42,709 bases of DNA, taken from positions 1 to 42,709 of the IMG/VR virus record IMGVR_UViG_3300044684_000123; one strand, given 5' to 3'. Shown in pieces: positions 1 to 42,709 of the stretch. The stretch comes from a virus. The stretch's first letter is position 1; each line of letters opens with the position of its first letter. Below the pieces are notes generated by a model that saw only the letters and a list, made by a program, of their open reading frames with translations, searched no databases and was not told the DNA's origin. Position numbers and translations under genes: made by a program.

Positions 1-127
1 TGTTGAATCCGTCGCCAGCGCCGTATGTGGTGCCGATGGCAGCAAACAGGTTCGCATACGCGGCGCGGCTAACGGCGGCTCCGTTTGCCTTGAGCCATCC
101 AGCTGGCGCAGAACTGCCAGCGAAGTG
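1..127. repeat. 127-bp terminal direct repeat, left copy
   Basis: Bases 1-127 are identical to 42583-42709. A repeat of exactly 127 bases matches the largest k-mer commonly used by short-read assemblers, so I infer an assembly overlap marking a circular (or circularly permuted) molecule rather than a biological terminal repeat. It falls inside the tail-fibre gene, whose reading frame continues correctly across the joined ends, which supports circular closure. The unique genome length would be about 42,582 bp. Confidence 0.95.
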
Positions 128-1048
128 CGCCACCTTGCCAGGCGGCGCATGGGTGTCGGTGTTGGACTTGCTATCCACGCCAAGGTTCGCGCGCGCAGCA
201 TTCGTGTCTGGCACATCGGCCAAGTTCTTCGACTGAATCAACGGCGCCGGAACGAAGGCGGCAGGTTCGTTTTGCACAAAGTCCGCCACGCTGCCGGCCG
301 GGTACGATTTCCCCAGCGTCAGCTTCGTCACGTCGGTATTGTTCGCCGTCCATTCTGCTGGCGTCAGGCGGATGCCTTCCACGTAGACGGCAAGCCCGAT
401 GGTGGTCGCCTTCGTCAGGGTAACTTCGGTCTGTCCAGCTGCCAGGGTCTGCGTTTCTTCGACGGTCGAAACGACGACGGCCGCCGCAGTCGGATCGATC
501 CATTCCACGTCGCCGTCAGCATTCGACTTCTTCACCAGCATCTGGCCCGTGGTGCCGCCCTTCAGCAGAAACGGCAACGTGATCGTGTTCATGATCCACG
601 ATTGAGTGGCCACAACCACGTTCGGGTCCACTTGCAGCGTCACTACGCTTGCGTTCGTCACCAGAAACTGCATGCGGATGGCCGTATCGCCATACGAACC
701 TTCGCTGCCGTCGCCCTGCGGCTTGTACACGTCCGGCGTGTTCGCCACCGTGAACAGCCCACCGTTGTCGTCAAACGCCCCGATTTCGCGAATGGTGAAG
801 CCGCCGACGCTCGCCGGCACAAGCATTTCCACCGTGAACAGCATCGGGTTCGTGGGGTCCTGATAAACGCGGTTCGGCGCAGTTCGGTACACTTCGCGCA
901 CCAGCTGCGTTTGCGTTTCGCTCGGCGTGGTGGGATTGCCGCCGCCGTCACCAACAGCGACGGCCACCAGGTTGATGGGCACGCCGGACGCTTCGGCCTG
1001 CGCCATGCGCTGCCGGCCGTAGTTCGTGAGAATGGTTTTATATGCCAT
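1..1048 (-). CDS. H: P2 gpH-like tail fibre protein, N-terminal part (gene runs across the contig ends)
   Basis: ATG at 1046-1048; the frame is open to base 1 and continues at 42582, ending at 42275. The joined gene is 1356 bp (451 aa). The N-terminus (MAYKTILTNYGRQRMAQAEA) and the following 150 residues match the phage tail-collar fibre family (DUF3751-type) seen in P2 gpH, which anchors the fibre to the baseplate. The central part is Ala/Thr/Asp-rich. Near the cut is a tail-collar-like module (residues about 310-360, with SSAPAGWLKANG and AAIGTTYGAGDGFN). The start lies 14 bp after the stop of the tailspike gene, so the two are co-transcribed. The protein probably makes the receptor-binding side fibre. 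The identity of the N-terminal domain is clear; receptor specificity cannot be read from sequence. Confidence 0.85.
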   Translation of the reverse strand, partial: MAYKTILTNYGRQRMAQAEASGVPINLVAVAVGDGGGNPTTPSETQTQLVREVYRTAPNRVYQDPTNPMLFTVEMLVPASVGGFTIREIGAFDDNGGLFTVANTPDVYKPQGDGSEGSYGDTAIRMQFLVTNASVVTLQVDPNVVVATQSWIMNTITLPFLLKGGTTGQMLVKKSNADGDVEWIDPTAAAVVVSTVEETQTLAAGQTEVTLTKATTIGLAVYVEGIRLTPAEWTANNTDVTKLTLGKSYPAGSVADFVQNEPAAFVPAPLIQSKNLADVPDTNAARANLGVDSKSNTDTHAPPGKVAHFAGSSAPAGWLKANGAAVSRAAYANLFAAIGTTYGAGDGFN

Positions 1049-1061
1049 TTTGCGCTTTAGC

Positions 1062-2546
1062 TTAGTTGTTTGCCGTCAGCGGCAGGCAGCCGGTGATTTT
1101 GGAAGTCGATGTGACGCCATACGTGGGGCCGTTCGTGTTGCCATTCAAATCGCACCCCGAAGCGACGATTGCGCCGGTTGAGGAAACGGAAAAGCCATAC
1201 GGGTTATTCCTGAACCGCCCACCAGTAATGATGGCCACGCCATTCACTACCGACACAGCAGCGGTTCCGGTCGGCGAAATGGCGCCGGCATAGTTGATGT
1301 TCACGTTTGCGATATTCACGTCACCGCCGTACACATCGATGCCGCTCATGGCGGACTGGGTGATCGTGGTATTCGACACGCTGAAGTCCACTTCGTTGGG
1401 GCCGACGTGGACAGAGCTACCAGTTCCTGGGTTTTGCGTGCCGAGCGTAGGCCCGGAACGGCCCTTCGATGCTTCCTCGATCATCCCGTTTTCGATGCGA
1501 TTATTCGTGCCGAACGCGTCAATATAAACTTCGCCGGCCGCATCATTCCCGAAAAAGAATTGAGATAGGCGAAGGTCATTAATCGCGCAGTCCGAACTGC
1601 CCTCAAGGATCAGCGCAAATCCGTTGTTCGCATACGTCTGCACGTTATGCCATGCCCCGAGCACTAGCGGTTGGCCAGGGCCTGGCGTCGATTGCACATA
1701 GACCCCGTGCCCATTGTTCTGGCCTGCGAAAATGCCATCAACCTGCCATTGCACTGGTGCATATGTCGAAACATTCGAGAACCTGAATCCATTGGACCAG
1801 TTCTTCGAAGCGGTGCATAGGCGCATCACGCCCCAGTCGGTCGTGCCAACCACAAAGCCTTGGTAGAACCCGATGGCCAGAATATCGAACAGCTCGCAGT
1901 TCTGCGACGTTCCAAGCACCGTAACCGCGTCCCCCGCAGACACCTGGCCCATAGCCTTCGCGATTTGAAATCCCCCGACCTTGACGCCGGTAAGTCCGCT
2001 GGCAATCTGGATGCCTGGCGCAGCAGCGTCATGCGATTGGAAAATCGTCTGAAACTGCCCCTTGCCCTGGAACGAAAACCCGTCAGACGAAACAGGAATC
2101 GCGCCTGAAATGGCGAACGTGCCAGCGTCACCTTCAATGTACTTTTCGCCACTGGAAAAAGCCGCGATGATGGCCTGCGTGTCGTCTGTCACGCCGTCAC
2201 CCTTCGCCCCGAACCGCTTCAGCGTCCAGGCGTTCTGCGTGATGATGTAGGCTGCAGAGGTTTGTGCAAGCTTCGCATCGGTCACGCTGCCATCGGCCGG
2301 CGTTGCGGCGCCTGCCGCTGCGTCAGCATGCGCGTTCGCAGCCTGAAGCGTAGCTGTGTCTCCGTTGTCAGCGTACGACTTCGCGCCGGCCAGCACGGCA
2401 TCGTCGTTTCCCTTCAGCCATTCGGTGCGGTTCAGCAGCGCCTGCGCCTGCGAGTTCATGGGGCCGCCAGGGCCGCCAAGTGCCTGGGTGGTGGTTTCAA
2501 GCTGCGGGACAGCATCCCATCCTGGCGTCGGATTAAGGTTAGTCAT
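1062..2546 (-). CDS. Tailspike with pectate-lyase-type beta-helix (putative polysaccharide depolymerase)
   Basis: 494 aa. The N-terminus (about 1-50: PTPGWDAVPQLETTT, GGPGGPMNSQAQALLNR) is a virion-attachment segment seen on many phage tailspikes. Residues about 110-125 contain FGAKGDGVTDDTQAI, the hallmark of the pectate lyase 3 superfamily, followed by about 350 residues rich in Gly/Asn/Val/Ile turns typical of a right-handed parallel beta-helix. It ends in a short tail (TSTSKITGCLPLTANN). The family typically binds or cleaves capsule or LPS polysaccharide. The gene lies between gpI and the gpH fibre, an insertion relative to the P2 order I-H-G, so the phage probably carries two different receptor-binding proteins. 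Catalytic residues cannot be assigned by eye. Confidence 0.75.
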   Translation of the reverse strand: MTNLNPTPGWDAVPQLETTTQALGGPGGPMNSQAQALLNRTEWLKGNDDAVLAGAKSYADNGDTATLQAANAHADAAAGAATPADGSVTDAKLAQTSAAYIITQNAWTLKRFGAKGDGVTDDTQAIIAAFSSGEKYIEGDAGTFAISGAIPVSSDGFSFQGKGQFQTIFQSHDAAAPGIQIASGLTGVKVGGFQIAKAMGQVSAGDAVTVLGTSQNCELFDILAIGFYQGFVVGTTDWGVMRLCTASKNWSNGFRFSNVSTYAPVQWQVDGIFAGQNNGHGVYVQSTPGPGQPLVLGAWHNVQTYANNGFALILEGSSDCAINDLRLSQFFFGNDAAGEVYIDAFGTNNRIENGMIEEASKGRSGPTLGTQNPGTGSSVHVGPNEVDFSVSNTTITQSAMSGIDVYGGDVNIANVNINYAGAISPTGTAAVSVVNGVAIITGGRFRNNPYGFSVSSTGAIVASGCDLNGNTNGPTYGVTSTSKITGCLPLTANN

Positions 2547-2560
2547 TTTCTGATTTCTCT

Positions 2561-3163
2561 TTACTCAGTCAGTCCATCCAGGCGGCGATTGCCGTCCAGC
2601 GTCCAAGTGCCATCCAGAAAGGATTCTTGCTGCGCGCTGAACTCCACCGTGATTTCGTTTCCGATGCACAACGCACCGGCAACCACCGGGCCGCCGCGCG
2701 TCGTCACTGCTGGGCGTACGGCGCCGCGATGCGAGCGCAGGTTTTTCGTCACGTCGATGTACGAAAGGATTTTCGCGAGCGCAGCCTGGTCGATGCCGAC
2801 CTGGTTGCTATCCAGCAGAACGTCGAACGTGTACGGCGCGCCTTCGGGCAGCTGATTGAACCATTCCTGAATCGCGACGCCATAGCCAAGCGAGGTAAGC
2901 GCTTGCTTCACGGCGCCGATGGTGCCCTTGTAGCGTTGCACCGCCACTGCAGACTTGATCGCGCCGCGCTTCTGGTCGTCTGTCCACCCAGCATCCCAAA
3001 AATCGACGCTGAACGCCCACGCGAGCCACGGCAGAAGATCAGATGGGCACTTGTCCGGATTCCACACGTCGCGGTTCGGCGTCGGCACATCGCTAATGCG
3101 TGCCACGCTTTCGGCCAGCGCCGTTTCCAGTGCGGTTGCGTTTTGTGGCAGCAGGCTAGACAT
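2561..3163 (-). CDS. I: Baseplate/tail protein I (P2 gpI-like)
   Basis: 200 aa. The N-terminus (LLPQNATALETALAESVARI), then PDKCPSDLLPWLAWAFSVD and a VQRYKGTIGAVKQAL block are characteristic of P2 gpI, which sits at the baseplate edge and connects fibres to gpJ. Its start overlaps the end of gene J by 8 bp, consistent with translational coupling. The length is close to that of P2 gpI. Position W-J-I followed by fibre genes matches the P2 baseplate cluster. Confidence 0.88.
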   Translation of the reverse strand: MSSLLPQNATALETALAESVARISDVPTPNRDVWNPDKCPSDLLPWLAWAFSVDFWDAGWTDDQKRGAIKSAVAVQRYKGTIGAVKQALTSLGYGVAIQEWFNQLPEGAPYTFDVLLDSNQVGIDQAALAKILSYIDVTKNLRSHRGAVRPAVTTRGGPVVAGALCIGNEITVEFSAQQESFLDGTWTLDGNRRLDGLTE

Positions 3164-4064
3164 TCGGCGCCACCGTGACGTTGATGGACGTGCAGTAATA
3201 CGCTTGGCCGACCGCTGCGGGCATGTTCGCTGCGGGGTTCGTCAGGTTCACGCGATCCACGCCAGGCTGATGCAGTGCTCGATACACGCCCGACAGCGCA
3301 ACGTCGTAACCGATGCGGTGCACGGAATCTGCGTAGGCTTGCGCCGCGTCCTTCGCGGCCTGCAGCACCACGTTTGCGTCCGGCCCGTCGAACAGCACCA
3401 GTTCTGCGTCAATGGTGTACGTGGCGACGTTCGCCGACAGGACTGAAACCTGGTCCGTCATCGGTCGAACCGTTTCAGCGTTCAGCGCGTCCGTCACTGC
3501 GTCGATTTCGTCCTGGCTGGCCGTGCCATCGCCATTGCGCGACAGCACGTACACGACGACTTCGCCAGGCGTGGGCGACACGGCTGAAACATCCTTGATG
3601 GTGCCCGCCGCGCTGATGCCGTGAAACACGTAGCTGCCTTCGCTGCCGGCTGTCGTGTAGCCTTCCAGGGAAACGGGGATGCGCGCGCGGTAATCGTCGT
3701 CGGACTCCCACACGGCAGGCGTCGGCGGGATGGTGTTCGGGTCTGCCGGCTTAATCAGCAGGCGCGGCACGTTGTAGTTCGCGCCGATCTGGTCCAGGTC
3801 CGAACCCGTCGCAAACGCGAGCATGACCGCGCGCACTGCTTCGTTCGCGCGCTGGCGCACCAGCACTTCGCGATACGCGCAGACTTCCAGGATTTTGTAA
3901 GCCGGGTCCGATTCCAGCAGCGCGGTGAACGGCTGCCCAGCAGCCTGCATGCGTGCCTGCAGGTCGGCCAGCATCGCCTGGAAAATGGTTTCGAAGTCCA
4001 GCTGTTCGACGGCATCAGGTGCCGGCAGCTGCGACAGGTTCACAACGGTAAAGGCGCCGGCCAT
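3156..4064 (-). CDS. J: Baseplate assembly protein J (P2 gpJ-like)
   Basis: 302 aa. Recognised by the N-terminus (VVNLSQLPAPDAVEQLDFET), the central ATGSDLDQIGANYNVPRL motif, SDDDYRARIPVSLEGYTTAG and the GEVVVYVLSRNGDG strand, all typical of the gpJ/Mu gp47 baseplate wedge family. The start overlaps the W stop in a TAATG junction (4064), and the 3' end overlaps gene I. It forms the outer part of the hexagonal baseplate with gpW and gpI. Confidence 0.9.
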   Translation of the reverse strand: MAGAFTVVNLSQLPAPDAVEQLDFETIFQAMLADLQARMQAAGQPFTALLESDPAYKILEVCAYREVLVRQRANEAVRAVMLAFATGSDLDQIGANYNVPRLLIKPADPNTIPPTPAVWESDDDYRARIPVSLEGYTTAGSEGSYVFHGISAAGTIKDVSAVSPTPGEVVVYVLSRNGDGTASQDEIDAVTDALNAETVRPMTDQVSVLSANVATYTIDAELVLFDGPDANVVLQAAKDAAQAYADSVHRIGYDVALSGVYRALHQPGVDRVNLTNPAANMPAAVGQAYYCTSINVTVAPNV

Positions 4065-4402
4065 TATTTCACTTTGATGCCGTCAAGCGTCACCACTTGG
4101 CCGTCAGGCAGATACTTGCCCGTCAGGTCCAGCACGATTGCGCCAGCATCGGCGCTCGCAAGCGTGACTTTCGATAATTGGAAACGCGGCTCCCAGGCTT
4201 GCAGCGCTTCCGCTGTTGCCGCGTACAGGTCCAGGACGGTTTCGCCGTTCATCGGCGCGTCCACCAGTGCGAACAGGCGGCTGCCGTAGTCGCGGCGCAT
4301 CACGCGACTGCCCAGCGGCGTCGTGAGAATGTCCGTAATGGACTGGCGCAAGTGATCCAGTCCACCCAGCAGCTTGCCATCGGATGCGCTTGTTCCGTCC
4401 AT
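4064..4402 (-). CDS. W: Baseplate wedge protein W (P2 gpW / T4 gp25-like)
   Basis: 112 aa. The segment DHLRQSITDILTTPLGSRVM followed by RRDYGSRLFALVD is the signature of the gpW/gp25 lysozyme-like baseplate wedge family, which initiates sheath polymerisation. ATG at 4400-4402 is the best family fit. The predicted late promoter at 4409-4451 would begin transcription about at this ATG, giving a leaderless or nearly leaderless message; otherwise W is read from upstream transcripts through gene V. It is separated from V by 51 bp that carry the conserved late-promoter element, and is followed by J with a TAATG overlap. Confidence 0.9.
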   Translation of the reverse strand: MDGTSASDGKLLGGLDHLRQSITDILTTPLGSRVMRRDYGSRLFALVDAPMNGETVLDLYAATAEALQAWEPRFQLSKVTLASADAGAIVLDLTGKYLPDGQVVTLDGIKVK

Positions 4403-4408
4403 GCCGCC

Positions 4409-4451
4409 ATTCTCGACGGCATGGGGTGCGCGTTCCTCCCGTGGGATTTCC
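4409..4451 (-). promoter_or_regulatory. Predicted activator-dependent late promoter, copy 1 (baseplate W-J-I-fibres)
   Basis: On the minus strand the invariant 19-mer GGAAATCCCACGGGAGGAA (4451-4433) is followed after exactly 18 nt by GAGAAT (4414-4409), a -10-like hexamer. It is the only one of the five copies whose hexamer differs (GAGAAT, not GACAAT). It lies mostly in the V-W intergenic gap, so here the DNA sequence is conserved without coding for the EIPREE peptide seen at three other copies. Role inferred. Confidence 0.7.
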
Positions 4452-4453
4452 GG

Positions 4454-5110
4454 TTAGCCTTGCGGCGGCCCGACCGTGCCGCCTTGCGGGTCGGTGTGCG
4501 TGTGCGTCTTTAGCCCGATGCCATCCGCTTTCACGTCGCCACCAGTCACCTGGATGGTGCCGGCGAATGTCGATACCGCGCCGCTCGCGCCTTGACCCTC
4601 CACGGACATTGCGCCCGTCACGCCAAGGTTTCCGTCAATCTGCATGTCCTTGGTGGCGTGCACCATCGGCGTGTCCAGCGTCACGCTGGTGTCAGCCTTC
4701 ACGGTGGCCACCTTGCAGTTCACCACCACATTCCCGTTGCCGGCCACGTTCACCGTCAGCGTGTTGCTTGCGCTGTCGTACTGAACCGTGCTGCCGTCAG
4801 GAAATTGCGTCATGTCCACGTCCGCGCTGTTCGACGGGGCGGGATGGTCGTCCTGGTAAAAGCCAGGCATGACGAACCCCAGCGTGGTGTCGCCGCCAGG
4901 CGCAAACACAATCACCTGTTCGCCCTGCGTCGGCGGCGACCAGCGACGCGTGGTCCCAGCGCGGCCAGCGCACCAGGGCAGCCAGTCCGTATCAAGTCCA
5001 CCGATGCTGCATTGAACGCGCGCGTTCGCCACGTCCACGCCAGTGACGATGCCGAAGCGGATCATGGCCGCAAACTTGCGGTACGTCTCCGACAGGTCGT
5101 AATCGCTCAC
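4454..5110 (-). CDS. V: Baseplate spike/assembly protein V (P2 gpV-like)
   Basis: 218 aa from a GTG start at 5110 that overlaps the previous stop as GTGA; a longer open frame upstream lacks family resemblance. The OB-fold N-terminus (FGIVTGVDVANARVQCSIGG, then a D-WLPW motif) and GEQVIVFAPGGDTTLGFVMP identify the gpV/gp45 membrane-puncturing spike family. The middle consists of repetitive beta strands (NTLTVNVAGNGNVVVNCKVA) that would form the triple-stranded helix, and the C-terminus has the HTHTDPQGG tip motif, a probable metal-binding apex. The trimeric tip pierces the outer membrane on sheath contraction. Confidence 0.9.
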   Translation of the reverse strand: MSDYDLSETYRKFAAMIRFGIVTGVDVANARVQCSIGGLDTDWLPWCAGRAGTTRRWSPPTQGEQVIVFAPGGDTTLGFVMPGFYQDDHPAPSNSADVDMTQFPDGSTVQYDSASNTLTVNVAGNGNVVVNCKVATVKADTSVTLDTPMVHATKDMQIDGNLGVTGAMSVEGQGASGAVSTFAGTIQVTGGDVKADGIGLKTHTHTDPQGGTVGPPQG

Positions 5111-5658
5111 GGCGTTACCTCGGTGTAGTCCTGTTCGTGTCCGGTGCCGATATCCGGCGAGTAACCGGCGAACACTTCCTGCGGCACGTTGCCGTCGTTC
5201 GTCCACACGGTGTTGCCCAGGTGAATGGGTTGCGTCCACTCCACGCACCAGACTTCGTACTGGTCCAGTTCGGGGTTGAAGTCGCTGCGGCAGATGCTGG
5301 TGACGTATGCGGGACCAGTGCGCACGCCGGTCCAGTGGCGCAGCCGCAGCCACGCGGCGAAAGCTGCGGCGAACTTCCGAATCTCGCGCTTCACGTTCGG
5401 CGTGCGAAAGCCGAAGATGATTTCCGCCTCAAACCGCGCATTGACGGCCAGCTGTTCGGTGCCTGGGTCAATATCCGGGGCGGGGTCGAACTCCGACAGG
5501 TCCAGGATGATCGCGGGAAGCGGCAGCCCCGCATTCCCGCCCTTGCGTTCTTCGGTGCGGTAGAACTCGACGGTTTGCAGGTCGGGAAACTGCGCCTTGA
5601 TATCGGCCACGATGGCATCGTGCAGCGCGTTCAGGTCAACGTCTGTATTGCGGTCCAT
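5107..5658 (-). CDS. Tail completion/connector protein (unassigned, possibly Mu gp37/DUF1834-like)
   Basis: 183 aa. Starts at ATG 5658 in a TAATG overlap with the Z-like gene and ends in a GTGA overlap with V, so it is tightly coupled. Features include LNALHDAIVADIKAQFPDLQ at the start, a LPLPAIILDLSEFDP strand and a central FGFRTPNVKREIRKFAAAFA helix. Position between the Z-like joiner and gpV corresponds to the P2 R/S slot, so a tail-terminator or tail-completion role is inferred. The fold resembles the Mu gp37-type proteins as I recall them, but I cannot confirm family membership. Confidence 0.6.
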   Translation of the reverse strand: MDRNTDVDLNALHDAIVADIKAQFPDLQTVEFYRTEERKGGNAGLPLPAIILDLSEFDPAPDIDPGTEQLAVNARFEAEIIFGFRTPNVKREIRKFAAAFAAWLRLRHWTGVRTGPAYVTSICRSDFNPELDQYEVWCVEWTQPIHLGNTVWTNDGNVPQEVFAGYSPDIGTGHEQDYTEVTP

Positions 5659-6206
5659 TATGCGGCACCAATTTTGTACTTCACGCGCGCCGCCAGCTCG
5701 CGCTGGAACAGCGGCCAGAAAATCTGTTCGACCAGTACGAACACGTGATCTTCCACGTACACGTCGGCCTGGTCCTTCACCGGCAACAGCTGTTCTTCGA
5801 TGTGCAGCCGCGCTTTGCCGGTCCGCTTGAAAATCGTTTTGCCCTTCGTGTGACGGCCGGATGCGACGAAAGCGCCAGGGAATTCGTGCCCGCGAAACTT
5901 CGCGCCGCTCGCCGTCTGCACTGGTTTCCCTTTGAACCACGACACTGGCATGTCGTTTAAACCGTACCAAAGCCGCACGCCTTCCACCGGTCCCTTGCGC
6001 AGCTTGATGGACTTCAGGCGCTTGCGCAGCGCGTTCAGCCGCTTCAATTCCAATTCGTCGCGCAGGCCCCTGGCGGACAGCGTGCGCAGCTTCGAAGCAG
6101 TTCGGTTCAGCGCGCGCGACAGTGCCAGCTTGATCTGCTTTTCGGACGCCCCCAGTTCATCGCCGATGCGGCGCAGGTCGTTCCACTCGATTTCGAAGTG
6201 GATCAT
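5658..6206 (-). CDS. Minor tail/neck protein, lambda gpZ-like
   Basis: 182 aa from ATG 6206, which overlaps the upstream stop as ATGA; an upstream extension in the same frame is low-complexity Arg and is rejected. The N-terminal half is a basic amphipathic helix (RALNRTASKLRTLSARGLRD, LNALRKRLKSIKLRKG) and the second half contains VRLWYGLNDMPVSWFKG and a C-terminal FWPLFQRELAARVKYKIG. This is the pattern of prophage minor tail protein Z, which acts at the head-tail joint. A GTTTAAAC palindrome lies at 5955-5962. Confidence 0.7.
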   Translation of the reverse strand: MIHFEIEWNDLRRIGDELGASEKQIKLALSRALNRTASKLRTLSARGLRDELELKRLNALRKRLKSIKLRKGPVEGVRLWYGLNDMPVSWFKGKPVQTASGAKFRGHEFPGAFVASGRHTKGKTIFKRTGKARLHIEEQLLPVKDQADVYVEDHVFVLVEQIFWPLFQRELAARVKYKIGAA

Positions 6207-6535
6207 TCTTCGCTCAGTTCCAGGACTTCCAGTCCGGTGCCGTCCGGCTGCGGGTACGTCATGATGCCGAATGTGCCGAACACGGTTTTGCCGTCCGCCT
6301 CGTACACCACCAGGCCGTCGCCGCGCCTTGCGCCTTTGCACGTGCCTTCCACGCACGTGAACTTCGGCTTGGTGGTGTCCTGCTCGTACTCGCCCAGGGT
6401 CCCTTCACGATACGGGCCGTCGTACATGCCGACGATATCGCGCGTCGTGCCGTCCTGGAACTGGATGATTGCCTTAACGGCGAATTCATCCGGGTCCAGG
6501 AATTCTGCCGGGTCGTCCCAGGTCGGGTGCGGCAT
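6203..6535 (-). CDS. Head-tail joining protein, lambda FII-like
   Basis: 110 aa. Contains FLDPDEFAVKAIIQF near the N-terminus, a glycine-rich KGARRGDGLVVYEADG segment and a C-terminal DGTGLEVLELSEE. This pattern (FAV..., RGD, DGTG..L.L) fits the phage head-tail attachment family around lambda gpFII. Start and stop overlap both neighbours (TAATG at 6535, ATGA at 6206). It probably forms the connector ring between portal and tail terminator. Confidence 0.65.
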   Translation of the reverse strand: MPHPTWDDPAEFLDPDEFAVKAIIQFQDGTTRDIVGMYDGPYREGTLGEYEQDTTKPKFTCVEGTCKGARRGDGLVVYEADGKTVFGTFGIMTYPQPDGTGLEVLELSEE

Positions 6536-6819
6536 TACTTCGCCTTCGGCTTGGCGCGCGACGGCAGCGCGTTCGGCGGCAGCTCGGTGGTGCCCTGCGC
6601 GGTTGCATCAGCAGATGCCTGCGCAGCTGCGGCGTTCGTGTCGGCGTCGTCTGCGTCGTCGTCACCCAGGACCGAATGCAGTTCGGCCTTGCCACGGCGC
6701 AGCAGGTCCTTCGCTTCGGACTCGACCATTTCCACGATGGTGCCGGCGCGCGCAATGGCACCTTCGAACACGATTGCGCCGGTCAGACGAAGCTGCACGA
6801 CTCGTTCGGAAAAGCGCAT
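6535..6819 (-). CDS. Small protein downstream of capsid, function unknown
   Basis: 94 aa. The N-terminal half is ordered (VVQLRLTGAIVFEGAIARAG, then ESEAKDLLRRGKAELHS); the C-terminal half is low-complexity Asp/Ala/Thr with a basic Lys/Pro tail (PSRAKPKAK). It lies between the capsid and the FII-like joiner, separated from the capsid by a hairpin terminator, so a head-completion or capsid accessory role is possible. I do not recognise a family. Confidence 0.6.
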   Translation of the reverse strand: MRFSERVVQLRLTGAIVFEGAIARAGTIVEMVESEAKDLLRRGKAELHSVLGDDDADDADTNAAAAQASADATAQGTTELPPNALPSRAKPKAK

Positions 6820-6843
6820 GATGGTTTCCTTGTTCTGTTGGAG

Positions 6844-6871
6844 AAAAGGGCCGCCGTATCTGGCGGCCCTT
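6844..6871 (-). terminator. Rho-independent-type hairpin after the capsid gene
   Basis: A perfect 10-bp stem (AAGGGCCGCC / GGCGGCCCTT) with a 6-nt loop is followed on the minus strand by TTTTC. It stands 26 bp past the capsid stop and would partly stop transcription, keeping capsid message above that of the downstream connectors, or stabilise the capsid mRNA 3' end. Confidence 0.75.
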
Positions 6872-6896
6872 CAGGCTTGCTACGAGCAGCCGGCTA

Positions 6897-8915
6897 TTAC
6901 GGCGTAGCCGGCTTCGACGCGTACGTGAACGATTCCGGGTGGCGGATGTTCATGTCCACGTCCTGGAACACGACGATGCGCGTGCCGCCGCTGGTGGACA
7001 GCGAATACGGGTCCACCATCATGTCCAGGCCCGACCACATCGCCACGATGAAGTCCGACCAGTTGCCGAACCACACATCGCCGTCATCGATCTGGTTCGT
7101 AACGTCAACGCTGTATCCGTTGATCGTGTTGCCTTGCTCCCAAATGGTGCCACCCTGGGCGATTGCCGCGCCGGGGAACTTCAGCGTGGTCTTTGCGTCG
7201 CCGCGCGCGCGCGCGTTGATGACGTACGACAGGCTGCCCACGTCCGCGTCAGCCGCCGCGACTTCCGTTTCCATGTCCACGTATTCCTGGAACGTCGGAT
7301 ACGCGCCAGCGAGCGCCACGGCGTGAATGCCTGTCTGGTTCTTCAGGCCCTTCGGCGTATTCGCCGTGCCGGCGCCGTACAGCACCGCCTTATCCAGCGC
7401 GAGCGCCATCACCTTCAGCAGGTCGTTGCGCACGATCAGTTCCGCATCCGGGGTGGACTGCAGCATCAGGCGGCGCGTGATATCGGTGTACGCGGCCAGC
7501 GTTTTCGGGCTGAACCCGATCTGGTCGATACCCGGTTCGCTTTCGTTCGGCGATGCGCCTTCGCCCACCCAGTACGCCTGCGTCGCGCTGTTCTGGCGCG
7601 GGATATCGACGTTGCCGACCAGGCCGCCAAGCGTCATCACGCGCTTCAGTGCCCAGGTCTTGTGACGCAGCAGTTCGATGAACTGGTCCGCCAGCAGGTT
7701 CTGCGCGATGGCGTTCGAGCCGGGGCCGCCGGCCGGCGTCGTGGTCGAAAACGCGCGGTTCAGCACGTCAGCCGGGATCAGAATGCCCTTCGACTGCTTG
7801 CCGTATTGATCTTCAGCCGCACGCGAGCATTCGAATTCGAACGCAGCGTCCTTCTGGAACTGCTTGTTGTTCGGGTTGGCCAGCGCGCGGATGGCGCGCA
7901 TGATGGAGAACTGGCGCGCTTCCTTGTCGGTCAGCCCCAGTTCGCCTTCCTTCACCTGCTCGGACAGCGGCTTCCGCGCGTTGCGCTCCGTCGCGAAGTC
8001 GGCCAGCAGCTCACGCCGGAAATCTTCGGCGGACTTGCCTTCGGCGATGAACTGCAGCGCCTTGTCCACCTGGCCGTACTGGCGGCCCATTTCGGTCAGC
8101 TCGCGAACGCGTGCGCGTTCGGTTTCCTGGCCGCGCTGTTGCGCCGCCGACGACGTGTCGATGGCACGTTCGATGATTTCGACGTCGCCGGTATCGTTGC
8201 CGGCATCGTCCACTGCAACGCGGCACAGATTGCCCTGGGCGTCGCGGAAGGTGCGAAATTTCATGATTTGTCGTTCCTTAGTTGATCCACGCCCAGCGGC
8301 GGAATTGTGAACCTGCGTCGGATTGTCCGCCGGCTTCGCGCCTGTTTCCTCCCGTGGGATTTCCGCCTTGCGGCCCACTCCCACGGTGTCGTCTGCCGGC
8401 ACGGACACGAAACTGATTTCGAACGGCAGCCAGTCGGTGACGCTGTACACGTCCACGTCGCCGCGCTGCTCGATAAGGCGCATGCCATTCACCAGGTAGC
8501 CCACGGACACCTTGGTGATGATGCCGTCAGCGATATCCTGCAGCAGCTGTTCGCCGGCCGGCGAACGACTGATGCGCACGACGGCGCGGCCCTTCCGGTC
8601 GCTGTCGATGCGCACGGACTCGACCACGCCGCGCTGGTCGTCCCAGTTGTGCATCCAGAGAACGGGGGCGCCGTTCTGCAGGCGCGACAGGTCAACAGCG
8701 CCGGCATCGTGCGAAAGGATTTCGATGCCGAACCAGCGTTCGTATTCGACTTCGCTGCTGAACGACAGCTCGACGGTGCGCGCTTCCAGGTCAACGGCGC
8801 CAACATCGGCGACTCGCTGCAGGCCGCCGCGCTCGCGGATTTCGTGCAGCCGCTCGGCCAGCTTGTTCGTTTGCGACGCGCCGCCGTCGCGCGTCATGAT
8901 GCGCTGAATGTTCAT
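6897..8915 (-). CDS. Prohead protease fused to HK97-type major capsid protein
   Basis: 672 aa from ATG 8915 (ATGA overlap with the portal). Residues about 1-185 are an S78/U35 prohead protease: the His in VLWMHNWDD and the Ser in TKVSVGYLV are the expected catalytic pair. A linker with EIPREE follows (about 187-215). Residues about 218-672 are an HK97-fold capsid (IAQNLLADQFIELL, AVLYGAGTANTPKGL, WFGNWSDFIVAMWSGLDMMV). Inside the frame, an ATG at 8264 (MKFRTFRDAQGN) has a good Shine-Dalgarno (AAGGAACG) and lies 51 nt below a predicted late promoter, so a separate 455-aa capsid subunit is probably made as well. Fusions of this kind occur in other phages; the embedded promoter is the unusual part. 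Confidence 0.92.
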   Translation of the reverse strand: MNIQRIMTRDGGASQTNKLAERLHEIRERGGLQRVADVGAVDLEARTVELSFSSEVEYERWFGIEILSHDAGAVDLSRLQNGAPVLWMHNWDDQRGVVESVRIDSDRKGRAVVRISRSPAGEQLLQDIADGIITKVSVGYLVNGMRLIEQRGDVDVYSVTDWLPFEISFVSVPADDTVGVGRKAEIPREETGAKPADNPTQVHNSAAGRGSTKERQIMKFRTFRDAQGNLCRVAVDDAGNDTGDVEIIERAIDTSSAAQQRGQETERARVRELTEMGRQYGQVDKALQFIAEGKSAEDFRRELLADFATERNARKPLSEQVKEGELGLTDKEARQFSIMRAIRALANPNNKQFQKDAAFEFECSRAAEDQYGKQSKGILIPADVLNRAFSTTTPAGGPGSNAIAQNLLADQFIELLRHKTWALKRVMTLGGLVGNVDIPRQNSATQAYWVGEGASPNESEPGIDQIGFSPKTLAAYTDITRRLMLQSTPDAELIVRNDLLKVMALALDKAVLYGAGTANTPKGLKNQTGIHAVALAGAYPTFQEYVDMETEVAAADADVGSLSYVINARARGDAKTTLKFPGAAIAQGGTIWEQGNTINGYSVDVTNQIDDGDVWFGNWSDFIVAMWSGLDMMVDPYSLSTSGGTRIVVFQDVDMNIRHPESFTYASKPATP
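8322..8364 (-). promoter_or_regulatory. Predicted activator-dependent late promoter, copy 2 (inside the protease-capsid gene)
   Basis: The 19-mer GGAAATCCCACGGGAGGAA (8364-8346) is followed after 18 nt by GACAAT (8327-8322). Transcription would begin near 8315, giving a leader of about 50 nt before the internal capsid ATG at 8264. In frame the element encodes EIPREE-x8-DN in the linker between protease and capsid domains, where added residues are tolerated. Confidence 0.7.
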
Positions 8916-10492
8916 TGTTTCGGTTCCTTGCCCTGGGAAACGTCGCCCTTGCTCGGTGCCGGTTCGGGCGCGGGCGCAACGCCCATGATGATGTTGACGA
9001 TGGTTTCGGGGATGCCGCTGTCCTTCATCAGCTGAATGTCGGACCCGATTTCCTTGAACACCGTTTCGGGATCGTGGCCGCGCTCGCGGATCACCTGCGA
9101 CGGCGACGTGAAGCCGCCGCGAACTTCCGTCACCTTCGCCGTCGCGTCCGACTTCGGGTCAATCCATTCCCACCGGCGCGGCTGCCATTGCACGTTCTTG
9201 TACATGGCGAGTCGCGAAGCCGGCAGCGGCTTGCCGTCTTTCTTCACGATCAGATTTTTCAGCAGCGCGATTTTCAGCCACTCGAAGTAGACAGGCGCGC
9301 AGAGCGTTTCAATCAGCCACGTCTGCAGCTCTTTCCAGTTGTCGCGCTCGTCCACCTTGCCGTCGCGGATGGACGAAAAATTCACGCCTTCCAGGTCGTT
9401 CGCCAGGCTGTTGTACGCCACACCCATGCCAGCGCCTGCGCCGCGCAGCATCGCCTTGTTGAACACGGCGAATTCGCCGCTGGGGTAGTTCGGATTGAAG
9501 TCAGCGATTTCCGCGCCTTCAGGAAGTTCATGAATGGCGAGCGGCTCCGCGTTGATCGTGCTGGCCACGTCGTCGCCGTCGTCCACTTCCGGCCCGAACC
9601 CTTCGCGATACTGGATGAACATCATTTTCGACGCGGACGCGCGCGCGTTCTGCACGGCCGCATCTTCGAAGCCCATCAGGTGGTGCAGACGGAACAGGCT
9701 GGTTGCCGCCCAGGGGATACCGCGTCGCTGGCTTGCCCACTCGGTGACGAAGCCATGAATGATTTCATCGGCCGGGATGCGAACGAAGCCCTTTCCGCTG
9801 ACGCTGTAGTAAAAATACGCGTCCCATTCGTCCGTGCTGGTGAAATGGTACGCAATCGGCTTGCCGTAGCGGTTGAACTCGATTCCCTGACGGATGAAAT
9901 GGCCGTTCTTGCCGAAATTCGAGTCCTGGTAGCGAACCGGCAGCCGCTGCGGGTCGATGACTTGCAGCGCGAAGCCGAACGGCCCCGCGTCATCGCCGTA
10001 CACCTTGCGTATGATGAATTCGCCATCGCGTGCGGCGTGCTCGACGGCAAGCGCCTGAACGCCCCGCCACGTCAGCTTTCCGGTCACGTCGCAGTTGCCG
10101 GTCATTCCCCATTCGCGCCAGCTCGATTCAATCGCTTCGTTCGCGTTCTTGTCGGGCTTGCCGTTTGCCAGCGTAGCCTTCGCCTGCAGGCGAACGCCGT
10201 GGTGGCCGACGATGTTCTGGCGGCAGCGACGAACGAACGCCTTCATGTAGTCGTTGTTCGACCACTGTTCGCGCGAACGCGCCACCAGCGTCGGCTGGCG
10301 CATCGTGATGAAGTCGTCAATCGGCGTGGGAATGGCGCCCCACTTGTCGTTCGGATCAACAAACGACGCCTTGAACAACCCGGCGATGGAGCGCGCGAAC
10401 TTGCGACGCGGCGTTGCCGGGGCAATGTCGGAAATCGGCATGCCGGCGACTGGCTGCGCGGCGGCGCGCTTGCCGAAGAAAGGGATTTTCAT
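8912..10492 (-). CDS. Portal protein, lambda gpB family
   Basis: 526 aa from ATG 10492 (MKIPFFGKRAA), an ATGA overlap with the upstream gene; a longer frame upstream is rejected. Family motifs include ARSREQWSNNDYMKAFVRRC near the N-terminus, then GEFIIRKVYGDD, VIDPQRLPVRYQD and GMGVAYNSLANDLEGVNFSS. The portal dodecamer forms the DNA entry vertex, docks terminase and later the connector. The pairing with a GpA terminase and a fused protease-capsid is a lambda-like head module. The length is normal for the family. Confidence 0.92.
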   Translation of the reverse strand: MKIPFFGKRAAAQPVAGMPISDIAPATPRRKFARSIAGLFKASFVDPNDKWGAIPTPIDDFITMRQPTLVARSREQWSNNDYMKAFVRRCRQNIVGHHGVRLQAKATLANGKPDKNANEAIESSWREWGMTGNCDVTGKLTWRGVQALAVEHAARDGEFIIRKVYGDDAGPFGFALQVIDPQRLPVRYQDSNFGKNGHFIRQGIEFNRYGKPIAYHFTSTDEWDAYFYYSVSGKGFVRIPADEIIHGFVTEWASQRRGIPWAATSLFRLHHLMGFEDAAVQNARASASKMMFIQYREGFGPEVDDGDDVASTINAEPLAIHELPEGAEIADFNPNYPSGEFAVFNKAMLRGAGAGMGVAYNSLANDLEGVNFSSIRDGKVDERDNWKELQTWLIETLCAPVYFEWLKIALLKNLIVKKDGKPLPASRLAMYKNVQWQPRRWEWIDPKSDATAKVTEVRGGFTSPSQVIRERGHDPETVFKEIGSDIQLMKDSGIPETIVNIIMGVAPAPEPAPSKGDVSQGKEPKQ

Positions 10493-11040
10493 CGTTCGCT
10501 GAACTTCACAATGACGGGGCGCCCCCAGCGCGAACGCCCGCACTGCTTGGCGCGCTCGCGCGCCACCTGGGTGGCGTAGTACGCGCGCAGCTTCAGCAGG
10601 TCAGCGATGGGCGTGCGCCACAGTTCGCGGTTGTTGATCGTGTACCGCTGCTGGTCCTGCGTCGCGCGCTTCGCCAGCACGGCGTCGATGGCTTCCAGCG
10701 CGATGACGGCCTGGCTGCGCCCGTCGTACGGCTCATCGACGCTCGCCAGGTCGGGAACGATGACAAGCTGGCCGCCGCCGGCATCCATCAGCGCGCTGCC
10801 TTTGCTCGCGCGCATGCTGTACCAGTAAGTGCCAGGCTGCCATGCGCCAGTCGTCGCGGCATTAGCCGCGAATGCGTGCGACGTGCCGTCAGGCGTCGCC
10901 GTCAGGTCGATAGCTTGCGGGCCGCGCAGGATCGCGCGCAGCGTCCAGTCCGGCGCCGGATAGGCGGATGCGACCACGACGGCCTGGAAATCCAGGCCAG
11001 CCGTGATTTGTGCGGGAAGGGCGGAAGCGCAGCGGGTCAT
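10489..11040 (-). CDS. gpW-like head-tail joining protein with an N-terminal beta domain
   Basis: 183 aa. The C-terminal third (about 115-170: ALEAIDAVLAKRATQDQQRY, RELWRTPIADLLKLRAYYAT) matches the small gpW-type head-joining proteins usually found alone (about 70-90 aa) between terminase and portal. The N-terminal about 100 residues are beta-rich (ITAGLDFQAVVVASAYPAP, WQPGTYWYSMRA) and look like an Ig-like or decoration domain fused to it. It starts 4 bp after the terminase stop, is coupled to the portal by ATGA, and is the first gene below late promoter copy 3. Family call is from motif resemblance. Confidence 0.65.
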   Translation of the reverse strand: MTRCASALPAQITAGLDFQAVVVASAYPAPDWTLRAILRGPQAIDLTATPDGTSHAFAANAATTGAWQPGTYWYSMRASKGSALMDAGGGQLVIVPDLASVDEPYDGRSQAVIALEAIDAVLAKRATQDQQRYTINNRELWRTPIADLLKLRAYYATQVARERAKQCGRSRWGRPVIVKFSER

Positions 11041-11043
11041 CGA

Positions 11044-13122
11044 TCACCATTTCGTGGCCCATGTGCCCCTTCCTTTTCTCGCATTCAGGGCACGTTTAGA
11101 CCGAACAATGCGGCCATTGTCCTGACGCGGCGCCTGCTGTTCCTCCCGTGGGATTTCCGCCGGTTCGTTGTCGTTTGCGGTCGATTTGCGCATGTCCTCG
11201 ACCATATGAGCGAGTTTTTCGGCTCTTTCTCCGTATTTTTTCTCGAATTCTTCGCCAGCTTTTTGCTGCGGAACTGCCATGCGCATGCGTTCTGCGATGC
11301 GTTTAAACGACGGCTGCATGATCTTCAGCGCGGCGTAGTTGTACACGCGGCAGTCCAGCTTTTCGTTGCGGTCGCGGTCGTTCTTGCGCCAGTCCCGCAC
11401 CGGCTGGCCCTTCACGTAGCGGACCACCAGGCGTTCGGCCGTCATCTGCTTGAAAAATTCTTCGTTCCAGTCGTCACCAATCGGGAAGTGACAGAACCCA
11501 GGCCCTGGCTTCGTCTGCGCCAGGCGCCGCATAACCACCAGCTTGGCTTCGTCCACGCCGACGCGGAACAGGTCGGTGAACTTCGAACGCTTTTTGCCAG
11601 TCTGCTTGCGGTGCGGCTTCTCCACGATGGGGATGCCCCAGCCGCCCAGGCCCTTGATGCCGAATATGCGGCGGCCAGTCTTGCCGCGCAGCCAGTCGTA
11701 CGCAGCTGCCGTCATGCCGCCAGTGCCGCCCGTGTCCACGCACGTGCCTTCGATGCGCATCAGCGCGCCGCTTTCGTGGCGGTACGTGTTCGCCAGCACG
11801 TCTTCCAGGTCGTTCCACACGTCCGGCATCAGCGGGTCGCCGTACAGCACGCCCGTTTCGATGGACCACGATTCTTCACCGAAGCCCCACGCGACCACTT
11901 CGTATTCCAGGCGGTCGTCCTGCATGTCCACGCCGCACGACAGCCACAAGCCGCCCATCGGCACCTGCGCGGCGTATTCCTCGCGCCGGTTCAGCAGGCT
12001 GTCGGGGTCTGCCTTGTCGCCGGCAGCGAACGGCCAGCCAAGCGACACGTTCACGAACGACTGCAGGTCGCCCAGGGCAAGCTTGTCCAGGTACGACTGC
12101 ACAATGTCGCGCAGCCGGCGGAACGTGGAAGCCATTTCCGGCGCGTGAAACGATGCGTGCCCCTTGAACGGCTTCGTGGCGATCCAGCCGCCGCCTTCGC
12201 GCTCCGCATTGCGGATAGCGGCGATGCGCTGGCCATCGTCCCACAAGCTGCCGCATCCGATGCACGCGTACATCGCGGTGCCTGGTTCGTGGTCTTTGCC
12301 GAAATCCTTTTCCGCATCCTCGATGCTGGTGGACTGCCGGCCAGTCCAGTGCACGTTCTCCCAGCGGAAATACTGCAGCTCGCCGCAGTCAGGGCAGCGC
12401 ACGTGCCAGCGGCGTTGATCGCCGGCCAGCCAGCCCTTGTAAATGCGGCTGGTTTCCAGGTCCACGGGCGTGCTGCTGCGAATGTCCAGGCGGTCATCGC
12501 CGAACGTCGCCGAACGCTGCGCCAGCAGTTCCAGGAAGTCGCCTTCGGCCGTCGTGTCGTAGCCGTCCACTTCATCGGCCTGGGTGACGGGCGCCGAACG
12601 GCCGCGTGCGGTTTTCGGGCTGCCGGCCCAGCTGAACATCAGCCAGCCGCCGACGTACGAAATCATGCGGCTGTTGTTCACGCCTTCGCGCCCGCGCGGC
12701 TTCGCCATCTTCGCCGCAATCTTCGGGTTCGCTTCCAGCATCGGCTTCAGCTTCGTTTCCTGGAACGTCGCCATGTCGCCTTCGCTTGGCTGCGCGAAGA
12801 TCTGTGAACGCGGTTCGTGGTCGATGAAATAGCCGGTGATGCACTGCTGGGCCGTCGTCTTGCCAAGCTGCGCGGACAGCATCATGTCGATGCGGCGGAT
12901 GCCGGGTTCCTTGATCGCATCCAGGATGCCGCGCTGAATCGGCGCGTTGTCGAACTTGATCGGCCCAGGGATCGCGTTGCCGATGGGGATGCGCACGTTC
13001 TGTTCCGCCCACACGGACGGAAGCATGTCGGGCGGGGGCACCAGGTTTTCGGCGGCGCGGCGCGCGGCTTCAGCGACGGCGCGCCAGTTGCTGAACTGTT
13101 CAGCTGCGTTCGTCGTCGCCAT
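11044..13122 (-). CDS. Terminase large subunit, lambda gpA family
   Basis: 692 aa. The ATPase domain contains MMLSAQLGKTTAQQCITG (adapted Walker A) and a SWAGSPKTARGRSAPVTQADEVDGY segment whose ADEVD is the Walker B. A zinc knuckle follows (VRCPDCGELQYF and YACIGCGSLWDD), and the C-terminal nuclease domain has SCGVDMQDDRLEYEVVAWG with its acidic residues. This is typical of GpA terminases that package DNA from cos sites. It overlaps the small subunit by 23 bp. The C-terminal tail carries ANDNEP at 11167-11178 and EIPREEQQ, the latter being coding read-through of late promoter copy 3. A GTTTAAAC palindrome lies at 11301. Confidence 0.95.
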   Translation of the reverse strand: MATTNAAEQFSNWRAVAEAARRAAENLVPPPDMLPSVWAEQNVRIPIGNAIPGPIKFDNAPIQRGILDAIKEPGIRRIDMMLSAQLGKTTAQQCITGYFIDHEPRSQIFAQPSEGDMATFQETKLKPMLEANPKIAAKMAKPRGREGVNNSRMISYVGGWLMFSWAGSPKTARGRSAPVTQADEVDGYDTTAEGDFLELLAQRSATFGDDRLDIRSSTPVDLETSRIYKGWLAGDQRRWHVRCPDCGELQYFRWENVHWTGRQSTSIEDAEKDFGKDHEPGTAMYACIGCGSLWDDGQRIAAIRNAEREGGGWIATKPFKGHASFHAPEMASTFRRLRDIVQSYLDKLALGDLQSFVNVSLGWPFAAGDKADPDSLLNRREEYAAQVPMGGLWLSCGVDMQDDRLEYEVVAWGFGEESWSIETGVLYGDPLMPDVWNDLEDVLANTYRHESGALMRIEGTCVDTGGTGGMTAAAYDWLRGKTGRRIFGIKGLGGWGIPIVEKPHRKQTGKKRSKFTDLFRVGVDEAKLVVMRRLAQTKPGPGFCHFPIGDDWNEEFFKQMTAERLVVRYVKGQPVRDWRKNDRDRNEKLDCRVYNYAALKIMQPSFKRIAERMRMAVPQQKAGEEFEKKYGERAEKLAHMVEDMRKSTANDNEPAEIPREEQQAPRQDNGRIVRSKRALNARKGRGTWATKW
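11116..11158 (-). promoter_or_regulatory. Predicted activator-dependent late promoter, copy 3 (portal/head block)
   Basis: The 19-mer (11158-11140) is followed after 18 nt by GACAAT (11121-11116). It lies within the last 40 codons of the large terminase gene, where it encodes EIPREE-x8-DN, and would drive the gpW-like joiner, portal and protease-capsid from about 70 nt upstream of the first start codon. Confidence 0.7.
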
Positions 13123-13612
13123 CGTCCTGTTCTTCGTCGTCGGGCGGCGTCAGGTCCGCAGCCGCAGACTGTTCAAGCGCCAGCACCAGTTCAGCGCGCA
13201 GCTTTCGTTTAAACGAGCCTTCGTCCGTCTCTCCCAGCAGCTGCAGCACCGCGCGCTGCGGCACGTTCAGCACGTTCTGGCGGATGGCGGCCATCAGCGC
13301 GGCCTGCGCGCGTTCGAACTCGGCGACAGGGGCAACCAGGCCCTTGGCTTCCGCCAGCGCCAGCTCTGCCTGTTCCATCTTCGCGCGAGCGGTGCGCTTT
13401 TCGATTTCCTTTATGTCGTCAACTGCGCCGCCGGCCGCGTCCAGTTGTCGCTGGATGCGCCACGATATTACATCGGCAAGGTCGAACACCCATTCGATGC
13501 CGCGCGCGCCGCGTTGCACCACCGGCATGCCGTCTTTCACCCACCTGTCAATGGTCGGCAGGGAAACGTTCATGTGTTCGGCCAGCCCCGAACGGTTCAA
13601 TTTCACGCCCAT
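13100..13612 (-). CDS. Terminase small subunit, Nu1-like
   Basis: 170 aa. The N-terminus is a winged HTH (LNRSGLAEHMNVSLPTIDRW, then KDGMPVVQRGARGIEWVFDL), as in lambda Nu1, which binds the cos region. A long helical oligomerisation segment follows (KMEQAELALAEAKGLV) and the C-terminus is strongly acidic (PPDDEEQDDGDDERS), probably the contact with the large subunit. It is the first gene of the head module, with a 164-bp gene-free stretch upstream that is the natural place for cos. Confidence 0.88.
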   Translation of the reverse strand: MGVKLNRSGLAEHMNVSLPTIDRWVKDGMPVVQRGARGIEWVFDLADVISWRIQRQLDAAGGAVDDIKEIEKRTARAKMEQAELALAEAKGLVAPVAEFERAQAALMAAIRQNVLNVPQRAVLQLLGETDEGSFKRKLRAELVLALEQSAAADLTPPDDEEQDDGDDERS

Positions 13613-13776
13613 GCTATCGGCAAGCTGTAGTCATAACTTTTAGTAATTAAGGGCACGCAGATATCGAAAGGCGCGGGACCGATGCCCCCGGCCCCTGGCG
13701 CCCCTGGGAAGGACCCATTCGTTGTAGAAACGCAACAGTTGCATGCGTGCAACGAACAGGCCGCCATCCCACGTAC
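13613..13776. other. Gene-free stretch between Rz and small terminase: candidate cos region
   Basis: Lambda-type phages with Nu1/A terminases carry cos just upstream of the small subunit gene and next to Rz, exactly this position. The stretch holds a GC block at 13681-13715 with two CAGGGGC direct repeats around GGCGCC, a GTTGCA-TGCG-TGCAAC inverted repeat at 13738-13753 with further GTTG/CAAC units at 13720-13757, and an AT-rich patch at 13627-13651 that could allow bending. The exact nick sites cannot be read. Confidence 0.5.
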
Positions 13777-14313
13777 TCACGGGCCATCACGGTCCTTCCG
13801 CACCACGTCCTGCAGCGCCTTCACCGTGATTGCGCACTGGTCGGCTCTGTCGGCGAGTCGAACAAGAAAGTCCGCATCTGCTTGCCGAAGTCCGCCTGCA
13901 CCGGCTGCATCAGCGTTGCCGGCACTGGCGCCAGCTTGGCCGGTGCTGGGCACGCTGCCACTGCCTGCGTTGCAGGTGAAACGCTCGCGCAGCCGCAGAG
14001 TGCCAGCACGCAGGTCAGCAATAGTGCGATCAGAAACAGTTTTCGCATCGCTCAATTCCTTTTGGTATTTCGCGTCCAGGGCAGCCATGTCCGCCACCCG
14101 CTGCGCTTCGGTATCGCGCGCCGCCTGTTCGGCATCGGCACGCGCCTTGTTCGCCGCAGCCAGGCTGTCCGCATACTGCTGCTTCAGCTGCGCGATTTCT
14201 GCGACACGGCGCGCATGCTCGACATGCACGCCGAATTCGTAGCAGCCGAACGCGAGAGCGAACGCCACCAGGATGGCGATGACGTACGGCGCGATTGCTT
14301 TCAGGAAGGTCAT
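13777..14313 (-). CDS. Rz: Rz-like i-spanin
   Basis: 178 aa from ATG 14313 (ATGA overlap with the endolysin stop). One N-terminal transmembrane segment (APYVIAILVAFALAFGCYEF) is followed by a long charged coiled coil (HARRVAEIAQLKQQYADSLA through RADAEQAARDTEAQRVADMA) and a C-terminal domain. This is the classic inner-membrane spanin that, with Rz1, disrupts the outer membrane at the end of lysis. A longer in-frame start upstream is Ala-rich and falls inside the endolysin gene, so it is rejected. Confidence 0.88.
   Translation of the reverse strand: MTFLKAIAPYVIAILVAFALAFGCYEFGVHVEHARRVAEIAQLKQQYADSLAAANKARADAEQAARDTEAQRVADMAALDAKYQKELSDAKTVSDRTIADLRAGTLRLRERFTCNAGSGSVPSTGQAGASAGNADAAGAGGLRQADADFLVRLADRADQCAITVKALQDVVRKDRDGP
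13821..14048 (-). CDS. Rz1: Rz1-like o-spanin lipoprotein, nested within Rz
   Basis: 75 aa encoded in another frame entirely inside Rz. It has a lipoprotein signal (MRKLFLIALLLTCVLALCGC) with the acylated Cys expected at residue 20, then a Pro-rich mature part (CPAPAKLAPVPATL), typical of Rz1. The nested arrangement is the lambda/P2 pattern. Rz1 sits in the outer membrane inner leaflet and pairs with Rz across the periplasm. Confidence 0.85.
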   Translation of the reverse strand: MRKLFLIALLLTCVLALCGCASVSPATQAVAACPAPAKLAPVPATLMQPVQADFGKQMRTFLFDSPTEPTSAQSR

Positions 14314-14837
14314 TGCGCCCCCATACAGTGCTGATACCGCTGCTGCTGCCGCACCCACACGCCCCAGCAGCGCTTATTCGGCTTGCCGTTCACCAGCGTG
14401 CTGCAATCGTATCCGGCCGCATAGCGATAGTTCAGCAGCCCCTTGCAGGCTGCCGCGTAGTTGCCGGCGATGACTTCGCGGCGCATCGTGGACTTGCGCC
14501 AGTTGCCGATGCCGAACTGCCCGATGAAGTCCACGTACTCATCGTATTCTTCCTGGGCCAGCTTCGTGTCGGGCGGAAGCGACGCGACCAGTGCGCGTTC
14601 GTCCTGCGCCATCAGATTGCGCGCCAGTTCGGCGGCGCGTTTGCGGGTGATGGTGTCACCCATCTTCACGGGCGCACCGTTTTCGTAATGCGTCGAACCG
14701 TGCCCGATGGTCGGCACGTCGCCTTTCGTCGGGATCACGGCGTGGTCGGTGAACCCTTCGCGGGCTTGCCACGTGGTGAATGCTGCGGCGCTGACAGTCA
14801 GGGCCGCGATGATGATGCGCTTACGCGGGGTCGGCAT
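14310..14837 (-). CDS. SAR endolysin (GH24 lysozyme-type)
   Basis: 175 aa from ATG 14837, with GGGG upstream. The N-terminal segment (RIIIAALTVSAAAFTTWQA) is weakly hydrophobic and Ala/Thr-rich, as in signal-arrest-release endolysins that are first membrane-tethered. The catalytic region is QAREGFTDHAVIPTKGD followed by VPTIGHGST: the Glu of REG and the Thr of TIGHG fit the E-x8-D-x5-T triad, but the Asp is in a longer loop (GD) than in T4 lysozyme. Later motifs (EEYDEYVDFIGQFGIGNWRK) fit the family. It overlaps the holin end by 17 bp. Confidence 0.85.
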   Translation of the reverse strand: MPTPRKRIIIAALTVSAAAFTTWQAREGFTDHAVIPTKGDVPTIGHGSTHYENGAPVKMGDTITRKRAAELARNLMAQDERALVASLPPDTKLAQEEYDEYVDFIGQFGIGNWRKSTMRREVIAGNYAAACKGLLNYRYAAGYDCSTLVNGKPNKRCWGVWVRQQQRYQHCMGAQ

Positions 14838-15045
14838 CGTCAACCCCGATGGCTTTCGGCTTCAACCAGCCGCGCCACACGCAGAACGGACGCAGTGCAT
14901 GGCGCCACATCCATTCGCCGATCAGCAGCAGCGAATATGCCGCCGCGACGAACGCGGCGAATTCACCCCAGCTGGATATCCCGATGGCGGCTAGTGCGCC
15001 CATCAGCTTCGCCGCGAGAAACGGCGTTTGCCCCTGTTGGTCCAT
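14821..15045 (-). CDS. Holin, HP1-like family
   Basis: 74 aa from ATG 15045 (MDQQGQTPFLAAK) with AAGGGC 8 nt upstream. An alternative ATG at 15075 lies upstream of the predicted transcription start, so it is disfavoured. A hydrophobic region (LMGALAAIGISSWGEFAAFV then AAAYSLLLIGEW) can make two short transmembrane segments, and a basic patch and acidic tail (KPKAIGVDDADPA) follow. The GEFAAFVAAAYSLLLIGEW pattern resembles HP1-type holins as I recall them. First lysis gene below late promoter copy 4, followed directly by the endolysin. Confidence 0.75.
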   Translation of the reverse strand: MDQQGQTPFLAAKLMGALAAIGISSWGEFAAFVAAAYSLLLIGEWMWRHALRPFCVWRGWLKPKAIGVDDADPA

Positions 15046-15496
15046 TGACGCGCCCTTGTTTTCGAATAGGCGCATTGTCGTTCGCTGCTGTCGGGATTTC
15101 CTCCCGTGGGATTTCCACACAAACGTTCCGAACGTGCCTGTCCGTCACGCCGACGATTGCCGCGATATGGGACGTTGACATGCCGGCGCGCCACATATCG
15201 GTGATGATCCTGTCCCTATAACTCCGGTAAATCTCGCTGCAGCTCGCGGGCTTCAGGATTTCGCCGCCGAAGTGCTTGCACATCTTCACCGCATCGTTCC
15301 AGCCTAGGATGCGCACCAGGTCGTGCGTCACCGTCAGACGCTGCGCGGTCGGCACATACAGGATGACTTCCGATTGCATCGCGCCAGGATAACGCTTGTC
15401 GCGCCGCTCGCATCGCGGCAATTGCCCGACGAGATACAACGCACGTTCACGGCCGATCACGTCGGCTATTTCCTGCACGCTTTTCGGTAATCGCAT
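14963..15496 (-). CDS. Mor-family transcription activator (likely late-gene activator)
   Basis: 177 aa from ATG 15496, preceded by AAGGGGGTG; a GTG at 15511 is possible but its spacing is poorer. The Mor/C signature of Mu is visible: IGRERALYLVGQLPRCERRD near the N-terminus, then RILGWNDAVKMCKHFGGEIL and the HTH (DMWRAGMSTSHIAAIVGVTD, RHVRNV) at about residues 100-127. Mor/C proteins are dimers that bind a dyad just upstream of -35-less promoters and recruit RNA polymerase. The C-terminal about 50 residues (EIPREEIPTAANDNAP...) lie beyond the Mor fold and coincide with late promoter copy 4, so the gene carries a promoter for the lysis block at its own 3' end. It overlaps the holin by 83 bp. 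Confidence 0.88.
   Translation of the reverse strand: MRLPKSVQEIADVIGRERALYLVGQLPRCERRDKRYPGAMQSEVILYVPTAQRLTVTHDLVRILGWNDAVKMCKHFGGEILKPASCSEIYRSYRDRIITDMWRAGMSTSHIAAIVGVTDRHVRNVCVEIPREEIPTAANDNAPIRKQGRVNGPTGANAVSRGEADGRTSRHRDIQLG
15074..15116 (-). promoter_or_regulatory. Predicted activator-dependent late promoter, copy 4 (lysis block), inside the mor-like gene
   Basis: The 19-mer (15116-15098) is followed after 18 nt by GACAAT (15079-15074). It is read in frame as EIPREE-x8-DN, and here the DN is part of an AANDN motif. Expected transcription start is about 15067, before the holin ATG at 15045. Confidence 0.7.
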
Positions 15497-15511
15497 ATCA
15501 CCCCCTTTCAC

Positions 15512-15770
15512 TCGCGCCGTTTGTCAACACGTGGGATTGTACATGCTTCGCATGCGTGGTGACAGCCATCGGGTGACAAGGGTGACAAGGTGACTAGAAC
15601 TGCCTTACTGAACACGGACCGTACCTGTATGTATGTACAGTGCTTATATATAGATGCCATTTTTCTTTTATTCTCTTGTCACCCTTAGTCACCACGCCGC
15701 AAACCATTGCTGTATAAGGCTTTGAGTGATGACAAGGGTTGTCACCCGATGACAGCGAGATAGTCACCGG
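15512..15770. promoter_or_regulatory. Regulatory region upstream of the Mor-like gene with repeated GTGAC units
   Basis: This gene-free stretch of about 260 bp has two clusters of GTGAC(A) units. The left cluster (15559-15594) has four in one direction, including GGGTGACAAG and GGTGACAAGG in tandem. The right cluster (15676-15767) has TTGTCACCC, AGTCACC, ATGACAAGGG, TTGTCACCC and AGTCACC in both orientations. Between them is AT-rich DNA (15640-15675) with TATATATAAG on the minus strand, a plausible -10 for the activator gene. GTGGGATT at 15531-15538 is a partial match to the late-promoter core but has no -10 at the right distance. A multi-site operator or an origin-like iteron array are both possible. 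Confidence 0.5.
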
Positions 15771-15772
15771 CA

Positions 15773-15798
15773 AGAAAAAACCCGGCATGTGCCGGGTT
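15773..15798 (-). terminator. Rho-independent terminator ending the early/middle leftward operon
   Basis: On the minus strand, a 9-bp GC-rich stem (AACCCGGCA / TGCCGGGTT) is followed by six T's. It lies 26 bp after the last gene of the upstream block, so the Mor-like gene needs its own promoter. Confidence 0.9.
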
Positions 15799-15823
15799 CG
15801 TGCTTGCCGCTCGCCGCTGGATG

Positions 15824-16087
15824 CTATGCGAACACGTAAATGTCTCGCACAAACGGTTCGACGTAGCCAAGGGCCGACACGTCGCAGAACCAGCCAAGTG
15901 GCATTTCGCGTTTAAGCTCGTCGCGCACGGCGTCAACGTGCTGCGACGGAACGCGAACCGATAGGTGCGCCAGCTCGATTGCTTCCACAATCGCAACCGG
16001 CGTCTGGCGGCGGATCAGCGCTGCGACGTACGCGCGCGTTGTCGGCCACGCCACGGACGCGTGAGTGGGAATCCATTCGCTAGGCAT
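15824..16087 (-). CDS. Hypothetical protein
   Basis: 87 aa from ATG 16087 (MPSEWIPTHASVAWP), which overlaps the previous stop by 8 bp. Alpha/beta pattern with TPVAIVEAIELAHLSVRVPS and a C-terminal GYVEPFVRDIYVFA. No family recognised. Last gene of its operon, followed by a strong terminator. Confidence 0.65.
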   Translation of the reverse strand: MPSEWIPTHASVAWPTTRAYVAALIRRQTPVAIVEAIELAHLSVRVPSQHVDAVRDELKREMPLGWFCDVSALGYVEPFVRDIYVFA

Positions 16088-16769
16088 GGTCCGCACCTGG
16101 CTGGTTTGCGGATGCGGCGCGAGCCAGATATCCGGCAAGAGCGGACGCATAGTCGAAATTTGACGGCGAATTGGCTTTCCACCATTTATCGAACGCCGCC
16201 CGCTCGTCCGCCGGCGAGGGGGCTGGCTGCTGCACAGAAGCCTCCAGCCTCGCGATCAGCTTCGCATCGGAGGGAATCCTTTCCAGCGCGTCATCGCAGA
16301 GTTCGTCCAGTGTCTTAGGCGCTCCTGCGGGCTGCTCGACAGGGGCGACGGATTGCTCGGCGAGTAGGGCTCCAGCAAATTCGATGACCATTTCACCGAA
16401 CTCGGTGTTCTCCAGTTCTTCCCCGTTCGCCCGATGCCACACTTCCTTGATTTGCCGCACCGTCAACCCTTCCTGCGGCGCTGCTGCGGGCTGCTCGACG
16501 GGAGATGCGGCGAGGATGGCGTCCAAAGCTGCGGATCGCGCAGCTTCATAGCCGGCCTCGAAAGCTTCGGGGTTGGAATAATGTCGCGTGTCCGGGCAGG
16601 CCAGATTCTCGATAGCGTCCGTCAGCGCATCAGCGCGGCTTGCTTCCGCCGCCTTCAACAACGCACAAAGCCTTTCATGCGTGGCGTGCCCGCTAATCAT
16701 CATGCCAGGAATACCGATGGCCTTCAGCGTGTCGATGACTTGCTGGGCCAGTGTGTTTCCGTTCGTCAT
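16080..16769 (-). CDS. Hypothetical phage protein with WW-containing C-terminal motif
   Basis: 229 aa. The N-terminal part (MTNGNTLAQQVIDTLKAIGI; GHATHERLCALLKAAEASRA) is helical. Two VEQPA-type linkers (SPVEQPAAAPQ, APVEQPAGAPK) join a middle helical block (TVRQIKEVWHRANGEELENT) to a C-terminal ADERAAFDKWWKANSPS. Such proteins with a 'FDKWW' end are common early phage accessory proteins of unknown role. The repeated VEQPA linkers suggest modular assembly. Confidence 0.6.
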   Translation of the reverse strand: MTNGNTLAQQVIDTLKAIGIPGMMISGHATHERLCALLKAAEASRADALTDAIENLACPDTRHYSNPEAFEAGYEAARSAALDAILAASPVEQPAAAPQEGLTVRQIKEVWHRANGEELENTEFGEMVIEFAGALLAEQSVAPVEQPAGAPKTLDELCDDALERIPSDAKLIARLEASVQQPAPSPADERAAFDKWWKANSPSNFDYASALAGYLARAASANQPGADHA

Positions 16770-16814
16770 AATCGTTCCAGGTAGTAGTGCGCCAGGCCGA
16801 AGCCTGGCACGTGG

Positions 16815-16985
16815 TCAGCCGAAGAACCCGCCTTCGTACATCAGCCAGCACGCTATGGCGGCGGCCGTGATCGTGGTGAACGCGTTTTCCTTGCCTTCGC
16901 GCGGCTTGCCGTGACGCGCACATGATACGCCGATGCTGATGCAGGTCAGCGCGAGATAAACGATTTGCGGCCAGTGCAGAGTCAT
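16815..16985 (-). CDS. Small membrane protein
   Basis: 56 aa from ATG 16985 (ATGA overlap with the upstream stop). Two hydrophobic segments (IVYLALTCISIGVSCA and TTITAAAIACWLMY) flank a basic loop (RHGKPREGKEN), giving a likely two-helix inner-membrane hairpin. Function unknown. A superinfection-exclusion role is possible for early phage membrane peptides but nothing here shows it. Confidence 0.6.
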   Translation of the reverse strand: MTLHWPQIVYLALTCISIGVSCARHGKPREGKENAFTTITAAAIACWLMYEGGFFG

Positions 16986-17380
16986 TGCCCACCCCGCACC
17001 AGTTCGTCGCGCACCTTCACGGCGGCGCGCAGGCGCGTCGCTGCATCGTCGGCGGCGTAGTATTCGCACGCGAACAGCTCATGCGTCAGCTTGTCGATGA
17101 ACTCCGTGCGCGTCGGGTCGAACACGCGCGGCTCGATCTGCGCCGCAGCAGCTTCGGCCGTTGCCGGCGTGCCGTCCGCGTTCGTCACCAGCACCACCAG
17201 GTCGCGCAAGTCATCCCCGTTGTGGAAATATTTCCCGTTGATGGTGTGCGTCGTGCCATCGATGCCATCCATCGAATTTGAGTACACCGGATAATGGCAG
17301 TCGTCACTTACGGCGATGATGCGGCGTTCGACGCCCTCGCGATTCTTCCACACTTGCCCCACTGCAAATTTCGTTTCCAT
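16982..17380 (-). CDS. Hypothetical protein with KAVGQVW-like N-terminal domain
   Basis: 132 aa from ATG 17380 (METKFAVGQVWKNREGVERR), preceded by AAGGAAAGGAA. The first about 75 residues are a small beta domain (FAVGQVWKNREGVERRIIAV, HNGDDLRDLVVLV); the C-terminal half is helical (TEFIDKLTHELFACEYYAAD, DDAATRLRAAVKVRDELV). No recognised function. Coupled to the small membrane protein below it. Confidence 0.65.
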   Translation of the reverse strand: METKFAVGQVWKNREGVERRIIAVSDDCHYPVYSNSMDGIDGTTHTINGKYFHNGDDLRDLVVLVTNADGTPATAEAAAAQIEPRVFDPTRTEFIDKLTHELFACEYYAADDAATRLRAAVKVRDELVRGGQ

Positions 17381-17429
17381 TTCCTTTCCTTGAAAATCGC
17401 CGGCATCCGGCCGGCACGGGTTCAAACAG

Positions 17430-17837
17430 TTACGCCAGCGCGACTTTGACGGCCCATACAGCGAGCGCGATACCGCCGCACGCGAGCGCCGCGAACATCA
17501 ACGCACACAGGCTCGCCAGACACGCGACCATGATATCGCGATCTTCGCGCCAGCCATAAACGGCGCCTGCAATCGTCGCGCCCACAAGCACCACGACGAC
17601 AGCAAGAATGCTTGCGCGCGAACCCATACTAAGCGGCTCATCGCTCGGCTGCGGATACAAAAATTCGATGCACTCGGCGTAGTTCAGTTTCTGCTGAACC
17701 GATGCGGTGCCCGCGTTGAACGTTGCTTCGGTGACGGTGCAGCGCGCCACTCGCGCGTCGTGTGCTGCCCGTTCGGCGGCGCTGTTCGCAGCGGCGGATT
17801 GCGTTGATGCCATGACGGCGATAGCTGTTGCGCTCAT
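17430..17837 (-). CDS. Hypothetical membrane protein
   Basis: 135 aa, with CCAAGGAATGAT before ATG 17837. The soluble N-terminal 70 residues have two Cys (ARCTVTEATF, YAECIEFLYP) and are followed by two long hydrophobic helices (RASILAVVVVLVGATIAGAV, then LASLCALMFAALACGGIALA). The topology fits a two-pass inner-membrane protein with its N-terminal domain on one side. No family recognised. Confidence 0.6.
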   Translation of the reverse strand: MSATAIAVMASTQSAAANSAAERAAHDARVARCTVTEATFNAGTASVQQKLNYAECIEFLYPQPSDEPLSMGSRASILAVVVVLVGATIAGAVYGWREDRDIMVACLASLCALMFAALACGGIALAVWAVKVALA

Positions 17838-17854
17838 ATCATTCCTTGGTTAGT

Positions 17855-17947
17855 TCAAAACTCCGCACCACCCCATCGACTCAGATAGGGCAGCGCGATG
17901 AAAAGCCCGAAGCCGAAGCCGCAGGCGATGCCTTCAAAGAGTGCCAT
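17855..17947 (-). CDS. Tiny membrane peptide
   Basis: 30 aa, ATG 17947 to TGA 17855. It is mostly one hydrophobic helix (FEGIACGFGFGLFIALPYLS) with Gly spacing, and ends RWGGAEF. It overlaps the preceding small gene by 14 bp, the coupled arrangement typical of real phage genes. Support is context and composition only. Confidence 0.4.
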   Translation of the reverse strand: MALFEGIACGFGFGLFIALPYLSRWGGAEF

Positions 17948-18083
17948 CGATCTTGCTCACGCGAACCCGCGCATGGGGTCCGAACCTGAATTGCACGCGG
18001 GCGCGGTCCACTGCCTGTTCGTAGCTGTCGGCGCGCACCGTGCCCACGTAGCGCTGGCCGATCCACACGCGGAATTCGTGCAT
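17934..18083 (-). CDS. Small hypothetical protein
   Basis: 49 aa, ATG 18083 to TGA 17934. Starts MHEFRVWIGQRYVGTVRADS and continues with YEQAVDRARVQF, a beta-beta-alpha pattern. The Shine-Dalgarno is weak (GGGG). It sits within a run of very small co-directional genes and overlaps the next one. No family assigned. Confidence 0.5.
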   Translation of the reverse strand: MHEFRVWIGQRYVGTVRADSYEQAVDRARVQFRFGPHARVRVSKIDGTL

Positions 18084-18123
18084 GATGTGCCCCAGGTGAT
18101 GCCCGCCGAAGCGGGCGCGGTTG

Positions 18124-18330
18124 TTAGGCGCTTGCAGCGCGCCGTTTCAATTCGTCACATGCGCAGGTGCGCGCCGAAACCCGAGCGCCTCGCATGTCAA
18201 TGTCGCGGGCCTTGTGCAAATGTCCGCACGCCCAAACAACGTTTCTTTTTGCATCACGCAATACACCTTCCCAATGCCCTACAGTGCTGGTCGGCGCGTT
18301 GCGGACCCCCGCTGTAAGTTCAACATTCAT
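18124..18330 (-). CDS. Small hypothetical protein
   Basis: 68 aa from ATG 18330 with an excellent AGGAGAAAGAC ribosome site. Composition is polar, with VGHWEGVLRDAKRNVVWACG, a CGH-LHKARD segment and a late CACDELKRR. The cysteines and histidines (WACGHLH, TCACD) could bind metal. Function unknown. Confidence 0.6.
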   Translation of the reverse strand: MNVELTAGVRNAPTSTVGHWEGVLRDAKRNVVWACGHLHKARDIDMRGARVSARTCACDELKRRAASA

Positions 18331-18357
18331 GTCTTTCTCCTATAGCGGGAGCGGTTT

Positions 18358-18492
18358 TTAGAAAAGCTCGACACGGACAATTGCATCCTCAACGTCAATG
18401 CTCTTTGCGCACGTCCATGCAGCGTCGTCAATTCCCCGAGCGAGCACCTTGTACGTGCGACCTTTAGCAGTAGTGACATAGAACGTTTTCAT
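18358..18492 (-). CDS. Small hypothetical protein
   Basis: 44 aa from ATG 18492 with AAGGGGAAGG upstream. Begins MKTFYVTTAKGRTYKVLARG and continues DDAAWTCAKSIDVEDA, a small beta-sheet plus helix. It resembles in pattern the neighbour starting at 18716 (short beta strands, a helix with AA, then a beta strand), so the two may be paralogues. Confidence 0.55.
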   Translation of the reverse strand: MKTFYVTTAKGRTYKVLARGIDDAAWTCAKSIDVEDAIVRVELF

Positions 18493-18548
18493 CGTCCTTC
18501 CCCTTCGTAGTTGCGTTGGTCAGTGGCCGCCGTAGCGGGAGCGGGTGG

Positions 18549-18716
18549 TCAGACCGGGATTGCCACGTAGCGGTCGCGCTTTCCGTCGACAGCTGCGAAG
18601 CGGTTCATGGAATGCGCGGCTTTCTCTGCTGCATCGCGCGTTTCATACATGATGATTTGACGCGAGCACGCATCCTTCAGAAGGCGGCCGGTGCGAAGAT
18701 TTTTGACGTTGAACAT
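18549..18716 (-). CDS. Small hypothetical protein, first gene below operator O1
   Basis: 55 aa from ATG 18716 (MFNVKNLRTGRLLKDACSRQ), with CGAAGGGGAACGAA upstream. Contains IIMYETRDAAEKAAHSMNRF and ends RDRYVAIPV, a beta-alpha-beta pattern. It is the first gene of the transcription unit starting at the O1 promoter. No family assigned. Confidence 0.6.
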   Translation of the reverse strand: MFNVKNLRTGRLLKDACSRQIIMYETRDAAEKAAHSMNRFAAVDGKRDRYVAIPV

Positions 18717-18753
18717 TTCGTTCCCCTTCGTAGTTGCGTTGTCGATGAACTGA

Positions 18754-18785
18754 ATTCTACGCGCATTCACGAAGATGAATATTTG
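18754..18785 (-). promoter_or_regulatory. Operator O1 (TTCACG-N4-TGAA) and promoter
   Basis: The palindrome TTCACGAAGATGAA lies at 18766-18779 with -10-like TAGAAT (minus strand) at 18759-18754. The sequence AATCAAATATTCAT next to the operator is repeated at O2, 3.7 kb away. Expected to control the small-gene operon running down to 15824. Confidence 0.6.
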
Positions 18786-18813
18786 ATTTTGCCTATCTAC
18801 AGCGCGCGTCAAT

Positions 18814-18837
18814 AGAAAACCCGCCATCAGGCGGGTT
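18814..18837 (-). terminator. Terminator of the primase operon
   Basis: Stem AACCCGCC / GGCGGGTT with loop TGAT and TTTTC on the minus strand. The hairpin includes the stop codon of the gene above it, and separates the primase operon from the O1-controlled unit. Confidence 0.8.
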
Positions 18838-19111
18838 CGTTGTCATTCGCTGCTTTCTTCCGCAGCTCCCATATCGCCAGGATTGTTTCTTCCAGGCGCT
18901 TCACGGCCGCTTCGCCGCGTATCTGCAGCACGCCGCCGCGATCTTTCTTCCACTGGTGATCGTATCGGCCATACAGATAGTCCTGGCGCGCGCGCTTCGA
19001 CGGCATCGCGAGCACGGCGCGCGCTTCGGTTTCATGGCGCCATTCCTCGCTGTAGTTCGACACTTCGGTGCCATCGTGCAGGCGCACCATCTGTTCGTTC
19101 GGGCGGTTCAT
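18827..19111 (-). CDS. Hypothetical phage protein ending in ANDNEPA
   Basis: 94 aa; ATG 19111 overlaps the primase stop as TGATG. The core HETEARAVLAMPSKRARQDY, LYGRYDHQWKKDRG and a late helix VKRLEETILAIWELRKK resemble short phage proteins found beside replication genes (possibly the DUF7696 type, from memory). It ends in KKAANDNEPA, one of 14 ANDN motifs of the genome. Function unknown. Confidence 0.65.
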   Translation of the reverse strand: MNRPNEQMVRLHDGTEVSNYSEEWRHETEARAVLAMPSKRARQDYLYGRYDHQWKKDRGGVLQIRGEAAVKRLEETILAIWELRKKAANDNEPA

Positions 19112-21441
19112 CAGATGGGCCTATCGTCGTCGTTGTTGCGACGCCGTTCGTCGGTGCGCGGCGGCATGTTGAAGAATCGACCAGCCTTCGTGCGCTTCGG
19201 GTCCTTGCCAGTCAGCTTGCGCAGCACCTTGCTGGCGTGCGTCGCCTGCGACTTGTTCGGCTTGTCGTACCCGATGACCGCGAGCACTTCGCTCGCCGTC
19301 ATGTCGCGCCAGCCGCCGAACCCTGGCAGCGCATCCCAGTCGAACGCGCGAGAAATCATTTCCTCCACGGGGTCCACGGCTTCGTGTTCTTCGTTGCGGC
19401 CGGCAAGCTTGCGTTCTTCGTCGTCAGTCAGCCACCACTGTTCGCCGCGCTGGAAGTGCACCAGCACTTCGGCCCATAGCTGTTGCATGTCGATGCCGTG
19501 GCGATAGTCGCAGCGCGAAACGGGAACGGTCCACCAGCGAGAGTTTCCGGTGTCATCCACCAGGTAACGCATTTCGTTCACGCTGGCCGACAGCACGGTG
19601 CGGCGCGGGTATTCGGATTCGATGCGGTCATATGGCAGCCGCAGCTTGTCGCTCGGCAGCGTCACGAACGCTTTCAGGCGCGCGATATCGGCCTTGCGGA
19701 ACGTAGCATCCAGCTCGCCCAGCTCGACAATCCAGTGCGAAACAGCGTTCTTCACTAAGTCCTTGTTCGCTGGGTCCAGCACGGCGCCGTCCAGGAACAC
19801 GTTCATATCGGCCGGCGCGAGCGCGCGAAGCCACGACGTTTTCCCGCTGCCCTGCGGCCCCATCAGAACCAGCACGCCGCGCGAATGGAACCCCACGTCC
19901 TTGAATACGGCGGCGACGGCAGACAGCAGCCAGCGGTACACCAGCGTGTCGCGCATCGCTGTATCGTCGGCCACCAGGGTAGTGTACAGCGCGGGCAGGC
20001 GGCTGACGCCATCCCACGGCTTCGACGCGATCCAGTCGCGCACGGGGTTGTATGCGTTGCGGTCGGCGATGATTTTCACGTAGTCCTGCAGGTCGGACTT
20101 CGGCATGCGGTTGCGCGAACAGATGCTAGACAGTTCCGCCAGCGAACAGTTCGCGCGGTTGTCGGCCGTGTAGCTGCGCCCCGGCAGCGTCACTTCCACC
20201 TGCTTGCGCACGATGTTGTACCGCGCCGTGATGCCGTATTCTGTCAGCAGGTAGTCCAGGTTTTCCCACGTGTTCATCGGCTGGCCCTTGTCCGTCAGGT
20301 GCGGGAAGCCGAACGGGTTCACTGCGGCGTCCAGGGGAACGTTCGCGCCGGGGTCGTTATCGTTCGCCGGGGCTGCAGGCGGCGCCTGGATGGGCTTGCC
20401 GCTCGCGATGTGCCACGGGTCGCCGGTATGCGTTCCCATGTAGGCCATGACTTCGCGCAGTCCCCAACCACGTTGCGGCGCGTCTGCCAGGTCCCAGCCG
20501 TGCGGGAATTCATCGTCCAGGCTGTACGCGACCATGTGCGTTTCGCGCGCGATGCCTTTCAGCCTGGTGGCAATGTTCATCATGGCGCGCATCGCGGGCT
20601 GTTCGTGCAGCGGCAGCATCGCATCGCTGTCGCGCTCCGTCAGCTTGTCGAAGTCGGGCCACAAGATCACGCGCCGCCCTTCCAGCGGCTTCACGTGCGC
20701 ACGGTCGGCCGTTTCCACGCCGCCCATCCACGTCACCACTACGGCGGTGTCGCCGAAGATTTCCTGGCCGGCGTCGGCGGCTTTCTCGCCTTCAACCACG
20801 ATCACGTCGGCGTCCGGCATCGCCGCCAGGCGATCCAGGCCGTACAGCGGGCGCTTGGCCGAACCCGTGATGCCGCGCCACGTCCAGCGCTCGCTGCCGT
20901 CCGGGTGCTTGCACCACGAATAGGGCACAACCTGTTTGCGCTCGCCTTCGGGATCGAAGCGGCACACGTACATCAGCAGATGGCCATCCTTGTCGGTGTA
21001 CGCCCACTTCGTCGTCGGCTGCCCCCAGCGCGGATGCCGGAACGTCGGCTGCGTCGCGCTCGCCGGCACGGGCATGATGGGTTCGGGCTTCGCATCATCG
21101 ATGCGCGCCACCTTCGCGTCGTGCGCGCGTTGCCGTGTCTCAGGGTCGCCGATACGCACGCCGTGGTTCTCTGCCAGCTCGCGCGCTGCGGCGCCCTGGT
21201 CGTTGCCGTGGAAGATGTACGCGTACAGGCTCACCAGGTCCGCGCCGCCGTCGCCGGTCGCGTAGTCCTTCCACACGCCCTTGCGCAGATTGATGGTGAA
21301 GCTGCCAGGCGTGCGGTCGTTGCGCGTTGGGTTCGCCACGACGTATTCCGCGCCGCGCAGCTCGCCACCAGGCAGCCACTGCGGCACCACCACGTCGGGA
21401 TTCAACGCGTCATTGATCGCTGCGAAATCGAGTTTATTCAC
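19111..21441 (-). CDS. Primase-helicase: Toprim domain plus VapE-type SF3/AAA ATPase
   Basis: 776 aa from GTG 21441 (GTGA overlap). The N-terminal primase-associated region (about 1-100: RNDRTPGSFTINLRKGVWKD, TGDGGADLVSLYAYIF) lacks zinc cysteines. The Toprim core is at about 210-260 (ADVIVVEGEKAADAG and VILWPDFD). A linker at about 345-365 carries ANDNDPG. The C-terminal half is a VapE/virulence-associated E ATPase: NPVRDWIASKPWDGVSRLPA, Walker A in VLMGPQGSGKTSWLRAL, and NKDLVKNAVSHWIVELGELD as Walker B/sensor region. It should open and prime the replication fork. It is the replication initiator of the phage by content; no separate origin-binding gene is obvious. Confidence 0.88.
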   Translation of the reverse strand: MNKLDFAAINDALNPDVVVPQWLPGGELRGAEYVVANPTRNDRTPGSFTINLRKGVWKDYATGDGGADLVSLYAYIFHGNDQGAAARELAENHGVRIGDPETRQRAHDAKVARIDDAKPEPIMPVPASATQPTFRHPRWGQPTTKWAYTDKDGHLLMYVCRFDPEGERKQVVPYSWCKHPDGSERWTWRGITGSAKRPLYGLDRLAAMPDADVIVVEGEKAADAGQEIFGDTAVVVTWMGGVETADRAHVKPLEGRRVILWPDFDKLTERDSDAMLPLHEQPAMRAMMNIATRLKGIARETHMVAYSLDDEFPHGWDLADAPQRGWGLREVMAYMGTHTGDPWHIASGKPIQAPPAAPANDNDPGANVPLDAAVNPFGFPHLTDKGQPMNTWENLDYLLTEYGITARYNIVRKQVEVTLPGRSYTADNRANCSLAELSSICSRNRMPKSDLQDYVKIIADRNAYNPVRDWIASKPWDGVSRLPALYTTLVADDTAMRDTLVYRWLLSAVAAVFKDVGFHSRGVLVLMGPQGSGKTSWLRALAPADMNVFLDGAVLDPANKDLVKNAVSHWIVELGELDATFRKADIARLKAFVTLPSDKLRLPYDRIESEYPRRTVLSASVNEMRYLVDDTGNSRWWTVPVSRCDYRHGIDMQQLWAEVLVHFQRGEQWWLTDDEERKLAGRNEEHEAVDPVEEMISRAFDWDALPGFGGWRDMTASEVLAVIGYDKPNKSQATHASKVLRKLTGKDPKRTKAGRFFNMPPRTDERRRNNDDDRPI

Positions 21442-21629
21442 GCAGCCACCCCGCGCGTCGCCAGCGTCAGTTCGAGCACACGCAAAGCATCCGCCGGAAT
21501 GGTCTGGTCATTCGCGCAGCACCACACGCGCACCGTCTGCGGCGTGCGCTGAAGGATCTGTGCCACGTCGGCAGCATCCAGTTTGTGCGCCTTCATCAGC
21601 GCGCGCAGGCGTTCGGTTCGTTCGTTCAT
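21438..21629 (-). CDS. Cro-like helix-turn-helix regulator
   Basis: 63 aa from ATG 21629. The HTH is at about residues 7-40 (RALMKAHKLDAADVAQILQR, TPQTVRVWCC), followed by PADALRVLELTLATRG, the size and pattern of phage Cro/YdaS-type regulators. It lies just below operator O4 and is coupled to the primase gene by GTGA, so it is probably the first gene of the replication operon and could repress its own promoter. Binding specificity is inferred. Confidence 0.65.
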   Translation of the reverse strand: MNERTERLRALMKAHKLDAADVAQILQRTPQTVRVWCCANDQTIPADALRVLELTLATRGVAA

Positions 21630-21658
21630 AGTGGCGATGTTTTGTAGCGCGGGCCGAC

Positions 21659-21688
21659 ATTGTACCATCGGCCGTTCACGCTTGTGAA
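21659..21688 (-). promoter_or_regulatory. Operator O4 (TTCACG-N4-TGAA) and promoter of the replication operon
   Basis: TTCACGCTTGTGAA at 21675-21688 is a perfect TTCAC-N4-GTGAA palindrome. A -10-like TACAAT (minus) lies at 21664-21659, giving a start about 25 nt before the Cro-like ATG. Confidence 0.6.
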
Positions 21689-21720
21689 TTTAGCTAGAAA
21701 TCACGCGTCATCACGCGCAC

Positions 21721-22032
21721 TCATTCCGCGAATGAATCCGTGGTGACGCGGAAGAAACGCGCGAGCCGCACGACGGTATCGAAGCGCGGTTCTGATTCGC
21801 CTATCTCGAAGCGCCGCAGCGACTTCGCATCGATGCCGGTTGCACGCGCCAGTTCAGCGTAGCTGTACCCTGCAGCCGTGCGCAGCGCGTTCAGACGATG
21901 CGGCAGCGTGTACTGCGTCAGGCGGCGCGGCGCCCATTTTTTCCTGACTACCTTGTGTCGCTTCGCCAGCCTCGGTTTCGCGGGCAGTTGGATGGGCGCG
22001 GGGCTGAGAACGGAAAACCAGGTGGCTTTCAT
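21721..22032 (-). CDS. XRE-family HTH regulator (candidate repressor)
   Basis: 103 aa from ATG 22032 (ATGA overlap). A basic N-terminal arm (KPRLAKRHKVVRKKWAPRRL) precedes a well-formed XRE HTH at about 47-100 (LNALRTAAGYSYAELARATG, IDAKSLRRFEIGE, SEPRFDTVVRLARFF). There is no C-terminal peptidase domain, so it is not a LexA/CI-type cleavable repressor. It lies directly upstream of O4 and is a candidate for binding the TTCACG-N4-TGAA operators. It is transcribed in the same direction as the genes it might control, which is unusual for a lysogenic repressor. Confidence 0.65.
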   Translation of the reverse strand: MKATWFSVLSPAPIQLPAKPRLAKRHKVVRKKWAPRRLTQYTLPHRLNALRTAAGYSYAELARATGIDAKSLRRFEIGESEPRFDTVVRLARFFRVTTDSFAE

Positions 22033-22199
22033 GGGATCAACGCTCGCATGATCGCGAAGCGCGCAACGCGCACGGCCAGGTGCAGTTCGTTCGCGCTCGC
22101 CGGCAGTATGTTGACGGGCCACGCCGTGCCCTGGTCGTCAACGAAGTGCCAGGGCAGCCATTCTTTGCGGTCGATGGCGCGGATGGTCGGTTCGTTCAT
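22029..22199 (-). CDS. Small hypothetical protein
   Basis: 56 aa from ATG 22199, coupled to the XRE gene by ATGA. Contains IRAIDRKEWLPWHFVDDQGT and AWPVNILPASANELHLAVR. No clear Shine-Dalgarno. A small hairpin (GGCCGC-TTCG-GCGGCC) lies just upstream at 22206-22221. No family known. Confidence 0.5.
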   Translation of the reverse strand: MNEPTIRAIDRKEWLPWHFVDDQGTAWPVNILPASANELHLAVRVARFAIMRALIP

Positions 22200-22233
22200 G
22201 ATGGCGAAAGGCCGCCGAAGCGGCCGTGGTTGT

Positions 22234-22434
22234 TCAGGCTGCGGATGGCTGTCGCTTGATGGCGGATTCGATCTCGCCAATGACGATCCGGCACTTATGC
22301 TTCGGCAGGTAGCGCCAATGGCCGCGCGCGTCCTGTACGTAGTAGATCGCAGACGTACGTCCGTCGTCATGGGTGCTCAGTACACGCCTATGGAGCTTGC
22401 CGCGAACGGTTACGTCATCGCGTTGCACTTGCAT
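22234..22434 (-). CDS. Small hypothetical protein, first gene below operator O2
   Basis: 66 aa from ATG 22434, 7 nt after AAGGGGA; an ATG at 22440 in the same frame is too close to the ribosome site. Beta-rich with VTVRGKLHRRVLSTHDDGRT, AIYYVQDARGHWRYLPKHKC and a C-terminal IGEIESAIKRQ. No family assigned. Confidence 0.55.
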   Translation of the reverse strand: MQVQRDDVTVRGKLHRRVLSTHDDGRTSAIYYVQDARGHWRYLPKHKCRIVIGEIESAIKRQPSAA

Positions 22435-22471
22435 CGTCATTCCCCTTCGTGTTTGTGATTGCGGTGTGGTA

Positions 22472-22507
22472 ATTCTGCGCCGCGTTCACGAACATGAATA
22501 TTTGATT
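22472..22507 (-). promoter_or_regulatory. Operator O2 (TTCACG-N4-TGAA) and promoter
   Basis: TTCACGAACATGAA at 22485-22498 with -10-like CAGAAT (minus) at 22477-22472. The adjoining AATCAAATATTCAT is identical to that at O1. It would drive the genes from 22434 leftward. Confidence 0.6.
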
Positions 22508-22535
22508 GTATTAATCGCGAACGCGGCGACGATAG

Positions 22536-22865
22536 CTAGGCGGCGCGCGCCTGGCTTGTCAGATGCCAGCCACCCCGGCAGTGCTGGCATTGATACGCAC
22601 GAACCGGCGCGCGCTTGCCGGCCTCGATGCTCGCCTGGATGCGCGCCATTGCCACCTGCGCCTGTTCCTCGCTGCGGTAGCGTTCTTTCACGCAAACCAT
22701 TTCCCCAGTCGGCAACCGATACCCGACCACCTTGTGGTCCATCACCACCAGGGCAGCGCGAGCGTCACGGATCAGGTGCGCCAGTGCGCGGTTGTATTTC
22801 TTCCCGCGCCCGTGGTGCTCGCGCGTCAGGCGTGCGCGCTGGCGTGCGAATTCGGCGGCGTTCAT
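22536..22865 (-). CDS. Hypothetical protein with C-terminal zinc-knuckle-like end
   Basis: 109 aa from ATG 22865 (ATGA overlap). The basic N-terminus (FARQRARLTREHHGRGKKYN) is followed by VVMDHKVVGYRLPTGEMVCV and a helical EEQAQVAMARIQASIEAG. The end YQCQHCRGGWHLTSQ (C-x2-C-x4-H) suggests one metal-binding knuckle. Function unknown; nucleic-acid binding is plausible from the basic start and knuckle. Confidence 0.6.
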   Translation of the reverse strand: MNAAEFARQRARLTREHHGRGKKYNRALAHLIRDARAALVVMDHKVVGYRLPTGEMVCVKERYRSEEQAQVAMARIQASIEAGKRAPVRAYQCQHCRGGWHLTSQARAA

Positions 22866-23068
22866 GGCGCTGCCCCAGGACGACGCGGGCGCGGCGGCGG
22901 GGGCATGTACGACGCCATCGCGCAAAGCGCCTCCATTTCGGCCGCCAGGACGGCAAGCGCCTTGGCAAGCTGAATACGCGTCAAGTCGGTGGTGCTGCCG
23001 CGCCTATATTGCTTCACGATGCGCAGCGCGTCGTTCGCAGCCTGGCATTGCGATACGCGTATCATCAT
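22862..23068 (-). CDS. Small hypothetical protein
   Basis: 68 aa; starts at the ATGATG at 23068/23065, with AAGGGGA upstream. Helical (SQCQAANDALRIVKQYRRGS, TRIQLAKALAVLAAEMEALC) with a Pro/Arg-rich tail (MPPPPRPRRPGAAP). Coupled to both neighbours. No family known. Confidence 0.55.
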   Translation of the reverse strand: MMIRVSQCQAANDALRIVKQYRRGSTTDLTRIQLAKALAVLAAEMEALCAMASYMPPPPRPRRPGAAP

Positions 23069-23454
23069 TTCCCCTTCGCCCGCGCGAGTGTGCGCAAGGC
23101 ATCCTCAACGGAGCGCCAAACGTCTGCAGCGCCGCCGTTATCGTTGACGGCGCGCAGATACGCCGCTTGCTTGTCGGTGGGGCGCCCCGTGGCCGATTTC
23201 ACATCGGCCGCGATGTACACGCCCACCGTGCTGCCCACCATGTCCTGCGTGATGATGCGTGGCGCCAGGCCAAACAGGTCGCCGAACCCTGGCGGCAACC
23301 CCGTGTCGAACGGACGCGGGTTTTTAATCAGAATGTCGCCGTTCGGCAGGCGGTGAACGTCCCCCGTCCAGCCGCGCCCGACGTTCGCCCGAAACAGCAG
23401 GCATTCGCCGGCCAGCGCGTTGCGGATTTCGTTCTGGATTTTGTGTTCGCTCAC
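23065..23454 (-). CDS. VRR-NUC domain nuclease
   Basis: 129 aa from GTG 23454 (GTGA overlap). The VRR-NUC (PD-(D/E)XK) pattern is visible: an N-terminal EHKIQNEIRNALAGECLLFR with its helix Glu, GFGDLFGLAPRII with the catalytic Asp, VGVYIAADVKSATGRPTDKQ as the D/ExK strand (Asp-Val-Lys instead of the usual Glu-x-Lys), and a following helix with the conserved Gln. A VNDNGG motif is at about residue 103. Such small phage nucleases probably act on branched DNA during replication or packaging. Next to the Mom-like gene. Confidence 0.75.
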   Translation of the reverse strand: MSEHKIQNEIRNALAGECLLFRANVGRGWTGDVHRLPNGDILIKNPRPFDTGLPPGFGDLFGLAPRIITQDMVGSTVGVYIAADVKSATGRPTDKQAAYLRAVNDNGGAADVWRSVEDALRTLARAKGK

Positions 23455-24086
23455 GCTGCACTCTCCGACGCCGGCACGTTGTCGTTCGCTATCTTACCAA
23501 GGTGCATAACGAACTTGTGCTTGTGGTACGAGCCAACGCGCGTATGGCCAAGCGCAATCATTTGCGCCTTGGTTCTGTTTGTTGTTGCCTTTGGCGCGAC
23601 TTGCCGCCCTTCGGCATCAAGCCATCGCGGGTATGGGCCAGTGCGCCCCACGTAGTCCCAGTTCGATGCCTTGTAGACGTGGCCGGTATGGCCCTGGCTT
23701 TCATCGGCATATGTGACCAGCGAAACGAAACGCCCATCGCGCCGAATCATTTTCACGCTGCGCGCGAGCAGGAAACTGGCAGCATTCTTCGGGACGCCAG
23801 GCAGGATCACCATTCGCGTTAGCGAAAGAACTCGCTTCCATTGCTCGCGATTGACGCTCTCGCAAGCAACACGCGTTGGCGGCAGCCACCATGCTACACC
23901 GCACAGCATACCGTCGCTTTTCCGGAACAGCCCATGTACGTACACTGCAGTGTTGCTTCCACCGCGCGAGTAATGATGCGCTCGCACCATATCCTGCGCG
24001 TCCTTCAACGGCGCATTGGACACGAACCAGTCCGACTTGCGGAATTTCGGCTCGTTGTCGTTCGCCGCAATCTTACGCTCGCTCAC
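23451..24086 (-). CDS. Mom-like DNA modification protein (GNAT-type fold), putative
   Basis: 211 aa from GTG 24086, which has GGAGCGAAC at ideal spacing; an ATG at 24104 is also in frame. The central block is LSLTRMVILPGVPKNAASFL, LARSVKMIRRDG, FVSLVTYADESQGHTGHVYK and ASNWDYVGRTGPYPRW. This combination (P-x-NAASF, TYAD..GH.G..Y.A.NW.Y.G) is how I recognise the family of phage proteins related to Mu Mom, which modifies adenine to evade host restriction. It carries ANDN motifs at both ends (IAANDNEP near the start, IANDNVPA near the end). The call is from motif memory; an unrelated GNAT-like function remains possible. Confidence 0.65.
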   Translation of the reverse strand: MSERKIAANDNEPKFRKSDWFVSNAPLKDAQDMVRAHHYSRGGSNTAVYVHGLFRKSDGMLCGVAWWLPPTRVACESVNREQWKRVLSLTRMVILPGVPKNAASFLLARSVKMIRRDGRFVSLVTYADESQGHTGHVYKASNWDYVGRTGPYPRWLDAEGRQVAPKATTNRTKAQMIALGHTRVGSYHKHKFVMHLGKIANDNVPASESAA

Positions 24087-24204
24087 GTTCGCTCCATTTC
24101 TCAATCGAACACATCACCCACATTGTAACCAGGAACGGAAGGGCCGCGATCAAACTGGCCGCAACGACGGCAGCCAGGATGATGCGCAGCCCGCGCCGCT
24201 TCAC
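24073..24204 (-). CDS. Small single-pass membrane protein
   Basis: 43 aa from GTG 24204 (GTGA overlap with the ParB-like stop) to TAA 24073. Basic start (VKRRGLR) and one strong transmembrane helix (IILAAVVAASLIAALPFLVT), then a charged tail (EKWSERERA). Its last codons overlap the start of the Mom-like gene. Coupled position supports expression; function unknown. Confidence 0.5.
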   Translation of the reverse strand: MKRRGLRIILAAVVAASLIAALPFLVTMWVMCSIEKWSERERA

Positions 24205-25166
24205 GCTGCGTCAGCCAGGTCCGTCTGCGCAGCCTTCGCCGCTGCTTCGCGCGCCTTCGCTTCCTGCTTTTCGCGGGCATCCTTCACCAGCGCGGCTGTG
24301 CTCATCAGTTCGGCGAGTGCGCCGGCAGTCACCTGAACGACAACCTGTCCGTATTGCGCCGGGTCATCTTCGGCCAGCTTCACGGCGGCGCGAGCCTGCG
24401 TGTCCAGCCCTTCATCGCTGAACCAGTTCAGCGTCTTTTCGACTTCATCCACGACGCCACGCGGCAGGCTCTTGCCGTTCATCGTGCCGGCCGTCACCTT
24501 CTTTTTCCCCTGCGCGCGCGCCTTACCCGCCGCGTCTGCCAGCACCTTGCCAGCATCGTCGCCGTGCTTGCGCACCACGTCCACCGCGACGGCGGCCGAT
24601 ACAGCGCCGGCAGCTACCATGCCCTGCACATCGCAGTCCGCGTTCGCGAGCATCAGCAGCTGCGCGACGTGCTGCGGCGTCTTTCCGACTTTCTGCGCGA
24701 TGCGGGCATTGTCCCAGCCGAACGCGCGCAGGCGCTTGTATCCGGCGGCGACTTCCAGCGGCGACAGACTGCGCCCTTCGCGGCTGGTGATGATGCGTGC
24801 GGTGCGCTCTGCGTCGTTGCCTTCGAACGGCACGATGGACACCCACACGTCGCCCTTGTCGTCGGCAAGCGGCACACCATTCGCGACGCACATGCGCAGG
24901 GCGCGCACGCGGCGGTGGCCGTCCACGATCCACACGCCGCCTTCGGCGCGCGGGCGCACTTCCAGAGCGGGATACTGGCCGCCCTGGGCGATGTAGTCCG
25001 CCAGGCGTTCGATGCTCTGCTGGAAAGTCTCTCCGGTTTCCGGGTCCACTGCGGTTTCGTCGCGCAGATTGAAGCCGGGTTCTTCGTGGATATCTTCCAG
25101 GCGAACCAGGCGTGCGTCTGCGCGCTTGATGGTGCCGTCTTTCTGCATCTGTTTAAACGAAGTCAT
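24201..25166 (-). CDS. ParB/Spo0J-like protein
   Basis: 321 aa. ParB N-terminal nuclease-like domain with DIHEEPGFNLRDETA, QYPALEVRPRAEGGVWIVDG, and the box GHRRVRALRM, followed by an HTH region (LSPLEVAAGYKRLRAFGWDN, ARIAQKVGKTPQHVAQLLM). Helical C-terminal half with VTAGALAELMSTAALVKDAR and an Ala/Lys-rich end. There is no ParA homologue in the window, so plasmid-type partition is unlikely. Stand-alone phage ParB-like proteins are thought to act as DNA-binding or CTP-switch proteins in replication or regulation. A GTTTAAAC palindrome is inside the fourth to sixth codons (25151-25158). Confidence 0.85.
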   Translation of the reverse strand: MTSFKQMQKDGTIKRADARLVRLEDIHEEPGFNLRDETAVDPETGETFQQSIERLADYIAQGGQYPALEVRPRAEGGVWIVDGHRRVRALRMCVANGVPLADDKGDVWVSIVPFEGNDAERTARIITSREGRSLSPLEVAAGYKRLRAFGWDNARIAQKVGKTPQHVAQLLMLANADCDVQGMVAAGAVSAAVAVDVVRKHGDDAGKVLADAAGKARAQGKKKVTAGTMNGKSLPRGVVDEVEKTLNWFSDEGLDTQARAAVKLAEDDPAQYGQVVVQVTAGALAELMSTAALVKDAREKQEAKAREAAAKAAQTDLADAA

Positions 25167-25181
25167 GTTTGCTCCATGTGG

Positions 25182-25556
25182 TTAGAGAAGGTCCAGCTGT
25201 TCCATCGGCATGTCGGGCCACGTCAGCGCGCCCTTCGATGCGTTTGCGCGCCAGTGGATCACGCGCATATTTCCGTGCCAGTGCAGGCCGCTGACGATCT
25301 TGCCACGCAACGGCACGATATGGTCCACCACGTACTGTTCGCCGGTTTCGCGCGTCAGGCGTTCTGCTTCGGCGTACATTGCGCGGATTGCTTCCAGGTC
25401 TGCCCAGGGCGGCGTGCGCTCGCGCTCGATGCGTCTGCGACGGGCGCCATGCACCCAGGACATGCGATGAATCGGGGCGCGCTGTTTCTGGATGACGAAC
25501 AGCGGCCCAGCGTGGAATCCACCTTCAAGCGGCAGCGCGTTCACGTGTGCCCCCAT
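25182..25556 (-). CDS. HNH-type endonuclease-like protein
   Basis: 124 aa. The motif YVVDHIVPLRGKIVSGLHWH followed by NMRVIHWRANASKGA is the D-H-I-x-P...G-L-H...N...N-x-x-K pattern of small phage HNH/EndoVII-like nucleases. A helical EAIRAMYAEAERLTRETGEQ precedes it. ATG 25556 gives a 32-bp overlap with the zinc protein upstream. It may cut DNA during recombination or packaging. There is no intron context. Confidence 0.7.
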   Translation of the reverse strand: MGAHVNALPLEGGFHAGPLFVIQKQRAPIHRMSWVHGARRRRIERERTPPWADLEAIRAMYAEAERLTRETGEQYVVDHIVPLRGKIVSGLHWHGNMRVIHWRANASKGALTWPDMPMEQLDLL

Positions 25557-25875
25557 GCGCCGCCACCAGCGCGTCGTGATCTTCCTGCGTCATATCCCGC
25601 GTCCAGAAATCCGGGTCGCCTGGGAAACGGTCGCTGCCGTCCTTGCGATGCCAGCAGTACAGCGAGCCACGCCGATGCGGGAAATGGTATGCGCCGCAGT
25701 CGCAACGCATCGCCGTAGTGTCGCGGTTCGTCATCCAGCGGTCGATGCGGTAGTTCTTCTTTCCGCACGTGCGGCATGGCGGATAGGAACGACGGTCGTA
25801 TTTATCCGGGTGCAGCTTCAGCACCCGGCGCGCGTCGCACTCGCGGCATCGGCAATGGAAGCGCTTCGCGGCCAT
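25525..25875 (-). CDS. Zinc-ribbon protein of unknown function
   Basis: 116 aa from ATG 25875. Cys-rich: FHCRCRECDARR, YPPCRTCGKKNYR, MRCDCGAYHFPHRRGSLYC, so at least two zinc sites of C-x2-C type, the second ending in HR-x4-CWHRK. The C-terminus is acidic (DPDFWTRDMTQEDHDAL). Common in phage early operons beside HNH genes; a nucleic-acid binding role is inferred. Confidence 0.65.
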   Translation of the reverse strand: MAAKRFHCRCRECDARRVLKLHPDKYDRRSYPPCRTCGKKNYRIDRWMTNRDTTAMRCDCGAYHFPHRRGSLYCWHRKDGSDRFPGDPDFWTRDMTQEDHDALVAAHGGTRERAAA

Positions 25876-25878
25876 GAT

Positions 25879-26040
25879 TCAGTCGCGCGGCGTCTTGCGC
25901 TTCACCTGGTTGGCCGGATGCAGCAGGTGCTTCTGGCCCAGGCGTTCGACAGCTTCCTGGCGGCGCGCTTCGGTGCGCTCGCGCATCTGGCGCACCACGT
26001 CGTCGGTGATGACGCCGTGCAGCGGGTTGGTCGATTTCAT
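25879..26040 (-). CDS. Small hypothetical protein
   Basis: 53 aa from ATG 26040 with AAGGGGCAGAT upstream. Starts MKSTNPLHGVITDDVVRQMR and continues as a charged helix (TEARRQEAVERLGQKHLLHP) with a basic end (NQVKRKTPRD). No family known. Confidence 0.6.
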   Translation of the reverse strand: MKSTNPLHGVITDDVVRQMRERTEARRQEAVERLGQKHLLHPANQVKRKTPRD

Positions 26041-26049
26041 ATCTGCCCC

Positions 26050-26202
26050 TTAGATCGCGTAGGAAAACAGCACGCCGAACAGCAGGGACGCGCAACCAGC
26101 GGCCGCGCATTGGAGCGCCAGGCGCTTGCTGCCGTGCACGCGATCCATCAGCGCGACGGCAGCGAACAGGAATGCGACCAGTGCGAAAATCACGGAATAC
26201 AT
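26050..26202 (-). CDS. Small two-pass membrane protein, first gene below operator O3
   Basis: 50 aa from ATG 26202 with CTAGGGGCTG upstream. Two hydrophobic helices (VIFALVAFLFAAVALM and CAAAGCASLLFGVLFSYAI) separated by a basic loop (DRVHGSKRL). Likely inner-membrane hairpin; function unknown. Confidence 0.6.
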   Translation of the reverse strand: MYSVIFALVAFLFAAVALMDRVHGSKRLALQCAAAGCASLLFGVLFSYAI

Positions 26203-26234
26203 TTCAGCCCCTAGAAAATGATTTGCTGAAATGG

Positions 26235-26258
26235 ATTCTAAGCGTTCACGCCTATGAA
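26235..26258 (-). promoter_or_regulatory. Operator O3 (TTCACG-N4-TGAA) and promoter
   Basis: TTCACGCCTATGAA at 26245-26258 with -10-like TAGAAT (minus) at 26240-26235, starting transcription about 25 nt ahead of the 50-aa membrane protein gene and the ParB/Mom block. Confidence 0.6.
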
Positions 26259-26293
26259 TGAGAAATCGTGAAAATCAATCGTGCAGCGTGAAC

Positions 26294-27703
26294 CTATGCA
26301 GCGCGTCTATTGCGGAAGCCGAAGCGCTTTCTCGCCCACTGCATCGGGAAGTCGTAGCCGCGCTTGCGGCCCAGCGCCACCCAGTCGTCCAGCGTCTTGC
26401 AGTCCTGTTCCTCGCGCTTGCGCATCGCGCGCACGCGCTGTTTGTCGGCTTCGGTCATCTTCACCAGCTCGCCTTCGCCGACTTCGATTTCCTTGGCTTC
26501 GGCCAGCAGAATTTTCCCGCACGTGCATTTGTTCGGGATCGGCCGGCGCCACTGGCGGAAACAGCCGTCGCATGTGATCGGTGGTGGCGGCCCGTTGTCG
26601 TTCGCGTGTTTCTTCCCCTTCGCGCGTCCTTCCAGGTCCCATTCGCGTTCGTCGTCCGGGAAACCGTGCCGGCTCGAATTCCCCGCATGGTCATTGATGA
26701 TGCCGGGTCGGCCCCCCTTCGGCCGCATGCAGCGCATCGATTCCTGCAGATACTTAGACAGCGACATGGTGGGGTTCGCCAGTATCGCCGCATCAATCGT
26801 CACGGGCTTGCCAGCCCACGCTGACAGGTCGAAGCCTTCGCCGAACAGTCCGACGTTCCATAGCACTTTGATTTCGTCGTTCGCGTACGCCTGGATGACG
26901 CGCTTGCGCTCCGCGTCATCCGTTCCGCCATCCAGGTGTGCCGCAGGAATGCCGGCAGAATTGAACAGGTCGGCCATGTACCGACTGTGAGCCACGTTCA
27001 CCGCGTAGCCGACCGTCAGCAGGCCGCCCGCGTTGCGCTTCCAGTGCGTGACGATATCGCCGATGATCTTCGGTTCGCGCATGCGCTGTTCGGCGTCGCC
27101 CTTCGCGAAATCGCCCATCTGCTTACGCGCGCCCTTCATATCTGGCGTGCTCGGCGCGTATATCTCATACGGCGCCAGGTTCCCCATCTGGATCAGTTCG
27201 GCCGTCGTCGGCCCCAACACCATTTCATCGAAGTATTCGCCCAGGCCCGTGCCATCCAGGCGCCAGGGCGTTCCCGTCAGGCCGATGTGGTATGCGTTCG
27301 GCCACGCGGCCATGATCGCCGCCCAGCCTGCCGCGCCGATGTGGTGGCACTCGTCCCATATGACTGCTTTAGGTTCGGGCAATTTCGCGAGCCGGTTTTT
27401 CAGCGTGTCGATGCTGCAAACCTGCACGCGAGCATTGATGTACATCGGATGGCCAGCGGCGATGAACGAATGCGGAAGCGCGCAGTCGTTGAACGTACCA
27501 CTGGTCTGCTTCAGCAGTTCCTGGCGATGACAGTTAAAGAAGGTCGTCTGTTCGCGGCGCGCGAAAGCCTGCGCGATGAACGCAGCAATGACGGTTTTGC
27601 CGCCACCAGGCGGAAGCACGATCAGCACGCGACGCACGCGACGCAGCGCTTGCCCCGCGCGCGTCACAAGGTCCGACTGGTAGTCTCTAAGTAGTATAGC
27701 CAT
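26294..27703 (-). CDS. SF2 DNA helicase (DEAD/DEAH-like) with C-terminal zinc finger
   Basis: 469 aa. Helicase motifs: Q-motif area LLRDYQSDLVTRAGQAL, I at LIVLPPGGGKTVIAAF, Ia near FFNCHRQELLKQ, II at VIWDECHHIGAAGW, III at GLTGTPWRLDG, then the second RecA-like domain with KVLWNVGLFGEGFDL and QESMRCMRPKGGR (motif VI). A linker contains HANDNG, followed by a zinc finger CDGCFRQWRRPIPNKCTCG and a basic C-terminal domain. It is a phage replication/recombination helicase of the UvsW/RadD-like type. Its start is 54-100 bp from the divergent winged-helix gene. Confidence 0.88.
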   Translation of the reverse strand: MAILLRDYQSDLVTRAGQALRRVRRVLIVLPPGGGKTVIAAFIAQAFARREQTTFFNCHRQELLKQTSGTFNDCALPHSFIAAGHPMYINARVQVCSIDTLKNRLAKLPEPKAVIWDECHHIGAAGWAAIMAAWPNAYHIGLTGTPWRLDGTGLGEYFDEMVLGPTTAELIQMGNLAPYEIYAPSTPDMKGARKQMGDFAKGDAEQRMREPKIIGDIVTHWKRNAGGLLTVGYAVNVAHSRYMADLFNSAGIPAAHLDGGTDDAERKRVIQAYANDEIKVLWNVGLFGEGFDLSAWAGKPVTIDAAILANPTMSLSKYLQESMRCMRPKGGRPGIINDHAGNSSRHGFPDDEREWDLEGRAKGKKHANDNGPPPPITCDGCFRQWRRPIPNKCTCGKILLAEAKEIEVGEGELVKMTEADKQRVRAMRKREEQDCKTLDDWVALGRKRGYDFPMQWARKRFGFRNRRAA

Positions 27704-27802
27704 ATCTTATTTTCATCACGATTCGGCCATCATAACCGATGCGCGCGGCAACGTGTTGTGTTGGCCGCCCGACAGGTGCCCCCTACATCAACAGAACGGA
27801 GA

Positions 27803-28231
27803 ATGCACGCGATGCACAGGGCGCGGCAATACGAATATGGTTTGGTAACAGCGCGGCTGGTGCTCGATATAATGCGCACCATCGCATCGGTTTTCCTTAC
27901 CGAAGATTGCGCATCATCGGCCGCAGACTTCGCAATGATTAGCGCAGGTTTGTTCATCGGCCAGGCTGAAGGCAAGCCGATGACAGCAACAAAGCTCGCA
28001 TCATACATCGGGATGCCGCGCTCCACGTTGGTTAGAAAGCTGCACGAACTGCAGGGCGCCGGGATAGTGAAACCCGCGCTCAAAGGATGGCGCATAAACA
28101 CGGACGATCCGCAAGTGCAGGCGCGCTTAGATGCGTGCAAAACTCAGACGTTGCAGCTGCTGCGGAAAGCCACAGGCGAAGTGTCCAGATTGGACAGTAT
28201 GGCAATTGAACGGCAAAAATCGCACGCGTAG
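27803..28231 (+). CDS. Winged-helix regulator
   Basis: 142 aa from ATG 27803 (an ATG at 27812 is equally possible). The N-terminal helical part (YEYGLVTARLVLDIMRTIAS) is followed by a winged HTH at about residues 70-110 (GKPMTATKLASYIGMPRSTL, VRKLHELQGAGIVKPALKG, WRINTDD), of the MarR/IclR-like shape. It is the first rightward gene, divergent from the leftward helicase operon, the position where phage lysogeny regulators often lie. Its targets are unknown. Confidence 0.65.
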   Translation: MHAMHRARQYEYGLVTARLVLDIMRTIASVFLTEDCASSAADFAMISAGLFIGQAEGKPMTATKLASYIGMPRSTLVRKLHELQGAGIVKPALKGWRINTDDPQVQARLDACKTQTLQLLRKATGEVSRLDSMAIERQKSHA

Positions 28232-28288
28232 AAACGTTCGTACACAAGCGAGCAGCCTAGTTCATCGTATCTCACGTTGTGTAAATAC

Positions 28289-28314
28289 AACTCACGCGGC
28301 TTCACGCATGAGTT
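28289..28314 (+). promoter_or_regulatory. Inverted repeat upstream of the recombination operon
   Basis: AACTCA and TGAGTT are separated by 14 bases, with two CACG(C) units inside, including TTCACGCATGAG, which is half-like to the O1-O4 operators. It ends 30 bp before the RecE-like start. Probably a regulator site; identity uncertain. Confidence 0.4.
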
Positions 28315-28344
28315 AGACTACGGATTCACTCACTACCTGGGGAA

Positions 28345-29511
28345 ATGATGAAGCCCGGAATCTATCCGAACATTTCGAACGCCGACTACCACGGCGGTGA
28401 CGGTGTTTCGAACTCGATGCTGTGCGTGCTGCGCGAGAAATCGCCGATGCACCTGAAGGCGCTGCGTGATGCGGCGAACGATAACGAGCCGACACCTGCG
28501 CAGTTCATCGGCACCGCATTTCATTGCCTGGTTCTTGAACCGGCGGAATTCGCGAAGAACTACTGCCTGGGCCTGCGAATGCAGGACGTGCCGGACGCGA
28601 TTGATGATCGCGAAGTGTTGGTGCGCATGGTGGAAGAACTGAACGCCACCAGGCTTCCGAAGCTGCCGACCGGCGGCGCGAAGGCCGATATGGTCGAACT
28701 CATCTTCGCGGAAGGGCTGCACGAAGAACCCGTGATGGATCGCGCCGCGCTCGAAGCCATGAAGGGCACCGAACTGAAGGCGATCATTCAGCGGGCGAAC
28801 GAAAGCCGCCCCGGCAAGCTGTCCACCAGCGGCAACCGTCATGAACTCGCCGAATTGCTGCGCGCGAATGGCCGCCAGGTCAAGCTGTGGTCAGACGTGC
28901 AAGCCGAATGGCTGAAGAACAACGGGCACCGCCAGGTGCTGACGGCCGAACAGTGGGACCAGCTGCACCGCATGCGCGACGCAGTGATGGCGCACCCGGC
29001 TGCGAAGGCGCTGCTGACTGGCTGCAAATACGTCACCGAACATTCGGTGTATGCTCGCGATCCGCAGACGGGCGAACTGCGCCGCTGCCGCCCCGACTTG
29101 TGGCGCTTCGACGGCATCCTGGGTGATCTGAAATCGACGGAAGATGCCAGCCCCGAAGCGTTCGCGCGCTCGATTGCGAAGTGGGGATACGACGTACAGC
29201 ACCCGTACTATCTCGACACGATCAATCTGGCGCTGGAACAGTCGCCGCCGGACGAATTTGCATCGCATCCGACCAGCGCCAAGGCGTTCGTGTTCGTCGT
29301 GGTCGAAAAGTCGCCGCCGCACGCCGTGGCCGTGTACATCCTGGATGAAGCCAGCGTGGCCCTGGGGCGCGCGAAATATCGTGCGGGACTCGACACCTAC
29401 GCCGAATGCAAGCGCACTGGCGTGTGGCCAGGGTATGGCGATATGGTGCAAACTATCAGTGTGCCGCAGTGGCACCTGAACCAAAATTCGCATCTTGTAG
29501 GGGCAGCATAA
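28345..29511 (+). CDS. RecE-like PD-(D/E)XK exonuclease
   Basis: 388 aa from ATGATG at 28345 after CTGGGGAA. The N-terminus (GIYPNISNADYHGGDGVSNS, then MLCVLREKSPMHLKAL) is the DUF3799/RecE signature. The catalytic region holds YARDPQTGELRRCRPDLWRF, then DGILGDLKSTEDASPEAF with D..D-x-K, and the final helix motif KWGYDVQHPYYLD (QxxxY). An insertion of about 110 residues in the middle contains a SAP/Rho-like segment (MKGTELKAIIQRANESRPGK). An ANDNEP motif lies near residue 45. It resects dsDNA 5' ends to feed single-strand annealing or exchange. Confidence 0.85.
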   Translation: MMKPGIYPNISNADYHGGDGVSNSMLCVLREKSPMHLKALRDAANDNEPTPAQFIGTAFHCLVLEPAEFAKNYCLGLRMQDVPDAIDDREVLVRMVEELNATRLPKLPTGGAKADMVELIFAEGLHEEPVMDRAALEAMKGTELKAIIQRANESRPGKLSTSGNRHELAELLRANGRQVKLWSDVQAEWLKNNGHRQVLTAEQWDQLHRMRDAVMAHPAAKALLTGCKYVTEHSVYARDPQTGELRRCRPDLWRFDGILGDLKSTEDASPEAFARSIAKWGYDVQHPYYLDTINLALEQSPPDEFASHPTSAKAFVFVVVEKSPPHAVAVYILDEASVALGRAKYRAGLDTYAECKRTGVWPGYGDMVQTISVPQWHLNQNSHLVGAA

Positions 29512-29512
29512 A

Positions 29513-29671
29513 ATGAAATTCGCAGCACTCATCGCGGCAGCACTCGCGCTCGCCGTCATCATCGCCATGTCGTTCCCGAACGCGACAATCTGGCAGGTCG
29601 CGCTGGCGCCGGCTGCCGTGATGTTCGCTGCGTTCGCTTTCAATTTTCGTAAGGGGCAACAGCAAAAATGA
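29513..29671 (+). CDS. Small two-pass membrane protein
   Basis: 52 aa, ATG 29513 to TGA 29671, coupled by ATGA to the ATPase gene. Two hydrophobic helices (LIAAALALAVIIAMSF and VALAPAAVMFAAFAFNF) and a basic/Gln tail (RKGQQQK). Lies between exonuclease and ATPase. Function unknown. Confidence 0.55.
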   Translation: MKFAALIAAALALAVIIAMSFPNATIWQVALAPAAVMFAAFAFNFRKGQQQK

Positions 29672-30675
29672 GTATCTTTAAAATCGAAGAAGCCGAACGC
29701 GAAGGCGCGCGGCTGGTGGTCGGACTGGGCGGCGTGTCGGGCGGTGGCAAGACGTTCACGGCGCTGCAGCTCGCCTGGGGCATGGCGAATTACGACAGCA
29801 AGAAAGTCGGATTCATCTGCACGGAAAACCGGCGGGGCCGCCTGTACAGCGATGCGCTGCGGGACGAGCACGGCGTGATCCACAAATTCCTGATTGGCGA
29901 TCTCACGCCGCCGTTTTCGCCCGCGCGCTACATCGAAGCCATCCAGGCGTTCGTGGATGCCGGCGTGGAAGTGCTGGTGATCGACAGCGTATCGCACGAA
30001 TGGGAAGGCCAGGGCGGCTGCGAAGATATCGCGCATGCACCTGGCCGCGACGGGCGAGCGCCGAAGAACCCACGATGGAACGAAGCGAAGCGCGAGCACA
30101 AGTCGTTCATGAACGCCATGCTGCAGTCGCCGCTGCACATCATCGCGTGCATGCGGGCTCGGGAAAAGGTGAAGCTTCAGAAGGTTGTCCGGGACAACCG
30201 GGAAGTTACCGAATACGTGCCGCAGGGCGTGCTGCCCATCCAGGAAAAGAATTTCACGTTCGAACTGACGGCATCACTGATGCTGTGGAACGGCGGCAAG
30301 TCGCGCGAAATCATCAAGTGCCCCGCAGAACTGCAGGGCATCTTCGGCACGGCAGGCGAGTGGGCCGAAGGCTATCTGACAGCAGCGCAGGGCAAGGCGT
30401 TGCGCGACTGGGTGGACGGCGCGAAGTCGGTGGATGACGAAGTAAAGCGCGCGCGCGACAGCCTGCAGCTGGTCTGCGAACAGGGCATGGAAGCGCTGCA
30501 AAAGGCGTGGACGGCGCTGCCGGCGAACGTCCGCAAGGCAATCAGCACGAAGGGGTGCCCCGACGATTTGAAGAAATCGGCGCAGGCATTCGACGCGCAA
30601 CGGGCTGCCGCGAACGACAATCGCGAAGCGGACGATTTGAACGCAACGCTGGGCGTCGGCAACGCCGCAGCATAA
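29668..30675 (+). CDS. Sak4-like RecA-fold ATPase (recombination)
   Basis: 335 aa. Walker A in GVSGGGKTFTALQLAWGM, a FICTENRRGRLYSD segment, Walker B in VEVLVIDSVSHEWEGQGG, and later LHIIACMRAREKVKLQK. This is the pattern of phage AAA_24/Sak4-type ATPases, single-domain RecA relatives that work with phage SSB and an exonuclease in homologous recombination. The gene order exonuclease-ATPase-SSB in this window supports that. The C-terminus has AAANDNREADD. The alternative is a helicase-loader-like ATPase. Confidence 0.78.
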   Translation: MSIFKIEEAEREGARLVVGLGGVSGGGKTFTALQLAWGMANYDSKKVGFICTENRRGRLYSDALRDEHGVIHKFLIGDLTPPFSPARYIEAIQAFVDAGVEVLVIDSVSHEWEGQGGCEDIAHAPGRDGRAPKNPRWNEAKREHKSFMNAMLQSPLHIIACMRAREKVKLQKVVRDNREVTEYVPQGVLPIQEKNFTFELTASLMLWNGGKSREIIKCPAELQGIFGTAGEWAEGYLTAAQGKALRDWVDGAKSVDDEVKRARDSLQLVCEQGMEALQKAWTALPANVRKAISTKGCPDDLKKSAQAFDAQRAAANDNREADDLNATLGVGNAAA

Positions 30676-30700
30676 CCGGGGAAGGGGAAGCATCACACAC

Positions 30701-30937
30701 ATGGCGCAGGCACAACCGAAATTCCTTAGCGCTGCGGAAGTCTCGCAGCGCTGGGGTGGCGCGGTCAGCACGGGAACGCTGGCGAACTGGCGCACGCAGA
30801 AAAAGGGGCCGCCGTATCAGAAGCTGGGCAGTAAGGTACGCTATCCCATCGCGCAGCTAGAAGCGTGGGAAGCTGCGCACATGATGATGAACGCGGCGAA
30901 CGACAACGAAACGCACACCGAAGATATCGCGAAATGA
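30701..30937 (+). CDS. Helix-turn-helix DNA-binding protein, excisionase-like
   Basis: 78 aa; GGGAAGGGGAAG lies upstream. MerR/AlpA-like short HTH: FLSAAEVSQRWGGAVSTGTL, ANWRTQKKGPPYQKLGSKVR and YPIAQLEAWE. It could be the excisionase that partners the integrase, although it lies far from it. Ends NAANDNETHTEDIAK. ATGA overlap with the next gene. Confidence 0.65.
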   Translation: MAQAQPKFLSAAEVSQRWGGAVSTGTLANWRTQKKGPPYQKLGSKVRYPIAQLEAWEAAHMMMNAANDNETHTEDIAK

Positions 30938-31392
30938 ATTCCGCACTCGACACACAAGTGGGCGGCAACCACTATAAAGACATGCCGATTCAGCCGATGG
31001 AATACAGCATGGCGAACGGCCTGGATGCCTGCCAGCACACCATCATCAAGTACGTGACGCGCTTCCGCCAGAAAGGCGGCATCCAGGATTTAGAGAAGGC
31101 GCGGCACACGCTCGATATGCTGATTGAATTCGAGCGGCGTCACGAAGGCGCAGAGAAGGCGCAAGCGGCCTTCGAACACGGGCGGACGGTGACGCGGGGC
31201 AAATGTCTGGCGCCGGAATCCGCAGAGCTTTGCAGCGAGTGCAAGGCGGCCGGCATTAGTTGCCCATTCATCCCGACGAGGCCGGCGAACGACAACGCCC
31301 CTGCGTTTCGTGGCCCGCTGCACGCTGACGGCACCACCTGGTGCTGCGGCACGCCGAACCCGTCCTACTGCCAGGGGTGCCCGCGTGTCTGA
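30934..31392 (+). CDS. DUF3310-like protein with Cys-rich tail
   Basis: 152 aa. The N-terminal QVGGNHYKDMPIQPMEYSMA, then CQHTIIKYVTRFRQKGGIQD and LEKARHTLDMLIEFE, is the DUF3310 phage 'nucleotide kinase-like' family. The C-terminal half is Cys-rich (CLAPESAELCSECKAAGISC and WCCGTPNPSYCQGC), possibly binding two metals, joined by TRPANDNAPAF. DUF3310 proteins accompany phage replication genes; activity is not established. Confidence 0.75.
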   Translation: MNSALDTQVGGNHYKDMPIQPMEYSMANGLDACQHTIIKYVTRFRQKGGIQDLEKARHTLDMLIEFERRHEGAEKAQAAFEHGRTVTRGKCLAPESAELCSECKAAGISCPFIPTRPANDNAPAFRGPLHADGTTWCCGTPNPSYCQGCPRV

Positions 31393-31603
31393 CGATATCG
31401 ACAAGGCGCAGGCCGCCGATGAAGTGAACACGCAGGACGCGCTGGAACGGCAGCGCGCCATTGCCAGGGCAACGCCGCGCATGACTGCGCGCGGCGAGTG
31501 CCTGAATCCGCACTGCGCCGAACCGTTCGCGGCGAACGACAACGTGCGACTGTACTGCGGCCCAAACTGCGAAGCTGAACACCGCAGACTGCGGCGGGCG
31601 TGA
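31385..31603 (+). CDS. Small zinc-binding protein
   Basis: 72 aa from GTG 31385, overlapping the previous stop by 8 bp; a longer ATG frame upstream is not supported. Contains GECLNPHCAEPFAANDN then RLYCGPNCEAEHRR, a C-x4-C ... C-x3-C-x3-H zinc knuckle with an ANDN motif inside the loop between the metal ligands. Function unknown. Confidence 0.6.
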   Translation: MSDDIDKAQAADEVNTQDALERQRAIARATPRMTARGECLNPHCAEPFAANDNVRLYCGPNCEAEHRRLRRA

Positions 31604-31635
31604 TATCATTTAGTTTTTGAGGAAATCAAACCACC

Positions 31636-32085
31636 ATGAAATCCATCGGACTGGCCCGCCTGGGCCGTGATGCTGAAGTGCGCTACACCCCTGGCGGCGA
31701 TGCGGTGTGCAACCTGTCGCTGGCGTATGTCTGCGGTCGCAAAAAGGAAGGCGACCAATACCCGCCCAGCCAGTGGGTTGACGCCAGCTTGTGGGGCAAG
31801 CAGGCCGAAGCGCTCGCGCCGTATCTGGTGAAAGGCAGCGTTCACTGCTTCACGCTGGCGGATATTCACATCGAAAAGTACCAAGGGCAGAACGGCGAAG
31901 GCTACAAGCTGGTTGCGCGCGTCGAAGGCGTCGAACTCGGGCCGCGCAGCGGTGATGCGCCGGCCGGTGGCGACGAGCGCGCAGCACGTCCAGCATCCGG
32001 CGGGAGTCAGCCGCAGCGCCGCGCAAGCGGCGACGGTCGGGCCGCAGGCCAGGGCGGCGACATGGACGACGATATCCCGTTCTGA
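31636..32085 (+). CDS. ssb: Single-stranded DNA-binding protein
   Basis: 149 aa; GAGGAAATC lies upstream. OB-fold features LARLGRDAEVRYTPGGDAVC and NLSLAYVCGRKKEGDQYPPS with QWVDASLWGKQAEALAPYLV are typical of SSB. A Gly/Arg/Gln linker leads to the acidic tip DMDDDIPF that recruits partner proteins. It works with the exonuclease and Sak4-like ATPase in recombination and with the primase in replication. Confidence 0.93.
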   Translation: MKSIGLARLGRDAEVRYTPGGDAVCNLSLAYVCGRKKEGDQYPPSQWVDASLWGKQAEALAPYLVKGSVHCFTLADIHIEKYQGQNGEGYKLVARVEGVELGPRSGDAPAGGDERAARPASGGSQPQRRASGDGRAAGQGGDMDDDIPF

Positions 32086-32117
32086 TTTTCAACCACCACC
32101 AGGAACACGAACCAACC

Positions 32118-32291
32118 ATGAAAACTGAATTCAAACGTGGCGCCAAGGTCATCGCATCGCCGTCGCGCGGCAAATCGTTCCGTGCTCGCGTGCTTCGTCG
32201 GTACGACACGCCGAAAGGCCAGTTCGTCGTCGTGAAGGACGGCACGGGGCGCGAGGTGAACATGCGGCCTGGGATGCTCAGGCTGGCGTAA
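32118..32291 (+). CDS. Small basic hypothetical protein
   Basis: 57 aa from ATG 32118, with AGGAACACGAACC upstream. Small beta barrel-like pattern (FKRGAKVIASPSRGKSFRAR, VLRRYDTPKGQFVVVKDG, REVNMRPGMLRLA). KOW/SH3-like appearance. Last gene of the rightward operon, followed by a terminator. Nucleic-acid binding is plausible from charge. Confidence 0.6.
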   Translation: MKTEFKRGAKVIASPSRGKSFRARVLRRYDTPKGQFVVVKDGTGREVNMRPGMLRLA

Positions 32292-32295
32292 CAGC

Positions 32296-32323
32296 AAAAA
32301 CCCGCCACGAAGGCGGGTTTTTT
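32296..32323. terminator. Bidirectional terminator between converging units
   Basis: Stem CCCGCC / GGCGGG, loop ACGAA, flanked by AAAAA and TTTTTT, so it works in both directions. It ends the rightward SSB operon and the leftward RHH/DUF4160 unit. Confidence 0.92.
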
Positions 32324-32328
32324 ATTCG

Positions 32329-32598
32329 TCATGCTGCGCGCGGCTTCTTTTTCTTTACCGGCTTTTTTACCGTAATCGGCCGCTTCAGAACGTTTTCGAG
32401 CGCGGCCACGCGAGCGCCCAGGTCGTCGCGCTCCAATCCTTCACGCAGCTTCATCTGCATCAGCGTCTGATAGGGCACCCCCAGGCGTTCGGCCTTTTCG
32501 CGGTACGCGTCCAGCAAGTCGCCTGGGATGCGCATTGAAATCGTGATGCGCAGGTTTTCCGGCTTCACGTCGTCGTCGGTGATGTGGTCCTTAGTCAT
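32329..32598 (-). CDS. Ribbon-helix-helix protein, BrnA/CopG-like (putative antitoxin)
   Basis: 89 aa from ATG 32598, overlapping the upstream DUF4160 stop by 8 bp. The RHH strand and helices are at about 16-60 (ENLRITISMRIPGDLLDAYR, EKAERLGVPYQTLMQMKLRE), followed by a coiled helix and a basic tail (KKPVKKKKPRAA). Such proteins bind promoter palindromes as dimers, and two GTATATAC palindromes lie in this unit's promoter. Pairing with DUF4160 suggests a toxin-antitoxin-like module. Confidence 0.7.
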   Translation of the reverse strand: MTKDHITDDDVKPENLRITISMRIPGDLLDAYREKAERLGVPYQTLMQMKLREGLERDDLGARVAALENVLKRPITVKKPVKKKKPRAA

Positions 32599-32821
32599 GA
32601 ATGCGGTTCCATTCGTCCATCAGGACAGTTTCGTATTTCTCGATCAGGTCGGCAAGCCGGCGCAGGTCCTTTGCGCCGATGCCATCGTTGCTCATAACGC
32701 GCCGCGTCTTGATTTCGATGCGGGCGCTTATGCCGGGGCCGATGCAGTGAACGTGCGGCGGCATGTGGTCGTTCGTGTAGATAACGATGCGGTAGTTGCG
32801 GAATTCAATGATCGTCGGCAT
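32591..32821 (-). CDS. DUF4160-family protein (putative toxin-side partner)
   Basis: 76 aa from ATG 32821. The family motif is clear: MPTIIEFRNYRIVIYTNDHM, PPHVHCIGPG and ARIEIKTRRVM. DUF4160 genes are commonly found in two-gene units with small DNA-binding partners in bacterial genomes and mobile elements; activity is not established. First gene of its operon. Confidence 0.75.
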   Translation of the reverse strand: MPTIIEFRNYRIVIYTNDHMPPHVHCIGPGISARIEIKTRRVMSNDGIGAKDLRRLADLIEKYETVLMDEWNRIHD

Positions 32822-32827
32822 GCGTCC

Positions 32828-32855
32828 GGTATATACCAAGTATATACGGTGTCAA
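32828..32855 (-). promoter_or_regulatory. Promoter and double palindromic operator of the RHH/DUF4160 unit
   Basis: On the minus strand TTGACA (32855-32850, a perfect -35) is followed after 16 nt by TATACC (32833-32828). Two perfect GTATATAC palindromes (32829-32836 and 32840-32847), 11 bp apart, fall in the spacer and -10. One helical turn of separation fits cooperative RHH dimers and autoregulation. Confidence 0.75.
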
Positions 32856-32867
32856 GCGCGGAAAATG

Positions 32868-32890
32868 AAAAACCCGCCACTGGGGCGGGT
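32868..32890 (-). terminator. Terminator below the integrase unit
   Basis: Stem ACCCGCC / GGCGGGT with 5-nt loop and TTTTT on the minus strand. It would stop leftward transcription from the integrase before the RHH/DUF4160 promoter, and so isolates that cassette. Confidence 0.8.
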
Positions 32891-33301
32891 CCTTCGTGCC
32901 GGCTTACGCGTTTCGCAGCGGCTGCCCTGGTGCCAGTTTCTGGCGTCGTCGGGCAATCACGGTGTGATCGTTTGGCGAGGGGTGCCAGCGGGGGACTGGC
33001 CGCATATCGTTAATACCGCTGTCGCTGCATTCGCCTATGCACCCTCGCGGCTGGCGACTGCCTGTGCAGTCCCAAGGCTGGCCAGCTTTCCCGCCGCGTG
33101 TCGCAGCAGGCTTGGCTTGCAGTATCAGCGCTCAATCGCCATGCGTGAAAGTGGCCGCTAACGGCGGCCAGTCGTCCAGTTCCTTTATCGCGTGGTCACT
33201 GGCAACTTAGCTTGTCGCATTCGCTGCAATCGGGCGGCGGCGTTCGTGGACATTTATGAACCCCGTCTTGAACTCCGCTAAGTCATCCAGGGTTGATGCC
33301 A
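32891..33301. other. Gene-poor stretch between integrase and the DUF4160 cassette
   Basis: About 410 bp. Leftward from 33302 a single frame begins with a 31-codon ORF (ATG overlapping the integrase stop as TAATG; MASTLDDLAEFKTGFINVHE...; TAA at 33209-33207). It continues in frame past the TAA to DHAIKELDDWPPLAATFTHG, a TGA, and then a further open stretch to about 32905. This may be a decayed gene, or the short ORF may be genuine. I see no RNA gene or hairpin of note besides the terminator at 32868. Confidence 0.4.
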
Positions 33302-34603
33302 TTATGCCGCCTCCGCGAACTCGCGTGATTGATTTTCGCTATCGGTTTTCTTTTCCGATTTGATACGCTTCGCCGGCACCACCACGTTCTTTTCGAACCA
33401 CTTACCCCACTTCGTCATCGCGGCGCGCATCTGCGGCAGATAGTCCGTGTGATCGTAGTGGATGCCGCCAGCGTCCTTGCGGGCGTGCTGCTGCAGCAGG
33501 TCGCGCGTGAAGCGATCCACCAGCGCACCGTCGCCCATGCGGGACTTCCAGGTGCGGCGCAGGTCACGCGCCTGGAACGGGGCGCAGCAGTCCAGCGATG
33601 CGATGTGATGCGACACGGCCAGGAAGCCCATGCGTTCCGACTTCGAACCCGTGCGGGCGGGGAACAGCGGGCCGTCGCCGTGCCAGCGCTTCAGGCGCTT
33701 GAATATCTCGACAGCCTGCGGCGGCAACGGGATGACGTGCTGGTGTTTGCGGCCCTTCGTCTTTTCGGCTGGAATGGTCCACACGGCGCGCGCTGTATCG
33801 ACTTCGCGGCCGTCCACCTTGATGGTTTCCTGCACGCGCTGACCGCAGAGCATCACCAGGCGCGCGCAGTCGCCGGACCCTTCGTCCGTCAGGTTAGCCC
33901 ACACGGCTGCCATTTCTTCAGGTGACAGGTTGCGCGCTCGCGCCTTGTTCGCGCGCGGGTCCTTCGGCACGGCGGCCACCGGGTTCGCCTGGATGCCCCA
34001 GTCGTACGTCACTTCCTGGGTGTAGTCGTTCGTCGCCTTCATCCCCCACCCGAACGCCGACGACATATAGGTGCGCTGGATATCTGCCGTGCGCAGCGCG
34101 CCGCGCTTCGCCGCAGCCACCAAGGGAACGCGGATATCTGCCGGCGTCACGTCGCCAGCCAGCTTGTCGCGGCCCAGCTGGTCGGCGGCGTTGTACTTGC
34201 CCGTCAGCAGCACGTTTTCCACGTGGCCGGCGGAACCGGCATCGCGCGCCTTCAGGTGCGCCACGTATTTCTTGAACAGATTTTCGACGGTCGGCGGCTC
34301 GGTGTCCTTCGCCACTTCTAGGGCTGCAGCCGGCGCGCTCGCGATCTTCACGACGGGCCGCACTACCTTCTGGAACTCGGCGCGCGCCTCGCCCAGCGAC
34401 ATGGCCGGGTAACGGCCGATCTGCTTGCGCCCGCGCTTGTCGCCTTTCTTCCAGAACGCGAACCACTCGGCCGTCACGCCGGCTTTCGTCTTGCGGATGC
34501 GCAGGCGCAGGCTGCCGCCGCCGTATTCCTGGGACTTGTCGTTCAGCGTCTTTTCGCCGTCGCAGTTCTTTATCGCGGCATCAATTTGGGGCTTTGTCAG
34601 CAC
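33302..34603 (-). CDS. int: Tyrosine-recombinase integrase (P4-type)
   Basis: 433 aa from GTG 34603 with GCGAGGCG upstream. N-terminal DUF4102-like arm-binding domain (SLRLRIRKTKAGVTAEWFAF, GRKQIGRYPAMSLGEARAEF), a central SAM-like domain and the catalytic domain. Active-site residues: Arg in LVMLCGQRVQETIK, Lys in EKTKGRKHQHVI, Arg in ARDLRRTWKSRM (where the usual first His of HxxR is Arg, as in a subset of the family), His in QQHARKDAGGIHYDH and the likely nucleophile Tyr in IHYDHTDYL. It lies next to the tRNA-Gly-type attP core and two pairs of arm repeats. Confidence 0.93.
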   Translation of the reverse strand: MLTKPQIDAAIKNCDGEKTLNDKSQEYGGGSLRLRIRKTKAGVTAEWFAFWKKGDKRGRKQIGRYPAMSLGEARAEFQKVVRPVVKIASAPAAALEVAKDTEPPTVENLFKKYVAHLKARDAGSAGHVENVLLTGKYNAADQLGRDKLAGDVTPADIRVPLVAAAKRGALRTADIQRTYMSSAFGWGMKATNDYTQEVTYDWGIQANPVAAVPKDPRANKARARNLSPEEMAAVWANLTDEGSGDCARLVMLCGQRVQETIKVDGREVDTARAVWTIPAEKTKGRKHQHVIPLPPQAVEIFKRLKRWHGDGPLFPARTGSKSERMGFLAVSHHIASLDCCAPFQARDLRRTWKSRMGDGALVDRFTRDLLQQHARKDAGGIHYDHTDYLPQMRAAMTKWGKWFEKNVVVPAKRIKSEKKTDSENQSREFAEAA

Positions 34604-34620
34604 GTTGTTCGCCTCGCTTT

Positions 34621-34641
34621 TGGGTGCACTTTTGGGTGCAC
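34621..34641 (+). repeat. Integrase arm-type repeats, left pair
   Basis: Two direct copies of TGGGTGCAC (34621-34629, 34633-34641), 12 bp period. The same pair recurs on the other side of the attachment core at 34864-34884 in the same orientation. Confidence 0.75.
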
Positions 34642-34769
34642 TTCTGTTCGAAGTACCCCCTACCTGAAGCGTAAGCGGAATTTCGCGCGCAGGTCAAATA
34701 TCACAGTAGGATCAAATGCTTAGGATGATGCAGCGTGATGGCCGATGAAGGCGCGTTATTGCGTTCCAG

Positions 34770-34817
34770 CAGCCTTCCAAGCTGAATACGAGGGTTCGAT
34801 TCCCTTCACCCGCTCCA
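34770..34817 (+). other. attP: Phage attachment site core (attP): 3' half of tRNA-Gly(UCC)
   Basis: The sequence folds as the 3' portion of a tRNA: anticodon stem CAGC (34770-34773) / GCTG (34781-34784), loop CTTCCAA with anticodon TCC (34776-34778), T-arm with TTCGATT loop, acceptor ...CACCCGC, discriminator T and CCA at 34815-34817. The 5' half (acceptor GCGGGTG and D-arm) is absent. This is how phages that integrate into a tRNA gene restore its 3' end, so the bacterial site is a tRNA-Gly(UCC) gene. Confidence 0.88.
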
Positions 34818-34863
34818 ATAAAATCAATGACTTAGCAGGCGCATTGCTTCAGGCTTGAAATAG

Positions 34864-34884
34864 TGGGTGCACTTGTGGGTGCAC
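34864..34884 (+). repeat. Integrase arm-type repeats, right pair
   Basis: TGGGTGCAC at 34864-34872 and 34876-34884, same 12-bp period and orientation as the left pair. The four sites frame the tRNA core at about 130 bp on one side and 47 bp on the other. Confidence 0.75.
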
Positions 34885-34928
34885 TTTCGCCAAACTCATC
34901 ACGACGCGTCATCCACAATATTTATGCG

Positions 34929-35978
34929 TCACGACGCTACATCCTCGACGGATTCAGCCTGTCCTGCGTTCGGCTGTTCGAGGTCCACGTGGCACACGTA
35001 GCCGTTCGCATCAAGGACGTGTTCGACGCGCGTAGCGATCCACTCGGCAGGTACACCGTCGCGCCAGCCCTGCAGCTTCACCTGGCATTCGGCCGCCAGG
35101 TCAGTGCGGCCTGGACAGGTGATGGACATGGTTTGCATCGCGCGCTGTCGGCGCGCCAGCTCGGCTTTCGCGGCAGCCACGGCCATGTCCTGCGTCGGGA
35201 AATACTGCTTCAGTCGGCGCACCGGCTCGCCGGAACCCACGCTGACTTCGTGACGCTTCGCCTGCTTCACCGCGTGCCAGTACGCGACCACCTTGCCGGC
35301 AGACTCGCGCCGCGATTCGGTCATGTGCCAGCGCGTGTTCTCGCTGCGCGTCAGAGTGACGGACGGCAAGTCCTGGCCGCTCACGCTCTTGAACTCGCCG
35401 CGCTTGGCGAACACCAGCTTGCCGCCTGCGGCCTTCGCCACGGCGTCGTATTTTTTCGCGATGCGCAGCAGCAGATTGATATCGGATTCGTCCGGCTGGT
35501 CGATGTGCGGCAGCTTGATGCTCGCCAGCGACGCGGCCACGGCACCTTCCATGCCGTGTTCCTTCGCGATCTTCTGCACCATCGCGCCGATGGTCGTGCC
35601 AGCCTTCCAGCTTCGAACCTTCTGCGTCTGCAGGTTTTCCTTGCCGCCCTTGCTTTTGTCGTACGGCGCCGCGCGAGCGCGAATAACCATCGTGTCGGGC
35701 GGACCCGACATTTCGATTTCGTCCACGACGAACAGGCCCATGTACTGCGCCTTCCCGTCGTAACCCAGGTACAGCTGCAGCTCTGCGCCAGTCGGCGGCT
35801 TCTGGATGGGTTTGTCCGGGATATGGTCGGCCAGCGCGATTTCCAGCATGTCGCTGGCGTTGCCCGTTTCATCCTTCAGCGCCAGCGACACGAACCGTTC
35901 CTTGATGGTCGCGGTGATATCCTTGCTGTTCGCTTCCAGCCGGTATTCCGGCGTGATGGGCTGCTGCGTCAGTCCCAC
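34929..35978 (-). CDS. D: Late control/tail protein D (P2 gpD-like)
   Basis: 349 aa, overlapping gpX by 10 bp. Recognised by ITPEYRLEANSKDITATIKE at the N-terminus, AELQLYLGYDGKAQYMGLFV, SDINLLLRIAKKYDAVAKAA and the QYFPTQDMAVAAAKAELARR segment. gpD family proteins form the baseplate hub (T4 gp27-like) that receives the gpV spike. Last gene of the late region in the circular map. No clear terminator follows before attP. Confidence 0.9.
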   Translation of the reverse strand: MGLTQQPITPEYRLEANSKDITATIKERFVSLALKDETGNASDMLEIALADHIPDKPIQKPPTGAELQLYLGYDGKAQYMGLFVVDEIEMSGPPDTMVIRARAAPYDKSKGGKENLQTQKVRSWKAGTTIGAMVQKIAKEHGMEGAVAASLASIKLPHIDQPDESDINLLLRIAKKYDAVAKAAGGKLVFAKRGEFKSVSGQDLPSVTLTRSENTRWHMTESRRESAGKVVAYWHAVKQAKRHEVSVGSGEPVRRLKQYFPTQDMAVAAAKAELARRQRAMQTMSITCPGRTDLAAECQVKLQGWRDGVPAEWIATRVEHVLDANGYVCHVDLEQPNAGQAESVEDVAS

Positions 35979-36178
35979 AGTTTCACCTGCTGTTCGGTTG
36001 CCGGCAGCGTGAAATCGGGCAGCACAATGGTGATGCCAGCCGGAAGCACGGGGCCGCGATCAGCCAGGCCGGGGTTCGCATCCAGCAGCTGTTCGACCAC
36101 GCGGCCGTCACGCGTGCCGTAGTAGTTCCATGCGATTTCGTCGGCCAGGTCGCCGTCCTTCGTCGTGTATTCCGTCAT
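35969..36178 (-). CDS. X: Tail protein X (LysM-like)
   Basis: 69 aa; ATGA overlap with U. Sequence features DLADEIAWNYYGTRDGRVVE and LLDANPGLADRGPVLPAGIT with VLPD are the LysM-like P2 gpX family, a small baseplate-hub component. Confidence 0.9.
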   Translation of the reverse strand: MTEYTTKDGDLADEIAWNYYGTRDGRVVEQLLDANPGLADRGPVLPAGITIVLPDFTLPATEQQVKLWD

Positions 36179-36642
36179 TGCGCCAGCTGCGAAAGTTGAT
36201 TTCCGATGAACGTGCCAAGCAGGCTCACGTCGGCACCATCGAACCGCTTCAGCGTCACGCTGAATTCGATTTTTCGCGGCAGCGCGAACGCCGCGAAGAT
36301 GCTCCGCGTTTCGTCAACCTGCGTCACCACCCAGCGGCCGTACAGATTGCCCTGCGCATCCAGCAACGTCTGCGGTTGTCCTTGCGCCGCCAGTGCGCGC
36401 AGCATGTCCATCGCGTTCGCGCTGCCGCGCCACTCGGGATAGATGATGCCAGGCAGCGTGATCGTTTCTTCGCCTGGGCCAGTATACTGCAGCGCAGGCA
36501 GCTGCCCGAAGCGATCCTGCCCAGGCCAGCGATATTCAGCCGTGCGGTGCATTTCCTGAAACACCGCCATGTTCAGCGAAAACCGGAAGCTGCCAAGCAT
36601 GAACATCGGCACGAAGCCGGCAACGAAACTCCCTAAGCTCAT
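36175..36642 (-). CDS. U: Tail protein U (P2 gpU-like)
   Basis: 155 aa; ATGA overlap with the tape measure. FRFSLNMAVFQEMHRTAEYR, then PALQYTGPGEETITLPGIIY and a late FAALPRKIEFSVTLKRFDGA-like strand match P2 gpU, needed for tail assembly near the baseplate. Length is typical. Confidence 0.9.
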   Translation of the reverse strand: MSLGSFVAGFVPMFMLGSFRFSLNMAVFQEMHRTAEYRWPGQDRFGQLPALQYTGPGEETITLPGIIYPEWRGSANAMDMLRALAAQGQPQTLLDAQGNLYGRWVVTQVDETRSIFAAFALPRKIEFSVTLKRFDGADVSLLGTFIGNQLSQLAQ

Positions 36643-38729
36643 TGGCTTGCCCCGTCGAACATGATGCTGCGATTTTGAACACGCTTTTGCTGGTCCATCC
36701 GGCGGATAATTTCGTCGGCCAGCGCCTTCTGATCCTGCCCAGCCTGCTGCATGATGTTGAAGGTGTAACTGTCGTTGCTGTTGACGACAGGCGCAGCGCT
36801 CCGCGCCGTCGCCATCGGTGGTACGGTCGGCGGGGCGCCAAGCTCCGAAGGATTCTTGCCGTTTGCGAGCGACGCGGCGATTTCTTCGTTCGACTTGCCG
36901 CTAATTTTCGCCGCGCCAGCGCGCAAAAACGAACCGGCATCCAGGTGCGCCGATGCGGCCCACCAGCGCCCGTTCTTCACGTCGTCAATGCCCTTCGCGG
37001 CGTCCGTGTCCGGCAGGCCGGCAGCCTTCGCTGCGGCCAGCGCAACGCTCGCCAGTCCTGCCGCCATACCAAGCTTCCCGATGAAGCCAAGCACGCCGCC
37101 GGCCGCACTCGCGGCGGCCCCTTGCACGCCGTTCAGCGCGCCCACCATGCTGGTGACTTCTGCGGTAGCGCGCGCCAGTCGAATAAGTGCGATGGTCTGC
37201 AGCACGCCATTCGCCGCCAAAAGCAACGGCGTGACGACAATCAGCGCGGCTGCGGTGCCCGCGAGTCCGACAGATACGGCCTTGAACAGCTCGGGGTTCT
37301 TTTCGGCGAACGCGTTCACCTTTTCCAGTGCGCTGGCCGTCATTTCGAGCGCGCGGATATAGATCGGCATCAGTTGTGTGCCCACCTTCGTGCGCAGGTC
37401 CGCCAGGCGCGCTTCGGCGTTCGCTTCCTTGCCGGCCGCCGTTTCACGCTGCCGCGCCGCGCCCTGGTCGATGTTGTCAGCTCGCGCCGCGTTCGCAGCT
37501 TCCTTCGCGATCACCTGGCGCTGCGCCACGCGGGTGGCCAGCATGTTCGCGCCTGTCCGGTTGCTGATGATGCTGCCCGCGACTTCGGCCACCTTCGTCA
37601 TGTCGTCCGGGTTGATGCCGTGCTTGCGCAGCGTCGGGATGAAATACTTTTCCACCCACGCCTGCGGGTCCTTCACGAACGTGTCGTACCCCAGCAGCGC
37701 GCCTGGGTTCATGAACGACATTTGCCCCGCCTTGTCGTGCTTCACCTTCGACGGGTCGCCGATCAGGCCGAACTTTTCCAGGTTCTGTGCGGCGCGCTTC
37801 GTCACGCGGCCCTGCGCCAGCGCCTGGTACAGCGACATGCTGGCCGTGCCGAACGTGTCGCCGCCCATTTCCTGCATCAAGTGCGAGCCACCGTAATAGA
37901 ACGCTTCGTCCGTCATGGATTTTGCAGCGATGCCGCCGGTACGAATGGCGTGCTGCATTTCCTCGCCCGTGATGCGGCCGCCAGTGGCCACCAGCACCTG
38001 GTGCGCCATGTTGGCTTGCTTATTGTACTCGGCCATGTCCTTGGTGCCGTTGCGCAGCTCGATCACCTTGGCCATCGCATAAGCCGCGTGCTCGGCCAGC
38101 TGCGTGCCGTGTTCCTGGTCGTACAGGCCCAGTGCAAACCGCTGTTTCAGCGCAATCGGCAGCGCCTCGACGGCGTGGTGCACATCGCCGAACGCCGACG
38201 CCAGGTCGCGCGCCGTTTCGGTGGCGTCCTTTGTGGACACGCCGAATGCCCGCTGTTCCTTCGCGGTCTTAATCAGTTCGTCGGAATCGTGCTGGTTGAA
38301 GCCAAGGGCGCGGATGCGCGCTTCCTCGTTCTGCTGTTTCTTCGCGGCGCTGATGCCGGTGTACAGTATGCCGCCGATGGCGGCGCCAGCGGCACCAGTG
38401 CGAACCGCCGCGCCCTTCAGCGTTCCCCCGATTTCGCCGGCCTTTGTCTTGAACGCCTGCGCCTTCGTCAGACGCTCTTGCGCACGCCGCGCGCGGTCCA
38501 GTTGTTCCGTCAGGCGAGCGTACCGACTGCGCATGCCGTCCACGTCCTTGCCTGCGCGGCCGAATTCCTGGATGGCGCGGCCCAGCAGCTTCTGGCGCTT
38601 CGTCAGGTCCGTAACCGTCTGGCCGATCTTGCCCAGCGACTTGTTCACGTCGCCGAATGCGGCCTTCAGCGTGCCGGAAATCGCACCGCCGATGGTGATG
38701 GTGGCGGAAAGCCGCTTATTCGTCGCCAT
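36639..38729 (-). CDS. Tail tape measure protein
   Basis: 696 aa. The N-terminal 100 residues are a charged coiled coil (RQKLLGRAIQEFGRAGKDVD, MRSRYARLTEQLDRARRAQE). A tape-measure core follows (about 130-450, with IRALGFNQHDSDELIKTAKE and ALAQGRVTKRAAQNLEKFGL), then a hydrophobic region (LFKAVSVGLAGTAAALIVVT, LGFIGKLGMAAGLASVALAA) that may form the channel into the host membrane. At roughly 0.15 nm per residue, the known rule for tape measures, the tail would be about 100 nm long. Placed directly after E/E' as in P2. Confidence 0.93.
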   Translation of the reverse strand: MATNKRLSATITIGGAISGTLKAAFGDVNKSLGKIGQTVTDLTKRQKLLGRAIQEFGRAGKDVDGMRSRYARLTEQLDRARRAQERLTKAQAFKTKAGEIGGTLKGAAVRTGAAGAAIGGILYTGISAAKKQQNEEARIRALGFNQHDSDELIKTAKEQRAFGVSTKDATETARDLASAFGDVHHAVEALPIALKQRFALGLYDQEHGTQLAEHAAYAMAKVIELRNGTKDMAEYNKQANMAHQVLVATGGRITGEEMQHAIRTGGIAAKSMTDEAFYYGGSHLMQEMGGDTFGTASMSLYQALAQGRVTKRAAQNLEKFGLIGDPSKVKHDKAGQMSFMNPGALLGYDTFVKDPQAWVEKYFIPTLRKHGINPDDMTKVAEVAGSIISNRTGANMLATRVAQRQVIAKEAANAARADNIDQGAARQRETAAGKEANAEARLADLRTKVGTQLMPIYIRALEMTASALEKVNAFAEKNPELFKAVSVGLAGTAAALIVVTPLLLAANGVLQTIALIRLARATAEVTSMVGALNGVQGAAASAAGGVLGFIGKLGMAAGLASVALAAAKAAGLPDTDAAKGIDDVKNGRWWAASAHLDAGSFLRAGAAKISGKSNEEIAASLANGKNPSELGAPPTVPPMATARSAAPVVNSNDSYTFNIMQQAGQDQKALADEIIRRMDQQKRVQNRSIMFDGASQ

Positions 38730-38735
38730 AGGCGG

Positions 38736-39148
38736 TTACTGTTCCTTCGGCAGCCCGTCCAGCCACCAGAGAAAGCGCGACGTGCGCATGTTGAAGATTT
38801 CCGCTTGCGACCAGCCGGTGTGACTGGCCAGGGACAAGGCGCCGCTGCGGATGAAATCGGCGCCTAGTCGATAAAATTTCCGAACGCCGCCTGCAGGCGC
38901 ATGTAGTCGCGCAGCTTCAATCGCCGAAGATCGGCCGGCGCGACGGTGCAGAGATTGGCGAACAGCGTGATTTCCTTCACCACGTCGCTGCCGCGCACTT
39001 CGTTGCTCGCCACCTGGTCATCCAGGGTCGGCTCGCGCATCGTCAATTCCTGCAGCTGCGCGCCGTTCACTTCCAGCGGCTTTGACAGCTGGATGGTCAA
39101 GCTGCCGTCGTCGTTTTCCTTCAGCCACGATTCTTTCTTTGCGCCCAT
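38736..39148 (-). CDS. E: Tail assembly chaperones E and E' (E-E' made by -1 frameshift)
   Basis: Frame 0 gives E, 94 aa (39148 to the TAG at 38866-38864), with LTIQLSKPLEVNGAQLQELT and LRRLKLRDYMRLQAAFGNFI. The minus-strand heptamer A-AAT-TTT (38879-38873) in the E frame is a canonical X-XXY-YYZ slippery site four codons before the stop. A -1 shift continues in frame to TAA 38738-38736 with SLASHTGWSQAEIFNMRTSR and FLWWLDGLPKEQ, the expected E' extension. The fused product is 137 aa. The two products in fixed ratio chaperone the tape measure during tail assembly, as in P2 and lambda (G/GT). Confidence 0.88.
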
Positions 39149-39158
39149 TGCTTCACCT

Positions 39159-39166
39159 GTTTAAAC
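39159..39166. repeat. GTTTAAAC palindrome, intergenic copy
   Basis: One of five GTTTAAAC sites (also 5955, 11301, 13207, 25151). This copy is in the short gap upstream of gene E. Confidence 0.6.
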
Positions 39167-39180
39167 GTTATGAGTGATGA

Positions 39181-39200
39181 TGGCCGGTCTGCGCCGGCCA
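39181..39200 (-). terminator. Intercistronic hairpin between tube and E genes
   Basis: Stem TGGCCGG / CCGGCCA with a 6-nt loop just after the tube stop. There is no T-run, so it is more likely an mRNA-stabilising or attenuating hairpin than a full terminator. It could keep tube message above chaperone message. Confidence 0.45.
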
Positions 39201-39221
39201 TGTGCTACGTCGCGCCGACGA

Positions 39222-39728
39222 TTACAGGCCCAGCGCGCTGCGGAACGCCGCCAGGGTGTCCACGCCTTCGATGATGGCCACCATGTTTTCCACGTCGATT
39301 TCGTGAACCACGGTCGTGCCGTGCTGCAGCTTGTAATAGTTCAGCGCCATCGAAATCTTCAGGTACGGCACTTCGCCGGGGTTCCAGGTGCCGGGGTCGT
39401 TCTCCGTGATCTTGCCGCGCATCGTCATCACGATGGGCGTCACCGTGCCGTCGAACGATTCCAGCGCGCCGCGAATAGTCAGCGGAACGGTCGAACCCTC
39501 GACCACGCCGAACAGCGCCAGCACGTCCTTGTCGTACGAAATCAGCGAGAAGTCCGCGACCAGCTTCTCCATGCCGACCGTGATAGCGACAGGCGCGACC
39601 ATGCCGCCGCCTTTGAAATCTTCAGTTTGCTGCGTCAGCTTCGGCGGGTTCACGTCCCGCACCTGGCCGGCCATTCCACGGCCGTCCACCCATAGCGTAA
39701 GGTTCTTCAGTACGTCGCGAGCGGCCAT
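39222..39728 (-). CDS. FII: Major tail tube protein (P2 FII-like)
   Basis: 168 aa. LKNLTLWVDGRGMAGQVRDV at the N-terminus, then PPKLTQQTEDFKGGGMVAPV, ALFGVVEGSTVPLTIRGALE and LKISMALNYYKLQHGTTVVH are the P2 FII tube family. Forms the inner tube through which DNA passes. Lies 47 bp downstream of the sheath gene. Confidence 0.93.
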   Translation of the reverse strand: MAARDVLKNLTLWVDGRGMAGQVRDVNPPKLTQQTEDFKGGGMVAPVAITVGMEKLVADFSLISYDKDVLALFGVVEGSTVPLTIRGALESFDGTVTPIVMTMRGKITENDPGTWNPGEVPYLKISMALNYYKLQHGTTVVHEIDVENMVAIIEGVDTLAAFRSALGL

Positions 39729-39775
39729 GTGCCTATGCTCCTGTTGTCAGCAGGGCGCTTCCGCGCCCGCGCCGG

Positions 39776-41206
39776 TTAGTTAAAAATCGTCTGCACGTAG
39801 TCGTTCGTCAGGTGCGAACGGAACGTGATGTGCTCGGCCGGATACGCCGGGGTGAAATCGAAATCGAAATAGATTTTACCATCGGCGATGGCTTCCGGCG
39901 TGTTCAGGTCGGGGTCGGCCCAGCACGTGCCGCCCAGGATGGCGCCCTGCGTGATAAGCCCGCGCAGGAATGCGTTCACCCCTTCGACCACTTCCGTCAC
40001 GTACTGCTTGGTGATGCCACGGTCCACGGCCCACAGATGTGCGGCCATCAGACTGTCGTTGATAACGTCGGCCGTGCGCACGACGGAAAGGAATTTCCAC
40101 TTCGGATCGCTCGACAGCGTGCGGTTGCCCCACAAGCGGAAACCGTTCTGCCGAATGATGGTCGCCACGTTCTTTTCGTTCAGCAGGTTGGCGCGGCTGT
40201 TCGCATCGCCCAGCTTGAAGTCGATGGGGCGCGTGGTGCCCTGGATGCCGTTGATGTTCTGGTTCGACGGCGACCACCACCAGCCCAGCGTGTTGTCCAC
40301 GTTCGCGATCAGGCCGGCGACTGCAGCGCTGGAATACGACGGCACCAGATTGCCCTGGCTGTCCGTCTTGATGCTGCGCGGGTCCACCAGGTACACGCGC
40401 TTGCTGCCGAAGTCGCCGGCCGCCGCGATGGCCGCCGCATCGTTCGTGTCGGGGCCATCCTGAACGATGATGGCGCGCAGCCGGTCGGCGATGCCGATCA
40501 GCTCTGCCACGACGGGGTTGCCCACGGTGCCGATGGTGGCGGTGAACGTGGCGCCCGTGCCGGCGCCTGCGCCCGCAGGCAGAGCGAACGTCGGGGCCGT
40601 GGTGTAGTCCGAACCGGGGTTCGTGATCGTCGCGGCAGTCACCTTGCCGCCCGTGATGGTCGCGGTGGCCGCAGCACCCGTGCCGCCCGCGCCGCCGGTC
40701 ACGGTCAGCGGATACGTGCCGTCCGTGTACCCGCTGCCGGCCGTGAACGTCAGCGACGTGACGCCACCCGACACGCGTTGATGCGTGAAGCCAGGCGCGA
40801 TCAGGATGCGCGGCGCGAAGCCCACGACAGCTTCCGCCGCCAGAAACACCTGCACGCCTTCGTACTGCCCCGTGTTCGAATCCACGCCGCCAAGCACGTT
40901 CGCCATCGTCGCGTTGTCGTCTGCGCCTTCCTCGACGCGCACGACGATGACGACGGCGCCGGCCTGGTCGAAAATCGAATCCATCGCATCCGGCAGCGTG
41001 CCTTTGCCCTGGCCCGTTGTGTCAAGCTTCGCGGCCGTACTGCGGCTGCCCGCGATCAGCACCGGGGTGTTCACCGGGAATACGGTAGCATCGGCGTCCG
41101 GGGCCGTGCCCACCAGGCCGATGACAGACGTGCGCACCGTCGAAATGGGGCGCGGGCCGTCGTCAATATCGATGACTTCGACGCCATGCAGGAAAGTGTC
41201 GGGCAT
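39776..41206 (-). CDS. FI: Tail sheath protein (P2 FI-like) with inserted Gly-rich domain
   Basis: 476 aa from ATG 41206 (MPDTFLHGVEVIDIDDGPRP), with AAGGA 8 nt upstream; a longer open frame upstream crosses a terminator and promoter and is rejected. Sheath motifs: SVIGLVGTAPDADATVFPVN, INGIQGTTRPIDFKLGDANS and FRLWGNRTLSSDPKWKFLSV. Between about residues 135 and 220 is an inserted module (TAGSGYTDGTYPLTVTGGAG, GAAATATITGGKVTAATITN, PGSDYTTAPTFALPAGAGAG), a Gly/Thr-rich beta repeat absent from P2 FI and probably exposed on the sheath surface. The sheath contracts to drive the tube into the cell. Confidence 0.93.
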   Translation of the reverse strand: MPDTFLHGVEVIDIDDGPRPISTVRTSVIGLVGTAPDADATVFPVNTPVLIAGSRSTAAKLDTTGQGKGTLPDAMDSIFDQAGAVVIVVRVEEGADDNATMANVLGGVDSNTGQYEGVQVFLAAEAVVGFAPRILIAPGFTHQRVSGGVTSLTFTAGSGYTDGTYPLTVTGGAGGTGAAATATITGGKVTAATITNPGSDYTTAPTFALPAGAGAGTGATFTATIGTVGNPVVAELIGIADRLRAIIVQDGPDTNDAAAIAAAGDFGSKRVYLVDPRSIKTDSQGNLVPSYSSAAVAGLIANVDNTLGWWWSPSNQNINGIQGTTRPIDFKLGDANSRANLLNEKNVATIIRQNGFRLWGNRTLSSDPKWKFLSVVRTADVINDSLMAAHLWAVDRGITKQYVTEVVEGVNAFLRGLITQGAILGGTCWADPDLNTPEAIADGKIYFDFDFTPAYPAEHITFRSHLTNDYVQTIFN

Positions 41207-41249
41207 TTCGTGGTCCTTGGTGTGGTCGGCACAGTTCAGAATTGCGGGC

Positions 41250-41292
41250 ATTGTCCCGCGCGCACGCGCGCGTTTCCTCCCGTGGGATTTCC
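41250..41292 (-). promoter_or_regulatory. Predicted activator-dependent late promoter, copy 5 (sheath and rest of tail)
   Basis: The 19-mer (41292-41274) is followed after 18 nt by GACAAT (41255-41250), with expected start about 41244, some 38 nt before the sheath ATG. It lies directly after a strong terminator and outside any supported coding sequence, so conservation here is not explained by protein. Confidence 0.75.
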
Positions 41293-41295
41293 GCG

Positions 41296-41319
41296 AAAAA
41301 AGCCGCCCCGAAGGGCGGC
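41296..41319 (-). terminator. Rho-independent terminator after the tail-collar gene
   Basis: Perfect 6-bp stem GCCGCC / GGCGGC with loop CTTCGG and TTTTTT on the minus strand. It ends transcription from the upstream late unit four bases before the 19-mer of late promoter copy 5. Confidence 0.92.
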
Positions 41320-41330
41320 AAGGGCGCTGC

Positions 41331-41978
41331 TCAGGTCTTGATGATTTTGTTGAACACGATGCCAGGCTGCACATTCGGGTGCGCGCCGTCCGAACCTTGC
41401 GATGCGTTCGTGATCGTGACGCCGGTTGTCTTGCTGGCGTTACTGATCGTGATGCCGGTGGTGTTCGCGTTGATGGTCGCCCCGGCCGGCGCATAGATTG
41501 CGAAAGCGCCGCCGCCAGTCGAACTGCCGCCAGCCTGCGCTGCTGCATTGTGGCTGTGTCCGTGTCCCGGATCGTTCAACGTATTCGCGTGCACGTGGCC
41601 GGGGTCGTTCAGCGTGTTCGCGTGCGTGTGCGCGGGCATCTGCGCCGTGGTCAGCGTATGCGTCTGCGCGCCGCCAGCCGAACCCAGGGTGGTGCCCGTG
41701 ATGCCGTGGCCACCTGCGGCCGTGATGCGGCCCGCTGCGGCACCGCCCATGTCGTCCTTGCCGATGGTAGCGCGCCCGCGCGCATCGGGAAGGCGGAAGG
41801 TCCCGGCAGATTCGCCGCCAGTGTTGTAAGTCGTGCCGATTGCGGCGTACAGGTTCGGGTAATCGGCGACGTTGACGGCTTGCCCGAAGCACATCAGCCA
41901 GCCATTCGGTGCCGTCGTCCCTGCGAAGTCCAGAACTGTGCCGGTCATGCCGGCCCACATATCGAGTACGCGGCTCAT
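41331..41978 (-). CDS. Tail-collar domain protein with internal peptide duplication
   Basis: 215 aa; ATGA overlap with the upstream gene. The first half is a phage tail-collar domain (AGTTAPNGWLMCFGQAVNVA, FRLPDARGRATIGKDDMGGA), found in short-tail-fibre/receptor-tip proteins. The His-rich middle has the tandem duplication HANTLNDPGHV / HANTLNDPGHG and HTH motifs, expected to hold metal ions along a trimer axis as in T4 gp12. The C-terminus is GAHPNVQPGIVFNKIIKT. Probably a second short fibre or fibre tip. Confidence 0.8.
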   Translation of the reverse strand: MSRVLDMWAGMTGTVLDFAGTTAPNGWLMCFGQAVNVADYPNLYAAIGTTYNTGGESAGTFRLPDARGRATIGKDDMGGAAAGRITAAGGHGITGTTLGSAGGAQTHTLTTAQMPAHTHANTLNDPGHVHANTLNDPGHGHSHNAAAQAGGSSTGGGAFAIYAPAGATINANTTGITISNASKTTGVTITNASQGSDGAHPNVQPGIVFNKIIKT

Positions 41979-42271
41979 ACACTCCCTTGTTCGAGGATAG
42001 CGGCAACGTCGGGGTTTGCCGCCAGGAAATCCCGCAGCTTCGCCACGGGGTCGTTATCGTTCGCGGCGACGGCTTGCGGCTTCGTCACCAGCTCCCACTT
42101 CGTGCCGTTCCAGCGGGGCCATTTTCCATCAGCCCACTTTTTCGGCGGCGCTTTCTCGACTGCGCCAGCCGGGATCAGGAACACGCCAGGTTCAAGCGGG
42201 CTTTCGTCCGCGATGGTATCGCCGACGTAAAGGCCGGCTCGATCAGTCTGGAAAACAGTTTTCGTTGTCAT
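41975..42271 (-). CDS. Tail fibre accessory/assembly-like protein
   Basis: 98 aa, ATG 42271, 3 bp after the gpH stop. Begins VFQTDRAGLYVGDTIADESP, then LEPGVFLIPAGAVEKAPPKK and WPRWNGTKWELV, the pattern of small 'phage tail protein' accessories encoded after fibre genes (P2 G position), which help fibre folding or attach to it. The C-terminal helical domain is preceded by AVAANDNDPVAKL, the only ANDN motif in the tail-fibre genes. Confidence 0.65.
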   Translation of the reverse strand: MTTKTVFQTDRAGLYVGDTIADESPLEPGVFLIPAGAVEKAPPKKWADGKWPRWNGTKWELVTKPQAVAANDNDPVAKLRDFLAANPDVAAILEQGSV

Positions 42272-42274
42272 GGC

Positions 42275-42709
42275 TCAGAACTTGATGCAGGCCAGCAGCG
42301 CGACGTTACGCGGGCGCGCAACGCCAGCGTTCGGGTACTGCGTAGATGCCGGGTTGACGATGTAAGAAAGCGATACGCCAGGATAGTCGCTAACCAGGTA
42401 CGGGTCGGCGCCGCATCCGGCGGCCGTGCCGCGAATCGTGTCCACGGTGGGGTTGGTGCTGGGATCGTCGTACGTTACCAGCGTGCCCTTCTGCGACGAG
42501 CCAAGCGCGCGCGACGCATCCACGCCTCGCCCATCATCCCATCCACGAATGAACTCGCCGCGAAGGTCTGGCAGGTTGAACGTGTTGAATCCGTCGCCAG
42601 CGCCGTATGTGGTGCCGATGGCAGCAAACAGGTTCGCATACGCGGCGCGGCTAACGGCGGCTCCGTTTGCCTTGAGCCATCCAGCTGGCGCAGAACTGCC
42701 AGCGAAGTG
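42275..42709 (-). CDS. H: P2 gpH-like tail fibre protein, C-terminal part (joins to base 1)
   Basis: Continuation of the fibre gene that starts at 1048; bases 42583-42709 duplicate 1-127. Open frame across the window end down to TGA 42277-42275. It contains TFNLPDLRGEFIRGWDDGRG, the conserved tail-collar signature, followed by VDASRALGSSQKGTLVTYDD and the variable tip with SDYPGVSLSYIVNPAST and RPRNVALLACIKF. The end RPRNVALLACIK is the standard end of enterobacterial-type fibres. Tip residues determine host range. Confidence 0.88.
   Translation of the reverse strand, partial: HFAGSSAPAGWLKANGAAVSRAAYANLFAAIGTTYGAGDGFNTFNLPDLRGEFIRGWDDGRGVDASRALGSSQKGTLVTYDDPSTNPTVDTIRGTAAGCGADPYLVSDYPGVSLSYIVNPASTQYPNAGVARPRNVALLACIKF
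42583..42709. repeat. 127-bp terminal direct repeat, right copy
   Basis: Identical to 1-127; see the left copy. Marks circular closure. Confidence 0.95.

Follow-up and report, generated by a model that had tools for sequence, protein, structure and literature searches.

An activator-type late promoter and an internal capsid start predicted within a phage protease-capsid fusion gene

We analyzed a 42.7-kb IMG/VR virus record in its entirety (hereafter the window) and propose that an activator-dependent late promoter nested in the coding sequence of its protease-capsid fusion makes free capsid precursor, while the fusion itself supplies the protease. We consider this reading likely (probability roughly 0.82), in the absence of RNA or protein data. 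It rests on a promoter signature, a 19-nt box followed by a −10 element, that is maintained in the coding DNA of the linker between protease and capsid; the support is strong conservation across phages, without transcript data.

The fusion gene and its internal start

Burkholderia phage Mica is colinear with the minus strand of the window, with matching parts of 84% DNA identity spanning 60% of the first 20 kb and capsid fusions that are 75% identical. Mica (Micavirus) and its Iiscvirinae/Jilinvirus relatives have the same gene order, fusion, and box positions as the window, but their deposited annotations list a single capsid CDS and mark neither the promoter nor the internal start. The ends of the window (1–127 and 42583–42709) form a repeat of exactly 127 bp. 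Since short-read assemblers often have 127 as their largest k-mer, and the relatives Mica and Mano carry cos annotations, this repeat probably stems from overlap in a circular assembly rather than from a true terminal repeat of the phage. An integrase gene (phrog_1; 33302–34603, minus strand) makes a temperate lifestyle probable, although the integrases of several relatives are broken. The elements of the fusion locus are as follows:

8912–10543, minus strand: portal protein
6897–8915, minus strand: protease-scaffold (delta)-capsid fusion, 672 aa (phrog_617, E = 1e-182)
8265–8399, minus strand: disordered linker between the protease and delta/capsid domains, residues 173–217 (AlphaFold pLDDT < 50)
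8274–8279, minus strand: Shine-Dalgarno AAGGAA of the internal start
6897–8264, minus strand: nested ORF for a 455-aa capsid precursor (delta plus HK97 capsid domain), 49.6 kDa
6845–6872, minus strand: intrinsic-terminator hairpin directly 3′ of the fusion, followed by TTTTC (−22.8 kcal/mol, z = −4.9)

The full-length fusion starts at ATG 8915, with its own AAGGAA upstream, and contains a Peptidase_S78 domain at residues 75–177 (PF04586, 34.8 bits) and a Phage_capsid domain at residues 403–665 (PF05065, 138 bits), both over the Pfam cut-off. In AlphaFold predictions, M218, the internal start, falls one residue past the low-confidence linker and structure picks up at residue 219, with the caveat that the capsid part of the fusion is poorly modelled (mean pLDDT 61). 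A solved relative is available (8gta, E = 1.7e-77). The solved capsid of the related phage R4C comprises only the C-terminal 268 residues, which is expected after cleavage and is compatible with a capsid derived either from the fusion alone or from a nested start.

Translation from ATG 8264 would yield a product beginning MKFRTFRDAQGN, with the start codon ~50 nt downstream of where RNA from the linker promoter is expected to begin. We found a start at this linker-delta boundary, in frame, in 99 of 99 distinct full-length fusions (96 ATG and 3 GTG, counted within 5 codons of the aligned position), down to 37% identity and even where the sequence after it is unrelated. Shine-Dalgarno pairing is also stronger at the internal start than at later in-frame methionines (mean −5.27 versus −2.13 kcal/mol; p ~1e-35, among loci that are related), although S-CBS3 and S-LBS1 have no clear Shine-Dalgarno sequence there. 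The peptide pattern used in one viral scan spanned the internal methionine, a possible source of bias, but larger scans with other patterns gave the same result.

Internal starts with a Shine-Dalgarno sequence also occur in R4C, RcCronus, phiHAP-1, and Stenotrophomonas S1, and strong ones are present in very divergent capsid parts, at M207 of locus L136 (Stenotrophomonas phage S1) and M189 of locus L133 (R4C). The divergent R4C and Stenotrophomonas S1 cases suggest that a nested start may be general to protease-capsid fusions. We infer from sequence, with no protein data, that two products are the general design of this family of fusions and that the linker promoter was added in one large group.

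An alternative is that the 672-aa fusion is the sole product and processes itself, leaving the internal ATG as a relic of a once-separate capsid gene. Its support is the published annotation of the related protein in phage Murka as one propeptide of 684 aa (PMC10892653). The retention of the start codon in every one of the distinct fusions, with its Shine-Dalgarno sequence kept while the flanking linker is unconserved, argues against this and makes it very unlikely. The first-pass annotation had claimed that protease and capsid domains are fused in a 672-aa ORF, which the Pfam domains bear out, and that ATG 8264, with a Shine-Dalgarno sequence ~50 nt below the expected transcript start, opens a 455-aa product, which held at the sequence level. 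Its claim that this codon is an internal capsid start is supported by conservation across phages, but actual initiation at 8264 remains unproven.

The linker box and its copies along the late region

The linker contains a 19-nt box, GGAAATCCCACGGGAGGAA, that occurs in five exact copies in the window, all on the minus (late) strand, against 0.03 expected at ≤3 mismatches. The first bases of the copies on that strand are 15116, 11158, 8364, 4451, and 41292, and GACAAT or GAGAAT lies 18 nt below every one of them. Three of the five are in coding DNA:

8346–8364, minus strand: activator box, capsid-linker copy
8322–8327, minus strand: −10 element GACAAT, 18 nt below the capsid-linker box
11044–13122, minus strand: terminase large subunit (terL)
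11140–11158, minus strand: coding copy of the box at the 3′ end of terL, with −10 GACAAT at 11121–11116
15098–15116, minus strand: coding copy of the box at the 3′ end of the late activator gene, with −10 GACAAT at 15079–15074
4433–4451, minus strand: box in the gap between baseplate genes V and W, non-coding, with −10 GAGAAT at 4414–4409
41274–41292, minus strand: non-coding copy of the box, past a terminator and ahead of the tail sheath gene, with −10 GACAAT at 41255–41250

The tail sheath ATG (41206) is downstream of the last of these. From the sequence we would place the RNA 5′ end of the linker promoter at ~8315. By inference, and without RNA data, the terL-end box should drive the head-tail joining, portal, and full-length fusion genes, and the activator-end box the lysis and terminase genes. 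Predicted late promoters are likewise embedded where the terL and activator coding sequences end, in relatives as in the window, and promoter sequence therefore shapes the C-terminal tails of these proteins. Separately, a repeat, CGGCACGTTGTCGTTCGC (reverse GCGAACGACAACG, coding ANDN), is present nine times in the window (for example at 23472–23489, 24048–24065, and 26588–26605), in some cases near promoter boxes.

A conventional sigma70 promoter at the linker was rejected, as a scan with the sigma70 consensus found no promoter at that site. By eye, a dyad can be seen in the box of the window (TCCCACGGGA) and of Murka (CGGAAATTCCG), and none is clear in, for example, Arya. The fold of the leader RNA is ordinary (z = −0.25).

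Comparison with 13 named relatives (Mica, Mano, ep3, PPpW-3, Murka, Persinger, Arya, MQ-4, Alexa, KA2-1, ECOO78, Bas97, and PT1) showed that the box sequence changes from genus to genus, yet copies within a genome match closely at the same places: in the capsid linker, at the 3′ end of terL, between baseplate genes V and W, and ahead of the sheath gene. Seeds derived from the sheath or V/W site differed from their own genome's capsid linker by a mean of 0.27 mismatches, compared with 5.69 for the linkers of other genomes, and none of 100,000 random seed reassignments did as well as own-genome pairing. Without any seed, the linker and the terL 3′ region had at least 15 of 16 nt in common in 75 of 90 loci, as against 1.9% of control windows (120 nt, taken from the same capsid genes). 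In sigma70 −10 elements, positions 2 and 6 are the most important; when the register was set by the box only, A2 and T6 were present without exception, in 75 of 75 linkers and 75 of 75 terL sites (chance ~4% each). This register came from an ungapped alignment with a box-only check, as gapped MAFFT alignment misplaced it. We note that the loci are related, so p values overstate their independence.

The position of the linker box is likewise fixed: in 75 loci it lies within coding sequence, a short way upstream of the internal start, and the 71–113 nt from box start to internal ATG always leave room for a 5′ leader. In the distant fusions of VP882, S-CBS3, CRP-811, and S-LBS1 the internal start is kept and no matching box was found, and the internal start is therefore independent of the linker promoter. 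The first-pass annotation had placed a late promoter copy in the protease-capsid linker; all of its elements held at the positions given for them, and conservation supports reading them as a promoter.

Could the motif instead act at the level of the protein (EIPREE...DN), for example as a linker peptide or a protease site, with the DNA repeat as a by-product? In favor of this, the activator, terL, and capsid copies are all read in one frame. However, codon third positions are identical between copies, and the boxes diverge strongly between genera while being copied within genomes, with the −10 element fixed 18 nt away. Because two of the five copies are non-coding, one of them directly past a terminator, the constraint acts on the DNA and not on the encoded peptide. 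We rejected a peptide-level origin of the repeat on these non-coding copies, and regard the explanation as all but excluded.

Another possibility is that the box is a site for some other protein with dispersed sites, such as the phages' ParB-like protein, and no promoter at all. The relatives do encode a ParB-like protein and some boxes are partly palindromic. Against this, all copies are oriented along late transcription, with terminators preceding them and late genes following, and an invariant −10-like element stands at fixed spacing from the box, which leaves this option very unlikely.

The reading of the linker copy as a late promoter leaves the question of which message feeds the internal start. 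A terminator-like hairpin follows the fusion in 33 of 97 loci by a strict scan (1.7% of controls). In Mica a terminator is annotated at 6741–6764, directly past the fusion. With a terminator so placed, the linker transcript would be mainly a capsid messenger in such phages (the window and Mica). Alternatively, the internal start could be used mostly on a long polycistronic messenger, the linker promoter being only one of several boosters of late transcription along the head-tail operon. This view can point to the internal start being more widespread than the box (VP882, S-CBS3, R4C, phiHAP-1), to boxes recurring every few kb across the late region, and to the post-fusion terminator being detected in only about one-third of loci. 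It is nevertheless unlikely, given the fixed placement of the linker box just upstream of the internal start within coding sequence and the strong hairpin directly 3′ of the gene in both the window and Mica.

A candidate activator for the box

The presumed reader of the box is encoded in the same late region:

14963–15511, minus strand: Mor/C-family late transcriptional activator (phrog_836, E = 3.6e-25)

We assigned this protein via PHROG 836 and not Pfam, as its Pfam Mor score (21.5 bits) is under the 24.9 cut-off; the Murka activator scores 30.3 bits. A Mor/C-family activator is present upstream in 42 of the 47 loci with enough upstream sequence. A viral scan with the activator as the query returned two loci only.

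Box and activator distances covary after capsid distance is removed (partial r 0.34, 2/5000). The recognition helix by itself covaries only weakly with the box (partial r 0.18, 40/3000), less than the remainder of the activator does (0.33, 5/3000). Recognition helices tend to agree among phages that have a box in common: IAAIVGVTDRHVR is common to the window, Mica, and L068, S-(E/R)-KWV is found in four phages with the GGAACCACYGCCAGCGGAG box, and S-(A/I)-Y-(R/W)-VRE in four phages with CGGGGAACC-type boxes. Since the helix-only statistic is weak, the link between protein and box is likely but not shown, and recognition of the box by its activator is probable in the absence of binding data. 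The linker promoter would thus be of the Mor/C-activated type, with a box and a −10 element but no −35, an assignment supported by conservation in which binding and activation by the activator are inferred.

Strongly divergent boxes, each with a characteristic helix, were seen in ten loci (L091, L100, L102, L043, L054, L055, L111, L125, L065, and L072). Such pairs might amount to a natural DNA-recognition code for Mor-family proteins.

Proposed model and relation to known systems

In the model we propose, one gene is nested in frame within another at the fusion locus, which has two starts and is served by two late promoters. The Mor/C-family activator, encoded before the lysis genes, would bind the 19-nt box (~−49 to −31) in lieu of a −35 element and recruit host sigma70 RNA polymerase to the −10 GACAAT. 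The terL-end promoter would give a messenger for the head-tail joining protein, the portal, and the full 672-aa fusion, whereas the linker promoter would give a shorter messenger from ~8315 that lacks the protease, has ATG 8264 as its first ribosome site, and is ended by the hairpin. The predicted outcome is plentiful free 455-aa delta-capsid precursor and fewer fusion molecules. The fusion would co-assemble through its capsid part and bring the protease into the prohead, where the protease may then cut the linker and delta domains and free the mature capsid domain.

The box, the −10 element, the internal start with its Shine-Dalgarno sequence, the terminator, and the activator gene, together with their joint evolution, are shown by sequence and conservation. 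Activator binding, the transcript, initiation at 8264, the product ratio, and co-assembly are inferences. The further claim of the first-pass annotation, that a strong internal promoter makes free capsid and a low-copy fusion solves the stoichiometry problem, is accordingly unproven as to both strength and purpose.

If the two-promoter reading is right, it explains how a fused gene escapes the problem of one protease per capsid, and the two-product reading would correct many phage annotations that list the capsid as one protein of ~600–700 aa. The box allows the late regulon of Iiscvirinae and relatives, a myovirus group that has received little study, to be predicted by sequence alone, and dozens of naturally divergent activator-box pairs are on offer for studying DNA choice by Mor-family proteins. 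A bolder reading, toward which the balance tips only slightly, is that the fusions of this family are generally two-product nested genes, and that in one broad group the linker promoter has been rewritten with the activator in each lineage, giving a natural library of Mor-family activator-site pairs.

We found no internal promoter or start in such a protease-capsid fusion in the open-access literature searched, and the passages searched in the ECOO78, KIRK, Murka, R4C, and BASEL collection papers contain no transcript or capsid N-terminus data. Both nested protease genes and promoters of the Mor/C type have precedents; that literature yielded no description of an activator-specific promoter conserved in the coding linker of a protease-capsid fusion and combined with an internal capsid start.

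HK97 (protease gp4; capsid gp5 with a delta domain) has the same order of S78 protease, delta, and capsid as the window, but there protease and capsid are separate genes; in the window they form one fusion that contains a nested start for the capsid. Lambda C/Nu3 and Mu I/Z are protease ORFs with an in-frame internal start that yields an abundant assembly partner with a common C-terminus. Their nested product is a scaffold, with the capsid a separate gene, whereas in the window it is the capsid precursor, and a predicted activator-dependent promoter lies within the linker. In Mu, Mor binds a 16-bp dyad centered at −43.5 in Pm, replacing the −35 element (PMC4390567), and C acts at four late promoters (PMC4461284). 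The promoters inferred here resemble these in using a Mor-family late activator, a site that replaces or adjoins the −35 element, and host polymerase. They differ in that the box is centered at ~−40, its specificity diverges widely between genera, and three of the five promoters lie in coding sequence, one of them inside the capsid gene.
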